From the IMG/VR virus record IMGVR_UViG_3300010160_000059, positions 1 to 53,372 of that record: a stretch of 53,372 nt of DNA. One strand, written 5' to 3'. Shown one piece after another: positions 1 through 53,372 of the stretch. The position numbers and the translations under genes were made by a program. The notes beneath the pieces were generated by a model that was not told the origin of the DNA, did no database searches, and was given only the letters and a program-made list of their open reading frames with translations. The number at the start of each line of letters is the position of its first letter. Position 1 is the first letter of the stretch. Source of the DNA: a virus.

Positions 1-234
1 TGCAGGCTCAGTTGTTTTTGTTTCGACCTTGGCAGCAGGTGCTTCACTTTTGACAGGCGTTGCCTTGGCTTCTACCTTGCAAGTCTTGTCTTTAGCAGGA
101 TCACATTTTGCAGCAGCAGCAGGAGCAGCGGCACTAGCAGCAGGTGCTGGAGCAGGTGTTGCAGTCTTAGCAGGCTCAGTAGCAAAAGCAGCGGTTGCTA
201 CCAAAGTAGCGATAAGAGTAGCGATTGTTTTCAT
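1..234 (-). CDS. Secreted Ala/Pro/Lys-rich small protein, 3' end cut by window edge
   Basis: The reading frame opens at ATG 234-232 behind an AAGGAA ribosome-binding site and is still open at base 1, giving at least 78 residues. It begins with a clear signal peptide: Met-Lys, then a hydrophobic Thr/Ile/Ala/Leu stretch ending in an AFA cleavage-like site near residue 18. The mature part is low complexity, rich in Ala, Pro, Lys and Thr, with two cysteines around residues 42 and 48. Such proteins are common periplasmic proteins of Proteobacteria; the function is not recognisable. The plus-strand ORF over the same bases is a shadow. Export is inferred from the leader only. Confidence 0.7.
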   Translation of the reverse strand, partial: MKTIATLIATLVATAAFATEPAKTATPAPAPAASAAAPAAAAKCDPAKDKTCKVEAKATPVKSEAPAAKVETKTTEPA

Positions 235-252
235 TTGAAGTTTCCTTTAAAG

Positions 253-420
253 TTAATGAAATTTATGCTTAACATTATCAACTCGACGACACGGAACACT
301 ACGCCTTTCATCACAATTGGATAATCTCCAATCATAACTAGTGGGCAAATATTGTTCCAAAAACGGTTCAGTTTTATCCTCTACCGGTTTATCGTAGTCA
401 AGTTGTTTTTTGTCTTGCAT
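253..420 (-). CDS. Small hypothetical protein (about 55 aa)
   Basis: An ORF of 55 codons from ATG 420, or 62 from a GTG at 441. The composition is charged (MQDKKQLDYDKP start) with two Cys in the C-terminal half and no membrane segment. It lies between the tmRNA terminator and the secreted protein, on the same strand. No good Shine-Dalgarno sequence precedes either start, so expression is uncertain. I do not recognise a family. An AT-rich stretch just upstream could serve as a promoter for this gene and the secreted protein. Confidence 0.4.
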   Translation of the reverse strand: MQDKKQLDYDKPVEDKTEPFLEQYLPTSYDWRLSNCDERRSVPCRRVDNVKHKFH

Positions 421-466
421 ATATATATAACGCGGTAGCACAACAAAAAGTTTACAAGAATTAAAA

Positions 467-490
467 AGAAAGCACCCGAAGGTGCTTTCT
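467..490 (-). terminator. Rho-independent terminator with UUCG tetraloop
   Basis: A perfect 10-bp stem (467-476 with 481-490) closes a four-base loop that reads TTCG on the minus strand with a C-G closing pair, followed by a T-run on the minus strand. It sits directly after the coding piece of the tmRNA and would end that transcript. The UUCG loop is typical of strong phage and bacterial terminators. Confidence 0.9.
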
Positions 491-739
491 GTTATTTTCT
501 GTTACGAGGTATAACTACCCTAAGCGGCGTTTAGGCTGCTAATGCGAACTGTGAGTCGTTTGCGTTTACTTGTTTTGCTTGATTAACGGTCATCGCCTAC
601 CGTGTTGCCGTCGCCACTATCTAGTCCAATCGATCCTGTGTCATCCCCACCTAAATATACCTTATACACTTAGGTGGAGATGCCGGGCACTGCCCCCGGG
701 TCTTGGTCTCCTTCGTTTTGAAGGGATTACAACAATAAC
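491..739 (-). ncRNA. ssrA: Circularly permuted (two-piece) tmRNA
   Basis: tmRNA rescues ribosomes stalled on broken mRNA by adding a degradation tag. Here the minus strand carries the parts in permuted order. The acceptor piece comes first (739 down to about 673), with a T-arm-like hairpin (683-700, 5-bp stem, 7-nt loop GGCAGTG) and a 3' strand CATCTCC (682-676) followed by discriminator A and CC. A short intervening hairpin follows, then the coding piece starts at 648 with GGGGATG, which pairs with CATCTCC as a 7-bp acceptor stem including one G-U. The tag frame 563-531 encodes ANDSQFALAA then TAA, preceded by the usual GTAAAC context. A PK1-like stem (586-590 with 599-603) lies upstream of the tag, and a P2-like pairing joins 623-629 with 703-709 apart from an A-A mismatch. 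Ends are approximate. The region after the tag is short, so pseudoknots PK2-4 are reduced or absent. No smpB is in the window. Confidence 0.88.
649..672 (-). other. Intervening segment between tmRNA acceptor and coding pieces
   Basis: This 24-nt spacer separates the two mature pieces. Its ends are complementary to each other and continue the acceptor stem: together, minus-strand 682-670 and 657-645 form about 13 bp with one G-U wobble around a loop of roughly 12 nt. It is the expected processing hairpin removed from permuted tmRNA precursors. The base after the encoded CC is T rather than A, so the final A of the CCA tail would have to be added after processing. Confidence 0.75.
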
Positions 740-745
740 TTTTAT

Positions 746-892
746 TTATCGCCAAGTTTTCTGAGCGATACAATGTTGTATCCGTTGTACTTTCCACGCT
801 AGTCCCCAGGGCAGTGTGAAAAATATCTTTGTACCATTTGGAGTATACATGGTCTTACCATCATTGTCAATTCCCATCAATCCTATAAACAT
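746..892 (-). CDS. Small hypothetical protein, 48 aa
   Basis: The ORF runs from ATG 892-890 to TAA 748-746 and is too short for standard ORF calling. A strong ribosome-binding site (GAGGAGA, 5-6 nt upstream of the ATG) supports translation. The start is hydrophobic (MFIGLMGIDNDG) and the C-terminal half is basic and Trp-rich. The stop lies a few bases before the tmRNA acceptor piece, so this gene and the tmRNA may share a transcript. Function unknown. Confidence 0.6.
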   Translation of the reverse strand: MFIGLMGIDNDGKTMYTPNGTKIFFTLPWGLAWKVQRIQHCIAQKTWR

Positions 893-907
893 ATCATCTC
901 CTCTAAC

Positions 908-1144
908 TCAATGTCTCACAGCAAACATACTGCTGATCATTGCTCTTACTAAAACTAAATCACTTTCACATGTAACTTCTATAGGTTCGTCAAGATCTGG
1001 ATCATCCTCCCATGCTTCTTTAGGAAACTGTAAAAAACTAAAGATAGTTCTAAAGGTCACAGTCCTGCCTTGCGTGTAAGCCAACTCTATCACATCCACT
1101 ATGGAATTTACTATTTGTTGAGTTTTAAAATCCAAGGGAGTCAT
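908..1144 (-). CDS. Hypothetical phage protein, 78 aa
   Basis: ATG 1144-1142 follows a TAGGAAAA site about 8 nt away and lies 5 nt past the upstream stop, as in an operon. The product is acidic in the middle (WEDDPDLDEP) with helical N- and C-terminal parts and ends FAVRH. No catalytic motif or membrane segment is visible and I do not recognise a family. It lies in a run with the 2OG-oxygenase-like gene upstream and the 48-aa gene downstream. Confidence 0.65.
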   Translation of the reverse strand: MTPLDFKTQQIVNSIVDVIELAYTQGRTVTFRTIFSFLQFPKEAWEDDPDLDEPIEVTCESDLVLVRAMISSMFAVRH

Positions 1145-1149
1145 GATAT

Positions 1150-1659
1150 CTATTTTCCTATTATTTCTATAGAATTAAACACTTCATCAAACGGTAAATC
1201 ATGCCAAAAAAATCTTATAAATTTTCTCACCATATTACGATCTTTTTTAACAACTGAATGCATATGAGAAGAATTTAATAAAAATGCTTCTTTATTTTCT
1301 GCTACAAAATGTTCAGCATACACTAAATCATAGGGATCACTATCTTCTAATTTTTTCTTCCAAAATATTGTAATATCATTATAGGTTTCTAAATAATAAT
1401 TTAGTGCAACCTGTGATGGTCCATCTACATGTTTACCAATACCACTTTTTAAAATTTCTGTATAGTTTACTGAAACTGGTGGTATATTAAATTTAATTAC
1501 TTGAGATAATGCATCAGTGAAATATTTTAAATCTTTAATTTCGTAACTAATGAATAGATCTTCGTACTTTTCTTTTAATTTGCTACTTTTTATTTTTTCA
1601 ATATCAACGTCTAATTTAAATTCTATTTTTTTAAAATAAACGATATTGTCCCCATTCAT
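1150..1659 (-). CDS. Putative 2OG-Fe(II) oxygenase-like protein
   Basis: 169 aa. The central and C-terminal part looks like a double-stranded beta-helix oxygenase. It has an HxD pair in GKHVDGP (H77, D79), a following Tyr-rich strand, a distal histidine in SSHMHSV (H134, or H132) and basic residues 12-15 further on (R146, R149) that could bind 2-oxoglutarate. Enzymes of this fold hydroxylate proteins, nucleic acids or small molecules using Fe(II), O2 and 2-oxoglutarate, and they are frequent in T4-like marine phages. The N-terminal 60 residues are not recognised. The substrate is unknown. A GAATAAATA late-promoter-like word lies just upstream (1667-1675). Family assignment rests on motif spacing only. 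Confidence 0.55.
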   Translation of the reverse strand: MNGDNIVYFKKIEFKLDVDIEKIKSSKLKEKYEDLFISYEIKDLKYFTDALSQVIKFNIPPVSVNYTEILKSGIGKHVDGPSQVALNYYLETYNDITIFWKKKLEDSDPYDLVYAEHFVAENKEAFLLNSSHMHSVVKKDRNMVRKFIRFFWHDLPFDEVFNSIEIIGK

Positions 1660-1668
1660 AAAATATAT

Positions 1669-1818
1669 TTATTCACTAATTCGAGAATAGTTAAGAACCA
1701 TGCCGGCGCCATATTGTGCTTCAGCAATCATTTTGGCTTGCCAATCGTTATCTGCACTAACTACAACATTAGCAGTTTGATACTGATTAAGACGAACCCA
1801 AACAGTGTAACGGTACAT
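1669..1818 (-). CDS. Small conserved-looking phage protein, 49 aa
   Basis: ATG 1818-1816 is preceded by a full AAGGAG site 7 nt away, and the stop is TAA 1671-1669. The sequence (MYRYTVWVRLNQYQTANVV then an ADNDWQAKMIAEAQYG segment) has a beta-strand-rich start and a helix, consistent with a small folded protein. The coding run is well formed and sits under the best consensus promoter of the window, so it is probably expressed early and strongly. I recall similar short proteins in T4-like aquatic phages, but no function is known to me. Confidence 0.75.
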   Translation of the reverse strand: MYRYTVWVRLNQYQTANVVVSADNDWQAKMIAEAQYGAGMVLNYSRISE

Positions 1819-1847
1819 AGCAGACTCCTTTGTGTTGTTAAGCGTTA

Positions 1848-1876
1848 ATTATAGCAAGGTTTTACCTATTTGTCAA
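1848..1876 (-). promoter_or_regulatory. Consensus sigma-70 promoter with extended -10
   Basis: On the minus strand a perfect TTGACA (1876-1871), a 17-bp spacer and a perfect TATAAT (1853-1848) are present, with TGC immediately before the -10 (extended -10 element). It lies 30 bp upstream of the 49-aa ORF and could also drive the genes and tmRNA downstream. It reads as a host-polymerase early promoter. Confidence 0.9.
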
Positions 1877-1984
1877 CCATAATTTACCCAAAAAGTGGAG
1901 AAATCTGCAAGAATTGGCTTCTCCTACCTCCCGGACTTGCACCTTCCAAAATGCTACGCATTATGCCCTTGCAGACTATAATAC

Positions 1985-2899
1985 TTATGCATTACTCAAA
2001 TCGTACAATCCAGTAACACCCGGACCTTTAGCATTTTTGTCATTCATAAATGTACAAACTTGTCCGCGATTTCCTGCTTTGTTAAAACTAATATGATGCC
2101 AAGGCAGACCACTTCCTGTACTTTTATACTCTAATAAGAATTGATCGTATTTGGTATTATCTTTTATCCACAATGCTCTTGTATAAAAATCTGCTTTGCT
2201 TGCTTTAGCATATTGAATATCACATGCCATACCTTTAGGATGTTGACTAGTAGGACTACCTACTCCTGCTTTTCTAAAAGAACAGGTCATAAATGCATCT
2301 GGATATTGTTTTTTAATAGGATCAAAACAATTAATAATCATAAGTCGTAAATTGTCACATACTTCTTGTACAGTCATACCATTCTGTGGAGCAATAGTAG
2401 CTACATCGTACGGGAAAATAACACCCATCTCTGTAGAAGAAGCCGGTTGTTTTGTAACATTTTTAACCTTATAAGTTATTCCAGTTAATGCACTAACATA
2501 TAATACTGTCTCGTCAACTGTTCCTCCTACTGCTACAGTACCAGCAGTTACTCCCTCTGTTACTCCAGCAGGTGGAGGTGTAGTATTGGTTGCTGCGGGA
2601 TTGGTTGCTGCGGCAGTTCCTTTATCTAAATCTGCTTGTGTAATCGTTCCAGCAGCAACTAATGCTTGTTGTTGTGTATCTACTGCGGCCGGGCTATCTG
2701 CGTCCCCCTCCGTTGCTTCTGTAACTGTGCTTTCTTGTGCAAATGAAGGCGAATTAATTGCTACATCAATAGCAGCAGAAACAGCGCCTGTCGCTGCTGG
2801 AGAATTCCATAGGGCTACAGGTATAAAATTGGCAAAAACATTTGGACTGTGAAAAACATCAGAACTTGTTGGGTAAGGCCCTGGGTTTACTACTGGCAT
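1985..2899 (-). CDS. PAAR-like tail-tip protein fused to M15-type peptidase
   Basis: 304 aa. Residues 1-35 resemble a PAAR-like tip repeat (a segment ending in a VFANFIPVALW-type strand, compare the VxVNGxPVAR pattern of PAAR proteins). Residues 36-130 are a long Ala/Thr/Pro-rich linker. Residues about 145-300 look like a D,D-carboxypeptidase/VanY (M15) metallopeptidase: S218-x-H220 with PKGMACD (D227) and a late WHHI (H268/H269), giving the H-D-H zinc set, with E257 as a possible catalytic acid. The expected role is a spike tip that cuts peptidoglycan during DNA entry, or a virion lysin. A GATAAATA late promoter word sits 20 nt before the start, as expected for a structural gene. The PAAR part is the weaker assignment. 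Confidence 0.7.
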   Translation of the reverse strand: MPVVNPGPYPTSSDVFHSPNVFANFIPVALWNSPAATGAVSAAIDVAINSPSFAQESTVTEATEGDADSPAAVDTQQQALVAAGTITQADLDKGTAAATNPAATNTTPPPAGVTEGVTAGTVAVGGTVDETVLYVSALTGITYKVKNVTKQPASSTEMGVIFPYDVATIAPQNGMTVQEVCDNLRLMIINCFDPIKKQYPDAFMTCSFRKAGVGSPTSQHPKGMACDIQYAKASKADFYTRALWIKDNTKYDQFLLEYKSTGSGLPWHHISFNKAGNRGQVCTFMNDKNAKGPGVTGLYDLSNA

Positions 2900-2918
2900 A
2901 AATTATCCCCTAATCTGA

Positions 2919-2926
2919 TATTTATC
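2919..2926 (-). promoter_or_regulatory. T4-type late promoter word GATAAATA
   Basis: GATAAATA lies on the minus strand 20 nt upstream of the PAAR/M15 gene start, followed by an AGGGGATA ribosome-binding region very like the one before the tailspike gene at 10266. It differs by one base from the T4 late consensus TATAAATA. Confidence 0.6.
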
Positions 2927-3209
2927 TTAGGGCAATATCAGTGGTACTATCTCTATATTGGTCAGCAGCATCGTGTTTGCTAGTCATCATAGCAAATATA
3001 TGTGACTTATTTAAAGTTACTTCTTTGCCATTGCCTAAAAACATCCAAGGCATTAATCCAACACCTTGACCATTAAGTGTAACACATAATGGTTTAATGA
3101 TTTTAACCGTATCAGCAGTTTCGCTTTCAAAACGTGCGATAAGTTCTTCACCGTTGATTAGTTTTAAACTAACAACATCAGCGGTGGTAAATCCTCTTTC
3201 TATTAACAT
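2922..3209 (-). CDS. Small beta-rich phage protein, possibly Sm/LSM-like
   Basis: 95 aa. The N-terminal part (VVSLKLINGEELIARFESE) has the strand-turn-strand pattern of an Sm/LSm fold, where a 'K-NG-E' turn starts the first motif, and a second strand pair follows before a charged helical tail ending RDSTTDIALR. Proteins like this are widespread in T4-like cyanophages, but I know no demonstrated function. It is tightly packed with the preceding gene (stop and start separated by one base). The Sm-like reading is an inference from pattern only; RNA binding is possible but unproven. Confidence 0.6.
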   Translation of the reverse strand: MLIERGFTTADVVSLKLINGEELIARFESETADTVKIIKPLCVTLNGQGVGLMPWMFLGNGKEVTLNKSHIFAMMTSKHDAADQYRDSTTDIALR

Positions 3210-3210
3210 G

Positions 3211-3636
3211 TTATTCCTTGGTTTCTTTTGGTAATTCGCATAATGCCTCTAACAATTTATAGTGATTGTATGCTTTTTTCAACGCTTCAAAGTGTTCTAA
3301 TTTATCTGGGTCTGGTACAAGTATAGCAAGACGTTTGGATATTGTTTCCATAAACTCGCCGAGGTCCTGCCTATTTATCATAACCTTGCCTTCAAACTCT
3401 GCATCACCTTTAACATTTAATGTTGATTGCCCGTTATTAGTATTGATAGTTGCCCAGTTTGAGCCGCCGGTGCCGTTGGTCATATAATAACTACCAGAAC
3501 TGCCTACACTATATGTTCCAGCAGTAAGGCTAGGAATTGTCCCATTCATTGAACTTAAAGACGATATTTGAGCAGTAGTCAATGGAGAGATAGTAGTGTT
3601 CCAAGTATTATCCAAAGTGATGGTATCATAACTCAT
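3211..3636 (-). CDS. Conserved phage structural-type protein, 141 aa
   Basis: The first 80 residues are Ser/Thr/Gly/Asn-rich and strand-forming, ending in a DAEFEGKVMIN segment like that of virion adaptor proteins that present a 'weight' of beta-repeats. The last 60 residues are helical and charged (FMETISKRLAILVPDPDKL, then LKKAYNHYKLLEALCELP). This two-part architecture recurs in T4-like aquatic phages, where the protein is usually unannotated. The start overlaps the glutaredoxin stop by 4 nt, so translation is coupled. The exact role is unknown; a small virion or assembly protein is my inference. Confidence 0.6.
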   Translation of the reverse strand: MSYDTITLDNTWNTTISPLTTAQISSLSSMNGTIPSLTAGTYSVGSSGSYYMTNGTGGSNWATINTNNGQSTLNVKGDAEFEGKVMINRQDLGEFMETISKRLAILVPDPDKLEHFEALKKAYNHYKLLEALCELPKETKE

Positions 3637-3854
3637 TTTAGATATTCCTTGAGTTCAGTAAATCCGCCAACATATCCTTCTTCAATAAAAATTTGTGGAA
3701 GTGTACGTGCATTAGGTACTGCTTCTAATAATTCTTCCTTGGTATATCCATCACCGATCTTACGTTCTTCAATTTGATAACCCTTAGACTTTAGTAAAGC
3801 AGTTGCCTGATCACAGTAGGGGCAGTTATACTTACTCCATAATATTGCTTTCAT
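3633..3854 (-). CDS. grx: Glutaredoxin
   Basis: 73 aa from ATG 3854, chosen because AAAGGATAA lies just upstream; a longer in-frame extension to 3911 has no ribosome-binding site and would run into the upstream gene. The fold signature is complete: a KAILWSKYNCPYC start with the redox-active CPYC pair (C11, C14), a TLPQIFI cis-Pro loop and a GGFTEL glutathione-binding turn. Phage glutaredoxins reduce ribonucleotide reductase; nrdA and nrdB are nearby on the same strand. It overlaps the following gene by 4 nt. Confidence 0.93.
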   Translation of the reverse strand: MKAILWSKYNCPYCDQATALLKSKGYQIEERKIGDGYTKEELLEAVPNARTLPQIFIEEGYVGGFTELKEYLK

Positions 3855-3859
3855 TTTTA

Positions 3860-4489
3860 TTATCCTTTTATATATGATGCTTTGTAATAGGTTGATGCTA
3901 CCATTGACCAACCTGCGCTTAGAAGATGGGATCTAATGACATTGTGATCATAATAATCCACAACATCATCGTAAACAAAAACTGCACCTTTGGGTGCCCT
4001 TGGTTCAAAAAATAATGTTTCATTAAATGTAGATTCTAAATCATGAGGACCATCAAAGTGTACCAATGAATATTCGTTGATTATTTGTTTACCCTTATCA
4101 AAGTAAATAGGGACCCCATCAGCAAATCTTTTAAAAAATTCTGTATCTTCCATGGGATACAGACAAAAATTAATGTTAGAATTTTCTATACAATATTGTG
4201 ACATAGAAATCATGATTCGATCACGCATATTGTTTGAATAATCGGTTTCTTCTGGAATAAAATTTTCTTTCCAGAAATATGGAATCTCACCATAGGGATC
4301 AATGGCAATATGTGTACGTGGGGCTATTTTTGTTTGAAGGGCATCTAATATACGTTTTGTCCCACCACCTGCTCGTAATCCTATTTCGCAAGTAATGCCA
4401 GGTACATCTCTAACCATCATAGCAGCATCATATAATATATAGTAGTCTCCACAACCGTCTTCAAATTCGCCTGCCTTAAAATTGCTCAT
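3860..4489 (-). CDS. SAM-dependent methyltransferase-like protein
   Basis: 209 aa with a class I methyltransferase-type core: a CEIGLRAGGGTK glycine loop (about 34-45) that would hold S-adenosylmethionine, an AIDPYG acidic strand end (about 63-68), and an LVHFDGPHD segment (about 142-150) followed by a GAVFVYDDV strand. This pattern matches the Methyltransf_24/TylF-like group, whose members methylate sugars and other small molecules. It lies between the coiled-coil mini-gene and glutaredoxin. A second gene of the same type is at 16610. The substrate is unknown, and the methyltransferase role itself is inferred from the core motif. Confidence 0.65.
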   Translation of the reverse strand: MSNFKAGEFEDGCGDYYILYDAAMMVRDVPGITCEIGLRAGGGTKRILDALQTKIAPRTHIAIDPYGEIPYFWKENFIPEETDYSNNMRDRIMISMSQYCIENSNINFCLYPMEDTEFFKRFADGVPIYFDKGKQIINEYSLVHFDGPHDLESTFNETLFFEPRAPKGAVFVYDDVVDYYDHNVIRSHLLSAGWSMVASTYYKASYIKG

Positions 4490-4491
4490 TA

Positions 4492-4656
4492 TTATCCTCG
4501 TCTATTAATTACTGAGGCTATCTGACTAACCTCACCGCGTCTGCGGTTGTTTTCTCTTTCTAATAAACTTATACGTTGATTTAACTCTTGATTCTGTTTA
4601 ATCAATTGTTCAACTAATTGTTCAAGTTTTTTAATTTTATCAATTTCGGTAGTCAT
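4492..4656 (-). CDS. Coiled-coil mini-protein, 54 aa
   Basis: The ATG (4656-4654) shares a base with the nrdB stop (TAATG arrangement), and the TAA at 4494-4492 is two bases before the next ATG. The product is a strongly predicted coiled coil: heptad-spaced Leu/Ile with Glu/Lys/Gln between (KLEQLVEQLIKQNQELNQ), then an Arg-rich segment (NNRRRGEV). It was too short for the usual cut-off. Translational coupling to nrdB supports it being real. Function unknown; a small oligomerising or adaptor protein is possible. Confidence 0.75.
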   Translation of the reverse strand: MTTEIDKIKKLEQLVEQLIKQNQELNQRISLLERENNRRRGEVSQIASVINRRG

Positions 4657-5759
4657 TATAGATCTGGTAGTTCATCGTACATAACACTATCACTCATTAC
4701 ACCAATAACATAGTTTGTACTTTCAGTTTCCTGTAATGCGCTTTGTTTCTTGCCAATATTAACATGTTTGTTAAACCACGGAATAGGACTTGAACGTGGA
4801 TGCTCTTCGGCATACTTAATACCAATATCTTTCAAACGTGTAAATGCAGTATAATCCACAAAGTCTTTTAAAATAGTAGCATTAAGTCCAATTACAGGAC
4901 CTTTCTTAAATAAGTATTCGGCCCATGCCTTTTCTTCTTCTATAACTTCCATATACATAGCATACACTTCTTCTCGACACTCTTCTACTATTTTGGCAAA
5001 TCGATCATCATCTTTTACTACATTATTAATTAACCAAGCAGTCCATTCTGCGTGTAATAACTCGTCTTGTAGAATTAGGCTAATGATGTTTCCATTACCA
5101 ATATAGATCTTGTTCTCAACCATAGCCAGGCTGGTAGCAAATGATACCATGAAGCGGAATGCTTCTAATGCATAACTGGCATTGAGTGCTAACCAGATGG
5201 CCTTGATATGACTAGTCTCACTCACTGTTTTTGGATTAAGTTCCTTGAAGCAATTTAGTTCATGTAGTTTGTCGTAGTATCTACCTATACTTGCAGACAT
5301 TTCTACAATTTCTTTAGTGTCGTGAATCTTGTTAAATTCTTCTTTTGGCACGCTATAGACATTACGAATGATGTGACTGTAACTCTTACTGTGAATATTT
5401 GTTTCGAAGAACGACCAATTGCTAACAAGTGCTTCTAATTCAGGTATGCTAATTACTGGACTAAAGATCTGACCAGGGGCACGACCTTGAATACTGTCCA
5501 ATGCTGTTTGACGTAGCAGGTTACTGGTAAAGATATGTTTGACAGCATCACTGGCATCCTTGTGATCCATCTTATCTTTAGTCAAACTGATCTCTTCTGG
5601 TACCCAAAAGAATCCACGTGCTAAAGATTCAAATGTTTGTAATTTATTATATTTCACTTCTTCAAAACGTTGGACTGTTACTGGACCTTCTGGATCCAAA
5701 AACATCTTGCGTTTGAGATAGTTTGTTTGTTTGCTTAAATTGTATTGTTCTTTTGACAT
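4656..5759 (-). CDS. nrdB: Ribonucleoside-diphosphate reductase, class I beta subunit
   Basis: 367 aa from ATG 5759, preferred because AGGAG lies 6 nt upstream; a longer start at 5798 would overlap nrdA and has no such site. The beta subunit houses the metal/tyrosyl-radical cofactor that starts ribonucleotide reduction. Visible ligands on this numbering are D88 (LDSIQGRAP), E119 and H123 (FFETNIHSKSY), Y127 (radical Tyr position), E199 (ALEAFRF), E233 and H236 (DELLHAEW). Odd: between the E and H of the first helix there are three residues (TNI) where E. coli and T4 have two (TI). It follows nrdA with a 7-nt gap and is coupled to the coiled-coil gene after it. Confidence 0.95.
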   Translation of the reverse strand: MSKEQYNLSKQTNYLKRKMFLDPEGPVTVQRFEEVKYNKLQTFESLARGFFWVPEEISLTKDKMDHKDASDAVKHIFTSNLLRQTALDSIQGRAPGQIFSPVISIPELEALVSNWSFFETNIHSKSYSHIIRNVYSVPKEEFNKIHDTKEIVEMSASIGRYYDKLHELNCFKELNPKTVSETSHIKAIWLALNASYALEAFRFMVSFATSLAMVENKIYIGNGNIISLILQDELLHAEWTAWLINNVVKDDDRFAKIVEECREEVYAMYMEVIEEEKAWAEYLFKKGPVIGLNATILKDFVDYTAFTRLKDIGIKYAEEHPRSSPIPWFNKHVNIGKKQSALQETESTNYVIGVMSDSVMYDELPDL

Positions 5760-5766
5760 AATGCTC

Positions 5767-8088
5767 CTATAATTTGCAGGCCTCACAATTTTCTTCATCT
5801 TCGTAAACAGTAACTGGTTGAGATACTAATGCACTTTGGGTAGTGGTTAGAACATGTTTAGATCCTACCTTGTCGATAAGGCTATAATAAATTGTTTTCA
5901 AGCCCCACTTGTATGCCAACATTAGATTCTTGGCAATCAATGTGCCCGGAACTTTACCATCTCTAAAATGTCTTGGACTGTAGAATGTGTTAGTACTCAA
6001 ACTTTGATCAATGTACGCTGCCAATACTGCTGATGTTTTTAAATACTCAACACAGTCAGTTTGTTCCCACATCATTTGATATCGATTCTTTAGACGACGA
6101 TATTCTGGCACAACTTGTGTAAATGATCCTGCCTTGCTTTCTTTAACACTGATCAATTCCATAGGCATTTCAATACCATTAGTAGAATTTAAAACAACAC
6201 TACTAGATTCAACGGGAGCAACTGCCATAAGTGTAGCATTACGTATTCCATACTTTTTCATACGTTCACGCAATGGTTCCCAATCTATACTAGGTGTAAA
6301 ATCTGTAAGTTCATTGACACCGTTGGCTCTACGTTCCCAAGGAAATATTCCCTTACCGTAGTAAGTGTATTCGCTACGCTTACATGGGCCACGCTCTTGG
6401 GCCAGTTCTACACTTGCTTCGGTGAGGTAATATGCTTGATGTTCCATCCAACGTTTGACTTCTGCTAATGCATCTGCTTCACCGTATTTGAAACTCTTAC
6501 GTGCATGCCAATAGGCCAAGTTTGTAATGCCAACACCGAGAGGTTCAAAATCTGTATTAGCCAACTTGCTCTGTATGCTTAGGAAGTCTTGATAACTTAA
6601 TAAGTTACTTAGACTACGAACTAATACACGACAAGCCTTTCTCATTTCCTGCGGGTTGCGGAAGGCGCCCCAGTTGATGCTGCCAAGAGTGCAAAGAGCA
6701 ATGCGTCCCTCTGGATCTTCAATACGCTGGAAAGGTTTCGTGGGTAAAAGTATTTCTTGGCATAGATTTGATTGATATATTGGGTCAAGCCGTGTATCAA
6801 ACGGACCCTGGTTGATAACATTGTCGATATTGACAAGGTAGATGCGCCCAGTATCAGTACGTTCTTTAAGGATGCCATTTTTGAATATCTCATCCGCTGA
6901 TATGCTCTTCTTTTTAATTGTCGGATGCTTTTCATAATTTAAGTATAGTTGTTCAAATTCTTCGCTGTTGCGATAGTAGGCTTCGTATAAGTCTGGTACA
7001 TCATGTGGATCAAACAATGTCATCATGTGTCCATTCTTATACCGATTCCAAAACATTCTATTGACCACTACACTGTAATCCATTTGACGTACACGAGTTT
7101 CTTCTGTGCCTTGGTTGTTTTTCAATACAATAAGGTCTTCAAACTGATAATGCCAAACAGGAAATGTCACTGTACAACTTGCATTACGGATACCACCTTG
7201 ACTACAACTACGTAGATCAGCAAACCATTTTTTTAAGAAAGGTATCATACCTGTATGTTTGATTTCACCGTTACGTATAGGAGCACCGAGTGGGCGGATA
7301 CGTCCAATCTCTAATCCTATGCCAGCACGTTTGCTAGCATACTTGGCCATCATCTCACCACTAGCAAATATACTGTCCAGAGTATCATCGCTACTGATAA
7401 GCACACAACTTGAAAATTGTTTGGTAGTTGTGCCAAGTCCGGCAAGAACAGGAGTAGCAAGAGTAAAATGACCTGCGCTAGCACACTCGTAATATTCTTT
7501 AACATATTTTAATCTAACCTCTTTAGATTCATTATGGAATGCTGTGGCTGCTGCAACAGCATAACGTACCTGTGGAGTCTCAAATATCTGTCCAGTGGCA
7601 CGATTCTGTACTAGATATTTTTCACATAACTGTGCTATAGCGGCATAGGTATATGTTTCGTCTTTATCATGATCAATAAAAAGATCTATAATATTCCATT
7701 CATCTTCTGTATACCACTGTAATAGTTCAGGAGTATACATACCTAACTCTACATTCTTTTGTATAATACTATACAATTTAGGAGGATCGTATTGTCCATA
7801 CACCTCTTTGCGTAGCATACTAACACGTTGTCTACCTGCTACATATTGATAGTTGACATTATTAATTTCTGGATTTTCACTTTCGTCAACTAAATCTACC
7901 ATTGCTTTAAGTAATAGTTCGTCTATTGTTTCTGTGGTCATACCATCATGCAGTTCAATTTGCGCTTTGATTTCGATCATACTAGGACTAACACCATCTA
8001 TGCCCTTACAAGAGTATGCTACCTGTCTTTGTATTTTTTCAATATCAATGGGGACACGATCCCCATTACGCTTCACTACTGTAATCAT
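5767..8088 (-). CDS. nrdA: Ribonucleoside-diphosphate reductase, class Ia alpha subunit
   Basis: 773 aa, full length for the family. It makes dNTP precursors from ribonucleoside diphosphates. An ATP-cone allosteric domain occupies residues 1-90. The catalytic set is complete: C228 (SSCVL), N441, C443 and E445 (SNLCQE), C466 (CTLGSIN), the radical-transfer Tyr pair in TIYYSL (about 732-733), and the C-terminal CEAC pair that is re-reduced by glutaredoxin, which is encoded 2 kb downstream. The ribosome-binding site AAGG precedes ATG 8088. nrdB follows 7 nt later, an operon of standard phage type. No intron or split is seen, unlike some T4-like phages. Confidence 0.97.
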   Translation of the reverse strand: MITVVKRNGDRVPIDIEKIQRQVAYSCKGIDGVSPSMIEIKAQIELHDGMTTETIDELLLKAMVDLVDESENPEINNVNYQYVAGRQRVSMLRKEVYGQYDPPKLYSIIQKNVELGMYTPELLQWYTEDEWNIIDLFIDHDKDETYTYAAIAQLCEKYLVQNRATGQIFETPQVRYAVAAATAFHNESKEVRLKYVKEYYECASAGHFTLATPVLAGLGTTTKQFSSCVLISSDDTLDSIFASGEMMAKYASKRAGIGLEIGRIRPLGAPIRNGEIKHTGMIPFLKKWFADLRSCSQGGIRNASCTVTFPVWHYQFEDLIVLKNNQGTEETRVRQMDYSVVVNRMFWNRYKNGHMMTLFDPHDVPDLYEAYYRNSEEFEQLYLNYEKHPTIKKKSISADEIFKNGILKERTDTGRIYLVNIDNVINQGPFDTRLDPIYQSNLCQEILLPTKPFQRIEDPEGRIALCTLGSINWGAFRNPQEMRKACRVLVRSLSNLLSYQDFLSIQSKLANTDFEPLGVGITNLAYWHARKSFKYGEADALAEVKRWMEHQAYYLTEASVELAQERGPCKRSEYTYYGKGIFPWERRANGVNELTDFTPSIDWEPLRERMKKYGIRNATLMAVAPVESSSVVLNSTNGIEMPMELISVKESKAGSFTQVVPEYRRLKNRYQMMWEQTDCVEYLKTSAVLAAYIDQSLSTNTFYSPRHFRDGKVPGTLIAKNLMLAYKWGLKTIYYSLIDKVGSKHVLTTTQSALVSQPVTVYEDEENCEACKL

Positions 8089-8120
8089 TTGCTAACCTTT
8101 TTATTATTCTTAGATGATAT

Positions 8121-8603
8121 TTACCTAGGACTTAAAATTTCAATTATATTTTCAAGTTTAAATCCGTCATTTATTTCTAATGCAGGAATTGGACCATTAT
8201 CGTTGTAGTTAATCGCCCAGGTATTATCAATACATATTACATTATACTGTCTAGTCCGATTAGGATCAACCATAGTTTTAATTTCTATTTTGGAATCTTT
8301 AAATTTTTTTGTCAATTTCAAAGTCCAACTGATCATCAATGCTTTTGTAAAATCATCGTATATGTTAGTTTCTATAATCTCCCAAGGAGTAGGCCAACTT
8401 TTTTGATGATAAGGATCAATATTTCTATTGTGTGGAATGAAGGGAGCAGTTTGCCAAAAGTTCCAAACTTCTTGTAACGGATCTGAATTTTGATCCAAAT
8501 TTTTTCTATGTTCGATCCACTCTGTTAGTCTCGAATCAACAGATCGATTAAACATAAAGTTATGTCCATCTAGTGGTGTGTATTTCCATAGACGCAGTTC
8601 CAA
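8121..8603 (-). CDS. Conserved phage protein of unknown function, 144-160 aa
   Basis: The longest frame starts at a TTG (8603) and overlaps the tailspike gene by 44 nt; the first ATG (8555) gives 144 aa with no overlap. Neither has a clear ribosome-binding site. The protein is rich in Trp, His and Pro in the middle (WQTAPFIPHNRNIDPYHQ, then SWPTPWEII) and ends with a strand-rich, charged part. I recall this pattern from T4-like aquatic phages as a conserved unannotated gene. No catalytic motif is clear. Confidence 0.65.
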   Translation of the reverse strand: MELRLWKYTPLDGHNFMFNRSVDSRLTEWIEHRKNLDQNSDPLQEVWNFWQTAPFIPHNRNIDPYHQKSWPTPWEIIETNIYDDFTKALMISWTLKLTKKFKDSKIEIKTMVDPNRTRQYNVICIDNTWAINYNDNGPIPALEINDGFKLENIIEILSPR

Positions 8604-10266
8604 CGGCGGTATTTGGAGGGATATATCGAACTGATATTACGATCTTTCCAGCAGATCCGAAATAACCTACTTTCCAAGTTAACTCATGGGCATCTCCTAT
8701 GTTATATGTATAATCATCTGTAATAGATCCATTCTGAAGATTTATTTTACATTCTCCCATTCTGTCAACAAAAAATTTTGGTGTTTTATAAGTTGGACTA
8801 GTTATATCGTTATCATAGTCTCCATAAAATAAATTATATTTTAAAAGTATTTGTTGTCCACCGTTGGAGGTAGGATATACAAGAATACTTTGATAATCTT
8901 CAGTCCCACCGACTCCTCGAACCCTAACAAACTCGTCCATGAATACTGATCTGCCTTCTACTAAAGGATAGTACCTGCCCCCACTACCTAGAGTATCCAT
9001 TTGATATTCTTGTCTATCAAAATAATCATTAATACTACTATTTCCTTCGGTAAAAAATTTTATAATAGATGTATAAGGTGTGAGTTCCCCTCCCCCATAA
9101 TTGCCAACATCATAAAATTTATTTTGTGTACTAATATGATGAGATCCAGCAGACTCTGGACTAAATCCACAATATATTGCCTGTTCTCCTATACTTTTAA
9201 ATAAATTGTCTTTTATTGTTCCCCAGCATGGTCCAACATTACCTTTTATATCATCATTAAAAGAAATTCCCCTTACAGAGTTTTGAAATAATGATTGTTG
9301 AATTGTTATGTATTTTACATCATAATCTGAATAAATTCCGTGATATAATCCTGTAAACTGACAATTATCAATTAAAAGATTTTCAGTAGTTAGATAATCA
9401 AGGCCGCCGGATGACGCAGTTCCTCTCAAATTAATTCCTATGTGAGTTGATGTAGTAGTTAGTGTACTGTTGGCATTAGAATTTCCCACAAATCCTACAT
9501 TTCTAATTACGGTATTTTGTGAACAATCTAAATTTAAAAGACTAAGAGTTCTCAGTTTATCAGTAGTTGTACTATATTGAATAGTCATTCCTTCTATATG
9601 TATATTACTAGGTCGTCCAACTCCCGAATCTATTGAAGGAAATAAATTATTGTTTGAATCTTTAGTTTGAAATGCACTAATATCATTAGATGTTAAATTT
9701 ATAATAGTCTTGCCAATTCCCTCTCCAACTAATGTTGTATATTTAGGAATATATATAGTAGTATCTATGTTATAAATACCAGCAGGTAGATGTAATACTT
9801 TAGCTGAATGTTTCCCATAATTGCCACCGTTTGTTTGTAGTGGTTCTAAAAATAAATTATTAATAGCCAATTGAAAACTGGCGGCTACATCTTCATTTGA
9901 TCCTTTGTCGCCATAAACACCAAAATCTTTAATACTTACTGTGTCATCTTCTTTGTCACGAATTGATCGTATAAAACCTGTTGGATATAAATCTGTTGCT
10001 GTTATGTGTTTACCATCTTGGACACCAATAGAATTTCCTCTGTATTCGTATGAAGTATCTGCGGTACTGATAATATTAAATAGGTCATTTTCTGTTAAGA
10101 TTCTGACATTGGCATCTCTAGCACCACCGTCGTCTTTACGTAGACCTATATACAGATGTTCTGTGTCAGCCGCCCAGCCAAATTCGCCCCCTGCTAATGT
10201 TGGTACGCCTGTTTGATTTTCTTGCCCTCTTCGAACTTGAATCCTTGAAATTTCCACTACAGCCAT
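8560..10266 (-). CDS. Tailspike/fibre with beta-helix (pectate-lyase-like) domain
   Basis: 568 aa. Residues 1-60 are a virion-attachment head of the RRG type (ISRIQVRRGQENQTG, then GEFGWAADTEHLYIG), as found at the start of many phage fibres. Residues about 110-150 start a right-handed beta-helix (DFGVYGDKGSNEDVAAS, the Pectate_lyase_3 entry motif), which continues through Asn/Ile-rich rungs to about 400. The last 130 residues form a separate, Tyr-rich beta domain. Such spikes bind and often cut surface polysaccharide; no catalytic residues can be assigned. A GATAAATA late word lies 22 nt upstream. Confidence 0.85.
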   Translation of the reverse strand: MAVVEISRIQVRRGQENQTGVPTLAGGEFGWAADTEHLYIGLRKDDGGARDANVRILTENDLFNIISTADTSYEYRGNSIGVQDGKHITATDLYPTGFIRSIRDKEDDTVSIKDFGVYGDKGSNEDVAASFQLAINNLFLEPLQTNGGNYGKHSAKVLHLPAGIYNIDTTIYIPKYTTLVGEGIGKTIINLTSNDISAFQTKDSNNNLFPSIDSGVGRPSNIHIEGMTIQYSTTTDKLRTLSLLNLDCSQNTVIRNVGFVGNSNANSTLTTTSTHIGINLRGTASSGGLDYLTTENLLIDNCQFTGLYHGIYSDYDVKYITIQQSLFQNSVRGISFNDDIKGNVGPCWGTIKDNLFKSIGEQAIYCGFSPESAGSHHISTQNKFYDVGNYGGGELTPYTSIIKFFTEGNSSINDYFDRQEYQMDTLGSGGRYYPLVEGRSVFMDEFVRVRGVGGTEDYQSILVYPTSNGGQQILLKYNLFYGDYDNDITSPTYKTPKFFVDRMGECKINLQNGSITDDYTYNIGDAHELTWKVGYFGSAGKIVISVRYIPPNTAVGTASMEIHTTRWT

Positions 10267-10287
10267 AATAATATCCCCTATATAGGA

Positions 10288-10295
10288 TATTTATC
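10288..10295 (-). promoter_or_regulatory. T4-type late promoter word GATAAATA
   Basis: GATAAATA on the minus strand, 22 nt before the tailspike start, followed by a CCTATATAGG palindrome and an AGGGGATA ribosome-binding region. The same arrangement precedes the PAAR/M15 gene. Confidence 0.6.
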
Positions 10296-10304
10296 ATAAC
10301 TGGA

Positions 10305-11006
10305 TTACTTAATTAGAGCGTAATACTCTTCAACTTTGGTTAACCAAGCATCTTGCCATTTATTAAAATCTTCTGATTTAAGATCAAATTGTTGGTATTG
10401 TAAATCTCTACTGCACATGAAAATGTGTCCTTCTCTAATGTCAGTACCGTAAACTTCATTATGTGCTAATATATAGGCCATAAGTTGAATGTAATAGTCG
10501 TCTACCCATTCTGCTTTCTTAGGCTTATTAGTTTGTTTGTGATCAGCAATACACGGATTACCTTGATAAACACCAATCAAGTCAGTAGTACCGCTGTATA
10601 ATCCGGGAAAGTACAGACTTTGTTCCATAGCCCAAACTTCACTCATTTTACTAAGACCGTTTTCAATAATGATGTCAGCCATTTTATTAGCCTGTACATG
10701 TACTGGATTACTGCCTGGTTGACGTTGTTCTCCAATTAAGAAACGTTCCAAATTGGCATGCATTGCTGTACCAACTCCTGCTGCCTCTGTGGTAATTTGT
10801 TGTGCCTTATCGTGTCCAATACGATTACGCCATGCATTAAGATGAGTTTGATCTTTAGTAGCGCCTAAGATGGTAGTTACACTAGGTAGTTTTTCACCAT
10901 CCGGTGTTCGATAAACTCTTTTGCGAGTTACTGGATCATTAATCTGTACGCAATTTTTGTATTGGAAACGTTCAACGAACGCAGGGGGAGTATAGGTTGT
11001 TGTCAT
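10305..11006 (-). CDS. PD-(D/E)XK superfamily nuclease (RecB/Cas4/MGME1-like)
   Basis: 233 aa. The nuclease core lies in residues 90-200: a helix with the GTAMHANLERFL motif (about 98-109), then AMEQSLYFPGLYSGTTDLIG with the first acidic ligand (D142), CIADHKQTNK (D-x-K type, about 152-161), and a YYIQLMAYILA helix (about 171-181) with the family Gln/Tyr. This is the order of a PDDEXK exonuclease. The N-terminal PSVTTIL segment is also usual for this phage group. A role in DNA degradation, repair or recombination is expected. It has its own sigma-70 promoter upstream. Confidence 0.85.
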   Translation of the reverse strand: MTTTYTPPAFVERFQYKNCVQINDPVTRKRVYRTPDGEKLPSVTTILGATKDQTHLNAWRNRIGHDKAQQITTEAAGVGTAMHANLERFLIGEQRQPGSNPVHVQANKMADIIIENGLSKMSEVWAMEQSLYFPGLYSGTTDLIGVYQGNPCIADHKQTNKPKKAEWVDDYYIQLMAYILAHNEVYGTDIREGHIFMCSRDLQYQQFDLKSEDFNKWQDAWLTKVEEYYALIK

Positions 11007-11015
11007 ATAATGTTA

Positions 11016-11044
11016 ATTATAACACTACGTGACTAGTATAGCAA
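11016..11044 (-). promoter_or_regulatory. Sigma-70 promoter with extended -10 for the nuclease gene
   Basis: TTGCTA (11044-11039), 17-bp spacer and a perfect TATAAT (11021-11016) preceded by TGT (extended -10). It starts immediately after the stop codon of the previous gene and lies 10 bp before the nuclease start, so the 5' leader is very short. Confidence 0.75.
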
Positions 11045-11386
11045 CTATTTGGTTATTGTTTTGGCGTTTTTAGATGCCATTGCATCTACTGCCGGAGTCG
11101 CGCCGCCTGCTTTTGCTGCTTGATCTTTATTTGGATTTTCTGCTTTAGTTTTAAGTAATACTGTACCGTCATCTAATACATCAGAAATAACATCACCTGC
11201 TGGATCAACTGCATTTTTAAGTGCTATCAAACCATCAGGTGTGCTTATACCCAATCCATAGGGTTTTAAAATATTCATCACTACTGGAAAAGGTAAAGAA
11301 GAAGGTTGATCGGCCCTATTAGCCTGTCCTTGTAATACGGCTAGAACATCTCTAGCCGATCCTAGATCAACTTCAAATAATCTCAT
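11045..11386 (-). CDS. Hypothetical phage protein, 113 aa
   Basis: The N-terminal 75 residues look folded (MRLFEVDLGSARDVLAVLQG, then a PFPVVMNILKPYGLGIST helix-turn and a GTVLLKT strand). The C-terminal 35 residues are Ala/Lys-rich and probably disordered. Its ATG is one base away from the stop of the 448-aa gene, so the two form one unit. No known domain is recognised. The N-terminal pattern resembles proteins that T4-like phages carry next to head or scaffold genes, but this is only an impression. Confidence 0.65.
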   Translation of the reverse strand: MRLFEVDLGSARDVLAVLQGQANRADQPSSLPFPVVMNILKPYGLGISTPDGLIALKNAVDPAGDVISDVLDDGTVLLKTKAENPNKDQAAKAGGATPAVDAMASKNAKTITK

Positions 11387-12733
11387 TTACTTTGCCAATG
11401 AGGCCATAATGTCATGCGATTCTTTAAGTTTTTTAACGAACTTACTTTCACGCATTTCACGTCCAGTTGTTCCCATACCTGCTGCTGCATCTGCTGCACC
11501 AAATTCATCCCCACCTGGTTCTGGATTCATTGCATCAGGTGCACCAATATCCATTCCTGGTTCTGGAGGCATTTCTGGTTCCATTCCCATTGCTGCATCT
11601 GGCGTAGCTTCACCTGCTAATGCTGCCACAGCACCACTCACTGCTTCACGTTGTTGAGTTAGTGTCTCGAGTGTAGCGGATAGTGCGGGGCCAACTGCTG
11701 CCTTGAATGCTTCTGCTTCTTGTGCTCCAAAGTCTGCTTTGATAGCATCGGCTAGTTCAATCATTGTTTTAGTTTGATATTGGCCAACACGTTGCATCCA
11801 ACTTGTAAAGTCATTGACCATATCACCTGCTGCGGTAATGGCCTTAGCCTTACCTTCTTCGTCTTCTTGTAATAGATAGCCTAAACTTTCATTAACAAAT
11901 TGAACATTGTGTTTAAAGGTACTAAAAGCCTCTTTAACTTTCTTTTTAGCAAAAGGATTCACACCTTTCTTTGGACCTGCTTTTTTATCAGCAACTGCTT
12001 TCTTCATTGGCTCTTTCTTATTGCCATCTTTGTCCATGTCTAAGAAGTCGGGTTTCTTGCCGGCTTCACCGAGTGGCTTTTTGTCTTTTTTAGCAGGCAT
12101 TGTTTTTGCTGGACGACGTGCATCTTCTGGTGGCTTCTTATAATCAGATTGATTACCGTATGAGCTACCTTTAACTGTTCTACTTGGCAAGTCAGCCATT
12201 TTAACTTCTTTCATACCATGCACTGGACAATTTTCTTCACCTTTAGTAGAGCAGCAACATTTTTTGCTCATTGCTTCTTTGAATGGTTTTCCAGCCTTTG
12301 CAGCGGCTTTCATACGGCTACCCATAACTTCGTCTTTGCCTGTTTCAACTTTGCCGTCGCCGTCATAGTCTTTGTTAGCCATAGGGCTCTTGGCTTTCTT
12401 AGTATGTTTAACATCACGAACACCTTTTTTGGCTTCGCTTAGTTGATCCATTTTGTCACGTAGTTTTTTGATGTCTTCGCCTAGCATTTCTTTAATCCTT
12501 GTATTAAGCAAGTCCAACATGGCCTTGTCTTTTTGATATGTTTCGTTGGTTAGCAAATCATTAATACCTGCTGAACCCTCTTGTTGGAAAACGCGGGTGC
12601 GTAATTTGTTACGCATATCTTCTAATTGTTCTCTAGAATAATTTTCTAACTTAACTCGTACACCAAACATCTTGTTCATGTTTTCGTTTAGTTTTTTGCT
12701 TGTTAGCGGAGCTGTAAAATCAGTTGTTTTCAT
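11387..12733 (-). CDS. Large charged phage protein with EF-hand-like and Cys-cluster motifs
   Basis: 448 aa, full of Lys, Ala, Glu and Met and largely helical or disordered. Visible motifs are two calcium-loop-like acidic clusters, DYDGDGKVE (about 122-130) and DFLDMDKDGNK (about 229-239), each followed by KKEP/Lys-rich stretches, and a cysteine knot-like segment KKCCCSTKGEENCPVHG (about 156-172). The C-terminal third is an Ala-rich helix region followed by a Pro/Met/Gly-rich linker and a basic tail. Proteins with these same motifs are common and unexplained in T4-like marine phages; a scaffold or internal virion role is my guess. ATG 12733 follows a short leader. Confidence 0.7.
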   Translation of the reverse strand: MKTTDFTAPLTSKKLNENMNKMFGVRVKLENYSREQLEDMRNKLRTRVFQQEGSAGINDLLTNETYQKDKAMLDLLNTRIKEMLGEDIKKLRDKMDQLSEAKKGVRDVKHTKKAKSPMANKDYDGDGKVETGKDEVMGSRMKAAAKAGKPFKEAMSKKCCCSTKGEENCPVHGMKEVKMADLPSRTVKGSSYGNQSDYKKPPEDARRPAKTMPAKKDKKPLGEAGKKPDFLDMDKDGNKKEPMKKAVADKKAGPKKGVNPFAKKKVKEAFSTFKHNVQFVNESLGYLLQEDEEGKAKAITAAGDMVNDFTSWMQRVGQYQTKTMIELADAIKADFGAQEAEAFKAAVGPALSATLETLTQQREAVSGAVAALAGEATPDAAMGMEPEMPPEPGMDIGAPDAMNPEPGGDEFGAADAAAGMGTTGREMRESKFVKKLKESHDIMASLAK

Positions 12734-12763
12734 AATTAATCCCAGAAAGATCGATAGTATTAT

Positions 12764-13234
12764 TTAGTTAAATCGAATAAGTTTATTAAAACTTCTCATA
12801 ACAGTTTTCATATATTCTTCTTTCTTTTCTTTGGAAATTCTAGATTTAACCGTCATGATATCCATACGATCTAATGATTTTGATGCTAAGTTTTTCTCTA
12901 CTAGTTTATTATGTAGTTCCTCATCAAACAATGCATAACCGTATTTTGTATCGGTTTCAAGCAGATCATCATTTACAAATTTGCCCAATGCTAGTCTATT
13001 GGCTAGCACAGCCGCAGTTTGTGGAAGATTTATATTATCTATAATTATATCTTTTTCAAAATCTAATATACAATAAAATCCGTTTTTTTTGCGTTTAATG
13101 TAATAACGTCCTACACTAATAGTGCCATCGTTATTTTTTACAGGAATTATTACTCCTTGTTGAAGCAATTTTTCTTTTGAATTTTTACTTAGTTCTTCTA
13201 TTTTTGAATAGAGGTCATTTGGTCGTAGTTTCAT
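12764..13234 (-). CDS. Hypothetical phage protein, 156 aa
   Basis: A mixed alpha/beta protein. A basic, strand-rich middle (GTISVGRYYIKRKKNGFYCILDF at about 38-60) is followed by helices with charged tips, and the C-terminus is strongly basic (KVMRSFNKLIRFN-like tail). It overlaps the 70-aa gene by 20 nt. No catalytic motif is seen. It resembles conserved unannotated proteins of T4-like cyanophages. Confidence 0.65.
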   Translation of the reverse strand: MKLRPNDLYSKIEELSKNSKEKLLQQGVIIPVKNNDGTISVGRYYIKRKKNGFYCILDFEKDIIIDNINLPQTAAVLANRLALGKFVNDDLLETDTKYGYALFDEELHNKLVEKNLASKSLDRMDIMTVKSRISKEKKEEYMKTVMRSFNKLIRFN

Positions 13235-13427
13235 CTAGTTGTTTTATTAAAGTTGTACTATCATTACTTATTGCGTAGAGTCCCTTGCGAACAAGGTTTT
13301 GAGCAAGCCATTGATCGTGCTCATCTAAACTAGTAATAGATATATTATCTTTATGTCTACGGAGGAAAGATTGTTCTTCATTGGTGAGAACAATATGCAT
13401 CCCTGATAACAACTGACCTATTTTCAT
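13215..13427 (-). CDS. Hypothetical phage protein, 70 aa
   Basis: A short protein (MKIGQLLSGMHIVLTNEEQ start) with helical segments (LRRHKDN; HDQWLAQNLVRKGL) and a winged-helix-like feel in the 'LVRKGLYAI' part. It overlaps both neighbours (4 nt upstream, 20 nt downstream), showing translational coupling. No family recognised. Confidence 0.6.
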   Translation of the reverse strand: MKIGQLLSGMHIVLTNEEQSFLRRHKDNISITSLDEHDQWLAQNLVRKGLYAISNDSTTLIKQLDETTTK

Positions 13428-13738
13428 ACTGTCGGTGGTTGCTGCATCTGCTGCTGCATCTGTTGTTGTTTTTGTTTTAGACCCACAATCTGTGCAGCAA
13501 TCTTATCAAGGTCTGTCATTGTATCTTTCATACCTTGTTGCATTGCGGGAGGTTGTCCTATTGGTTGTCCTGCTGGCTGTTGATTGCCTAATGTTGGAGC
13601 AGGTTGCCCTGCTTTTGGAGGTTGTCCGGGGGGAGGTGTTTGTCCGGGGGGAGTTGATTTTGGTAATCCATCTGGACTAACCGGATCGGTTGTAGATCCT
13701 ATAGGCGCTACGGCTTCGACTAATTCTGATATACGCAT
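13424..13738 (-). CDS. Pro/Gln-rich phage protein, 104 aa
   Basis: A short folded start (MRISELVEAVAPIG) leads into a long Pro/Gly/Gln-rich disordered stretch (about 20-68), then a helix (DLDKIAAQIVGLKQKQ) and a Gln/Met tail. The MRISELVE-like start is typical of small proteins in T4-like aquatic phages, several of which share such an N-terminus in this region (compare MRLFEVDL at 11386 and MQIVELLVEG at 17749). Function unknown. Confidence 0.6.
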   Translation of the reverse strand: MRISELVEAVAPIGSTTDPVSPDGLPKSTPPGQTPPPGQPPKAGQPAPTLGNQQPAGQPIGQPPAMQQGMKDTMTDLDKIAAQIVGLKQKQQQMQQQMQQPPTV

Positions 13739-13739
13739 A

Positions 13740-14060
13740 TTATTTTAACAAACTAATTAATGTTTCGCTATGTGCTGTAACCCAACCTAATGCTGCTATA
13801 GCACCTGCACTAATATATACCCATTTTGTTTTAAATTGTTCAAGGTCTTTAATCTTTCCCGCCATATCACTATGTTGATCAATATTTGCTGTATGCATTA
13901 CAGCAAGTTGATCCATGATACTGTCACGAGTACGATCTAGGCAATCATGCATATCTTTGACATCTGTTTTGAGATTGTCAATCTTTTCTTCAATGTTATC
14001 TACTTTTGTTTCTAGTACGCTAACACGTTCTGGAACGGTTGCCAGTGCTGCTCGAGCCAT
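13740..14060 (-). CDS. Coiled coil plus C-terminal membrane segment (XhlA-like)
   Basis: 106 aa behind an AAAGGAG ribosome-binding site. Residues 8-75 form a heptad coiled coil (VSVLETKVDNIEEKIDNLKT, then a helical middle). Residues about 80-104 hold a single hydrophobic segment (WVYISAGAIAALGWVTAH). This layout matches XhlA-type membrane-associated phage proteins that accompany holins, but single-membrane-helix coiled-coil proteins have other roles too. No endolysin gene is next to it. Lysis or membrane-tethering is an inference. Confidence 0.65.
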   Translation of the reverse strand: MARAALATVPERVSVLETKVDNIEEKIDNLKTDVKDMHDCLDRTRDSIMDQLAVMHTANIDQHSDMAGKIKDLEQFKTKWVYISAGAIAALGWVTAHSETLISLLK

Positions 14061-14103
14061 TTAAGTCATCTCCTTTAAGGTGTACGAATTTCCGACTAGT
14101 TGC

Positions 14104-14529
14104 CTAAATTGTGCCTTTGATTGCCTTAATGACTGTATTCTTGGAAGACGCATCTATTAGTTCGAAAATGGCCTTCTCGATATTTATCGTTTCAGTTAAC
14201 TTTTTAATAATTGGAACACCCTGCATATCTTCGTACAAACATCCTAGTTCATGTAGACCATCTGAGTACACATCGGATCTGTCTGGATTAAATCTAAATG
14301 TCCATACGGCATGTTTGCCTTTGAACTTAGTTCCAAACCCTAAATCTTTAATATCAATAACTTGCATCTCCGGAGCAAAGTCATAAGATATAATTGATCT
14401 AATTTCAATACATTGTTTTAATGTAACAAAATTTCTATACTGGTCATGTTCTAATGTGGTACCTTGATTAGGTCTTGCAACCTTTGTATCAGTGATATCT
14501 ATTAAAGTTTTAATTTCTATTGTTTGCAT
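14104..14529 (-). CDS. Hypothetical phage protein, 141 aa
   Basis: The start is placed at ATG 14529 (MQTIEIKTLID); the longer frame to 14589 would cross a terminator hairpin and has no ribosome-binding site. The protein is beta-rich with many Ile, Asp and Lys (VIDIKDLGFGTKFKGKHAVW at about 76-95) and ends in a helix (NIEKAIFELIDASSKNTVIKAIK). It resembles small T4-like phage proteins of unknown role. CATAAATA at 14554-14547 would act as its late promoter. Confidence 0.65.
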   Translation of the reverse strand: MQTIEIKTLIDITDTKVARPNQGTTLEHDQYRNFVTLKQCIEIRSIISYDFAPEMQVIDIKDLGFGTKFKGKHAVWTFRFNPDRSDVYSDGLHELGCLYEDMQGVPIIKKLTETINIEKAIFELIDASSKNTVIKAIKGTI

Positions 14530-14546
14530 AATATACCTATATAATA

Positions 14547-14554
14547 TATTTATG
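14547..14554 (-). promoter_or_regulatory. T4-type late promoter word CATAAATA
   Basis: CATAAATA on the minus strand 18 nt before ATG 14529, directly after the terminator of the upstream gene, so it restarts transcription for the 141-aa gene. Confidence 0.5.
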
Positions 14555-14556
14555 TC

Positions 14557-14586
14557 AAAGAAAAAGGGAGTTAAAAAACTCCCTTT
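14557..14586 (-). terminator. Rho-independent terminator
   Basis: A perfect 10-bp stem (14563-14572 with 14577-14586; AAAGGGAGTT on the minus strand) with a four-base loop, followed by a T-rich stretch on the minus strand. It ends transcription of the 142-aa gene. Confidence 0.88.
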
Positions 14587-14605
14587 CATTTTCTAATAGT
14601 TTAGA

Positions 14606-15034
14606 TTAGAATGTTGTGCCGTTAACACCAAGTGCTGTAGTTACAGTACCAAGGTCAAAACCTTGCCATGTACCTTGAGCGCGGATTAAACGCTTAACGT
14701 AATCAATGAATGACTCGCTGTTTGTACCATCCCACTTGATTGTTCCAGCAAATGCGCCGCCTGGTGCTGAAAGAGCAATTGCAAGAATTGTGTTACCAGA
14801 ACTACCTAAATTGTATTGTGGTGTACCAATTAGTTCAATTGTTGCTACTTGAGTAACTGCTTCCAATGCTACTGCGATTGGGCTGCGTGATGCATTTGGG
14901 TAAGTTGTTGTATCGGTATCTAACATTGCTGTCAAGTCGCTGCTTGGGAAAGTAATAGTAAGAAACTGTAAAGTTACGCCGTTCTTGTAAAACGGTGCTA
15001 CTACCGTTTCATTCTTTTTTGTTAATGTTGCCAT
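14606..15034 (-). CDS. Probable virion protein, 142 aa
   Basis: Begins MATLTKKNETVVAPFYKNG and is rich in Thr, Ala and Ile with alternating strands, a Gly/Ser-rich loop around 76-100 and a helical segment (SESFIDYVKRLIRAQG at about 107-122). It has a strong AGGAG ribosome-binding site, its own late promoter word and its own terminator, so it is a single-gene transcription unit, suggesting high late expression. The pattern is that of a small, abundant phage structural protein. No family is recognised. Confidence 0.65.
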   Translation of the reverse strand: MATLTKKNETVVAPFYKNGVTLQFLTITFPSSDLTAMLDTDTTTYPNASRSPIAVALEAVTQVATIELIGTPQYNLGSSGNTILAIALSAPGGAFAGTIKWDGTNSESFIDYVKRLIRAQGTWQGFDLGTVTTALGVNGTTF

Positions 15035-15089
15035 TTTAAATATCTCCTGATCTTGTTTTTAAGTTTCCCCATGAAACTTAGTATGTTTT

Positions 15090-15097
15090 TATTTATC
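15090..15097 (-). promoter_or_regulatory. T4-type late promoter word GATAAATA
   Basis: GATAAATA followed by A's on the minus strand, 56 nt before ATG 15034. The leader between contains a short inverted repeat (AAGTTTC with GAAACTT) that may form a hairpin ahead of the AGGAG site. Confidence 0.55.
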
Positions 15098-15128
15098 TCG
15101 ATTGAAAGAAATTAATCCAAATGCCCTA

Positions 15129-15428
15129 TTAATCGTCGTTTTTGACATCACCTTCTATGATTTTAAGGTGTCTAGCAGTTTCTTTGTTATCACGTAGTTT
15201 GCGTATACCACGAGTAAACTTGTTAGGATCAGATGCTTTGATGCTATTAAGCAGTCTACGTTCTAACTCATAAGCATCCTCTGGGGAGAAATTTTCTTTG
15301 ATAAGTGCTAGTAGATTGATAGCACTGTCAATGACATGTGTAGCCCTTGCTTCTATAATGGCTTCACTATTCTTCTTTTCCGATATGGAATTGAGTTCTT
15401 CTAACAGACTACGGGTTGCTCGTTTCAA
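15129..15428 (-). CDS. Helical phage protein, 99 aa, TTG start
   Basis: Starts at TTG 15428 behind AAGGAT. The protein is nearly all helix: a basic start (KRATRSLLEELNSI), a middle with 'ATHVIDSAINLLALIKENF', and 'YELERRLLNSIKASDP' followed by a charged tail ending in Asp. It resembles conserved T4-like cyanophage small proteins. An extended -10 box (TGCTATAAT, 15466-15458) and a CTAAATA word lie 20-30 nt upstream. Function unknown. Confidence 0.68.
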   Translation of the reverse strand: MKRATRSLLEELNSISEKKNSEAIIEARATHVIDSAINLLALIKENFSPEDAYELERRLLNSIKASDPNKFTRGIRKLRDNKETARHLKIIEGDVKNDD

Positions 15429-15457
15429 GATAGTATCCTTGTTGTGGTATTTAGTAG

Positions 15458-15466
15458 ATTATAGCA
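15458..15466 (-). promoter_or_regulatory. Extended -10 promoter (TGCTATAAT)
   Basis: TGCTATAAT on the minus strand with no good -35 (TTTATT at 17 bp). It matches the extended -10 of the promoters at 1848 and 11016 and would drive the 99-aa gene. It is divergent from the plus-strand promoter at 15497. Confidence 0.5.
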
Positions 15467-15496
15467 TATAACTTTGGAGAAATAAAGACTTGTAAA

Positions 15497-15527
15497 TTGT
15501 GCGGTCGCAGCATACAATGTATAAATA
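15497..15527 (+). promoter_or_regulatory. Plus-strand promoter with overlapping late word TATAAATA
   Basis: TTGTGC (15497-15502), 17-bp spacer, then TATAAATA (15520-15527). The same bases satisfy a sigma-70 -10 (TATAAA) and the exact T4 late promoter consensus, so the four-gene plus-strand island could be read both early and late. Confidence 0.65.
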
Positions 15528-15532
15528 CTTTA

Positions 15533-15561
15533 CTCAGTAGAAACCATGAGAGACTACTGAG
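15533..15561 (+). promoter_or_regulatory. Leader hairpin of the plus-strand island
   Basis: A perfect 8-bp inverted repeat CTCAGTAG (15533-15540) and CTACTGAG (15554-15561) with a 13-nt loop, located just after the predicted transcription start and 30 nt before the first ATG. It is not followed by a T-run, so it is more likely an mRNA-stabilising 5' hairpin or a protein-binding site than a terminator. Confidence 0.6.
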
Positions 15562-15590
15562 AATATGTTATATACAAAGGAAAATAAAAT

Positions 15591-15764
15591 ATGTTAAACA
15601 CAATCACTGAATACTTCCAAAAGATGTTTCAGAATTTCAGTAAGCCACAAACTTACAGTTCCGCATTAGAAGAATACATTGTTAGACACGCACCCACAGA
15701 TTCTTGTGATGTAGATCGTCTAACCCGTCAATTTGAAATAAATCAATCACGTAGGGGATGGTAA
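15591..15764 (+). CDS. Small protein, 57 aa, first gene of plus-strand island
   Basis: ATG 15591 follows AAAGGA at good spacing; the stop is TAA 15762. The helical N-terminus MLNTITEYFQKMFQNFSK is amphipathic, followed by a segment (SALEEYIVRHAPTDSCDVDR) that resembles the short host-type DUF3563 pattern (a helix, 'LExYI' and 'DxxxLxRQ'). The next ATG is 2 nt after the stop. Not in any standard phage gene set I know. Confidence 0.65.
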   Translation: MLNTITEYFQKMFQNFSKPQTYSSALEEYIVRHAPTDSCDVDRLTRQFEINQSRRGW

Positions 15765-15766
15765 TC

Positions 15767-15901
15767 ATGTATATGCTAAAAGCAATCTATAATTTTTTAG
15801 GCGAGATGGGTAAGGCCCATGCTGCTTCAAATTTAGCACGTAGCGGAGATTATAAGGGCGCAAAACGTCTTATGATGGAAGATTTTAAAGGCTGGATTTA
15901 A
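15767..15901 (+). CDS. Small basic protein, 44 aa
   Basis: ATG 15767 begins 2 nt after the preceding stop and lies within GGGGATGG-rich sequence that can act as its ribosome-binding site; stop TAA 15899. The product MYMLKAIYNFLGEMGKAHAA is followed by a basic helix (RSGDYKGAKRLMMEDFKGWI). A short helical protein of this 'AASNLARSGDYKGAK' type resembles small host proteins that bind membranes or other proteins. Function unknown. Confidence 0.62.
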   Translation: MYMLKAIYNFLGEMGKAHAASNLARSGDYKGAKRLMMEDFKGWI

Positions 15902-15920
15902 TTGCTCATTAAATTTGCAA

Positions 15921-15928
15921 TATAAATA
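15921..15928 (+). promoter_or_regulatory. T4-type late promoter word TATAAATA
   Basis: An exact TATAAATA on the plus strand, 48 nt before ATG 15976, inside the gap between the second and third genes of the island. It could give extra late transcription of the last two genes. Confidence 0.6.
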
Positions 15929-15975
15929 ATAATGCAGTACAATTACTGCTACACATTAACACACAGGAGATAAAA

Positions 15976-16257
15976 ATGTTTAATAAAATGTTCGCACCAT
16001 ACCTAACGCTTGAAGCACACATCGAAGCGTTCCAAGAAACTAAACGAGGCCTAACAGACAAGATCATCACTGATCCTACGCTGAATAAGGCTGCACACGA
16101 TTATATCGATGCTCAGACTGAATTTGCTAAAATGCTAGCACACAACTTTACTGACATCGCAAAATATTCCATGGATGCCATTTCTGATAAATGGTTTCCT
16201 AAGAATGAAGAAGTAGTTGAGGCTAAGACTACACGTAGCAAGACGGCTACCGCCTAA
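15976..16257 (+). CDS. Small helical, phasin-like protein, 93 aa
   Basis: ATG 15976 follows CAGGAGATAAAA. The protein is mostly helix: MFNKMFAPYLTLEAHIEAFQ, then a TLNKAAHDYIDAQTEFAKML segment, then NFTDIAKYSMDAI and a Lys/Thr-rich tail (TTRSKTATA). The pattern of aromatic and Ala-spaced helices with a basic Ala-rich tail resembles bacterial phasins. That likeness is weak. The gene has no recognised phage homologue in my memory. Confidence 0.65.
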   Translation: MFNKMFAPYLTLEAHIEAFQETKRGLTDKIITDPTLNKAAHDYIDAQTEFAKMLAHNFTDIAKYSMDAISDKWFPKNEEVVEAKTTRSKTATA

Positions 16258-16282
16258 GACATACACACACAAGGAGAAAATT

Positions 16283-16549
16283 ATGTCAACATTGAAAGCA
16301 CCTGAAGTAAAATTCAACAAGAACGGTTATGAAATCCGTACAGATATTTTAGACATGGCCAAAGGACTAGTCAGTGAGGAATATCACTCTAAGTTCCGCG
16401 GCTGGGAAATGTCAGTTGCCAAGGACGAAAAGACTGGCCAAGTGGTTACCCGGATAGACATGCCAGAATTTCCAGGACTTGACAAAGTATTAGAAACAGC
16501 AGAAAAGATGTATTCATTTGTTAATGCTGGTAGTGTTTCAAAGAAATAA
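16283..16549 (+). CDS. Small protein, 88 aa, last gene of plus-strand island
   Basis: Start at ATG 16283, chosen for the AAGGAG 6 nt upstream; the ORF could extend back into the previous gene but without a ribosome-binding site. The product (MSTLKAPEVKFNKNGYEIRTDI start) contains a helix with basic ends, a 'GWEMSVAKDEKTGQVVTRIDMPEFP' strand pair and an amphipathic C-terminal helix (LDKVLETAEKMYSFVNAGS). No family recognised. The terminator follows 32 nt after the stop. Confidence 0.7.
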   Translation: MSTLKAPEVKFNKNGYEIRTDILDMAKGLVSEEYHSKFRGWEMSVAKDEKTGQVVTRIDMPEFPGLDKVLETAEKMYSFVNAGSVSKK

Positions 16550-16580
16550 TATAAAAAAAATATATAGGACGTAGTCCAGA

Positions 16581-16610
16581 AGCCCCGGCATTAGATCGGG
16601 GCTTTTTTTT
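16581..16610 (+). terminator. Rho-independent terminator of the plus-strand island
   Basis: A GC-rich 7-bp stem AGCCCCG/CGGGGCT (16581-16587 with 16597-16603) followed by a run of T. It ends the plus-strand unit just before the converging minus-strand methyltransferase. Confidence 0.93.
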
Positions 16611-17341
16611 TACCAAGACATTTGTTTATGATATTTCCATTTAACTATTTTCCAACCAAAGAAGTCAGATAGTCCACCTGTACCGTCAATTTTAAGAGTG
16701 CTCATTAAATTAACATAATATTCTCTATGTGATATTTTACAAAGATATAATTTATTATGTCCCATAGCAAATGGAACTAGTGATGGGTTCATACTGTTAT
16801 ATTTTACCCAACCCTCAAGCACGCCGGTCCACCAGTGATTCATTATATCATCTAATATAACTACACCTTCATTACTTATAACGCTATTAGCAAGTACTAG
16901 ATCATTCATTACATGGATAGGAGTATGTCCGCCATCAATTGAAAAGAATTTAATTGATCCCGGTTGAATAATTTTAGTTAATTGTAAACTAGAGTCTGTA
17001 CTATCACCCTGTATAATAAGAGTATTACGGCCATTATGTCTATCAAGATTTTCTAAATTTTTTCTAAAAGCATCTAGTTGACCTGCACCTGATTTATCTA
17101 CATTAAGATGTTGATTGTTGAATATATCAATAGCATACGATTTAAAATTTTCATCTACTGTTTGATTTAACAATAAAAATAATTTGCCATCTTGTATACC
17201 AATTTCAGCAATGCCGCCCCTTTGGTTTACTGGTTGTGTAGAAAGTATGTCAAGTGTGTTAAAAATATCATCATAACACCATCCGTGGACTGTTTCAAAA
17301 TGAGGGTAATATTGTTCTAGATAGGGATTATTAAAGGCCAT
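16610..17341 (-). CDS. SAM-dependent methyltransferase-like protein (Methyltransf_24 type)
   Basis: 243 aa. Core motifs: IAEIGIQDGKLF (about 44-55), the SAM glycine loop; a SYAIDIFNNQ acidic strand end (about 68-77); and SIDGGHTPIHVMNDL (about 133-147) with GVVILDDIMNHWW (about 159-171), a DGGH/DD pattern typical of the sugar-O-methyltransferase-like group. The protein ends in aromatic/basic residues. It opens the accessory region and is close to the HExxH gene upstream (3-nt gap). The sugar role is inferred from the surrounding glycan genes. Confidence 0.7.
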   Translation of the reverse strand: MAFNNPYLEQYYPHFETVHGWCYDDIFNTLDILSTQPVNQRGGIAEIGIQDGKLFLLLNQTVDENFKSYAIDIFNNQHLNVDKSGAGQLDAFRKNLENLDRHNGRNTLIIQGDSTDSSLQLTKIIQPGSIKFFSIDGGHTPIHVMNDLVLANSVISNEGVVILDDIMNHWWTGVLEGWVKYNSMNPSLVPFAMGHNKLYLCKISHREYYVNLMSTLKIDGTGGLSDFFGWKIVKWKYHKQMSW

Positions 17342-17344
17342 TTT

Positions 17345-17749
17345 TTAAATTGGGTTACTTCGAAGAAATTCAGGATGCTGTTTATTGAAGTGACGCATAA
17401 TAACGCCAGCAATTTCGTGCGCTTGATTTTCTTCCGGGGATCCTGTTTCACCACTTTTATCATTTAATTCATTACTAATATCTTGTTTAAAGTGTACTAG
17501 TTCGTGAGCAACAGTTCTGAGTATATCTACAGGATGACGGTTAAGTATTGCAACATGTAAAGTTTTCTCATCATTAACATACATACCAAAACTAGGCTGT
17601 CCGCCCGAATCTATTTCAGATTCAAAGTTCATTTTAGGTAATCTGTTAATTTCTAAGATTTTCATAGCCAAGGGAAGAAACTTCTTGAACATATCAACGA
17701 ATGTTGCCTTGGATTCTCTACCTTCAACTAATAACTCAACAATTTGCAT
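17345..17749 (-). CDS. Zincin-type metallopeptidase-like phage protein
   Basis: 134 aa. A single HExxH motif (TVAHELVHFKQD, about 83-94) with a downstream Glu-rich segment (GSPEENQAHEIAG, about 106-118) whose glutamates or histidine may supply the third zinc ligand. The N-terminus MQIVELLVEGRES is of the short-strand type seen in other small genes of this phage. Such small HExxH proteins are common in T4-like phages, and their substrates are unknown; roles in capsid maturation, internal virion protein cleavage or host attack are all possible. A CTAAATA word lies 6 nt before the start codon region. Confidence 0.7.
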   Translation of the reverse strand: MQIVELLVEGRESKATFVDMFKKFLPLAMKILEINRLPKMNFESEIDSGGQPSFGMYVNDEKTLHVAILNRHPVDILRTVAHELVHFKQDISNELNDKSGETGSPEENQAHEIAGVIMRHFNKQHPEFLRSNPI

Positions 17750-17830
17750 ACTGTATTTAGTGCCGGTAACTTTATCCGGCGCACACTACGCGGTGCAGTT
17801 CAATTGCGCGGACGCCTATAACCGTGACGA
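17750..17830. other. GC-rich intergenic stretch with two adjacent hairpins
   Basis: An 81-bp gap, richer in GC than its neighbours. Two short inverted repeats stand side by side: GCCGG/CCGGC (17762-17766 with 17776-17780) and GCAC/GTGC (17781-17784 with 17793-17796). No T-run follows on either strand, so a terminator is not supported. I see no ORF and no tRNA in it. Confidence 0.4.
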
Positions 17831-18487
17831 CTAACGTGCCCTAAGGTGGGTTCTTAAATATTCTTCTGTTTTATCAGTATATATACCTGTGACCTGTAAA
17901 GTTGCCCTAGGTACATGCCCTGCATTGGCAGTAGAATGCGGTACATTCATCCAATCAAAAGTAGTTACAGAGCCTGCTTCCCAGCGTGACCACATATAAT
18001 TACCATAACTCCAAAAATGTCCCATTTGCCAATCTGTTAATTGTATAAAATATCGTACTACTCGGTTAGGATCTGCTGGCATCCATTTTTCTAATTTATC
18101 TAAGTGCAGATTCCAAACTTGTCCCGGATGCTGAACATGTATGCGTGCCATGCATGAATCAAGACCAAATTGATCTGCAATGTTTTGAAACACAGGTGCT
18201 AGTTCGTAATTTAAATTTGTTACTATATAATCTTTACTCATACCATACGATTCTAAATCGTATTCTTCACGATCGTGTTCTTCACTGCTACGAACCTTTG
18301 TATCGTTGGGTTTGCCCCTTGTACGCCATGTTACAGGTTTACTAGATTCTATTGCAGCCGCAAGTTCTACTTCCCAGTTCGGTTCTATATGTCCTAAACG
18401 TTCTACTCTATCCCATTTTGGATTCCAACGTTCTGTATTAAAGTGGTACTGGCTACGCTGTTTAGTGAGTTCCCAATTTGAGTTCAT
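17831..18487 (-). CDS. 2OG-Fe(II) oxygenase-like (Asp/Asn hydroxylase-type) protein
   Basis: 218 aa. A full iron triad is visible: H128 and D130 in NLHLDKL and H184 in VPHSTAN, followed ten residues later by R194 (PRATLQVTG), the 2-oxoglutarate-binding arginine. The strand pattern between (YFIQLTDW, GSVTTFDW) fits the double-stranded beta-helix fold of aspartyl/asparaginyl beta-hydroxylase relatives. Such enzymes hydroxylate proteins or small molecules. It is the last gene of a coupled set; its start overlaps the sulfotransferase-like stop by 4 nt. The substrate is unknown. Confidence 0.72.
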   Translation of the reverse strand: MNSNWELTKQRSQYHFNTERWNPKWDRVERLGHIEPNWEVELAAAIESSKPVTWRTRGKPNDTKVRSSEEHDREEYDLESYGMSKDYIVTNLNYELAPVFQNIADQFGLDSCMARIHVQHPGQVWNLHLDKLEKWMPADPNRVVRYFIQLTDWQMGHFWSYGNYMWSRWEAGSVTTFDWMNVPHSTANAGHVPRATLQVTGIYTDKTEEYLRTHLRAR

Positions 18488-19104
18488 ATTACTTTTACCC
18501 TTACATCACTTACTACATATTCTTGTGTGTATTCTAAAGGTGGAGGTTCAATACCTAGTAACGATGCTAATTCACAATTGGTGTTGGGTACTTTACCATT
18601 ATGATGCCAATATGCATCTAGTATATCCTGGTTTTGTTCGCTGATGATGTTAGACATTGTACGTAAATCTTTATAGTACTTATCGTATTTAGGATAGGTA
18701 ATGTTGAAATGCCCACACTTAACCCACCAACCTAAACAAGCATCATTACCGCGATGTACTAATATAATAGGACAGTCAGGCCAATGTTCTTTTAAGAAAT
18801 TAATGTTATGTGCAAAGATATGGCTTTTAATAATACGTATGCCGTGTCCTGTAAATGGCCTATCAAATTCTTCTTCACATTGTTCTTTAGTATGAACATC
18901 TAAGTTATCAAAAAAATCCCCAAACTCCATACCAGGGTCAAAGTATGCACCTAAGTGCATTAACTCCATCTTGCCACTAGCATCATGGTGATATGTGCGT
19001 TCATCACTATAATCAGTTTGATCTAAACTAGGGCTATAATAGATGTTTTTAACTACACTACTCCATTTACTGCCTGGAGCACCGGCTACAAATATATATT
19101 TCAT
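18484..19104 (-). CDS. Sulfotransferase-like P-loop protein
   Basis: 206 aa. The N-terminal FVAGAPGSKWSSV (about 5-17) is the 5'-phosphosulfate loop type seen in phage sulfotransferases, and the middle has IIKSHIFAHNINFLKEHWPDCPIIL (about 91-115) and VHRGNDACLGWW, corresponding to the 3'-phosphate-binding Arg/Ser region (R118 in HRGND). Sulfotransferases move a sulfo group from PAPS to a sugar, protein or small molecule. The match is good by pattern, but a nucleotide kinase-like role is not excluded. Both ends overlap neighbours by 4 nt. Confidence 0.6.
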   Translation of the reverse strand: MKYIFVAGAPGSKWSSVVKNIYYSPSLDQTDYSDERTYHHDASGKMELMHLGAYFDPGMEFGDFFDNLDVHTKEQCEEEFDRPFTGHGIRIIKSHIFAHNINFLKEHWPDCPIILVHRGNDACLGWWVKCGHFNITYPKYDKYYKDLRTMSNIISEQNQDILDAYWHHNGKVPNTNCELASLLGIEPPPLEYTQEYVVSDVRVKVI

Positions 19105-19676
19105 AATTTATTAATTAAATCTAGTATGTATTTTCTAGTGTGACGATTGACTTCACGTTCTGGATGCCAACCTACACATAACATTCTAGTTAATTTATTT
19201 AACGTCAATTCTACCACCCCAGAAGAATCTTGTTGTAATATTTCAAAGCCGGGCGCTACTTTATCTATCATGATACTATGATGACAAGTAACTTCAAAAT
19301 TAGATAATTTTACTTTTACACCGTCGTATGGATTCTCCATGCGTACATGTGTACCGCCTGATATGTAATTTATAAAGTGTGAACCTCTACATATACCAAC
19401 TACAGGTAAACTTCTATCCCAGCAGGACTCAATCAATTTCTTTTCATATTCATCACGCAATGGGTAATGATTGTCGCGCCATGTTTTAATTCCAAGCATA
19501 TCATTACCACCTGTTAATATAACTAAGTCTAAGTTATCAACATAGCATTCAGTGTCATAGCAACTTAATGGTATGATTCTATGTCCTTTTAGAAAATCAT
19601 ACCATTCGTGATTAAGTGCCGCATGCCACGTATCACGCAGCTTGCGGGTCATTTCCATACTTATACCGATGTTCAT
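19101..19676 (-). CDS. Class I glutamine amidotransferase / peptidase C26-like protein
   Basis: 191 aa. The triad is visible: C96 in VGICRGSHFINYISGG (nucleophile elbow), H171 and E173 in GWHPERE. LTGGND (about 54-59) and CHHS (about 131-134) are the further family signatures of gamma-glutamyl hydrolase/amidotransferase (C26) proteins. Such enzymes release ammonia from glutamine for a partner synthetase or hydrolyse gamma-glutamyl bonds; similar standalone proteins occur in capsule modification clusters. No synthetase partner is in the window. ATG overlaps the stop of the binding-protein gene by 4 nt. Confidence 0.8.
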   Translation of the reverse strand: MNIGISMEMTRKLRDTWHAALNHEWYDFLKGHRIIPLSCYDTECYVDNLDLVILTGGNDMLGIKTWRDNHYPLRDEYEKKLIESCWDRSLPVVGICRGSHFINYISGGTHVRMENPYDGVKVKLSNFEVTCHHSIMIDKVAPGFEILQQDSSGVVELTLNKLTRMLCVGWHPEREVNRHTRKYILDLINKL

Positions 19677-20629
19677 TCTGGTTTAATCTTTGCTGCAAAT
19701 GGTTGCCATTGTTGACGTAATTTACGCATACTATCACGTATACCTTCTGCATTATGCTCACTTGGTGTTATGAATATATAGTTTTTGTCAAACTGTTCTT
19801 TTACCTCATTGCTACGGATAGCAGGAACAAAGTTTTCTTTGTACCACTGTTGTACATCAAGTGGAGTACCTTTTGGTAACATCAAGTTCCAGCAAGCATA
19901 GACATTTAGACCGGGTATGTAGTCTTTCATTAATGGAACTGTTTCTAAACCAGTTATCTTAGATTCACTAGCTAGTCCAATAAGTTTAATTTTACCTGCT
20001 TGTACCATTGGTGCTCCAACTGCAATAGGGAACACACCAAACTCTACGTGTCCACCTAACACATCTTGCATTGCTTGTGCAGGGCCTTTATACAGTATAG
20101 TCTCAACTGTATCTTTTGTAGGTTTTACACCTGCTACAAAGTATTCAACTGCTAACTTATGTGCAGCACCACCTACAGCAAATGTAATTGGACGTTTACC
20201 TGCACGTACCTCTGCAATGAGTGTTTGCGGAGTATCAACTGTAGCAGAATTTCTAGCATAAAATGCTAATGGGCTTTTACCTATGTTAGCAACACCTTCC
20301 CACGCCATTGCATCAAACTTTACTGTATCTGGATACCAAATTTCTGCTGTTACAAATGTTGATTGACAGCTTGGCATAGCAACGTGATAACCATCTGCGG
20401 GTAGTGTGTTGAAATGGGTCATGCCTATGTTGCCGTCTGCTCCGGGTTTATAATCGGGTGCCCATTTAAATGATGGGTTCTTTTCTTCTACAATTTTTGC
20501 TACTATGCGAAAACTGATTTCATTCCCAGCGCCTGGACCATTTGGAAATATAACTGTTATAGGTTTAGTAGGTTGCCATGCAAAAGCTAAAATTGGGAAT
20601 AGTAATAATAATATTAAAAGTTTTTTCAT
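19673..20629 (-). CDS. Tripartite tricarboxylate (Bug/TctC-family) periplasmic binding protein
   Basis: 318 aa from the second ATG (20629); AAGGAG abuts the first ATG (20635) with no spacer, so the second is the likely start. A signal peptide (MKKLLILLLLFPILAFA, cut before W18) is followed by ITVIFPNGPGAGNEISFRIV, the family's ligand-loop region (usually PGGPxD), an ANIGKSPLAF segment, and a two-lobe length typical of the family (about 300). TctC proteins bind carboxylates and other small acids for TctA/B transporters and are massively expanded in Burkholderiales. No transporter subunits are present. Phage carriage is unusual; it heads the four-gene coupled set. Confidence 0.85.
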   Translation of the reverse strand: MKKLLILLLLFPILAFAWQPTKPITVIFPNGPGAGNEISFRIVAKIVEEKNPSFKWAPDYKPGADGNIGMTHFNTLPADGYHVAMPSCQSTFVTAEIWYPDTVKFDAMAWEGVANIGKSPLAFYARNSATVDTPQTLIAEVRAGKRPITFAVGGAAHKLAVEYFVAGVKPTKDTVETILYKGPAQAMQDVLGGHVEFGVFPIAVGAPMVQAGKIKLIGLASESKITGLETVPLMKDYIPGLNVYACWNLMLPKGTPLDVQQWYKENFVPAIRSNEVKEQFDKNYIFITPSEHNAEGIRDSMRKLRQQWQPFAAKIKPE

Positions 20630-20642
20630 TGTCATCTCCTTA

Positions 20643-20650
20643 TATAAATA
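20643..20650 (+). promoter_or_regulatory. T4-type late word TATAAATA upstream of plus-strand methyltransferase
   Basis: An exact TATAAATA on the plus strand, followed by a sigma-70-like promoter (TTAACA at 20651-20656, 17-bp spacer, CATAAT at 20674-20679). Either could serve the plus-strand gene starting at 20714. Confidence 0.45.
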
Positions 20651-20713
20651 TTAACAACTAGTATTATTTATTCCATAATACAGAAAAAAATATTAAATTA
20701 TCAAAAAAATCTT

Positions 20714-21442
20714 ATGAACACAAAAATTTTTAACCTAATCAAAGAAAATTTAGAACTTGCGTTTAATTTACCCAAGTATAATAAAATTTCTATCACTGAG
20801 GATACAATTGTAGAACAGTTACCCTGGACACCCGCACGATACTCAAAGTTTAAGGATGCTGTAGAAGCTGAATTAAGTCTACCATGCGAATACACAGGAA
20901 CATTACGCAATATAGTAGCAGATTTATCTGAACGTTATATTTTACGTTTCTTTAGTGAGATATGGAAACCACGCACAGGTGACTATGAACATACCGGATG
21001 GGAACTTGCTGATGAAATCAACAAGTTAAACCCAGAAAAAGTATTAGATGTTGGGTGCGGATATCATCCATTCAAAGGTCGTATACATAATATTATTGGA
21101 ATAGACCCATACAACAACTGTGCTGACTATGAAGTAGATATACTAGATTATAAAGTCAAGCCTGCAAGTTATGATGTTATCATAGCGTTGGGTAGTATTA
21201 ACTTCAACAGCAAAGATGAAATTGAAAGACGATTCAGCCATTGTGTAGATTTACTTAAGACTGGTGGAAAGTTTTATCTACGTGCAAATCCAGGGATAAC
21301 TCATAAGACTGGACCTTATGTAGAAATATTTCCCTGGACGTTTGAAGTTATAAATGAGTTTGCTGAAAAGTACAATTTAAAATTAGAAACGTTTAAGCGT
21401 GATGCTAATGATAGATTATACTTTGTATATACTAAACTTTAA
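20714..21442 (+). CDS. Class I SAM-dependent methyltransferase
   Basis: 242 aa on the plus strand, the only plus-strand gene of the accessory region. A helical N-terminal domain (1-100) precedes a Rossmann core with VLDVGCGYHPFKG (about 112-124), the SAM loop, then IIGIDPYN (about 130-137), and a YDVIIALGSINF segment with an LLKTGGKFYL strand. The type resembles small-molecule or sugar methyltransferases. There is no clear ribosome-binding site. Its last 4 bases overlap the converging nuclease gene, so the two could interfere. The substrate is unknown. Confidence 0.78.
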   Translation: MNTKIFNLIKENLELAFNLPKYNKISITEDTIVEQLPWTPARYSKFKDAVEAELSLPCEYTGTLRNIVADLSERYILRFFSEIWKPRTGDYEHTGWELADEINKLNPEKVLDVGCGYHPFKGRIHNIIGIDPYNNCADYEVDILDYKVKPASYDVIIALGSINFNSKDEIERRFSHCVDLLKTGGKFYLRANPGITHKTGPYVEIFPWTFEVINEFAEKYNLKLETFKRDANDRLYFVYTKL

Positions 21443-22254
21443 TCTGCATTCTTTCCGCATTTAGTACGTTTAGCATTTGTAAGTGCTCCGAAATCTACAG
21501 GCCATTCTTGTCCTGGATTGAGTTCTTTGTATCCCGGTGGAAGTGCATATATCACACCTGCTTCGGTTTGAATCTGTGAAACTGGAATACGAAACGCTTT
21601 GAGATCATTACCTAAATTGGGATAAGGTGCAACATGGGGGAAACGCCAGCCTGCAACTTCTTTGGTTGTGTTATTAATAACAATTTTATAATATCCATGA
21701 GGAACAATTACACCATTTCCTATTCTTTTATCGCCAGCACCGTAAAATGCACCAACAAAGATTGTAAATGGTTGGTTTAATTGAACTGTCCAACCACGAA
21801 CACTAGTTTCTAATAGTTTCCAGATTCCTCTATTTAATGATCCTGCTTGTGGATACATATTAGTCATTAAGAAACTTTCGTACTCTACAATTTGACTCCA
21901 ACTTAGATCGCCGTCTGGAGCAGCATGTCCTTTGTCATAGCCTGTGCCAGCATAGTCATCTGGACGAGCACCGCCCTGTATGCTTTGATCTACAACAAAA
22001 GCATTTGTGCGCGGCCAGCATCCTATAGCATTTTGTGGTAGCAATGTATATGCTACATATATTGGAATCTTGACAGGAGCATCATATGCTACTAAGTATG
22101 CTTCACGGCAGATAGGCTGTGCTGCTCGTTGGGTAGTGGCAAATCCGTATGGGCTATGTACTTGACATGCGACCGGTTGTAATGGAGCACGTTGGTCCCA
22201 GGCTTGTGCCAATCCTGCTACGAATAGCAGAGCAATTATTAATAGTTTTTTCAT
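21439..22254 (-). CDS. Secreted DNA/RNA non-specific endonuclease (NUC1 family)
   Basis: 271 aa. A signal peptide (MKKLLIIALLFVAGLAQA, cut before W19) precedes a betabeta-alpha-metal nuclease. The active-site block is YDKGHAAPDGD (H110, general base; DRGH in most relatives, here DKGH), followed by ESFLMTNMYPQ and LNRGIWKLLE with metal-ligand N141. Later strands (FTIFVGAFYG) complete the fold. It would cut DNA and RNA in the periplasm or outside the cell. Secreted nucleases of this family are bacterial or host-derived; a phage copy could recycle nucleotides or degrade competing DNA. The start lies in a hairpin (see regulatory feature). Confidence 0.88.
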   Translation of the reverse strand: MKKLLIIALLFVAGLAQAWDQRAPLQPVACQVHSPYGFATTQRAAQPICREAYLVAYDAPVKIPIYVAYTLLPQNAIGCWPRTNAFVVDQSIQGGARPDDYAGTGYDKGHAAPDGDLSWSQIVEYESFLMTNMYPQAGSLNRGIWKLLETSVRGWTVQLNQPFTIFVGAFYGAGDKRIGNGVIVPHGYYKIVINNTTKEVAGWRFPHVAPYPNLGNDLKAFRIPVSQIQTEAGVIYALPPGYKELNPGQEWPVDFGALTNAKRTKCGKNAD

Positions 22255-22274
22255 GGTAGTCCTTTAAACTACCA
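22254..22274 (-). promoter_or_regulatory. Hairpin presenting the ribosome-binding site of the nuclease gene
   Basis: On the minus strand TGGTAGT (22274-22268) and ACTACCA (22260-22254) form a perfect 7-bp stem with a 7-nt loop TTAAAGG that contains the Shine-Dalgarno AAAGG. The last A of the stem is the A of the start codon. This would make initiation depend on the hairpin, as in known translational control elements. It is preceded by CATAAATA (22283-22276). Confidence 0.6.
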
Positions 22275-22275
22275 G

Positions 22276-22283
22276 TATTTATG
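22276..22283 (-). promoter_or_regulatory. T4-type late promoter word CATAAATA
   Basis: CATAAATA on the minus strand, 22 nt before the nuclease ATG and directly upstream of the ribosome-binding-site hairpin. Confidence 0.45.
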
Positions 22284-25200
22284 TTATCTACGTACAAAAT
22301 GATAGTCACCATCAGGACCGTTATTACTAAACAATCCCAAGCAGTCATATCCTATTGAATCCATATAAGCAATTACAGTATCCTTTAGTGGTGCGCCCTT
22401 ATTATATTCTACTATCTGTAATTCTAATATAATATGCTTGGCTGTTTTAATAGTTTCCTGAGCACCTTTAAGCACATCTAATTCTGCACCTTGTACATCC
22501 ATTTTAATTAGATCAGGTGTAGGAAATTGTTTAAGATTTACTATAGCATCTAACGTAATAGTTCTAAGTTTTCTTAAATATTTTTCTGCATATAAATGTG
22601 CTGCTGCTGGTTGTATTTCTGCATTTTCTCTGTAATAACTATTGCCGCCAGGGGCTTCATCGTTTTGATAGAAATCTACTTCCCTACCGCTTTCATTACT
22701 TAACACACCTATGTGGTATTTTATACCTGCTTCTTGATATAAGAATTCATGTACATCTGCTGCTTCAAATGCAATTACTTCTGCTTCAGGCCAAATCTTT
22801 CTAACTCGATCTGTCCAATGTAGCACACATGCACCAATGTCATATATAACTTTTGGTTCTAATCCTTCATTTTTTAATTTGTTTAGATATTCTATATGAG
22901 GAGGTGGAAACGGATATGGATCACGTAGGTCTCTTAAAAATTGTTTAATATCAACTACTTCTGATGTTGTGTTTATTACCGGTATAGTAGTATCTACATT
23001 AAATGTAAAACTTCCTGTATGTCTACATAATATAGTAGGATCTGCCCAAATTGTAAATCCATTGTCTCTTGCTTTTCTACAGAAATCAACATCTTCAGAT
23101 ACTGTATCATTCATACTTAATGCACTATAATATTTAAACTGGGGATATCCTATTTTACGCATAACTTCTGCTTTAACAAGAGCACATCCAAATCCACATC
23201 CTGCAACTTCCACTAATGGTCTTCCTTTTAATTTTCCATAAGGCATATTAGCAACACCACCAGTTGGGGTATGTTCATATATTTCTAAAATGTGCTGCCC
23301 GGGTTTACGCTGTATGTATAATCCACTTACAACATCTTTATCATATGCTAACATTTTAGATAATGTATCTGGTGCAAATGCAATATCACTATCTACTGAA
23401 AATAGATAATCGTAGCCTTTAACAACCCAGTCTGCAATTAGATTACGTACTTGATCTATATTATATCCGTAAAAATATTGAAATGTTGTTTCATATCCAT
23501 CGGGTACTATTAAATCATATATACTTTTATATGTATCTGGTTCAATATTTTTAGCCGTTGGGATTGCTATAAGTATTGTTTTTTTTTGTTGATTCATTTT
23601 ATTAACTATCTCTCTTGCATTTTTATTTTGCTCATCTCCGTTAACTTTATAATCATTTAATGGACTAGCATCGTTATAATTATATACAATATCTGTTATA
23701 CATTTTACCTTGTTAGGATCAGCGGCTTCTATTAATGCATAAAATACGCTGCCATCACCACCTGCCTTATACCAATTACCATTTGAATCTTTAAATTGAT
23801 CGTCGTTAATTGTATTGAGCAAACTCTTTTTAAATGTTCTTAAATGTGTATAGGGTAATATCCAATTGAAGTGATGATTCCTGTATGATTTATTTTGTTT
23901 TACTGATTCAGGATATGGTTGACTAATTAAAGGAATATCATCAACCATGCTCCAACATGATCCATATGTGAATTCTGTGGTGCCATCATATATAGAATTG
24001 TAATAGGATAACACAGTATTGTCACTAATTAAACTATCATCTCCATCAAGCAGTATTACTATGCTATCATCACTTATCAGAGTTCTAATATTTTGTATTT
24101 GATTCCTAACTGCACCTAAATTTTCACTGTTAGATATAACAGTGACTTTGTTTCTAACATCCTCAGGCAACACTTTTAATGTTTCTAATATAACCTTAAT
24201 AGAATCATCAGTGCTTGCATCGTCAATTAAAATGTGTTGATAATTATCATAATCTTGCGATGCTACACTTATTATACAACAAGATATATAATTAGCACAA
24301 TTATAGAAAGGACTAATTATCGCTATACTTTGTTCATTGCCTGATTTATAATTTTCTAGTTCAATTGTATTAGTAAATCTTCTATTCCAAACTTTATGTA
24401 CTCTACGATTAATTTTTGATACAGCACGGTATTCATCTCTAGGCAAATATTTTCCTAGTTTATATACCATAAATTGTTTCCACTGTAACGCTACACTATC
24501 CCATCCTGCAATATCTTTTACAATATTACAATAATATTGTTTTTGTTGATGTAGATATTTGTTATGATATGCTTGTATGGTTAAATTTACAAACTTGTCA
24601 ATTTGATCAGGTGAGTTTATGTCTGGAAATAATCCATTAGGCTCAACAGCATAATCCATTAGATAACATGCACCTTCTAAAGCAATCTCTTCTAATGCAC
24701 CAAATCTACAGGTAATTATAGGAGTATTATATAGTAGACTTTCTAGTGATGATATTCCAAATGTCTCTGGAAAGATTGCAGGATATATCATATAACTAGC
24801 AGATGTTAATATATCTGCAATTTCTTTTTGCGATATAACTCCTGTATATTCTATGTTTAGTTCTTGATTTCTTGGGTCAGCGGACATTACTCGCCAATCT
24901 TTTTCTTGTTGGTCGGGTTCTGAACTTTCACTAAATCTGTAATAGCCGCCTATAACTTTTAATCTTGCACTGGGTATATGTGCTTTAACACGTGGCCATA
25001 TCTGTTTAATTAGCGGAACCATACCTTTGGTTACACTAGCATTGTAAACAAACAGGTTAGGATCTTTGGCTTTTATATCAATTTCTGTTTTGTAATTTCG
25101 AGCACCATTACGTGTGATAAACATTTTGCGTTTTAGTACTTCAAAATTACGTCGACGTCCGTGATTGCAATTTGCTACGTATGTTAAATGAAAATCACTA

Positions 25201-25655
25201 AGAGTAAAGATGTCAGTGATACGATTTGCTGTTGCAAGTTCTTCTATAAGATTATCTCCGAGACAAAATGTATCATGCATCCATAATATACGCATTTTGG
25301 CTCGACTAACAATTCTATCATATAAATTCATACTTTGGAAAGGCATAGCCCGTCCGTCACCTAATTTATGATAGTCTTCGGGTTTAGTAAAAGGAATCAC
25401 TGTTCTAGAACTTATAACAATATCAAATTCATGATCTAGTGCTAGATCATTAAGTGGACGATATTCTACTCCGTTATAGTTACCTGCCTGAGCATGATCA
25501 ATTCCGCAGTTGTTAAAAACAGTAACTGAGAACCCAATATTATTAAGTTCTCTGGACATAAGGGTAACTGCACTTTCGCTGCCACCTAGTCCTTGATTAT
25601 CTACGGTATTACCATCGTACGGTATACCAATTATGTCTATAATAGCAAGTTTCAT
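22284..25655 (-). CDS. Four-domain glycosyltransferase (GT4-GT2-GT)-FkbM methyltransferase fusion
   Basis: 1123 aa. Domains in order: GT-B glycosyltransferase (1-400; GGSES at 24-28 and the PETFGISSLES donor-site glutamates near 297-305); GT-A family 2 (443-670; ISPFYNCANYI, LIDDASTDDS, LLDGDDS near 535-541); a second GT-A-like domain (693-885; IAIPTAK, SVDSDIAF near 753-760, EDVDFCR near 854-860); and an FkbM-type methyltransferase (925-1123; YDIGACVLHW at 938-947, KMDVQGAELDVLKGA near 1051-1065). It would build and O-methylate a glycan, on the host surface or on phage particles. The four modules usually occur as separate proteins. A near-consensus promoter lies only a few bases before the ATG, so the message may be nearly leaderless. 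No ribosome-binding site is seen. Confidence 0.85.
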   Translation of the reverse strand: MKLAIIDIIGIPYDGNTVDNQGLGGSESAVTLMSRELNNIGFSVTVFNNCGIDHAQAGNYNGVEYRPLNDLALDHEFDIVISSRTVIPFTKPEDYHKLGDGRAMPFQSMNLYDRIVSRAKMRILWMHDTFCLGDNLIEELATANRITDIFTLSDFHLTYVANCNHGRRRNFEVLKRKMFITRNGARNYKTEIDIKAKDPNLFVYNASVTKGMVPLIKQIWPRVKAHIPSARLKVIGGYYRFSESSEPDQQEKDWRVMSADPRNQELNIEYTGVISQKEIADILTSASYMIYPAIFPETFGISSLESLLYNTPIITCRFGALEEIALEGACYLMDYAVEPNGLFPDINSPDQIDKFVNLTIQAYHNKYLHQQKQYYCNIVKDIAGWDSVALQWKQFMVYKLGKYLPRDEYRAVSKINRRVHKVWNRRFTNTIELENYKSGNEQSIAIISPFYNCANYISCCIISVASQDYDNYQHILIDDASTDDSIKVILETLKVLPEDVRNKVTVISNSENLGAVRNQIQNIRTLISDDSIVILLDGDDSLISDNTVLSYYNSIYDGTTEFTYGSCWSMVDDIPLISQPYPESVKQNKSYRNHHFNWILPYTHLRTFKKSLLNTINDDQFKDSNGNWYKAGGDGSVFYALIEAADPNKVKCITDIVYNYNDASPLNDYKVNGDEQNKNAREIVNKMNQQKKTILIAIPTAKNIEPDTYKSIYDLIVPDGYETTFQYFYGYNIDQVRNLIADWVVKGYDYLFSVDSDIAFAPDTLSKMLAYDKDVVSGLYIQRKPGQHILEIYEHTPTGGVANMPYGKLKGRPLVEVAGCGFGCALVKAEVMRKIGYPQFKYYSALSMNDTVSEDVDFCRKARDNGFTIWADPTILCRHTGSFTFNVDTTIPVINTTSEVVDIKQFLRDLRDPYPFPPPHIEYLNKLKNEGLEPKVIYDIGACVLHWTDRVRKIWPEAEVIAFEAADVHEFLYQEAGIKYHIGVLSNESGREVDFYQNDEAPGGNSYYRENAEIQPAAAHLYAEKYLRKLRTITLDAIVNLKQFPTPDLIKMDVQGAELDVLKGAQETIKTAKHIILELQIVEYNKGAPLKDTVIAYMDSIGYDCLGLFSNNGPDGDYHFVRR

Positions 25656-25664
25656 ATGCTATTA

Positions 25665-25692
25665 ATTATACATTCTTTAATCCCAAGGTCAA
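25665..25692 (-). promoter_or_regulatory. Near-consensus sigma-70 promoter of the glycosyltransferase gene
   Basis: TTGACC (25692-25687), 16-bp spacer, and a perfect TATAAT (25670-25665). The expected transcription start is 3-4 nt before ATG 25655, leaving almost no 5' leader. The promoter lies within the 38-bp gap after the Gly-rich fibre gene stop. Confidence 0.75.
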
Positions 25693-25693
25693 A

Positions 25694-28600
25694 TTATTTG
25701 AGTTGTAGTTTTTGTATAGGTGGAATAAATGCAGAAGTATAACGTGCTATACCATTAGTAATCCTTAACTCATCAATGTATCCATTGAATAGCAAATTAT
25801 TATATGATTTTCCAATATACTTAAATGGTGCTGTTAAATTTGTGCTATTTGTTGCAGTAGAAATAACTGTACCATTATTGTACATATATATTATTCCGTC
25901 ATTTCTAACCACTGCTATGTGTTGCCATGTATTAAGTATTACTGTAGCAGTTACAATGTTTGTTACATTTTCTCTCCATGCTATTTGAGGGCCGGCTGGT
26001 AATGTTGTTCCACTAAATCCAAAACGTATTAATCCTGCTCCATCACCAGTTGTTCTTGCATCTAATAATGCAGGTGCATTACCACTACTATATGATGTTA
26101 ATGGATACATCCACATCTCTACAGTAAAATTCCCAGACCCTAAAGCAACTGCCGAACTTGTACTTATTATTAATCCAGTTCCTGTTGTTCCGTCAAAATA
26201 CATACTCATGTTATTGTATTTTTTAACAGAAGATGCTAACCCTGCATCTCCTGCGGTGTAGATATCATTCATTGATGAAGCATCAACAATTACAGCATCA
26301 GTAAAATTAAGTAATAAATTAGTAGCAGTTAAACTAGCAACTACAGGAGCAACTGGTAATGTGTACGAAGGCACACTATCCGTAAATATACCAGAACTAA
26401 GGAATGTATGTACTGTATATCCGCTTATGTTAGTTGTTATAAGGTCACCACCGGTTGCTCGTTGTGGACCAAAATATCGTATAATAACACATCCTGATCC
26501 CCCAGCCCCGACATTCGCGCCACCACCACCTGTATTTGTTCCACCATTTTGAGCACCACCAACATTCCTCCCGTTAGCACCACCACCAGCGCCGCCTGCA
26601 CCCCCACCTTGACCGCCATAATAATATTGGTTTGGATAAGCGCCTGCGCCGCCGCCCGAATAATAATATCCAAATCCATCAATATTTGACATCGCGCCAG
26701 CACCGCCATTACGATCAGTTGCTGCTGCACCGCCTCCACCGCCACCACCACCACCCTGTGATCCGCCTGGTCCATCAAAACCGTCGTATCCTTGAGGAGG
26801 AACTGTGGATGGAACGTTACCTGATTGTGCCGGATAAGTGGCACCATAACCACCGCCACCTGAACCACCACTAGTACCTCTTACGTTATTAGATGCACCA
26901 CCACCACCACCGGCAGATTCAATAAGTATTCCACCACCTGCTATTGAAGATATAGAACCTTGGAATCCTGGTACTGATCCGCTACTACTACCTGCGCCTC
27001 CTGGTCCCACTGTAACTACATAGTTGATTCCTAGTTGAGAAGTAACGAATGTACCGGTTCTAAAACCGCCGCCGCCGCCACCACCTTTGCCACTACCGGC
27101 ACCTGCGCCACCCCCACCAGCAACCACTAAGTATTCTACGGTTGTTCCTGAACTAATGTTAGATGTAACAACACCATCAGATATAACACCTTTTAATATT
27201 CTTAGGTTAGACATATAACCTGTGTAAGAATTAATTGTAGATACAGCATATCTTCCAATTGTTAATGGATAACTAGCAGATGTAGCAGTAAATGATGATG
27301 TAGTAGTGGCAGTAGTTGTTGTCCTATATCCATTTATATACAAATTTGTAGTTTTGTTGCTACTAGCAAATGTACATGCTATATGATTCCATGCGTTAGG
27401 TTTAATGGTGTTTTTGCCACTTTGCACAATTGTATAATTAGTACCATTTACCGCAACCCAGTCAAATGATCCGCCGTTTACTTGTAATTGCATTCCGGGG
27501 ACAGAAGAATTGCTAATATCAGATGTTCCAATCAATCCAATATTTGAAGCAGTAGTTATAGGATATATCCATCCTTCTATAGTGTAGTCGGTGGTTCCAT
27601 CATGTAGATATGTCCAATTGGGAGTGTTATTGGTGCTTGTAGTACCAATTGTTAAGTAGTCTGTAGTTCCATTAAAATATGCACTACCACCAACTAATGT
27701 AGTATTATATGAACCAAAATTAGAAAATGGTGAAAACTTTTTAACTGCAGGATTTCCGTTGCTCACTATTGTCCAATTATAATTGCTTACATCATCCCAT
27801 ATACTATTAGAACATGTTAGTAATAATGTATTTGTTACTAGTGGTAATGGACTAATCGCAGGAGTAAATGGTGCTGTATAAAAAGCAGTCCCGTTTAATA
27901 TGCGTATGTTTGATATATATCCATTGAAATATGAAGCATCTACATAACCTATTCTTAAATCAGTAGTATAAGCATATAAACTCGATGCATTTGTAGTTGA
28001 TCCTCCTGCAACACCATTTAGGTATGTTGTAAACGTTGATCCGCTACGTACTAATGCAACATGATACCATTGTCCTACTGCTACCGTACCCACGGTAATA
28101 GTACCTATATTAAAACTACTTCCATTTGAACTAAGATAGCATGACAAAGTACCAAGAGCACTCAGTTGAAATTTCCATGCAAATCCAGAATGCCCTATTA
28201 ATTGCTGTCCACTTGCTACACTATTAAAATATACCCAACCTTCAATGGTAAAATTATTGCTGCCTAAACCTAATCCTGTAGTTCCATATGATGTACTATT
28301 TGGTATTGATAGATAACTACTCCCGTCAAAATATACACTCCAATTTTTAGCATACGGATTAAATGATCCTTGTGAGGGAGTACCATTGTGTAATATTGGA
28401 TATGAATTTGTACTATTATCTATAAATTTAGTATTACTTAATGAATTTCCAAATACTAGTGCTCCTGTACTGGTAAACACATAAACTCTATAACCACTAG
28501 TAGTAACCATTATAGGAGAACCGATAATACTAGGCATAGGATTAGCAGATGGTTCCCAAACTATTCCAACGCCGGAACCTCCAGCGCCGCCGGTACTGCT

Positions 28601-30877
28601 TTGACCGCTTTGGCCACCTGCACCCGATCCCCCACCATTTCCTGTACTAGCAGCAGAGTTTACACCACCGTTGCCTGCGGTAGCAGTACCACCAGTTGCA
28701 TAAACTTTTGAATATACCGAATATGGAGTATTTACATGTAGCCCAACACCTCCAGTACCAGTTATTGCTGGTCCACCACAACCGCCTCCTCCTCCACCGT
28801 CACCGCCTGCCCCGTCATTACCGTAACCACCATACGTTGATGTTGATTGTATTGCATAACCAGGACCAGTGGTACCAGGATTGCCACCACTTGCACCCCC
28901 ACCACTACCACCATTGCCACCACCACCACCACCACCACCATATGCTATTTTAGTTATATAATTACTGGTAATTGACGAGTTTCCACCTACCTGGCCGCCA
29001 GCAGAGGCGCCGCCCGCTCCTACTACAATTGATAGCAAAGTAGAAATATTTGTTATAGTAAAAGTACCTGTAATAAGTCCGCCGGCGCCGCCTGCTCCAG
29101 GTGTACCACTAAAGGCTGATCCACCAGCACCTCCTCCTCCTCCACCTATTAATAGATAACGTATAATAGGAGATATGTAGTTTGTACCTGTTGAAGAAGG
29201 AGTTGCGGTAAACGCTGAAATTACTCCGGTAGTTGTAAATGTATGATAAACATAATTTGATACTGTTGAAATAGTACCACCTGTGGCCAATACATTAGTT
29301 CCAGAATAACGAATTATAACAACACCTGATCCACCGGCGCCTGCCGCCGTGCTGCCACCATTTCCATCTCCCCCGTTTCCAGTATATGGTACTCCAGCAA
29401 CAGAGGTAGGTGCTCCGTACAGATAATTATGTGATCCACCACCAGCAGCATATGTATTACCATCGAGCCATGTATATCCAGCACCACCAGAAACTGTATC
29501 ACCAGTTGCTCCGACACCGCCTACGCCGCCTGCACCTCCACCGCCGCCTCCTGATGGATTAGAATTAACTGTTCCGTTACCACCGCTATTTCCTAAAGAT
29601 GTTGAGGAAACATCAGTACCTAAACTGTAAGTTATTTTATTACTGGTTGCACCGTTACCTGCTGTTCCGCCACCACTTGAGCCACCACCGCCGCCAGATC
29701 CACCAACGTTACCAGTATTGGCGGTACCGTATCTTGAAGATCCACCGTAACCACTGCCGCCTCCGCCATTGGCAATTATTGTTGATGTAGATCCAGGTTG
29801 AAATCCTAATCCAGTATAAGAACTTATATAAGATGAATTTCCATTTCCACCGTTAGTGGTGTCATTTCCAATAGGACCACCAGAACCTACAGTAATAGAC
29901 AACGAACCGCCCGGTAGTAATATATTGTTAGAGGTGCCGTATATAAGGCCACCACCACCGCCACCGCCACCGGCAGCATATACAGTGCCGCTGCCGCTAC
30001 CACCGCCCCCACCTGCTACTATTAAATAGTCAAAAGTAATAGCAGGGACAGAACTTAAAGATGTAGGAGTAGTTATATTTGTTGATTGATTGCTGAGTAA
30101 GAGACTAACATAATTAAAATATTGATCGTTGATTGGAATGATACTGTTAATAGGTGTTGGATAGCGAATTATAACAATACCAGATCCGCCGGATGCACCA
30201 TTATTGGTTGTACCACCGCCACCGCCACCGCCGCCCCCACCTGTATTTGTGGTTCCAGCAAAACCGTTACCACTACCTACATAACTGCCACCCCGGCCGC
30301 CCCCACCTACGCCGCCAAGAGGACCTCCCGAACCACCACCGCCACCGCCACCTGCATACGCGGTGTTTGTGCTACTATAATTATTATAAAGACCATCACC
30401 ACCAATATTGTTTACAGATACAGCGCCTGCACCATCTCCACCACCGCCACCAACAGTTCCGGCTGCACCACCTGTAGCAGTTGATGCATAACTAACGTTT
30501 ATAGTACCCACAATAGATGATGCAGTACCGGTGCCTCCGGTGCCGCCATCACCACCATTACCAACTGTAATATTATATTGTCCAATATTTAATGTTACAT
30601 TAGTTGCTGTAACAAATTGACCAGCATCACCACCGCCACCGTTATTACTACCACCACCACCGCCATACCCATTCTCTCCACCACCCCCACCCCCTACTAA
30701 TAATATATCAACTGTTGCAGTAGAGAATATTGTAAAATTATTAGTACCAGTAGATAAAAAAGTATGTACAGTATATGAAACTCCCCCATCGGTGTAATAG
30801 GAGATAGTACCACCTACCGCATTGAAGGTTGGATATACATATCGTTGTCGTTTAAATACACCAAGGTCGTAGGTCAT
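25694..30877 (-). CDS. Giant Gly-rich fibre with LamG-like domains
   Basis: 1727 aa, a virion adhesin. It alternates Gly-rich sheets (runs of 5-8 Gly next to LLVGGGGGG or YLVVAGGGG strands, probably polyproline/Gly-II-type or beta-helical modules, with NITVGNGG and SITVGSGG turns) with LamG/concanavalin-A-like lectin domains, each with FTIEGWVYF- or YTIEGWIYP-type strands (about 870-1045, 1075-1290, 1575-1727). Joining strands read YTVHTFLSTG. The C-terminal domain (FNGYIDELRITNGIARYTS) is a LamG end. The DNA is a dense field of short imperfect Gly-codon repeats. Lectin domains suggest sugar binding. It follows the 124-aa fibre-type gene by 14 nt. Confidence 0.85.
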   Translation of the reverse strand: MTYDLGVFKRQRYVYPTFNAVGGTISYYTDGGVSYTVHTFLSTGTNNFTIFSTATVDILLVGGGGGGENGYGGGGGSNNGGGGDAGQFVTATNVTLNIGQYNITVGNGGDGGTGGTGTASSIVGTINVSYASTATGGAAGTVGGGGGDGAGAVSVNNIGGDGLYNNYSSTNTAYAGGGGGGGSGGPLGGVGGGGRGGSYVGSGNGFAGTTNTGGGGGGGGGGTTNNGASGGSGIVIIRYPTPINSIIPINDQYFNYVSLLLSNQSTNITTPTSLSSVPAITFDYLIVAGGGGGSGSGTVYAAGGGGGGGGLIYGTSNNILLPGGSLSITVGSGGPIGNDTTNGGNGNSSYISSYTGLGFQPGSTSTIIANGGGGSGYGGSSRYGTANTGNVGGSGGGGGSSGGGTAGNGATSNKITYSLGTDVSSTSLGNSGGNGTVNSNPSGGGGGGAGGVGGVGATGDTVSGGAGYTWLDGNTYAAGGGSHNYLYGAPTSVAGVPYTGNGGDGNGGSTAAGAGGSGVVIIRYSGTNVLATGGTISTVSNYVYHTFTTTGVISAFTATPSSTGTNYISPIIRYLLIGGGGGGAGGSAFSGTPGAGGAGGLITGTFTITNISTLLSIVVGAGGASAGGQVGGNSSITSNYITKIAYGGGGGGGGNGGSGGGASGGNPGTTGPGYAIQSTSTYGGYGNDGAGGDGGGGGGCGGPAITGTGGVGLHVNTPYSVYSKVYATGGTATAGNGGVNSAASTGNGGGSGAGGQSGQSSTGGAGGSGVGIVWEPSANPMPSIIGSPIMVTTSGYRVYVFTSTGALVFGNSLSNTKFIDNSTNSYPILHNGTPSQGSFNPYAKNWSVYFDGSSYLSIPNSTSYGTTGLGLGSNNFTIEGWVYFNSVASGQQLIGHSGFAWKFQLSALGTLSCYLSSNGSSFNIGTITVGTVAVGQWYHVALVRSGSTFTTYLNGVAGGSTTNASSLYAYTTDLRIGYVDASYFNGYISNIRILNGTAFYTAPFTPAISPLPLVTNTLLLTCSNSIWDDVSNYNWTIVSNGNPAVKKFSPFSNFGSYNTTLVGGSAYFNGTTDYLTIGTTSTNNTPNWTYLHDGTTDYTIEGWIYPITTASNIGLIGTSDISNSSVPGMQLQVNGGSFDWVAVNGTNYTIVQSGKNTIKPNAWNHIACTFASSNKTTNLYINGYRTTTTATTTSSFTATSASYPLTIGRYAVSTINSYTGYMSNLRILKGVISDGVVTSNISSGTTVEYLVVAGGGGAGAGSGKGGGGGGGFRTGTFVTSQLGINYVVTVGPGGAGSSSGSVPGFQGSISSIAGGGILIESAGGGGGASNNVRGTSGGSGGGGYGATYPAQSGNVPSTVPPQGYDGFDGPGGSQGGGGGGGGGAAATDRNGGAGAMSNIDGFGYYYSGGGAGAYPNQYYYGGQGGGAGGAGGGANGRNVGGAQNGGTNTGGGGANVGAGGSGCVIIRYFGPQRATGGDLITTNISGYTVHTFLSSGIFTDSVPSYTLPVAPVVASLTATNLLLNFTDAVIVDASSMNDIYTAGDAGLASSVKKYNNMSMYFDGTTGTGLIISTSSAVALGSGNFTVEMWMYPLTSYSSGNAPALLDARTTGDGAGLIRFGFSGTTLPAGPQIAWRENVTNIVTATVILNTWQHIAVVRNDGIIYMYNNGTVISTATNSTNLTAPFKYIGKSYNNLLFNGYIDELRITNGIARYTSAFIPPIQKLQLK

Positions 30878-30891
30878 TATTACTGTTTAAT

Positions 30892-31266
30892 TTATTCAGT
30901 AGGAGGCATTGGGTTAGAATCCCAAGTTAGATTTATATTATTCCATGTATAATATACATTATTTTCTATTCCATCAGTTGGCATAGGAATAGGTGGTTCC
31001 CAAATACATGTATCTTCATTTAACAACCAACCAACATATGGTTTAGGAGCATAAAAAGCATCTCGTTGGCTATCGTATATATATCCAATTCCTGCATAGT
31101 TTTTACGTAAAGGAGTCCCACCCAATCTGTGTTCTCCACCATATGTGTTGTAACTAGTTTGAACCCACATACTAGGATCGCCCCAATATCCAGTATTAAG
31201 TACGTCTTGTTCGATAACAATTACTTGTGTAACTATTCCGTTTTCTACTTTTGCAAAATGACTCAT
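30892..31266 (-). CDS. Conserved phage structural-type protein, 124 aa
   Basis: The start SHFAKVENGIVTQVIVIEQD, the GDPSMWVQTSYNT block, a GGTPLRKNYAGIGYIYD block and a C-terminal NEDTCIWEPPIPMP block form a pattern I know from T4-like cyanophages, where the protein recurs beside fibre genes. It is probably a small virion or fibre-assembly protein. A TATAAATA late promoter word is 35 nt upstream (31308-31301). No enzymatic motif is visible. Confidence 0.75.
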   Translation of the reverse strand: MSHFAKVENGIVTQVIVIEQDVLNTGYWGDPSMWVQTSYNTYGGEHRLGGTPLRKNYAGIGYIYDSQRDAFYAPKPYVGWLLNEDTCIWEPPIPMPTDGIENNVYYTWNNINLTWDSNPMPPTE

Positions 31267-31300
31267 CTTGAAAATCCTTATTATAATATAATGTTATAGT

Positions 31301-31308
31301 TATTTATA
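31301..31308 (-). promoter_or_regulatory. T4 late promoter word TATAAATA (exact)
   Basis: An exact TATAAATA on the minus strand, 35 nt before the 124-aa gene, and probably the promoter for the 1727-aa fibre as well. The rest of the 89-bp gap shows only AT-rich sequence. Confidence 0.65.
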
Positions 31309-31355
31309 ACATAGTAATTTATCAATGTAATGATATTAAAATATTTGTTTTTGAA

Positions 31356-33803
31356 TTAATACCAAACTTGACCACCTGATGTGACTGCTGTAGTAAGTGA
31401 TGCGTCACTTCCGGTTACTCCTATAACAAAGTTTTGAACACGAACACTTATTAATCTAGGATCATTATCTGGTCTAATTTCCTGTATAGATTGATAATTT
31501 CCCGGAGTATTATATGTAGCAGGTAATGTTGGATCACTATTTTTTAACATCATTTCATGATCAGTTATATATGAGATGATTTGGAGATTTCCAGCAACTA
31601 TAGACTGTGATTGAGATGTTTTAGCCACATTTATATCAACACTATTATAATTTGTCAAATTACCAGTATTAAGAGTTTCATACTGTAGGCCTTGATATGA
31701 CGTTACGATATTATCAAATTGTGTTAATAATAATTTATTTGTGGTGCTTGAAACTGTTAATAAAACAGTACTAGCAGTGTTTACACTATTAGATAACAAT
31801 GGCATAATACTAGGATATGAATAAGTAGATGCTGTAGTATTATATACTATCAATAAAGCACCGCCTGCTCCATTTCCGGTAGCGGTATCAACAGATGCTA
31901 CGGCCGCTCCCGAACCACCTCCACCATATAATCCACCATTGCCACCTGTACCAGGTTGTCCTCCTAGATTAAATAATGCACCACCTAACCCTGGATTATT
32001 TGCAGAGCCTCCGGATATAATATAATTAGAACTGGTAGTTATTCCATAAACATCAACACCCCCACCTCCTCCACTAGCCGCAGTAGTACTAGCACCACCA
32101 CCGCTGCCGCCGGCCTGAATTTGATATCCTGTATTAGTTGATGCAGAACCATTAGCCCCCATGCCACCAGCACCGCCGTACCAATTGCCAGCGCCCCCAC
32201 CCCCACCACCATATGGGTTACCTTGTCCTCCATTGGCCTGAGCATAGAATGGAAAAGGACCTAGTGTAAAAATAGCACTTGAGAAAAATGCATGTGCCGT
32301 ATAAAGTGTAGATCCTGAAGTATATGAATATATAGTACCGCCGGTACCTCGTTGCGGTCCTACATAACGTATGATAACAGCACCACTACCACCAGTACCG
32401 CCTGCATTAGTTGCATTAATATGAGAACCACCACCACCGCCACCACCAGTATTAGTACCACCATTACCGCCGGCTTTATTAGTTGTTGTGCCTAATGTTC
32501 CTGCTATTGCATCTGCACCTGGATTTATACCCTGTGTATTACCATAGCCACCACCGGTACCAGAAGCACTTCCACCACTTAATGGAGCACCACCACCACC
32601 ACCACCGGCGCCGCCGTTACCAGAAAGATTACTGTAGCCGGAGCCACCACCACCACCTCCCCAATAATATGTAGTTCCTAATATCGAACTTGAAAGACCA
32701 GTTCCACCTACATTACCTGTAGCAGCGGATACTCCCACACTTGTAGCACCGCCGCCGCCACTTGCATAATAATTACCAATACTAGCGACTCCAGCATATC
32801 CCTGTCCTGCTATACCTAAACCAAATACACTACTACTAGATTGAGCACCGCCTCCTGAGCCACCAAAACTTGCAACACTTACACTTGGAGCACTATATTC
32901 TGATCCACCACCGCCACCACCAACAGTGGTAAATGTTGAATTAAATGGATTCCATAATAAACTAAATGGACTTCCTGCAATTGCGCCCGATGCAATCAAT
33001 GAAGCACTGCTAGTACTATAATCTTTAGTATATGTACTACTTGAACATGCTAATAATACTGTATTGGTTACAGGAGTTAATGGTGTTGAACTTACAGTAA
33101 AAGTATTTGTATATAGTGCAGTTCCATTGGTAATTCTAACATTTGAAATATATTGGTTAGCACCGCCTGTTACATTGTTAGCCCCTATATATAAATTGCT
33201 GGCACTAAATCCCAATGTTGTTGCATTGCTGGCAGTTGTGGCAGAAGGAACTCCATTCAAATATACTTTAACAATACCACTGCTACGAACTAATGCTATA
33301 TGATTCCATGTTTGAATTGCAGGGACTCTATCAGTTACAACAAGATTGGCAGTAGCATTGTTTAAATAGACGTTTATACCTGTTCCTGCATTAACATTTA
33401 TTCCAAAATAAGGATTAGTCCCCTGTACTATCATACTAGCATCACCTGTTGCTAGTCTGTATATCCATCCTTCAACTGTAAAATTTCCTGTATATGCAAA
33501 TGAAACATTAGCACCAGGAGTTAAGGATTGTGCCGATTGTAACATAACGCTATAAGTTGCTGTAGTGGAAGTATTGATAATTGCACTATCAGTGCCATTG
33601 CTACCACGTACTTGATTTGCACCCGCAGGTGCTCCACTTCCTCCAGCACCTACAGTTATATTATATGAACCAAAAGTTAGATATTGACTAGTGGCAGTTG
33701 TTCCGCCAGCGCCACCACCACCACCCATGTCAGATCCACCACCACCACCACCGGCTACCAATAGTATATCTGCAGTTGTTCCAGTTGAAAGATTAGTTGG
33801 CAT
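31356..33803 (-). CDS. Gly-rich fibre with LamG-like domain, 815 aa
   Basis: Starts directly in a Gly-rich module (ADILLVAGGGGGGSDMGG) and carries a LamG domain (about 80-260; FTVEGWIYR, WNHIALVRSSG), further Gly-rich modules, and a C-terminal beta domain (about 690-815) ending GGQVWY. No ribosome-binding site precedes ATG 33803. The frame is the same as that of the gene upstream, separated by a single TAA, so this may be the continuation of that protein. Annotated separately because the stop is present in the sequence. Confidence 0.75.
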   Translation of the reverse strand: MPTNLSTGTTADILLVAGGGGGGSDMGGGGGAGGTTATSQYLTFGSYNITVGAGGSGAPAGANQVRGSNGTDSAIINTSTTATYSVMLQSAQSLTPGANVSFAYTGNFTVEGWIYRLATGDASMIVQGTNPYFGINVNAGTGINVYLNNATANLVVTDRVPAIQTWNHIALVRSSGIVKVYLNGVPSATTASNATTLGFSASNLYIGANNVTGGANQYISNVRITNGTALYTNTFTVSSTPLTPVTNTVLLACSSSTYTKDYSTSSASLIASGAIAGSPFSLLWNPFNSTFTTVGGGGGGSEYSAPSVSVASFGGSGGGAQSSSSVFGLGIAGQGYAGVASIGNYYASGGGGATSVGVSAATGNVGGTGLSSSILGTTYYWGGGGGGSGYSNLSGNGGAGGGGGGAPLSGGSASGTGGGYGNTQGINPGADAIAGTLGTTTNKAGGNGGTNTGGGGGGGSHINATNAGGTGGSGAVIIRYVGPQRGTGGTIYSYTSGSTLYTAHAFFSSAIFTLGPFPFYAQANGGQGNPYGGGGGGAGNWYGGAGGMGANGSASTNTGYQIQAGGSGGGASTTAASGGGGGVDVYGITTSSNYIISGGSANNPGLGGALFNLGGQPGTGGNGGLYGGGGSGAAVASVDTATGNGAGGALLIVYNTTASTYSYPSIMPLLSNSVNTASTVLLTVSSTTNKLLLTQFDNIVTSYQGLQYETLNTGNLTNYNSVDINVAKTSQSQSIVAGNLQIISYITDHEMMLKNSDPTLPATYNTPGNYQSIQEIRPDNDPRLISVRVQNFVIGVTGSDASLTTAVTSGGQVWY

Positions 33804-33812
33804 AATTTTTAA

Positions 33813-35558
33813 TTAGAAAGTTAAAGTTCCACTAGAAGTAAATGTATGTATAAAATATCCACCCGAGGTTGAAGTTGTTCCACCAGTAGCAAATTGTGTT
33901 GAGCCGAGATATCTTACTATTGCTATTCCAGGGTTACCATTGTAAGATGAATTATTTGGAGCGCCTGTGCCATTGGCTCCATATCCATAATATCCTTGTT
34001 GAACATTTGAGGAATTATATCCAGTAACGTATACTGTACCAGAATCACTATTTCCATATCCCCCACCTGCATAATTTACGCTAGATCCGCTTATAGATGA
34101 TGTATAAGGAGCACCGCCGGTAACGTAGGCGCCGGTTCCAGTAACACCGGCGCCACCAGCACCGCCTCCCGAACCACCTCCCCACTGTCCAGTATATGAG
34201 GTGCCTCCTGAATTGCCATAACCAACACCGTTAAATGATGGATAACTTCCTTGACTCGATCCACCACCTGATGATCCGTATTGACTACCACCACCACCAC
34301 CTGATCCTCCTGATTGGCCTAGTGTTGGAGAATTATTAGCACCTGTATGACTACCACCACCACCACCACCCGGTGCAACAACTGCACCAGCACCAGTAGA
34401 TCCGCTAAATGTTGCTGTAGTGGCATTACCGTTGTTTCCTACTACAGCACTTTGAGCAGATGTACCGCCACCACCAATAGTAAATGCAATTGCAGTACTA
34501 CCGGGTGCTATAGAAAATGCTGTTCCAACTACTACCCCGCCGGCACCACCGCCGCCACCAACGTCAAATCCTGCGCCACCACCCCCACCGACAATTAAGT
34601 AGTCTATAGTTAGTGTGAATTTAAGAATTTTAATAGTAAATGGTTTTGTTATAGTTTGAGTGCCGTTTGTTGCAGAAAGTGTAAAAGTTGTGTATTCTGT
34701 ATCTGATGATATATTTTGGTATGTCCATGATATAACACCTGTACTAGTATTTAAACTAGCTCCGGTAGGCAATGATCCAGAACTAACTGAATATGTAATT
34801 GCTCCACCTACTGGATCATATGCTGATTGGGTAGTAAGCACTCCGGAGACATCTGAAGAAGTTACACCTATACTACCCGATGTCCAAAAAATAGAATCGC
34901 CGCCTGCACCGCCTTGTGCAAGAACTATAGGTACATTAGTGCCTGGCAATAACAAATAAGTACTACTACCGTTAAGTCCATAAGTTCCTCCAGTTGCACC
35001 GCCAGCGCCGACAACTATAGTACATGTAGTTCCCGGTGTTACTGATATTGAATTTGAATAAGATATAAGACCACCGCCGCCACCACTACCGCCTGCTGAT
35101 TTTTGAGATCCGCCACCGCCACCGCCTATTCCTGCTACTGATATACTAGTAACTCCGGCTGGCACAGTCCAACTATAAGTACCGGGTGTACTGAATAATT
35201 GACTACTAAAATTAGTAGCAGTAAGTGCCAAAGTACCAAAATTGCTACCAACTTGTTGATTAAAATTTGCATATCCGGCAGCAGTTGGGGTGCTATAAAA
35301 AGTTAATGCTGGGCCTGTAGAGAAACGCTGTCCTCCACCCATATTATCAGATAGATTAAGAGATTTAGTTACATTAAATTCTGTTGCTACTAAGGCTCCG
35401 ACCTGTCTTGCTGTAATTGAACTATTATTAACAGTAATTGTTGCTTGGCCGGGACTTACGTCTCCTAACATTCGGTCAGAAGGATTCACACCATATATTG
35501 CCACAATGGTCAGTTGATTTTGTGTTACAAGATCAACTGCGCTTAAATATGTTCCCAT
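33813..35558 (-). CDS. Gly-rich fibre, 581 aa
   Basis: The N-terminal 100 residues form a head domain (MGTYLSAVDLVTQNQLTI, GDVSPGQATITVN), followed by a Gly-rich module, an Ig-like/cadherin-like domain (about 240-315; SYSVSSGSLPTGASL pattern, then TEYTTFTLSATNG), and another Gly-rich module, ending YFIHTFTSSGTLTF then TAA. The end matches the usual inter-module strand, which in the neighbouring fibre is followed directly by ADILLV-type sequence, suggesting that the protein is interrupted by the stop. Ig-like domains in fibres bind sugars weakly. Confidence 0.78.
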   Translation of the reverse strand: MGTYLSAVDLVTQNQLTIVAIYGVNPSDRMLGDVSPGQATITVNNSSITARQVGALVATEFNVTKSLNLSDNMGGGQRFSTGPALTFYSTPTAAGYANFNQQVGSNFGTLALTATNFSSQLFSTPGTYSWTVPAGVTSISVAGIGGGGGGSQKSAGGSGGGGGLISYSNSISVTPGTTCTIVVGAGGATGGTYGLNGSSTYLLLPGTNVPIVLAQGGAGGDSIFWTSGSIGVTSSDVSGVLTTQSAYDPVGGAITYSVSSGSLPTGASLNTSTGVISWTYQNISSDTEYTTFTLSATNGTQTITKPFTIKILKFTLTIDYLIVGGGGGAGFDVGGGGGAGGVVVGTAFSIAPGSTAIAFTIGGGGTSAQSAVVGNNGNATTATFSGSTGAGAVVAPGGGGGGSHTGANNSPTLGQSGGSGGGGGSQYGSSGGGSSQGSYPSFNGVGYGNSGGTSYTGQWGGGSGGGAGGAGVTGTGAYVTGGAPYTSSISGSSVNYAGGGYGNSDSGTVYVTGYNSSNVQQGYYGYGANGTGAPNNSSYNGNPGIAIVRYLGSTQFATGGTTSTSGGYFIHTFTSSGTLTF

Positions 35559-37753
35559 TATGACAGTGCAGCACTGGCAATGATATTAGCCACGCCGCCT
35601 CCAGTAATAGATACGGGAACAACAGTATCACCTGAAGCAGAAGTAGTTATAGTTTTAGTTAAATTACTACCAGCAAAGGTCATTGCTCCACCGTCGATTA
35701 CTAATTTAACCGAAGTGGCAATTCTTGATCCACTGTAATTATACGCATTTACTGTTATATTTGCAGTAACCGTAGTACCTGCATAGTTATAACTACTTGC
35801 ATCAGAAGTAACCACAATTGAAATAGGTACGTTTAATGTTAATAGATGTAACCTTCCCCAACCTAATCCTGTATCCTGTGCCCATATACGACCTGTATTA
35901 TCTCGACCTACAGCATTAAATTGGTATGGAAAATTTCCAGTTTGTGTCCATCCAGTTCCTGATGTAAATGTATATACATAAAAATTAGCATGACAGAATA
36001 TACCTAATATAGTTCTATCATCACTTAGCCATACTATATTTTTAGGTGTTGCAGGAACTTCGATTTTACTACTATAAGTCAAAGTTTTATATGTTGATGT
36101 ATCAATGCTGTATACAGGAAATGTTCGCATTGTAGGACTACTATCAAATAATCCGCCAGCACCATGTAATTGCATTAGCATTAAATATCTAGTACTACTA
36201 GAAACAAATGTTTCAGTATACCAAACACGTTGCATTCCATAATTTATATCTATTGAAGTACTACTAAAAGTATCATTTGTCCAAACAGCACCTTGACTAG
36301 TACCGGGATATACCATAGTAATATCAGTTGACCTAGTAAAAACGTCTGTAGATTGATTCCATCGATAATATAAAGGATGGAAACCTCCAGTTTTATCTAC
36401 ATATGGTACATAAAATCCCATAGTCGAAGCGGTGGATAGATCTGTAAAAGTTTTACTAGCAAATTTTGGAAGGCGAGTACCAAAACTTGTGCCTCGATCT
36501 CCGCCCTGGTTAGTACCTTGTCCAAAAGAAGTAATCACTGTACCTGTATAAGCAGCACCTGCCGCAAGTGTTGCCCCAACGGTACCACCTGTTGCAAAAT
36601 TAACAGCAATCTGTGTAATAGTCATTCCAATGGCTAAGGTTCCGGTTGTAGCACTTGTTACAGTTAATACACTACCAAATACTGTAGCAGTTCCTGAGAA
36701 TGTAGAAACAAAATTAGTAGCAGTAAATAAAAACCACCATGTAGATGTAGTAAAATTTAATCCAGCCATGGTTGTAGCGGTACTAAGATTATATGTGCCT
36801 GTACTACCACTACCTGATGGAGTTGGAAAAGCAAAGGTATTCAATGTGGTATATGAATTTGAGCCGTCTTGATATTTGTAAATATTATTTGAACCATCGG
36901 CCAGAACTGCATGATGGATATTAATTGTATTAAAATCTAATTTACTCACACCGACCATTTGTCCTGAGTAATTTTGATTAATACCACCAGTAGGTCCTTG
37001 CATAGTCGGACTTCCACTAAATGCAGTTACCTGACTAGCACCTATCATAGCACTAGGAGTGTAGGAACCATAATAGGCCTGTGCAATCCATACTACATTA
37101 TTACTGGCAGGATTTCTATATACTGGCCAAGCGTTAGTACCGTAATAGTTGCTGTTAGACGATGCAGCAAAATAAGCAAATGATGCAGCAGGTTGTGTAC
37201 CTTGTTGTCCAGTAGTATTTTGTTTATTTGTTACATATCCAGATGTGTATAAATCTTTAGCACTGGTATTTACTTTTATCCAATATGCTGCAAAATCTCC
37301 AAGGTAGCCGGAGGTGGTTACGGCGGTTCCGTTATTATAATTAAAACTAGATATTACAACATTATTGGTACCATCGGTAAAGTATTGTACTGGTTTAACT
37401 CTATAATTTGTATCCATCGATACCCATGGTGATGCATCTAAGTTATTTCTATAATCATCTGCCGTTTTAAACAAATTATGTCTTACATGTGTAGTTTCAC
37501 CGTTTAATTGTAAAATTCCACCAATTCTATAATCATACGGAGAAACACCAACCTGACCAACACCCGAATAACCAAAGGTATTGTTTATAATACTGCCATT
37601 GGTAGTATATGTCATTCCTACATCATATAAAGGGGCTAAAGTATCTTTAGTATATGCATCACTTTGGATGTACAAATAATTTGAACCCGGTGTAGGATCC
37701 TCAAATAGAGAATTTAGATCTATTGCATTTCTAATATTTTTAATTACAGCCAT
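35558..37753 (-). CDS. Tandem-paralogue fibre protein A, 731 aa
   Basis: One of three related fibres. A conserved head (MAVIKNIRNAIDLNSLFEDPTPGSNYLYIQ) is followed by a long beta domain with a YRVKPVQYFTDGTNN block (about 110-125), a variable insertion with GTLAIGMTITQI (about 370), an APIYS-type hydrophobic core (FGTRLPKFASKTFTD at about 425-440), a WVWYTETF-type central part (about 500-530) and a C-terminal Ig-like domain (about 635-731; VTSDASSYNYAGTTV). No enzymatic motif is seen. The start is one base from the stop of the previous gene (GTG/ATG overlap at 35558). Probably an alternative or stacked receptor-binding fibre. Confidence 0.78.
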   Translation of the reverse strand: MAVIKNIRNAIDLNSLFEDPTPGSNYLYIQSDAYTKDTLAPLYDVGMTYTTNGSIINNTFGYSGVGQVGVSPYDYRIGGILQLNGETTHVRHNLFKTADDYRNNLDASPWVSMDTNYRVKPVQYFTDGTNNVVISSFNYNNGTAVTTSGYLGDFAAYWIKVNTSAKDLYTSGYVTNKQNTTGQQGTQPAASFAYFAASSNSNYYGTNAWPVYRNPASNNVVWIAQAYYGSYTPSAMIGASQVTAFSGSPTMQGPTGGINQNYSGQMVGVSKLDFNTINIHHAVLADGSNNIYKYQDGSNSYTTLNTFAFPTPSGSGSTGTYNLSTATTMAGLNFTTSTWWFLFTATNFVSTFSGTATVFGSVLTVTSATTGTLAIGMTITQIAVNFATGGTVGATLAAGAAYTGTVITSFGQGTNQGGDRGTSFGTRLPKFASKTFTDLSTASTMGFYVPYVDKTGGFHPLYYRWNQSTDVFTRSTDITMVYPGTSQGAVWTNDTFSSTSIDINYGMQRVWYTETFVSSSTRYLMLMQLHGAGGLFDSSPTMRTFPVYSIDTSTYKTLTYSSKIEVPATPKNIVWLSDDRTILGIFCHANFYVYTFTSGTGWTQTGNFPYQFNAVGRDNTGRIWAQDTGLGWGRLHLLTLNVPISIVVTSDASSYNYAGTTVTANITVNAYNYSGSRIATSVKLVIDGGAMTFAGSNLTKTITTSASGDTVVPVSITGGGVANIIASAALS

Positions 37754-37765
37754 TTTAAATATCTC

Positions 37766-38026
37766 TTATCTTAAGAATGAATCTTTAACTGATTCTAACC
37801 AAACTGCCGCATCAGTTTCATCAACAAAATTTTCTCTACTGCCATCAGAATGACATTTCCACGGTTGTTCCATAACCAATACTTCTGTTTCTTGGTTGTC
37901 TTCATTGGTTATAATTTCTTTAATTACTAGCACCCCTCCAGAAAATATTGAACTATATTTTTTAATTTGAGTTACAGTTAGATCGGATGGATCCGGATAT
38001 ACAATTTTTTCAGTTATAAATGACAT
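37766..38026 (-). CDS. Small protein between fibre paralogues, 86 aa
   Basis: A mixed protein with an N-terminal strand pair (MSFITEKIVYPDPSDLTVTQ), a helix, an IIKEIITNEDNQETEVLVME strand pair and an acidic Trp-containing C-terminus (DAAVWLESVKDSFLR). It sits 12 nt before paralogue A and 9 nt after paralogue B. Small genes between fibre genes often encode assembly chaperones; this is only a location-based suggestion. Confidence 0.65.
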   Translation of the reverse strand: MSFITEKIVYPDPSDLTVTQIKKYSSIFSGGVLVIKEIITNEDNQETEVLVMEQPWKCHSDGSRENFVDETDAAVWLESVKDSFLR

Positions 38027-38035
38027 TATGTATCC

Positions 38036-40204
38036 TTATATTGCAATTGTAGTAGTAATACTACTGTAACCATTGGATATTACAGTTCCATATGCTATGG
38101 TACTTGTTGATGTGCTAGTAACCACAGTTAATGAACTAAAATAATTTGTACTGCCACTACTGGTTGTTAATTTAAGAGAATTTCCAGCCACATTTAATAC
38201 AATGGTTGCAGTCATTCTACTACCTGTTAAATCAAAAGCGTCAACTAAAAATGATGTGGGAATTGCAGTACCTGCATAATTGTATGAACTTGCTGTTGAT
38301 ACAACACTAACTGTTGCTGGTACACCAGATAATAAATGTATTCTCCCCCAACCGGTTGGACCATTATCTTGTGCCCAAACTCTACCAAGATTATCTCTAC
38401 CTATGGCATTATATTGATATGGGAATGTTACAGTATTAACCCATCCTGTAGAAGTATTGAAATTATAGATATACGTTGAATTAAATGCAATTACTGCCAA
38501 TAAAGTACGTCCATCATTGAGCCAACATATATTCTTTGGTGTAGATGGTATAATAGCACTACTATGATATGACAAGGATCTATAACTCGAAGTACTAATT
38601 AGATAAGTCATAAAAGTACGTTGTTTTTCATTACTATCAAACAATCCGCCAGCGCCATGTAATTGCATAAACGTTATATATCTTCTATTATCATTACCTA
38701 AAAATGTTTCATTATACCAAACACGTTGTAATCCGTAAATAGCACCGTTCGAGCCCTGACTAGCAGTGTCAGGTGCCCAATAAGTTCCAAATGTACCGGT
38801 ACTGTAAGTCATGTTTATATCTGTATATCTTGTAACAACATCTCTTGTTTGATCCCAGTAATAATATAACGGATGAAAAGTTCCTCTAATATCTATTAGT
38901 GGGGAATAAAATCCTACTGCATTAGTAACTGTAGTTGTAACTGTATCTGTAAATGTTTTACTTGCATATTTTGGTATATAATTACCAAAGTTGGTAGTTC
39001 TATCAGCAAATCCAATAGTACTGGTAGTGAATGATGTTACAGTTGTACCAGCAAGAATACCAGTTCCTGACAATGTTTGGCCGGGAACTATTGCTCCAGA
39101 GGCAACTGCGGTGACAGTAAGAAGATTGCCAACAACATAACCGGTTACGCTAGATGAACCTACTCCCGATCCTGTAATTGTGGTGCTAGCCGCAGATGTA
39201 GTAATTACGCTGAGTATGTAAGTTCCTGTATTTCCCACGCCCGATCCATATGTTAAATCAGTATTAGCATATGCTCTGCCTAACGTGGAATATGTATTAC
39301 TGTTATCATTATATTTGTAAATAGTACTTGCTTGATCGTATAGAGTAGAATTATGGAAGTGTAATGAATTACCATCTAATCTACTAACACCTAAAAACTG
39401 ATTTGTATAATTAGCGGTGTAATTAGTGCTAGGACCTACCTGAACAGTAGGAGCACTACTAAAAGCCGGTTTCCAACTAGTACCTATTAACCCATTAGGG
39501 GTTGTATTATACATATGATTAGCAATCCATACCAAGTTTCCACTTGAAGGATTTCTATATATTGGCCAAGCACTTCCTCCAGCATTTGTTTGACTAGGAT
39601 ATCCAAAATTGGCATATGCACTAGCATCATTACCACCGGTACCGAGACCTTTCATGGTCATATAACCAGAATTTAATAAATCGCTAGGACTTGTGTTTAT
39701 TTTTACTACAAAAGGTGTATAATTATTAGCATATGCAGAGGCTGCATTTACGGAGTAGTTAAGGTAACTATAGGTAGATATTACCATATTATTAATACCA
39801 TCAGTAAAATACTGTGTTGGTTTAACTCTATAATTTGTATCCATTGATACAAAAGGTGCCACATCAATGTTATTTTCAGATTTATCAGCAACACCAAATG
39901 TAAGAGTAGTACCATTAGCAGAATATCCCTGCTGACGGACATGAGTAACTTCGCCATTTAACTGTAAAATACCTCCCACTCTCCATGTATATGTAGAGGA
40001 ATATGTGCCAACACCCGAGAATCCAAATGTATTGCTTATAACACTGCCATTGGATGTATATATCAGTCCTTTATCAATTAAAGGATTTAACGTTGTTTTA
40101 CTATACGCATCGGTCTGTATGAATAAGTTATCTGATCCTGGCTGAGGATCCTCAAATAGACTAGCAATATCTAGATTATATCTAATAGTTTTAATTATGG
40201 CCAT
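38036..40204 (-). CDS. Tandem-paralogue fibre protein B, 722 aa
   Basis: Same architecture as A. Head MAIIKTIRYNLDIASLFEDPQPGS; YRVKPTQYFTDGINN (about 120-134); a variable insertion with SVTGYVVGNLLTVT and GQTLSGTGILAGTTVTS; a KYASKTFTD core; a QRVWYNETF centre; an AVIAFNSTYIYNF beta region; and a C-terminal Ig-like domain (VVSTASSYNYAGTAI). The head and centre are much better conserved among A, B and C than the insertion, as expected for receptor-binding variation. The late promoter word GATAAATA is 18 nt upstream. Confidence 0.78.
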   Translation of the reverse strand: MAIIKTIRYNLDIASLFEDPQPGSDNLFIQTDAYSKTTLNPLIDKGLIYTSNGSVISNTFGFSGVGTYSSTYTWRVGGILQLNGEVTHVRQQGYSANGTTLTFGVADKSENNIDVAPFVSMDTNYRVKPTQYFTDGINNMVISTYSYLNYSVNAASAYANNYTPFVVKINTSPSDLLNSGYMTMKGLGTGGNDASAYANFGYPSQTNAGGSAWPIYRNPSSGNLVWIANHMYNTTPNGLIGTSWKPAFSSAPTVQVGPSTNYTANYTNQFLGVSRLDGNSLHFHNSTLYDQASTIYKYNDNSNTYSTLGRAYANTDLTYGSGVGNTGTYILSVITTSAASTTITGSGVGSSSVTGYVVGNLLTVTAVASGAIVPGQTLSGTGILAGTTVTSFTTSTIGFADRTTNFGNYIPKYASKTFTDTVTTTVTNAVGFYSPLIDIRGTFHPLYYYWDQTRDVVTRYTDINMTYSTGTFGTYWAPDTASQGSNGAIYGLQRVWYNETFLGNDNRRYITFMQLHGAGGLFDSNEKQRTFMTYLISTSSYRSLSYHSSAIIPSTPKNICWLNDGRTLLAVIAFNSTYIYNFNTSTGWVNTVTFPYQYNAIGRDNLGRVWAQDNGPTGWGRIHLLSGVPATVSVVSTASSYNYAGTAIPTSFLVDAFDLTGSRMTATIVLNVAGNSLKLTTSSGSTNYFSSLTVVTSTSTSTIAYGTVISNGYSSITTTIAI

Positions 40205-40221
40205 TTATGTTCTCTTTTCCA

Positions 40222-40229
40222 TATTTATC
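40222..40229 (-). promoter_or_regulatory. T4-type late promoter word GATAAATA
   Basis: GATAAATA on the minus strand, 18 nt before the start of fibre paralogue B. Confidence 0.58.
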
Positions 40230-42279
40230 ATAGGTTAACAGTTGTTGCTATGCTGCTTGGCCCGGCTGCTATGATAGCAGCGTTAACTATTGTGCTGGTA
40301 CTAGTACTAGTAGCAGTAGTATACGAAGTGTATTGATTACTTGCATTATCTAAAATTCGTAAAGAATTACCAGTTACAGTTAACGTGACATTTGTTGACA
40401 TTCTAGTACCTGTAGAGGTTAAAGTATCTAACGCAAATGTAAAAAGTTGATTTGTTCCTGTATAGTTGAATACTGATGCACTTGGAACTAAAGATATTGT
40501 TACCGGGACAGCGTCGGCTGTTATTAAATGTATTCTGCCGCCGCCAAGTGGTCCTGTATCTACACCCCATATCCTACCCTGACCATCTCTGCCTACAGCA
40601 CTAAATTGATAATTTTCTGTTCTAGTTAATGTCCACCCTGCTGATGTAAAATTATAAATCCAAAATGCTGAATGTCCAAATACACCTAGCAATGTTCTAG
40701 CATCATTAAGCCATACTATATTTTTTGGAGTAGTAGGAATTGTAACACTGCTGTGATATGTTAATGTTTTATAAGTTGCTGTATTAACCGTATAGGTCAT
40801 GAATGTTCTTTGCAGAGCATTAGCATCCATAACTGTACCAGCACCATGAAACTGCATAAATGTTAGATATCTAACGCCATTAAAAATAAATGATTCATTA
40901 TACCAAGCACGTTGCATTCCATCAATTCTAGTTACTGAGGTAGAACTAACAGTTTCAGCAGCCCAATACGTTAGCATATTACCTGAAGAATATACTACTT
41001 TAATATCTTGATTTCTAACAAAATTATCAGTTCCGAGATTCCATTGATAATAAAATGGCTGATATGTACCGTTTACATCAAAATAAGGAACATAGAAACC
41101 ACGTACTGATGTTGATGTAGATAAGTCAACAAATGTTGAACTAGCAATTTTTGGTAAGAATGGTGCAACTCTAATACCACCAATACTAGAAGTAACATTA
41201 GTACCAGTTGCAGTTATAGTAGTACCTACAATTACACCAGTTCCTGATATAGTTTGTCCAACTTGCATATAATTTGGAGCAAGGGCCGCAGTAACATTAA
41301 GTACATTTCCGATTATATATCCTGTTACACTGGCCGAAGGACTTGTGCCTGTAACTGTAATACTACCTGTGGCAGTATTATGATAATTGCTTATTAAGTA
41401 AGAACCAACCAGCGAAGTTGTGCTTAAAACTGCTGGTGCAAGGTTATAAGTATTAAGTGTTGTTGATGCATTTGTTGAATCATTATATCTATAAATTGTT
41501 TGTGTGTAATCTGAACCAACATCATTGTGTAACATTAATGCTTGCCCATTATTAACACTACTAACTCCTATAAATTGGCATAATACGCTGGCCGCAGCAG
41601 TAACGTTTTGGATAGTAGGAGGATTTGCAACAGTAAATGCAGAATTTATATTAAATCCAGCGTATCCACCTGGATGATATCCAGTAGCATTATAATTTCC
41701 TATACAAATTATATTATTAGTTACAGTATTTCTATATAAAGGATATGCTGTATAACCTGTGGCTATTGCACCAGAAGCATCACCGTTATAACTAGGATTT
41801 CCTACACTTAAATTGTTTGTGGTATTTTGTCTTCTAAAAAAACGTACATAATTATTTGCCGCAGTTGTTCCTTGCGAGTTATAAAATGCCTGAACTAAAT
41901 TATTTGAAGTACCATCAGTATAATATTGTATGGGTTTTATTTTATTGTTAAGATCCATTGACGACCATGGAGAATAATCTAAATTATTTCTATAGTTATC
42001 AACTGCAACACTTAGATGTTTACAATGAGTAACTTCACCATTGAGAATTAATGTTCCTTGCCAATACCATGGATCGGTACTAGTTTGATAATTCGAAGTA
42101 CCCCAGTTACTATAACCACTACCTGCTACATTATATGATATAGTAGTATTAAACGTACTGGCCAATGTGCTAGATTTAAATGCATCATTTTGAAAAAATA
42201 TAAGGTCAGCACCAGGGGTAGGATCCTCAACTATTGTAGGATAATTTACTGAATAATTATTTGTTCTTAAAATTGTCAT
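40228..42279 (-). CDS. Tandem-paralogue fibre protein C, 683 aa
   Basis: Third paralogue: head MTILRTNNYSVNYPTIVEDPTPGADLIFFQ; NKIKPIQYYTDGTSNN block (about 110-125); a variable middle; an insertion with SVTGYIIGNVLNVT and GQTISGTGVIVGTTIT; a LPKIASSTFVDLSTS core; a MQRAWYNESF centre; and a C-terminal Ig-like domain (VPSASVFNYTGTNQL). It is slightly shorter and more diverged than A and B. The late promoter word GATAAATA is 19 nt upstream. Confidence 0.78.
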   Translation of the reverse strand: MTILRTNNYSVNYPTIVEDPTPGADLIFFQNDAFKSSTLASTFNTTISYNVAGSGYSNWGTSNYQTSTDPWYWQGTLILNGEVTHCKHLSVAVDNYRNNLDYSPWSSMDLNNKIKPIQYYTDGTSNNLVQAFYNSQGTTAANNYVRFFRRQNTTNNLSVGNPSYNGDASGAIATGYTAYPLYRNTVTNNIICIGNYNATGYHPGGYAGFNINSAFTVANPPTIQNVTAAASVLCQFIGVSSVNNGQALMLHNDVGSDYTQTIYRYNDSTNASTTLNTYNLAPAVLSTTSLVGSYLISNYHNTATGSITVTGTSPSASVTGYIIGNVLNVTAALAPNYMQVGQTISGTGVIVGTTITATGTNVTSSIGGIRVAPFLPKIASSTFVDLSTSTSVRGFYVPYFDVNGTYQPFYYQWNLGTDNFVRNQDIKVVYSSGNMLTYWAAETVSSTSVTRIDGMQRAWYNESFIFNGVRYLTFMQFHGAGTVMDANALQRTFMTYTVNTATYKTLTYHSSVTIPTTPKNIVWLNDARTLLGVFGHSAFWIYNFTSAGWTLTRTENYQFSAVGRDGQGRIWGVDTGPLGGGRIHLITADAVPVTISLVPSASVFNYTGTNQLFTFALDTLTSTGTRMSTNVTLTVTGNSLRILDNASNQYTSYTTATSTSTSTIVNAAIIAAGPSSIATTVNL

Positions 42280-42297
42280 TTTGGGAATTCTTTTGAA

Positions 42298-42305
42298 TAT
42301 TTATC
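42298..42305 (-). promoter_or_regulatory. T4-type late promoter word GATAAATA
   Basis: GATAAATA on the minus strand, 19 nt before the start of fibre paralogue C. Confidence 0.58.
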
Positions 42306-42309
42306 ACAC

Positions 42310-45300
42310 CTAACTAGCCACATATTTAAATTGTACATATAAATTAGTTGCTGTAGTTGCTTGAGGTGTAATTGGAGAAACATCTACGGTGATATAATCA
42401 TCTTCATTCATTGGAATAGGTGTTGTATAAGTTGTTCCACTAGTTGCTGCACCTGGAATTGTTATATTTGTAATAGGAACCGAATTTACATTTATAGTAA
42501 TAATGTCAGCACTACTTGCTGCTGTTCCTAACTTTGTTTTAATTGAAGTAATATTTAAAGCATATGGAGCATACCAACGCTGTACTCCTACAAATGCAGT
42601 TACAGAACCAGATTGATACATAGTTATGTTACCAGATGATGCTCCGCCCCCACTTACTGGAACACCGTTTTGATAAATGTTTCCACCAACATATAAATTT
42701 TTACCAATACCTACACCACCCGAAACAACCATAGCACCTGTAACGGTGGAAACTGAAGTAGCGGTATCTAATACTAAAACTTGTGTAGCGGTGGAAAATA
42801 TTGCATCACCGGTGCCATCTGGATCAATTAATAAATTAGCATTTGAACCTACTGGATATGTAGTAATAGATGTATGTGCTGCTTGTGGTGCCGTTATCTG
42901 TCCACCAATACCCACTCCACCATAAACAGTAAATGCACCAGTAGTTGTTGATGTTGAATTTGTTGTATTAGTAAGTGTACTAATACCTGTAATTAAGCCA
43001 CCATTAAATGTTCCACTTTGTGTACTGGCAGAACCAGTATACCCAACAGTACCTGTTGAACCAGTAAATCCAGCAATACCTTGTGTACCTGTTGAACCAG
43101 TAAATCCTTGAATACCCTGCGTACCTGTACTACCTGTAAATCCAGTAATTCCTTGTGTACCTGTTGAACCAGTAAATCCTTGAATACCCTGCGTACCTGT
43201 ACTACCTGTAAATCCAGTAATTCCTTGTGTACCTGTGCTACCTGTATAACCTACACTTCCCCAATATCCATTAATACCAGCACTACCTGTATAACCAGCG
43301 GAATATGTAGCAGGTCCAAAATAACTCCATTCATTTGATCCTATTTTGATTAATGTACCAACACTATATGGATTATTTAATATAGGAGCATCTGTGTAGT
43401 GCAATGTAACTCCGACTCCACCGGAAATAACAACTAGTCCTGTGTTTCCTTGTGTTAAATCTATACGTTGTCCAACACTAAAACTAACAGAATTTTCAGG
43501 AGGAATTGTAACAACCGTACTAATTGCATTTGTTAAATTAACCAATCTTCCAGCATCTGATAATACCAATGTATAGGTAGCAGTTGTTTGAGTATTAATT
43601 ACCTGTATAGCACTACTAAAATCTCCTATACTACCAGTATAACCAGCACTACCCGTATATCCAACACCTGCACTACCAACAAATCCTGCTTGAGTAGTTG
43701 CTGGACCGGCAAACATCCATTCATACGGACCTATTTTGATTAATGTACCAATGCCATATTGATTATTCAATAAAGGACTATCTGTACTGCGTAACAGTAC
43801 TCCTACCCCTGCACTAATAACAACAGGTCCAGCGCCATATTGTTCTATATCTATACGTTGTCCAACAGCAAAGTTAGTAGTACCATCGTCAGGAATAGTA
43901 ACAACTGTTTGAGAACCATTAGTAAAACTAAGTAATTTACCAGCATCTGTTAACTGTAAAGTATAATTAGTACCAGTTTGTGTACTAATAACTTGTATAG
44001 CAGTACTAAAATCTCCTGTACTACCACGACTACCTGTATATCCTGAGGCGGTACTGGCAGATCCTGTAAATCCAGTACTACCTTGTGTGCCTGTTGATCC
44101 AGTGTAACCTGCGCCTGCCGGGCCTATACTACCGGTATATCCAACTATGGTACCAACATCAACAAATCCAAAAACTGATGCACCACCCGTAGCACTTGTA
44201 TAGGTCCAAAGATGCCCGTTAAATGTAACGATAATTCCGTCACCTTTTGCAGGTACAGGATCAAGAGCCTGGAATGCTGAAACAGTTGAAGTACTGGTAC
44301 TACCAATAATTGTAACACTAGTGCCGTCATTACCTGTTGTTCCTTTACTACCTGTGTAGCCAACACTGCCGGCATATCCGGCACTACCTGTAAAGCCTGC
44401 ACCTTGACTACCAGTAAATCCAATAATACCCTGCGTACCTGTTGAACCAGTATAACCAAATCCAACGCTTTGTCCATTTACTTGTACTGCTGTTGCGTTA
44501 AAAGTCCCACCAATATTCAAGTTACCACTAATACCAACGCCACCTATTACTACTATTGCGCCATTAGTAGTTGAATTTGATTGACTTACAACTTGATTAT
44601 ATCCTACTTTTATGGAATTATTAACGTATAGTTCGCCACCAATACCAACACCACCAGTAACAACTAATGCTCCGGTGGTTGTGCTTATGCTATTAACATT
44701 GCTAGAAATTGTTGTTGAACCATTTATTTGTACATCACTATTAATTGTGGTTAATGTACCAGCAGGATCAAGTGTTAAATCTCCAGATTGTGTAACTACG
44801 CTATTACCACTCAATACTAAACTACCAACACTAACGCTAGTTGGTAATATTACTGCATTGTTAGATCCGTCGGTTACTGTAAGTTGTCCTAGGTTTCCTA
44901 GATTGACTTGTGCATTGCCAAAACTTACATCTCCGGTGCGTTGATTAACTAGGAAACTTTCTCCTACACGGAAATCACCACCTTGATCAACTGTTTGGAA
45001 ATATACCTTACCGCCATTTATCTGTATAATTTCATTAGCCTGTACAACCAAACTGGTATCATCTGATGAATCTTTACCTGCGCCAATATGGCTCACGTTA
45101 AAAGCAATAAGTTTAATGTCGGTACCGGTTCCGTCGGCAGTAACACCCGTATTACCAAATATAGCGGCAGATCCTATGCTACGTATCTCAGCACCAAACT
45201 GATGATAGTCAACAAGGTCAATACTGGTGGCAGTAGCATAGTTTGTGCCGGTGGAATAAATTACTTGCGGTACTGCATTCTCATCAGTGAATACCGTTGA

Positions 45301-48159
45301 TCCTAATACACCGTTAGCATGTAACATCAATACCGTATATTCATCAGTAGTTAATGCCTGCGTTGGTGTTACAAATGATGATGTTGAATACTTTGCAATG
45401 CCTTTACTGATCCTAATGTCATCTATATAGCCATTCCATGGAATCGTATTATCGTATCTTGTTCCAATGAATAATGGTGCAGTAATATAGTTTGTAGAGT
45501 CGGCCCAAGTGCTGCCTACCTGTGCGCCGTTAACATACAGCATTGTATTGCCACTGGCACGCATTAATACAACGTGATACCAGGTGTTATTTGATGGTAA
45601 TGCACTAGTTCCGGTAATTCTAGCAGATCCTAAAACAGTAAGAACTAAATTGCTTGAACTATATGATAATGATATTGCTGCCTGCGAAGTACCGTTAACT
45701 CTAAACTCAAACATATCTTGAGTAGCATTACTAATATGATAGAACCAGCCTTCAATTGTAAAATCGCCTGTGCCGAATCCAAAATCTGACGATGATGGTA
45801 TAGTTAATCCGTCACCGACTCCGTCAAACTTTGCACTACCAGTTCCATATTTCTTAACAGAGGTATCAATACTTGCATCACCCAACGCACTTACAATTTT
45901 AGCAGTTCTAGTAGATAGAGTATCAAATCCCCAGGCTGCACCAGTGATGTAAACATATGATCCATCAACACTGGCAATAGTACCGCTGGCTAATGTAGTT
46001 CCACCAGATGTTTTATAAAATAATGTATCGCCTACAGATAGTGTTCCACTAACACCGCCTAATTTTAATTTTGTTTTACCAGCACCGGCATAACCAGTTG
46101 AACTAGTGACAGCATGTACGGCCTTGTCTGCAAAGTAGAAGAATGTGTTGATAACTTCTGCACGGGCACCATTGGTCATGTACAAACCAGTGGAATTTGG
46201 CACAATGAACGTTGCTTCGTTGAACATTATTGATGCTTGTGTGCTGGTAGTTGCTACTCGTGCTCCATCAATTTTTACGCCGCCGCCCGCGTCGTGTGCG
46301 TCAAATCCGTATGGATCACCGGCACTGGTTATGCTACCTTTGGTAATAACACTGAAACGTTCAATATAAGGACTCTTGGTAGTAGTTACTGCACCGGGTG
46401 CAAACTCAAACGCATAACCCGGTTTAAAGAATCCACCTACAGTGAAATCACTGATCAGTGCTTCACCCATGAATAAGAACGCGGTCGCTGTATTAGTAGC
46501 AGTGGTTGGATATATTATTACTTCACGAAGTCCGGCTCCACGAACATTTACACCTTTTGCTATGGTTAGTGGAAATTCTTCATAGTATGTACCAGGTTGT
46601 ATAAAAACTGTATCACCATCATCAGCATAACCAAGTATATATTTTATAGTACGAGCGGGTGCTGACGGATGGCCATTTTTGGTATAGTCATTAACACCTA
46701 TTACAGGATCAACATACCAAATATGTTGATTTTGATTTAGTAGATTAATACCACTGGCTGCCAACCCGCCGGCGATATTAATATTGCCGCCGATACCCAC
46801 TCCACCAGTAATAACTAATGCGCCAGTAACTGTAGATGTGGAACTTGATGTATTGGTAATTCTAATAGCATCTGGGGTAGTTGCACCATATTGAGTTACA
46901 CCTGCTAATGTACTGGTGCTTAAACTTTGAACAGTGGACGTTGTAACAACTTTTGCGCCGCGTTGATATAAATCACCGCCCACATACAAGTTACCACCTA
47001 TCCCAGCCCCGCCCACAACCTGTAAAGCACCGCTGTTTGTACCTGCACTATCTGTAATATTGGTTATCAATATTGCGTTAGTGGTGCTGTTACCTCTACT
47101 AGTAACAGTTTGTAATGTACTAGTATTCCAAATAGTAATATTTCCGGTGCTGGTACTTACTGCGGTATCAGTACCTGCTGTTATTACTGTGGGAGTTACA
47201 TAGGAAGTAATTGAAGATGTTGTGATTATGAATGATCCGGCAACGCTAAGGTTTCCACCAACAAATAAATCACCACCAATACCAACGCCACCATCAACCA
47301 CTAAAGCACCATTAGTTGTTGATGTTGAACTAGCAGTATTGGTAATACGTATTGAGTTACTGGTTAAATTACCTCTATCAGTAACGGTTTGTAATGTACT
47401 AGTATTCCAAATTGTAATACTGGTACCTGAATTAGAACTAACTGCTGTATCAGTACCTGCATAAATCGTAGTTTGATTTGCAAATTGATTGATAGTGGCA
47501 GTAGTAATTACCTTTTGACCGCGAGTATATATGTCTCCACCGGCGTATAAATCTTGACCAATACCAACACCACCAGCAACAATTAAAGCACCTGTATTAG
47601 TTGATGTTGAACTTGTAATATTATAGGTTGATATTATATCGTCTGTTACTATTAGTGTTGTAGTAATAGTAGTTAATTGTATGACTAATTCTTGGGCAAT
47701 GATTTTTCCGTTAACAGTAATATTACCGCCAACATTTAAACTACCCCCAACACCAACACCACCAGTTACCGTTAATGCTCCAGTAGTAGTGGATGTTGCA
47801 CTAGTAACATTATTAATTGATATAGTATTATTAGTTGTAGAGCCTCTATCCGTAACACTTTGTAATGTACTGTTATTCCAAATGGTAACAGCACCGGTGC
47901 TTGTACTTACGGCTGTATCAGTACCTGCTGTAATTGAAGTTACCGCAGAATTTCCAATCGAAGACGTTGTAAGAACTAATGCTCCATTAACAGTCACCGA
48001 TCCGCCTACATATAAATCTCTTCTAATTCCCACACCGCCTAGTACAATCAATGCACCAGTATTAGTTGAAGTTGAATTTGTAGATGTATTAATAAACAAA
48101 GTTTGATTAATAATCGATATACCCAATATACTAGTCAATCCACTTTGTGTGGTCAACAC
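42310..48159 (-). CDS. Giant fibre protein, main body (1949 aa), N-terminus in another frame
   Basis: The largest gene. The first about 450 residues hold roughly eight copies of a [20 protein letters not shown]-type beta-repeat. A beta-helix part follows (about 470-700), then a LamG-like domain (about 760-960; FTIEGWFYH), a linker with GYTGS collagen triplets, two copies of a TIPDDGT-type beta module (about 1370-1480 and 1500-1610), a collagen-like GXY stretch, further TGAL repeats, and a C-terminal beta domain (about 1830-1949; YAPYALNITSIKTKLGT) that may be a fibre tip. The called start (GTG 48159) is within an open frame that extends back to about 48203. Sequence continuity shows that the real N-terminus is the 96-aa ORF upstream, so the intact protein is about 2058 aa. 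Confidence 0.8.
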   Translation of the reverse strand: MLTTQSGLTSILGISIINQTLFINTSTNSTSTNTGALIVLGGVGIRRDLYVGGSVTVNGALVLTTSSIGNSAVTSITAGTDTAVSTSTGAVTIWNNSTLQSVTDRGSTTNNTISINNVTSATSTTTGALTVTGGVGVGGSLNVGGNITVNGKIIAQELVIQLTTITTTLIVTDDIISTYNITSSTSTNTGALIVAGGVGIGQDLYAGGDIYTRGQKVITTATINQFANQTTIYAGTDTAVSSNSGTSITIWNTSTLQTVTDRGNLTSNSIRITNTASSTSTTNGALVVDGGVGIGGDLFVGGNLSVAGSFIITTSSITSYVTPTVITAGTDTAVSTSTGNITIWNTSTLQTVTSRGNSTTNAILITNITDSAGTNSGALQVVGGAGIGGNLYVGGDLYQRGAKVVTTSTVQSLSTSTLAGVTQYGATTPDAIRITNTSSSTSTVTGALVITGGVGIGGNINIAGGLAASGINLLNQNQHIWYVDPVIGVNDYTKNGHPSAPARTIKYILGYADDGDTVFIQPGTYYEEFPLTIAKGVNVRGAGLREVIIYPTTATNTATAFLFMGEALISDFTVGGFFKPGYAFEFAPGAVTTTKSPYIERFSVITKGSITSAGDPYGFDAHDAGGGVKIDGARVATTSTQASIMFNEATFIVPNSTGLYMTNGARAEVINTFFYFADKAVHAVTSSTGYAGAGKTKLKLGGVSGTLSVGDTLFYKTSGGTTLASGTIASVDGSYVYITGAAWGFDTLSTRTAKIVSALGDASIDTSVKKYGTGSAKFDGVGDGLTIPSSSDFGFGTGDFTIEGWFYHISNATQDMFEFRVNGTSQAAISLSYSSSNLVLTVLGSARITGTSALPSNNTWYHVVLMRASGNTMLYVNGAQVGSTWADSTNYITAPLFIGTRYDNTIPWNGYIDDIRISKGIAKYSTSSFVTPTQALTTDEYTVLMLHANGVLGSTVFTDENAVPQVIYSTGTNYATATSIDLVDYHQFGAEIRSIGSAAIFGNTGVTADGTGTDIKLIAFNVSHIGAGKDSSDDTSLVVQANEIIQINGGKVYFQTVDQGGDFRVGESFLVNQRTGDVSFGNAQVNLGNLGQLTVTDGSNNAVILPTSVSVGSLVLSGNSVVTQSGDLTLDPAGTLTTINSDVQINGSTTISSNVNSISTTTGALVVTGGVGIGGELYVNNSIKVGYNQVVSQSNSTTNGAIVVIGGVGISGNLNIGGTFNATAVQVNGQSVGFGYTGSTGTQGIIGFTGSQGAGFTGSAGYAGSVGYTGSKGTTGNDGTSVTIIGSTSTSTVSAFQALDPVPAKGDGIIVTFNGHLWTYTSATGGASVFGFVDVGTIVGYTGSIGPAGAGYTGSTGTQGSTGFTGSASTASGYTGSRGSTGDFSTAIQVISTQTGTNYTLQLTDAGKLLSFTNGSQTVVTIPDDGTTNFAVGQRIDIEQYGAGPVVISAGVGVLLRSTDSPLLNNQYGIGTLIKIGPYEWMFAGPATTQAGFVGSAGVGYTGSAGYTGSIGDFSSAIQVINTQTTATYTLVLSDAGRLVNLTNAISTVVTIPPENSVSFSVGQRIDLTQGNTGLVVISGGVGVTLHYTDAPILNNPYSVGTLIKIGSNEWSYFGPATYSAGYTGSAGINGYWGSVGYTGSTGTQGITGFTGSTGTQGIQGFTGSTGTQGITGFTGSTGTQGIQGFTGSTGTQGIAGFTGSTGTVGYTGSASTQSGTFNGGLITGISTLTNTTNSTSTTTGAFTVYGGVGIGGQITAPQAAHTSITTYPVGSNANLLIDPDGTGDAIFSTATQVLVLDTATSVSTVTGAMVVSGGVGIGKNLYVGGNIYQNGVPVSGGGASSGNITMYQSGSVTAFVGVQRWYAPYALNITSIKTKLGTAASSADIITINVNSVPITNITIPGAATSGTTYTTPIPMNEDDYITVDVSPITPQATTATNLYVQFKYVAS
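43045..43270 (-). repeat. Collagen-like GXY coding repeat (72-bp near-perfect tandem)
   Basis: The bases encode G-X-Y triplets of the [12 protein letters not shown] and [11 protein letters not shown] type. A 72-bp unit (starting near 43088 and again near 43160) is nearly identical in tandem. The same peptide repeat recurs at 44030-44130 and 44340-44470 in this gene and in the right-edge fibre. These coding repeats are not a CRISPR array. Confidence 0.8.
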
Positions 48160-48194
48160 TTCAGCATTGTTAAGATACGCTTTACCTGCAACAT

Positions 48195-48201
48195 TTAAAA
48201 A
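48195..48201 (-). other. Frameshift site: T-run at stop codon in giant fibre gene
   Basis: On the minus strand the reading is GAT TTT TAA with five T's (48201-48197). A -1 slip on the Phe codon re-pairs perfectly and continues as TTT TTA AAT (F-L-N). One extra T would also join the frames. The sequence is consistent with programmed frameshifting, a true mutation or a homopolymer error; these cannot be told apart here. Confidence 0.75.
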
Positions 48202-48485
48202 TCCACAATACTAACCCCGCCTGCTACTACCAATGAATTAGGAGCATTAAATCCAAAATTTGATAGAGTCGAAAGTATAACAACGGTATCTGTACCTGCG
48301 GTTAATATATTTGACCAAGTGCGTATCGAAGTTGACGTTGATCCTGTTAGAACACTGCCATCTAAAGAAGGTAATCCTAAATCTGGTTCTGCTTGGCTAG
48401 GATCTAAATATTCGTAGCGATCAACGGTGAGATTGCCACTGTGTAATTTCTTTATCTTACCACTGAATAATCTACTTTTACTCAT
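48195..48485 (-). CDS. N-terminal part of the giant fibre (96 aa before frameshift)
   Basis: The head MSKSRLFSGKIKKLHSGNL followed by a VDRYEYLDPSQAEPDLGLP block is the characteristic N-terminus of very large fibres in T4-like aquatic phages. The ORF ends in the middle of a beta-repeat (LVVAGGVSIVDF then TAA), and the other frame continues exactly there (LNVAGKAYLNN, then EVLTTQSG). The start overlaps the previous gene by 8 nt. It is therefore the 5' part of the 42310-48159 gene, not a separate protein. Confidence 0.8.
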   Translation of the reverse strand: MSKSRLFSGKIKKLHSGNLTVDRYEYLDPSQAEPDLGLPSLDGSVLTGSTSTSIRTWSNILTAGTDTVVILSTLSNFGFNAPNSLVVAGGVSIVDF

Positions 48486-48819
48486 TGCTGGTTTCTAATA
48501 TACTTAAAACTAAATTAACGCTGTTATTTGAGCCAGCACTAGCAGTAATAGATGCTCCAGTTTCAATTACTAATTTCCCCGTAGTAACTTCGCAAGCATC
48601 ATTAACTGGAATTTCAAAATCTTTAAGCATAACGAAATCAGTAGCATTTTTTACTAAAGTAAATTTTACAGTAACAGGAACTGCTCCGATATTAGTAGCC
48701 TGTGCACCAAGCACAATAGTAGTAACCGCATCTGGGGTTTCATAGATAATTTGAGTACCTGTAGTTAATTCAAATGCTTTGGTTTTAAACGAATTTAACG
48801 GTAGTGCTGCTGTTGCCAT
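48478..48819 (-). CDS. Small beta-rich structural-type protein, 113 aa
   Basis: A strand-rich protein (MATAALPLNSFKTKAFELTTG start, TTIVLGAQATNIGAVPVTVKF at about 32-52, VNLVLSILETSNE end). The Ile/Val/Thr alternation and a strand-turn-strand core suggest a small jelly-roll or Ig-type virion protein. It is tightly packed between the beta-helix fibre and the giant fibre head (overlap 8 nt), so it is co-expressed with both. No family recognised. Confidence 0.7.
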   Translation of the reverse strand: MATAALPLNSFKTKAFELTTGTQIIYETPDAVTTIVLGAQATNIGAVPVTVKFTLVKNATDFVMLKDFEIPVNDACEVTTGKLVIETGASITASAGSNNSVNLVLSILETSNE

Positions 48820-48821
48820 TT

Positions 48822-51800
48822 TTATGATCCTATTGCCAATATATATGGCGTCATTACTGCAAATAAACTTTTCGTGAATGTTCTTCCAGAAATTGTTCCT
48901 ATACTGTTATTTATAACTAGGTCATTTCCAATTCTAAAATCTCCTTGTTGGTCTGTACCTGTAAAATAAACTTTCCCACCATTAATGGCCACTGCCTGAT
49001 GACTACTTAGAGGTTCTCCTCCAATGTATGGCAATGCTGAATCAATATTAGTACCTGCACCAATCCATTCAAAATTATGTGCAGAACTTTGAATTTGACT
49101 ATATGTGTGGAAAGTTACAACTGTAGTATCATTAATAGTTGATACTACAGACGGTTGTAATGTAACAGTACTTGAATAATCATTTTCTACTAAATTTGCA
49201 ACAATACCAATTAATCCTGTGGCGGTGTTAATTACGTTCAATGTAGTAGCAGGGGCAGCAAATCTGTCTTGAGTATTAACACTATATATTGGAGATACTT
49301 GAATATTAGATAATATGCTATTCAAAATATCTCCAATATGATAATATGCAGCAATACTGGCTAATTTTTCAGTGCTAGAAATCTGTAATGTTCCACCGTC
49401 ATAGTATGCCTCTGCCGCAAATATTGTTTGGCTATTTCCGCCATACATCACATCGTAACTCATGGCATCAATAATATATCCTATATCTCTCTTACACGTT
49501 GCGGTGCTATAAGATAATCCAACATAACTGGTATTAACATACGCAATAGTTTCTGCTTGTATAAATGCTCTATTTGCTAACAGTAAATTAAATGCGTTTA
49601 CAATATTTGTATTAGTATTCGGAATAAGACCAATCGGTACATGAGGAGGTGCAACACTAGGTCCATATTTAATAATATTTGTTATGGTAGATATTTTACT
49701 ATTAATCAATCCTACTTCTACATAAGTAGCAGTACTAGCACTTATTGTTTGAGAAACTACAGTTTGATATGTTGATGTTATTAAATTACCTTTAACAATA
49801 TCTTTAGAAATGTCTCTAATAAAATTATAGGCAGCGGTAGTTTGTGGTATTTCATTTGCAATTACTGTAGAAGTACTACTAAATCCATAATAATAAACTC
49901 CACTCATTATACTTTGTCTATTACCACCGCGTAAAAAATCAAATGCCACACTATCTATAATATATCCAACATCTCTATAACATGTTGCAGTATTATATGC
50001 AAAGGTGGGATAATTACTAGTGATCCATGCTATGGTATTATTTTGTAATGTAGTTTTATTAGATAGAATAGCATTATAAGCAGAATTGAAATTAGCATTT
50101 GTACTTACTTCTCCATTGGGAATAATCAGATCAGTAACGCCCGCTGTTCCAGAATTTAAAATATTTAACAGACTGTTAAATTTAGCAGTTAATGACGTAT
50201 TAACAGTAGCGGCCCATATTCCCGCTACGGCTGTAGCAATTGGAATTGTAATATCTCTTAGATAAGCAATCGCAAGACTAGTTGTAGTTATTTCTCTAGC
50301 AATATCTCCAACATATCCAGTTTGACTCCAGTACTGTAACCCTGCAAATGCGCTTTGGCTAGTACCACCATATAATAAATCAAACGCTATACTATCAACA
50401 ATTAATCCTGTATCTCTATAACATGTTGCAGTATTATATGTAAAATTACTAGTATATGCTACTGTTTCTTCTGCTATAAAATTTTTATTTACTTGTAATA
50501 TTTCTACTGCATTGATAGTTGCTGTACTTGCTCCTGTAGGAGGATTATATGTTATCGAAGGAACTACGCCTAATCCATTTGTTATAATATCTAATATTAT
50601 ATTAAAAAGATCAGATATTCGATTGTAAGGAATAGTAGAAGGAGTTAATAATTCAAGTACTCGCGTTTTTAAAAAATTAATTGCATCTATGGTTTGACTC
50701 AATTCTGAACCAGCAGCATAATAAGATGCTACTCTATAATAACTTGATCCTGCTTTTATACTTTGATAATTTGTATCTAACACCATGTCATAGCATACAG
50801 CATCTATAATATATCCAACATCTCTACTACATTTAAATTGATTAAAGTCAAATCCGGGAAATGTTTCTAATACATGATTAATAGTTAATATTTGTAACTT
50901 TGTTTTAGCGTCGAGTATTGTTTGTCTGGAATTTCTCAGTGTAGCATCTTCGTTTAAAATAGTAGGATACACTTTAGTAACATTACCTACCTGAAGTGCT
51001 GTACTTGAAGCAATTGTATAATAGTTTCCATCTCCAAAACTTAGCGCATCTCCTATACTAGGTTTTGTAGTTAAATTGTTTATGGTAAAAGTTCTTCCAC
51101 TAGTAGCACCATTAACTTTTCCTGAATATTTTACTGCTCCGACACCATCTGCATATAATGCATAATTACCAAAACTACTATTACTATTCGTGATTGAACA
51201 AAAACCACCAGATTCACATAAAACTCCTATATTGCAACATATAGTAAACACTGATACTAACGAAGTATATCCCTCATTTAACATATGGACACCAATTCCG
51301 CCTTGATTATACTGCGTAAATGCATCAACCATCATGCTCTTTGTACCTAATGCTAAATTACCATCTACACGCAAGCCTGTACCATCTGTAGTCATACTAG
51401 TACAGTTTTGTACGTATGGGCTAGTAGAAATTACACCTGCACTGCCATCAATAGGGAATGAAACTGCGGCGGCTGGTGCTTCATGCCCTTTAAAAGTCAT
51501 ATTAGCAATATACACACCATTGTTTACATAAAATATATCTTGAGTGGTTAAGGTAGATCTAACTGTAACAGTCCTTAAATTATCTCCTACAATAGAAACA
51601 AAATCTGGAACAATGATAGGAGTTATTTCAGTATAGTCACCACTTTTAACAAAGATAGTAGTTCCTCTAGTTGCTGCTGCTACTGCGGATCTAATAGTAA
51701 GTTTACTATCACTTAAACTAGTGCCGTTACTAGAATCATTGCCACTTTTACTAACGTAGAGAACGTTAGAAACAGCCATAGAAAAACTAGCGGTACTACG

Positions 51801-51977
51801 AGAACCAGTATAGCCTTGTATACCGCCGTAATCTAATACTGTCCATGTAGAAGTACCGTTACCAATTTTAAACAATTTGGTATCGGTTTCAATACCCATC
51901 TCACCTTCGGCTAGAGTAGGATTTATATGGCCCCATTCATATGCTGTGCCCCGTCTAAATTGGATTTGTATTGCCAT
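48822..51977 (-). CDS. Beta-helix fibre with four-fold internal repeat, 1051 aa
   Basis: The head MAIQIQFRRGTAYEWGHINP, then AEGEMGIETDTKLFKIGNG, is the RRG-type virion-binding domain (1-55). A short GYTGS link follows, then a right-handed beta-helix (about 70-300). From about 360 to 940 there is a four-fold repeat of roughly 140-160 residues, each opening with C-x-RDxGYIID (or close variants) and containing SYDVMYGGNSQ-type blocks, starting near 382, 519, 664 and 827. The C-terminus (about 970-1051) carries YFTGTDQQGDFRIGNDLVI, matching the FRVGESFLV block of the giant fibre. A GATAAATA word is 27 nt upstream. Confidence 0.82.
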   Translation of the reverse strand: MAIQIQFRRGTAYEWGHINPTLAEGEMGIETDTKLFKIGNGTSTWTVLDYGGIQGYTGSRSTASFSMAVSNVLYVSKSGNDSSNGTSLSDSKLTIRSAVAAATRGTTIFVKSGDYTEITPIIVPDFVSIVGDNLRTVTVRSTLTTQDIFYVNNGVYIANMTFKGHEAPAAAVSFPIDGSAGVISTSPYVQNCTSMTTDGTGLRVDGNLALGTKSMMVDAFTQYNQGGIGVHMLNEGYTSLVSVFTICCNIGVLCESGGFCSITNSNSSFGNYALYADGVGAVKYSGKVNGATSGRTFTINNLTTKPSIGDALSFGDGNYYTIASSTALQVGNVTKVYPTILNEDATLRNSRQTILDAKTKLQILTINHVLETFPGFDFNQFKCSRDVGYIIDAVCYDMVLDTNYQSIKAGSSYYRVASYYAAGSELSQTIDAINFLKTRVLELLTPSTIPYNRISDLFNIILDIITNGLGVVPSITYNPPTGASTATINAVEILQVNKNFIAEETVAYTSNFTYNTATCYRDTGLIVDSIAFDLLYGGTSQSAFAGLQYWSQTGYVGDIAREITTTSLAIAYLRDITIPIATAVAGIWAATVNTSLTAKFNSLLNILNSGTAGVTDLIIPNGEVSTNANFNSAYNAILSNKTTLQNNTIAWITSNYPTFAYNTATCYRDVGYIIDSVAFDFLRGGNRQSIMSGVYYYGFSSTSTVIANEIPQTTAAYNFIRDISKDIVKGNLITSTYQTVVSQTISASTATYVEVGLINSKISTITNIIKYGPSVAPPHVPIGLIPNTNTNIVNAFNLLLANRAFIQAETIAYVNTSYVGLSYSTATCKRDIGYIIDAMSYDVMYGGNSQTIFAAEAYYDGGTLQISSTEKLASIAAYYHIGDILNSILSNIQVSPIYSVNTQDRFAAPATTLNVINTATGLIGIVANLVENDYSSTVTLQPSVVSTINDTTVVTFHTYSQIQSSAHNFEWIGAGTNIDSALPYIGGEPLSSHQAVAINGGKVYFTGTDQQGDFRIGNDLVINNSIGTISGRTFTKSLFAVMTPYILAIGS
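49400..50870 (-). repeat. Four-fold diverged coding repeat in beta-helix fibre
   Basis: Four protein-level repeats open with CSRDVGYIID, CYRDTGLIVD, CYRDVGYIID and CKRDIGYIID. The period varies (about 137-163 residues) and DNA identity is low, so these are old duplications rather than recent tandem DNA copies. Confidence 0.75.
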
Positions 51978-52003
51978 TTTTACCTTTTATACCTGCTTTG
52001 AGG

Positions 52004-52011
52004 TATTTATC
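52004..52011 (-). promoter_or_regulatory. T4-type late promoter word GATAAATA
   Basis: GATAAATA on the minus strand, 27 nt before the 1051-aa fibre start and just within the end of the upstream fibre gene. Confidence 0.58.
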
Positions 52012-53372
52012 CAGAAACACCGCCTGCATTGATGCTGGTAATTCCACCATAATTTGAATCTGGTCGTCCACCGTCAAAATTACCAATATATCCACCCATT
52101 GCCGCAGCGGTTACTGTTAACGTATTACCTACTATAATTGTTGTTGTTCCCGTTGAAAAATTAATTGTAGATACTGTAGAAGTAGTAGGAACTCCATTTA
52201 TCTGTACATTTATTGCTCCTTCGCCAGCACTACCGGTATATCCTATACCAGCATATACTCCAGGAATACCTTGACTACCAGTATATCCAGTTTCTGTACT
52301 AGCGGATCCAGTAAAACCTACTCTACCTTGTGTACCAGTTGAGCCAGTATATCCTCTAAGGGTACTAGCAGAACCAGTATAACCTAAACTACCATCATAT
52401 CCGGAACTTCCAGTAAAACCAGGTTCACCTCGACTACCGTTAAAACCGGTGCCAGCACTACCAGTAAAACCAACACCTTGACTACCGGTAAATCCGGTAA
52501 TGCCTTGGGTACCTGTTGAACCAGTATATCCAGTAATACCTTGTGTACCAGTACTACCAGTATAACCATTTAAAATACTACCATTAACAGAAGTAAAAAC
52601 AATATTATTATTTGGATCAACGCTGATTGTAACACCAGTAGTTGTAGAGGTACTTCCTAATAAAATGTAATTACCATTTATTGTACCATCAACCCATAAA
52701 TCTCCACCAATGCCTACGCCGCCTGCAACAATTAATGCTCCGGTTGTTGTAGAAGTTGAAGAATTTGTACCAGATATTGTTATATTGGTAGCGGTAACAG
52801 TCCCTGAAGATAAAATATTATTAGTTTTGATAATAGATGATATTATCGATAAACTAGTACCAGTAGCATTTAATGTAACATTAGATCCTGTTGTATCTCC
52901 TAAAACTAATGATGTTCCAATAATAATACCACCAACTGTAACAATAGTACCTTGACCACTTGTGTTACTAATTGCTAATTTACCGTCAACGTCAACTGTT
53001 AAAATTGTTCCGCCTAAATCAATAGTTTGTCCTGCTAGGTATAATTTTCCAAATCGGTGATCAGGAGACCCTAGATCTTGTGTCTTATCATCTTCAGGAA
53101 CAAATTTAAATCCTGAACTAAGTGTTACTGTACTGGTATCATCAGTTCTTAATCCTATGATAGCACTACCTGTGTAACCCATTACACCTTGTGTACCTGT
53201 GCTACCAGTATAACCAGTAACCCCTTGAGTACCTGTTGAACCTGTAAAGCCAGTAATACCCTGTGTACCAGTTGAACCTGTAAAGCCAGTAATACCCTGT
53301 GTACCAGTTGAACCGGTATAACCGGTAACACCTTGTGTACCTGTTGAACCAGTATATCCAACTGATCCCCAA
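52007..53372 (-). CDS. Collagen-like fibre, N-terminus beyond right window edge
   Basis: At least 455 codons. The frame is open to the last base, where it still reads collagen-like GXY triplets, so an internal ATG at 53182 is not a real start. Order from N to [11 protein letters not shown] triplets (53372-53160); a [19 protein letters not shown] block with a [16 protein letters not shown] segment; a [16 protein letters not shown] beta-repeat; further GXY triplets (about 52560-52230); and a Gly/Asn-rich end ([16 protein letters not shown], then VSG). It shares modules with the 1949-aa gene. The stop lies 27-30 nt before the 1051-aa fibre gene. Confidence 0.82.
53160..53372 (-). repeat. Collagen-like GXY coding repeats at right edge
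   Basis: About seven imperfect copies of a 27-30-bp unit encode [12 protein letters not shown] or [12 protein letters not shown]. They continue beyond the window and are closely similar to the repeats at 43045-43270, so recombination between the two genes is possible. A similar patch lies at about 52230-52560. Confidence 0.75.

Follow-up and report, generated by a model that had tools for sequence, protein, structure and literature searches.

A complete circularly permuted tmRNA of probable mosaic origin on a T4-like phage contig

The minus strand of a T4-like phage contig carries, at about positions 735 to 467, a complete circularly permuted tmRNA gene with a 7-bp acceptor stem, a G3:U70 pair, and the tag ANDSQFALAA. 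We consider it likely that this is the phage's own permuted tmRNA, made as a late unit, and that the gene is a mosaic in which an alphaproteobacterial-type elbow is joined to a pseudoknot (PK1) and a tag that lean toward the betaproteobacterial type. The contig, hereafter called the window, is a linear IMG/VR virus record of 53,372 bases (IMGVR_UViG_3300010160_000059) and is probably a fragment. On balance, and with less assurance, we also favor a wider picture in which aquatic T4-like phages hold their permuted tmRNAs as recombining modules, the tRNA-like domain (TLD) being a cassette swapped among alpha, beta, and UG types and the discarded spacer hosting small genes in relatives; the window would then be the case with an empty 24-nt spacer and an alpha-type elbow.

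The original prediction of a permuted tmRNA on the minus strand, read from the letters alone, is borne out by full-length cmscan matches to two Rfam covariance models. The betaproteobacterial model beta_tmRNA (RF01850) matches at 787 to 465, minus strand (model positions 1 to 331 of 331; 160.6 bits, E value of 1e-49; curated cut-off, 84 bits), and tmRNA_permuted (RF04321) matches at 734 to 531, minus strand (1 to 213 of 213; 135.2 bits, E value of 2.1e-26; cut-off, 47 bits). On the whole gene, the alphaproteobacterial model alpha_tmRNA (RF01849) reaches 91.6 bits, which is over its cut-off of 50 bits but far below the beta score. The sequence features that define RF04321 are present, namely, the score, the permuted order with a spacer, the acceptor stem with G3:U70 and A73-CC, and an open tag frame that runs from the resume codon to a stop and has a hydrophobic tail end. 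For RF01850, the score is sufficient and the cellular beta elbow (UUCGAYU with GGUUUCGA) is absent. For RF01849, the GGCRGUA-like elbow with AGGAUCGA is found, the last T-loop base being G and not A, and the alpha-type PK1 and the ANDN tag are absent (-54.3 and -29.0 bits, respectively, in the scoring described below). The one-piece order of RF00023, with the tag between the acceptor 5' strand and the T-arm, does not fit the permuted order of the window. Folding of positions 740 to 481 gave a z score of -3.65, and none of 200 shuffles was equally stable. ARAGORN, when run on the window, missed the tmRNA at this locus, most likely because the T-loop GGCAGUG is not UUCGA-like. The two covariance models, the phage context, and about 100 relatives support a phage-encoded, circularly permuted, complete tmRNA, which judging from its sequence is probably functional.

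In the direction of transcription, the locus opens with a T4-type late promoter motif, GATAAATA, found at 750 to 743 by a motif scan of the window. The acceptor piece begins with the strand UUGUUGUAAUCCC (735 to 723), whose helix partner is GGCAAC at 609 to 604 in the RF01850 and RF04321 alignments. It continues with the T-arm CCGGG-GGCAGUG-CCCGG (699 to 683), in which reference comparison identifies an alphaproteobacterial-type T-loop, and with the acceptor 3' strand CAUCUCC plus A73-CC (682 to 673; covariance alignments and coordinates). A U comes next, which leaves the final A of CCA unencoded. The intervening segment of 24 nt (672 to 649), placed by these coordinates, is expected to be discarded in maturation and coincides with the cut site originally proposed; the same spacer length is found in four relatives (L014, L075, L127, and L352). 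The coding piece starts at 648 with the acceptor 5' strand GGGGAUG (648 to 642 in the covariance alignments), in which G3 pairs with U70. As had been described, the acceptor piece with its T-arm precedes the tag piece, and GGGGAUG and CAUCUCC form a 7-bp stem in permuted order. The D-loop ACACAGGAUCGAUU (641 to 628) is of the alphaproteobacterial type by reference comparison, with A18 matched to G55. Upstream of the tag, a putative PK1 has a 5-bp stem, ACGGU-AGGCGAUG-ACCGU (603 to 586), which appears betaproteobacterial-like in alignments and reference scoring. The tag frame GCA AAC GAC TCA CAG TTC GCA TTA GCA GCC TAA (563 to 531) encodes ANDSQFALAA and a stop, and both the complete tag and the PK1-like stem agree with the first reading. 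The region 3' of the tag (530 to 491) had been regarded as unusually reduced; it is in fact ordinary for a beta-type permuted tmRNA, because the RF01850 match extends to the last model position (331 of 331). An intrinsic terminator hairpin, AGAAAGCACC-UUCG-GGUGCUUUCU, with a U run after it, closes the locus at 490 to 467.

The gene content of the contig is T4-like and includes ribonucleotide reductase subunits, an exonuclease, an endolysin-like peptidase, and baseplate wedge and tail fiber proteins. NrdA has its nearest relatives in Xanthomonas phage X1 and Menderavirus (54 to 60% identity), and a tail-fiber-like protein resembles cyanophage and marine-virus proteins. The coding strand of the window has 15 copies of ATAAATA, the core motif of T4-type late promoters, and the opposite strand has 4. 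Of the 15, 10 fall in the 80 nt before a listed ORF start, and another (750 to 743) precedes the tmRNA. With this motif in front and the terminator behind it, the tmRNA looks like a late unit of its own. A sigma-70-like match at 870 to 842 (11/12) is of a kind as frequent as in shuffles (3 found versus 3.4 expected), and no riboswitch was reported by Rfam in the window. At positions 1 to 230, an alanine-rich low-complexity frame on the minus strand, with a start near 232, apparently runs off the contig end.

The elbow of the window, in which the T-loop GGCAGUG stands with the D-loop CAGGAUCGA, is of the alphaproteobacterial type. An alpha-type (GG) elbow is present in all 27 cellular permuted tmRNA references from alphaproteobacteria, and UUCGAYU with GGUUUCGA is present in all 26 from betaproteobacteria. 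The Rfam alpha consensus contains GGCgGUA with AGGAUCGACG; therefore, the elbow as such is not new. The elbow type had been overlooked in the original prediction. In a set of 93 phage tmRNAs, chosen among the matches listed by their tag and with the elbow ignored, three T-loop classes occur: U54-U55 with G18 (39 tmRNAs), U54-G55 with A18 (37 tmRNAs), and G54-G55 and G58 with A18 (17 tmRNAs). In all 93 of these 93, the class at position 18 matches that at position 55, position 18 being taken as the base just 5' of the G in front of the conserved D-loop CGA. A second set, selected by a GG T-loop, has A18 in 53 of 56. One-piece tmRNAs from cellular contigs of Saccharibacteria, Elusimicrobia, and other phyla (L148 to L264) also combine an AG D-loop with a noncanonical (UG or GG) T-loop, in a pattern scan biased to G55, and they show the same 18/55 covariation as the phages. 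By analogy with tRNA structure, pairs 54/58 and 18/55 may make equivalent contacts in noncanonical elbows. Searches of openly accessible papers retrieved no description of D-loop/T-loop covariation in two-piece tmRNA. Decay or sequencing error as the source of the odd T-loop was rejected, since its class recurs in 17 of the 93 tag-found phage tmRNAs listed and is the alphaproteobacterial norm; the idea that it belongs to phages alone was likewise rejected, because the Rfam alpha consensus carries it and one-piece tmRNAs of other phyla have it as well.

Each part of the gene was given a column-wise score relative to the 27 alpha and 26 beta cellular references, positive values pointing toward alpha and negative values toward beta. 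The T-arm of the window scores +37.3 bits (alpha references, 36.6 to 46.3; beta references, -48.6 to -27.5), and the acceptor plus D-loop score +22.2 bits (alpha references, 18.9 to 38.0). Helix plus PK1 score -54.3 bits (beta references, -137 to -114; alpha references, +110 to +145) and the tag part scores -29.0 bits, on the beta side, with the PK1 and tag values well short of the beta references. The body lies far from every cellular beta reference, so that "beta-type" denotes a leaning and not close kinship; in a clade test on a short stretch of the body, grouping with alpha was not rejected (p-AU of 0.67). Comparison from phage to phage gives stronger support for mosaic structure than such clade tests on short stretches.

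Two related contigs, L127 and L130, are 79 to 80% identical to the window at the nucleotide level in neighboring genes, and the tmRNA of L130 directly adjoins a 241-bp stretch shared with the window. Both keep the PK1 module GGTAGGCGATGACC, and their elbows are UUC (L127) and UG (L130). PK1 module A, which the window carries, turns up with each of the three elbow classes (2, 7, and 5 tmRNAs). The tmRNA of L014 is 92% identical to that of the window over 243 nt in a contig with no further match to the window, which indicates that the gene moves between phages. From PK1 onward, L075 and L014 agree at 201 of 201 positions. L075 also agrees with L130 at 25 of 25 positions in helix 2 and with the window and L014 at 20 of 20 positions in the acceptor and D-loop; its elbow block is flanked on both sides by L130-like helix-2 strands. 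Parent assignment in L075 switches 11 times over 175 informative sites versus 52 times in shuffles, and 0 of 10,000 shuffles was as low. Its sequence makes L075 a clear intragenic recombinant, and the relatives together suggest that phages recombine tmRNA in modules. Permutation sets the T-arm, the acceptor stem, and the D-loop side by side, so that one exchange could swap the tRNA-like domain as a block between phages, and such a cassette exchange would be the route to the elbow of the window.

We infer that recombination, and not convergence, is the source of the window elbow. In the convergent account, a beta-type phage tmRNA would have shifted stepwise, from G18-U55 to A18-G55 and then from U54-A58 to G54-G58, with no alpha donor. 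This is possible in principle, given that UG and GG elbows with A18 exist in the one-piece tmRNAs of Saccharibacteria, Elusimicrobia, and others; moreover, the UG class of phages looks intermediate, and L127 joins a UUC elbow to the 24-nt spacer and PK1 module seen in the window. However, the T-stem, T-loop, and D-loop of the window jointly fall within the range of scores of the alpha references, L075 shows intragenic recombination directly, and relatives differ by whole classes with no mixed forms (93 of 93 listed), which leaves convergence a rather unlikely but serious alternative.

Acquisition of the whole gene from one host that already had a hybrid tmRNA appears improbable. In its favor, the sampling covered only part of bacterial diversity; against it, all 27 alpha references have the alpha elbow with their own PK1, and all 26 beta references have the UUC elbow. 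Among 399 genomes sampled from the order to which G276 belongs (Burkholderiales, to judge by beta-model matches), a single one shows the pattern ANDxQFALAA, and it lies there in a one-piece tmRNA; the relatives, in addition, recombine among phages. The original suggestion of a trait captured from the host probably does not hold in its simple one-host form: the elbow is alpha-type, the body leans toward beta, and phage tmRNAs recombine with each other in relatives. Phage tmRNAs are usually treated as carried host genes; here the gene seems to spread among phages and to be rebuilt from parts.

By what is established for trans-translation, ribosomes stalled on cut mRNAs would be freed during infection and the protein fragments tagged for proteolysis. 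In the mosaic model, the T4-like phage would transcribe the permuted tmRNA as a separate late unit, and the precursor would fold with its acceptor strands paired across the 24-nt loop. Host RNases would remove this loop and host enzymes would complete CCA, after which host AlaRS (recognizing G3:U70), EF-Tu, and SmpB could work with the two-piece RNA in releasing stalled ribosomes, and ANDSQFALAA would be added to proteins for host proteolysis. Pairwise comparison of the tag ORFs of relatives chosen by T-loop gave 265 single-base codon differences that are synonymous and 44 that are not, the pairs not being independent; 86% of differences are thus synonymous, versus 23% expected under neutrality, and this excess speaks for a translated tag. 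A search of 40 related phage contigs, which reach 353 kb in length, revealed no SmpB gene, and host SmpB is presumably used.

The need for host SmpB also fits a decoy that sequesters this protein and rescues no ribosomes, the way in which the TLD-only RNA of mycobacteriophage DS6A has been suggested to act (PMC4131195); the tag frame here is nonetheless complete and under selection, whereas the DS6A RNA is little more than a TLD, which makes a decoy highly improbable. Hardly credible is a nonfunctional remnant, such as the attachment-site copy of an integrating phage: tmRNA genes are common integration sites and the T-loop departs from the usual motif, but the gene is complete with promoter motif and terminator, the tag is under purifying selection in relatives, the contig has T4-like content with no integrase among 19 ORFs tested, and the T-loop class is common to 17 of the 93 tag-found phage tmRNAs listed.

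The phage-encoded permuted copy is real, as first proposed, but not new as a kind. The Methylophilales phage Melnitz, which infects an OM43 clade host, encodes a two-piece tmRNA, and among 133 distinct phage tmRNA structures obtained with ARAGORN from 18,146 genomes, 53 are two-piece, and marine or aquatic samples account for 50 of these (PMC9004378); a 2025 tmRNA database holds 79 phage sequences (PMC11915505). What is new here is the combination of hybrid elbow and body. The degenerate tag pattern ANDxQFALAA alone hits at least 120 viral contigs, and most of those listed are called permuted by ARAGORN; about 100 phage permuted tmRNAs were found among the viral-contig matches listed, and several more in cultured phages. 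The window tmRNA itself had no nucleotide match in isolate phages, and cultured relatives were reached via the other elbow classes.

Compared with the betaproteobacterial permuted tmRNA (RF01850), the window shares the gene order, full length, PK1 and flanks, short 3' region, and ANDxxFALAA-like tag, and differs in the elbow, which is GGCAGUG with CAGGAUCGA in place of UUCGAYU with GGUUUCGA. With the alphaproteobacterial form (RF01849) it has the T-arm and D-loop type in common, whereas PK1, the tag (ANDN type in alpha), and the 3' part differ and the whole-gene score is far below that of the beta model. Like Melnitz and the 53 isolate two-piece tmRNAs, it is phage-encoded and permuted, these being mostly aquatic; Melnitz, however, is described as alpha-related and linked to a glutamine riboswitch, whereas the window tmRNA is a hybrid without an Rfam riboswitch (PMC9004378). 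Stenotrophomonas phages Bhz51 and Marzo (Menderavirus), Xanthomonas phage X1, and Synechococcus phage BUCT-ZZ01 resemble the window in having permuted tmRNAs over the RF04321 cut-off, which in Menderavirus and X1 lie in the same region as nrdA. Unlike the window, Bhz51, Marzo, and BUCT-ZZ01 have UUC elbows, and the tags assigned by ARAGORN in the four phages (VAANDDSYTVRIAA, VAANDADYSVARYA, ANDETFSMALAA) are different. At the Menderavirus tmRNA place, the Marzo and Bhz51 deposits annotate a tmRNA, and several others (IME-SM1, Mendera, YB07, and Moby) annotate a tRNA-Leu or nothing.

Cultured phages with permuted tmRNA exist for testing. The elbow changes in coordinated steps (A18 with G55, G54 with G58) and the protein partners presumably remain those of the host, which makes these genes a natural experiment on the elbow geometries accepted by SmpB, EF-Tu, and the ribosome. 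The ease with which the TLD becomes movable in one piece suggests why permutation may persist in phages.

The spacer of the window is 24 nt long and contains no gene. Spacers measure 6 to 59 nt in cellular references and up to 383 nt in phages, and 18 of 121 distinct phage spacers of at least 60 nt contain an ORF of at least 40 amino acids (3.9 expected from shuffles; maximum, 9). These ORFs mostly begin 10 to 13 nt past ACC and end at the last spacer bases before the coding piece. Phage spacers often house a small protein gene, as in L044, L109, L289, L359, L324, L010, L037, L016, L364, L316, L048, L046, L058, L060, L083, L096, L047, L061, and others; in relatives, spacer genes appear, on balance, to have their own ribosome-binding sites. 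Pfam matches of spacer ORFs include DUF2061 (3.5e-20), a family represented in the spacer of L044, and CxxCxxCC (1e-5), and an Oxidored-like match (4e-12) was obtained for a translated spacer frame whose start codon is not established; shorter ORFs resemble single-span membrane peptides, and several products are hydrophobic with a single span. PHROGs gave no match for the spacer ORFs, and searches of openly accessible papers found none that describes ORFs in a two-piece tmRNA spacer. T-arm-like stretches (GGTTCGATTCC) in the spacers of L115, L136, L143, L351, and L032 have the look of tRNA remnants. Nested tRNA genes were rejected as a general feature of spacers, as ARAGORN called a tRNA-Arg in L098 only. 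In many cases the two ends of a spacer form a helix (median, 10 bp) that lengthens the acceptor stem, for example, in L323 and L047; the Shine-Dalgarno sequence of the spacer ORF then lies inside the extended stem, an arrangement that could regulate translation of the ORF.
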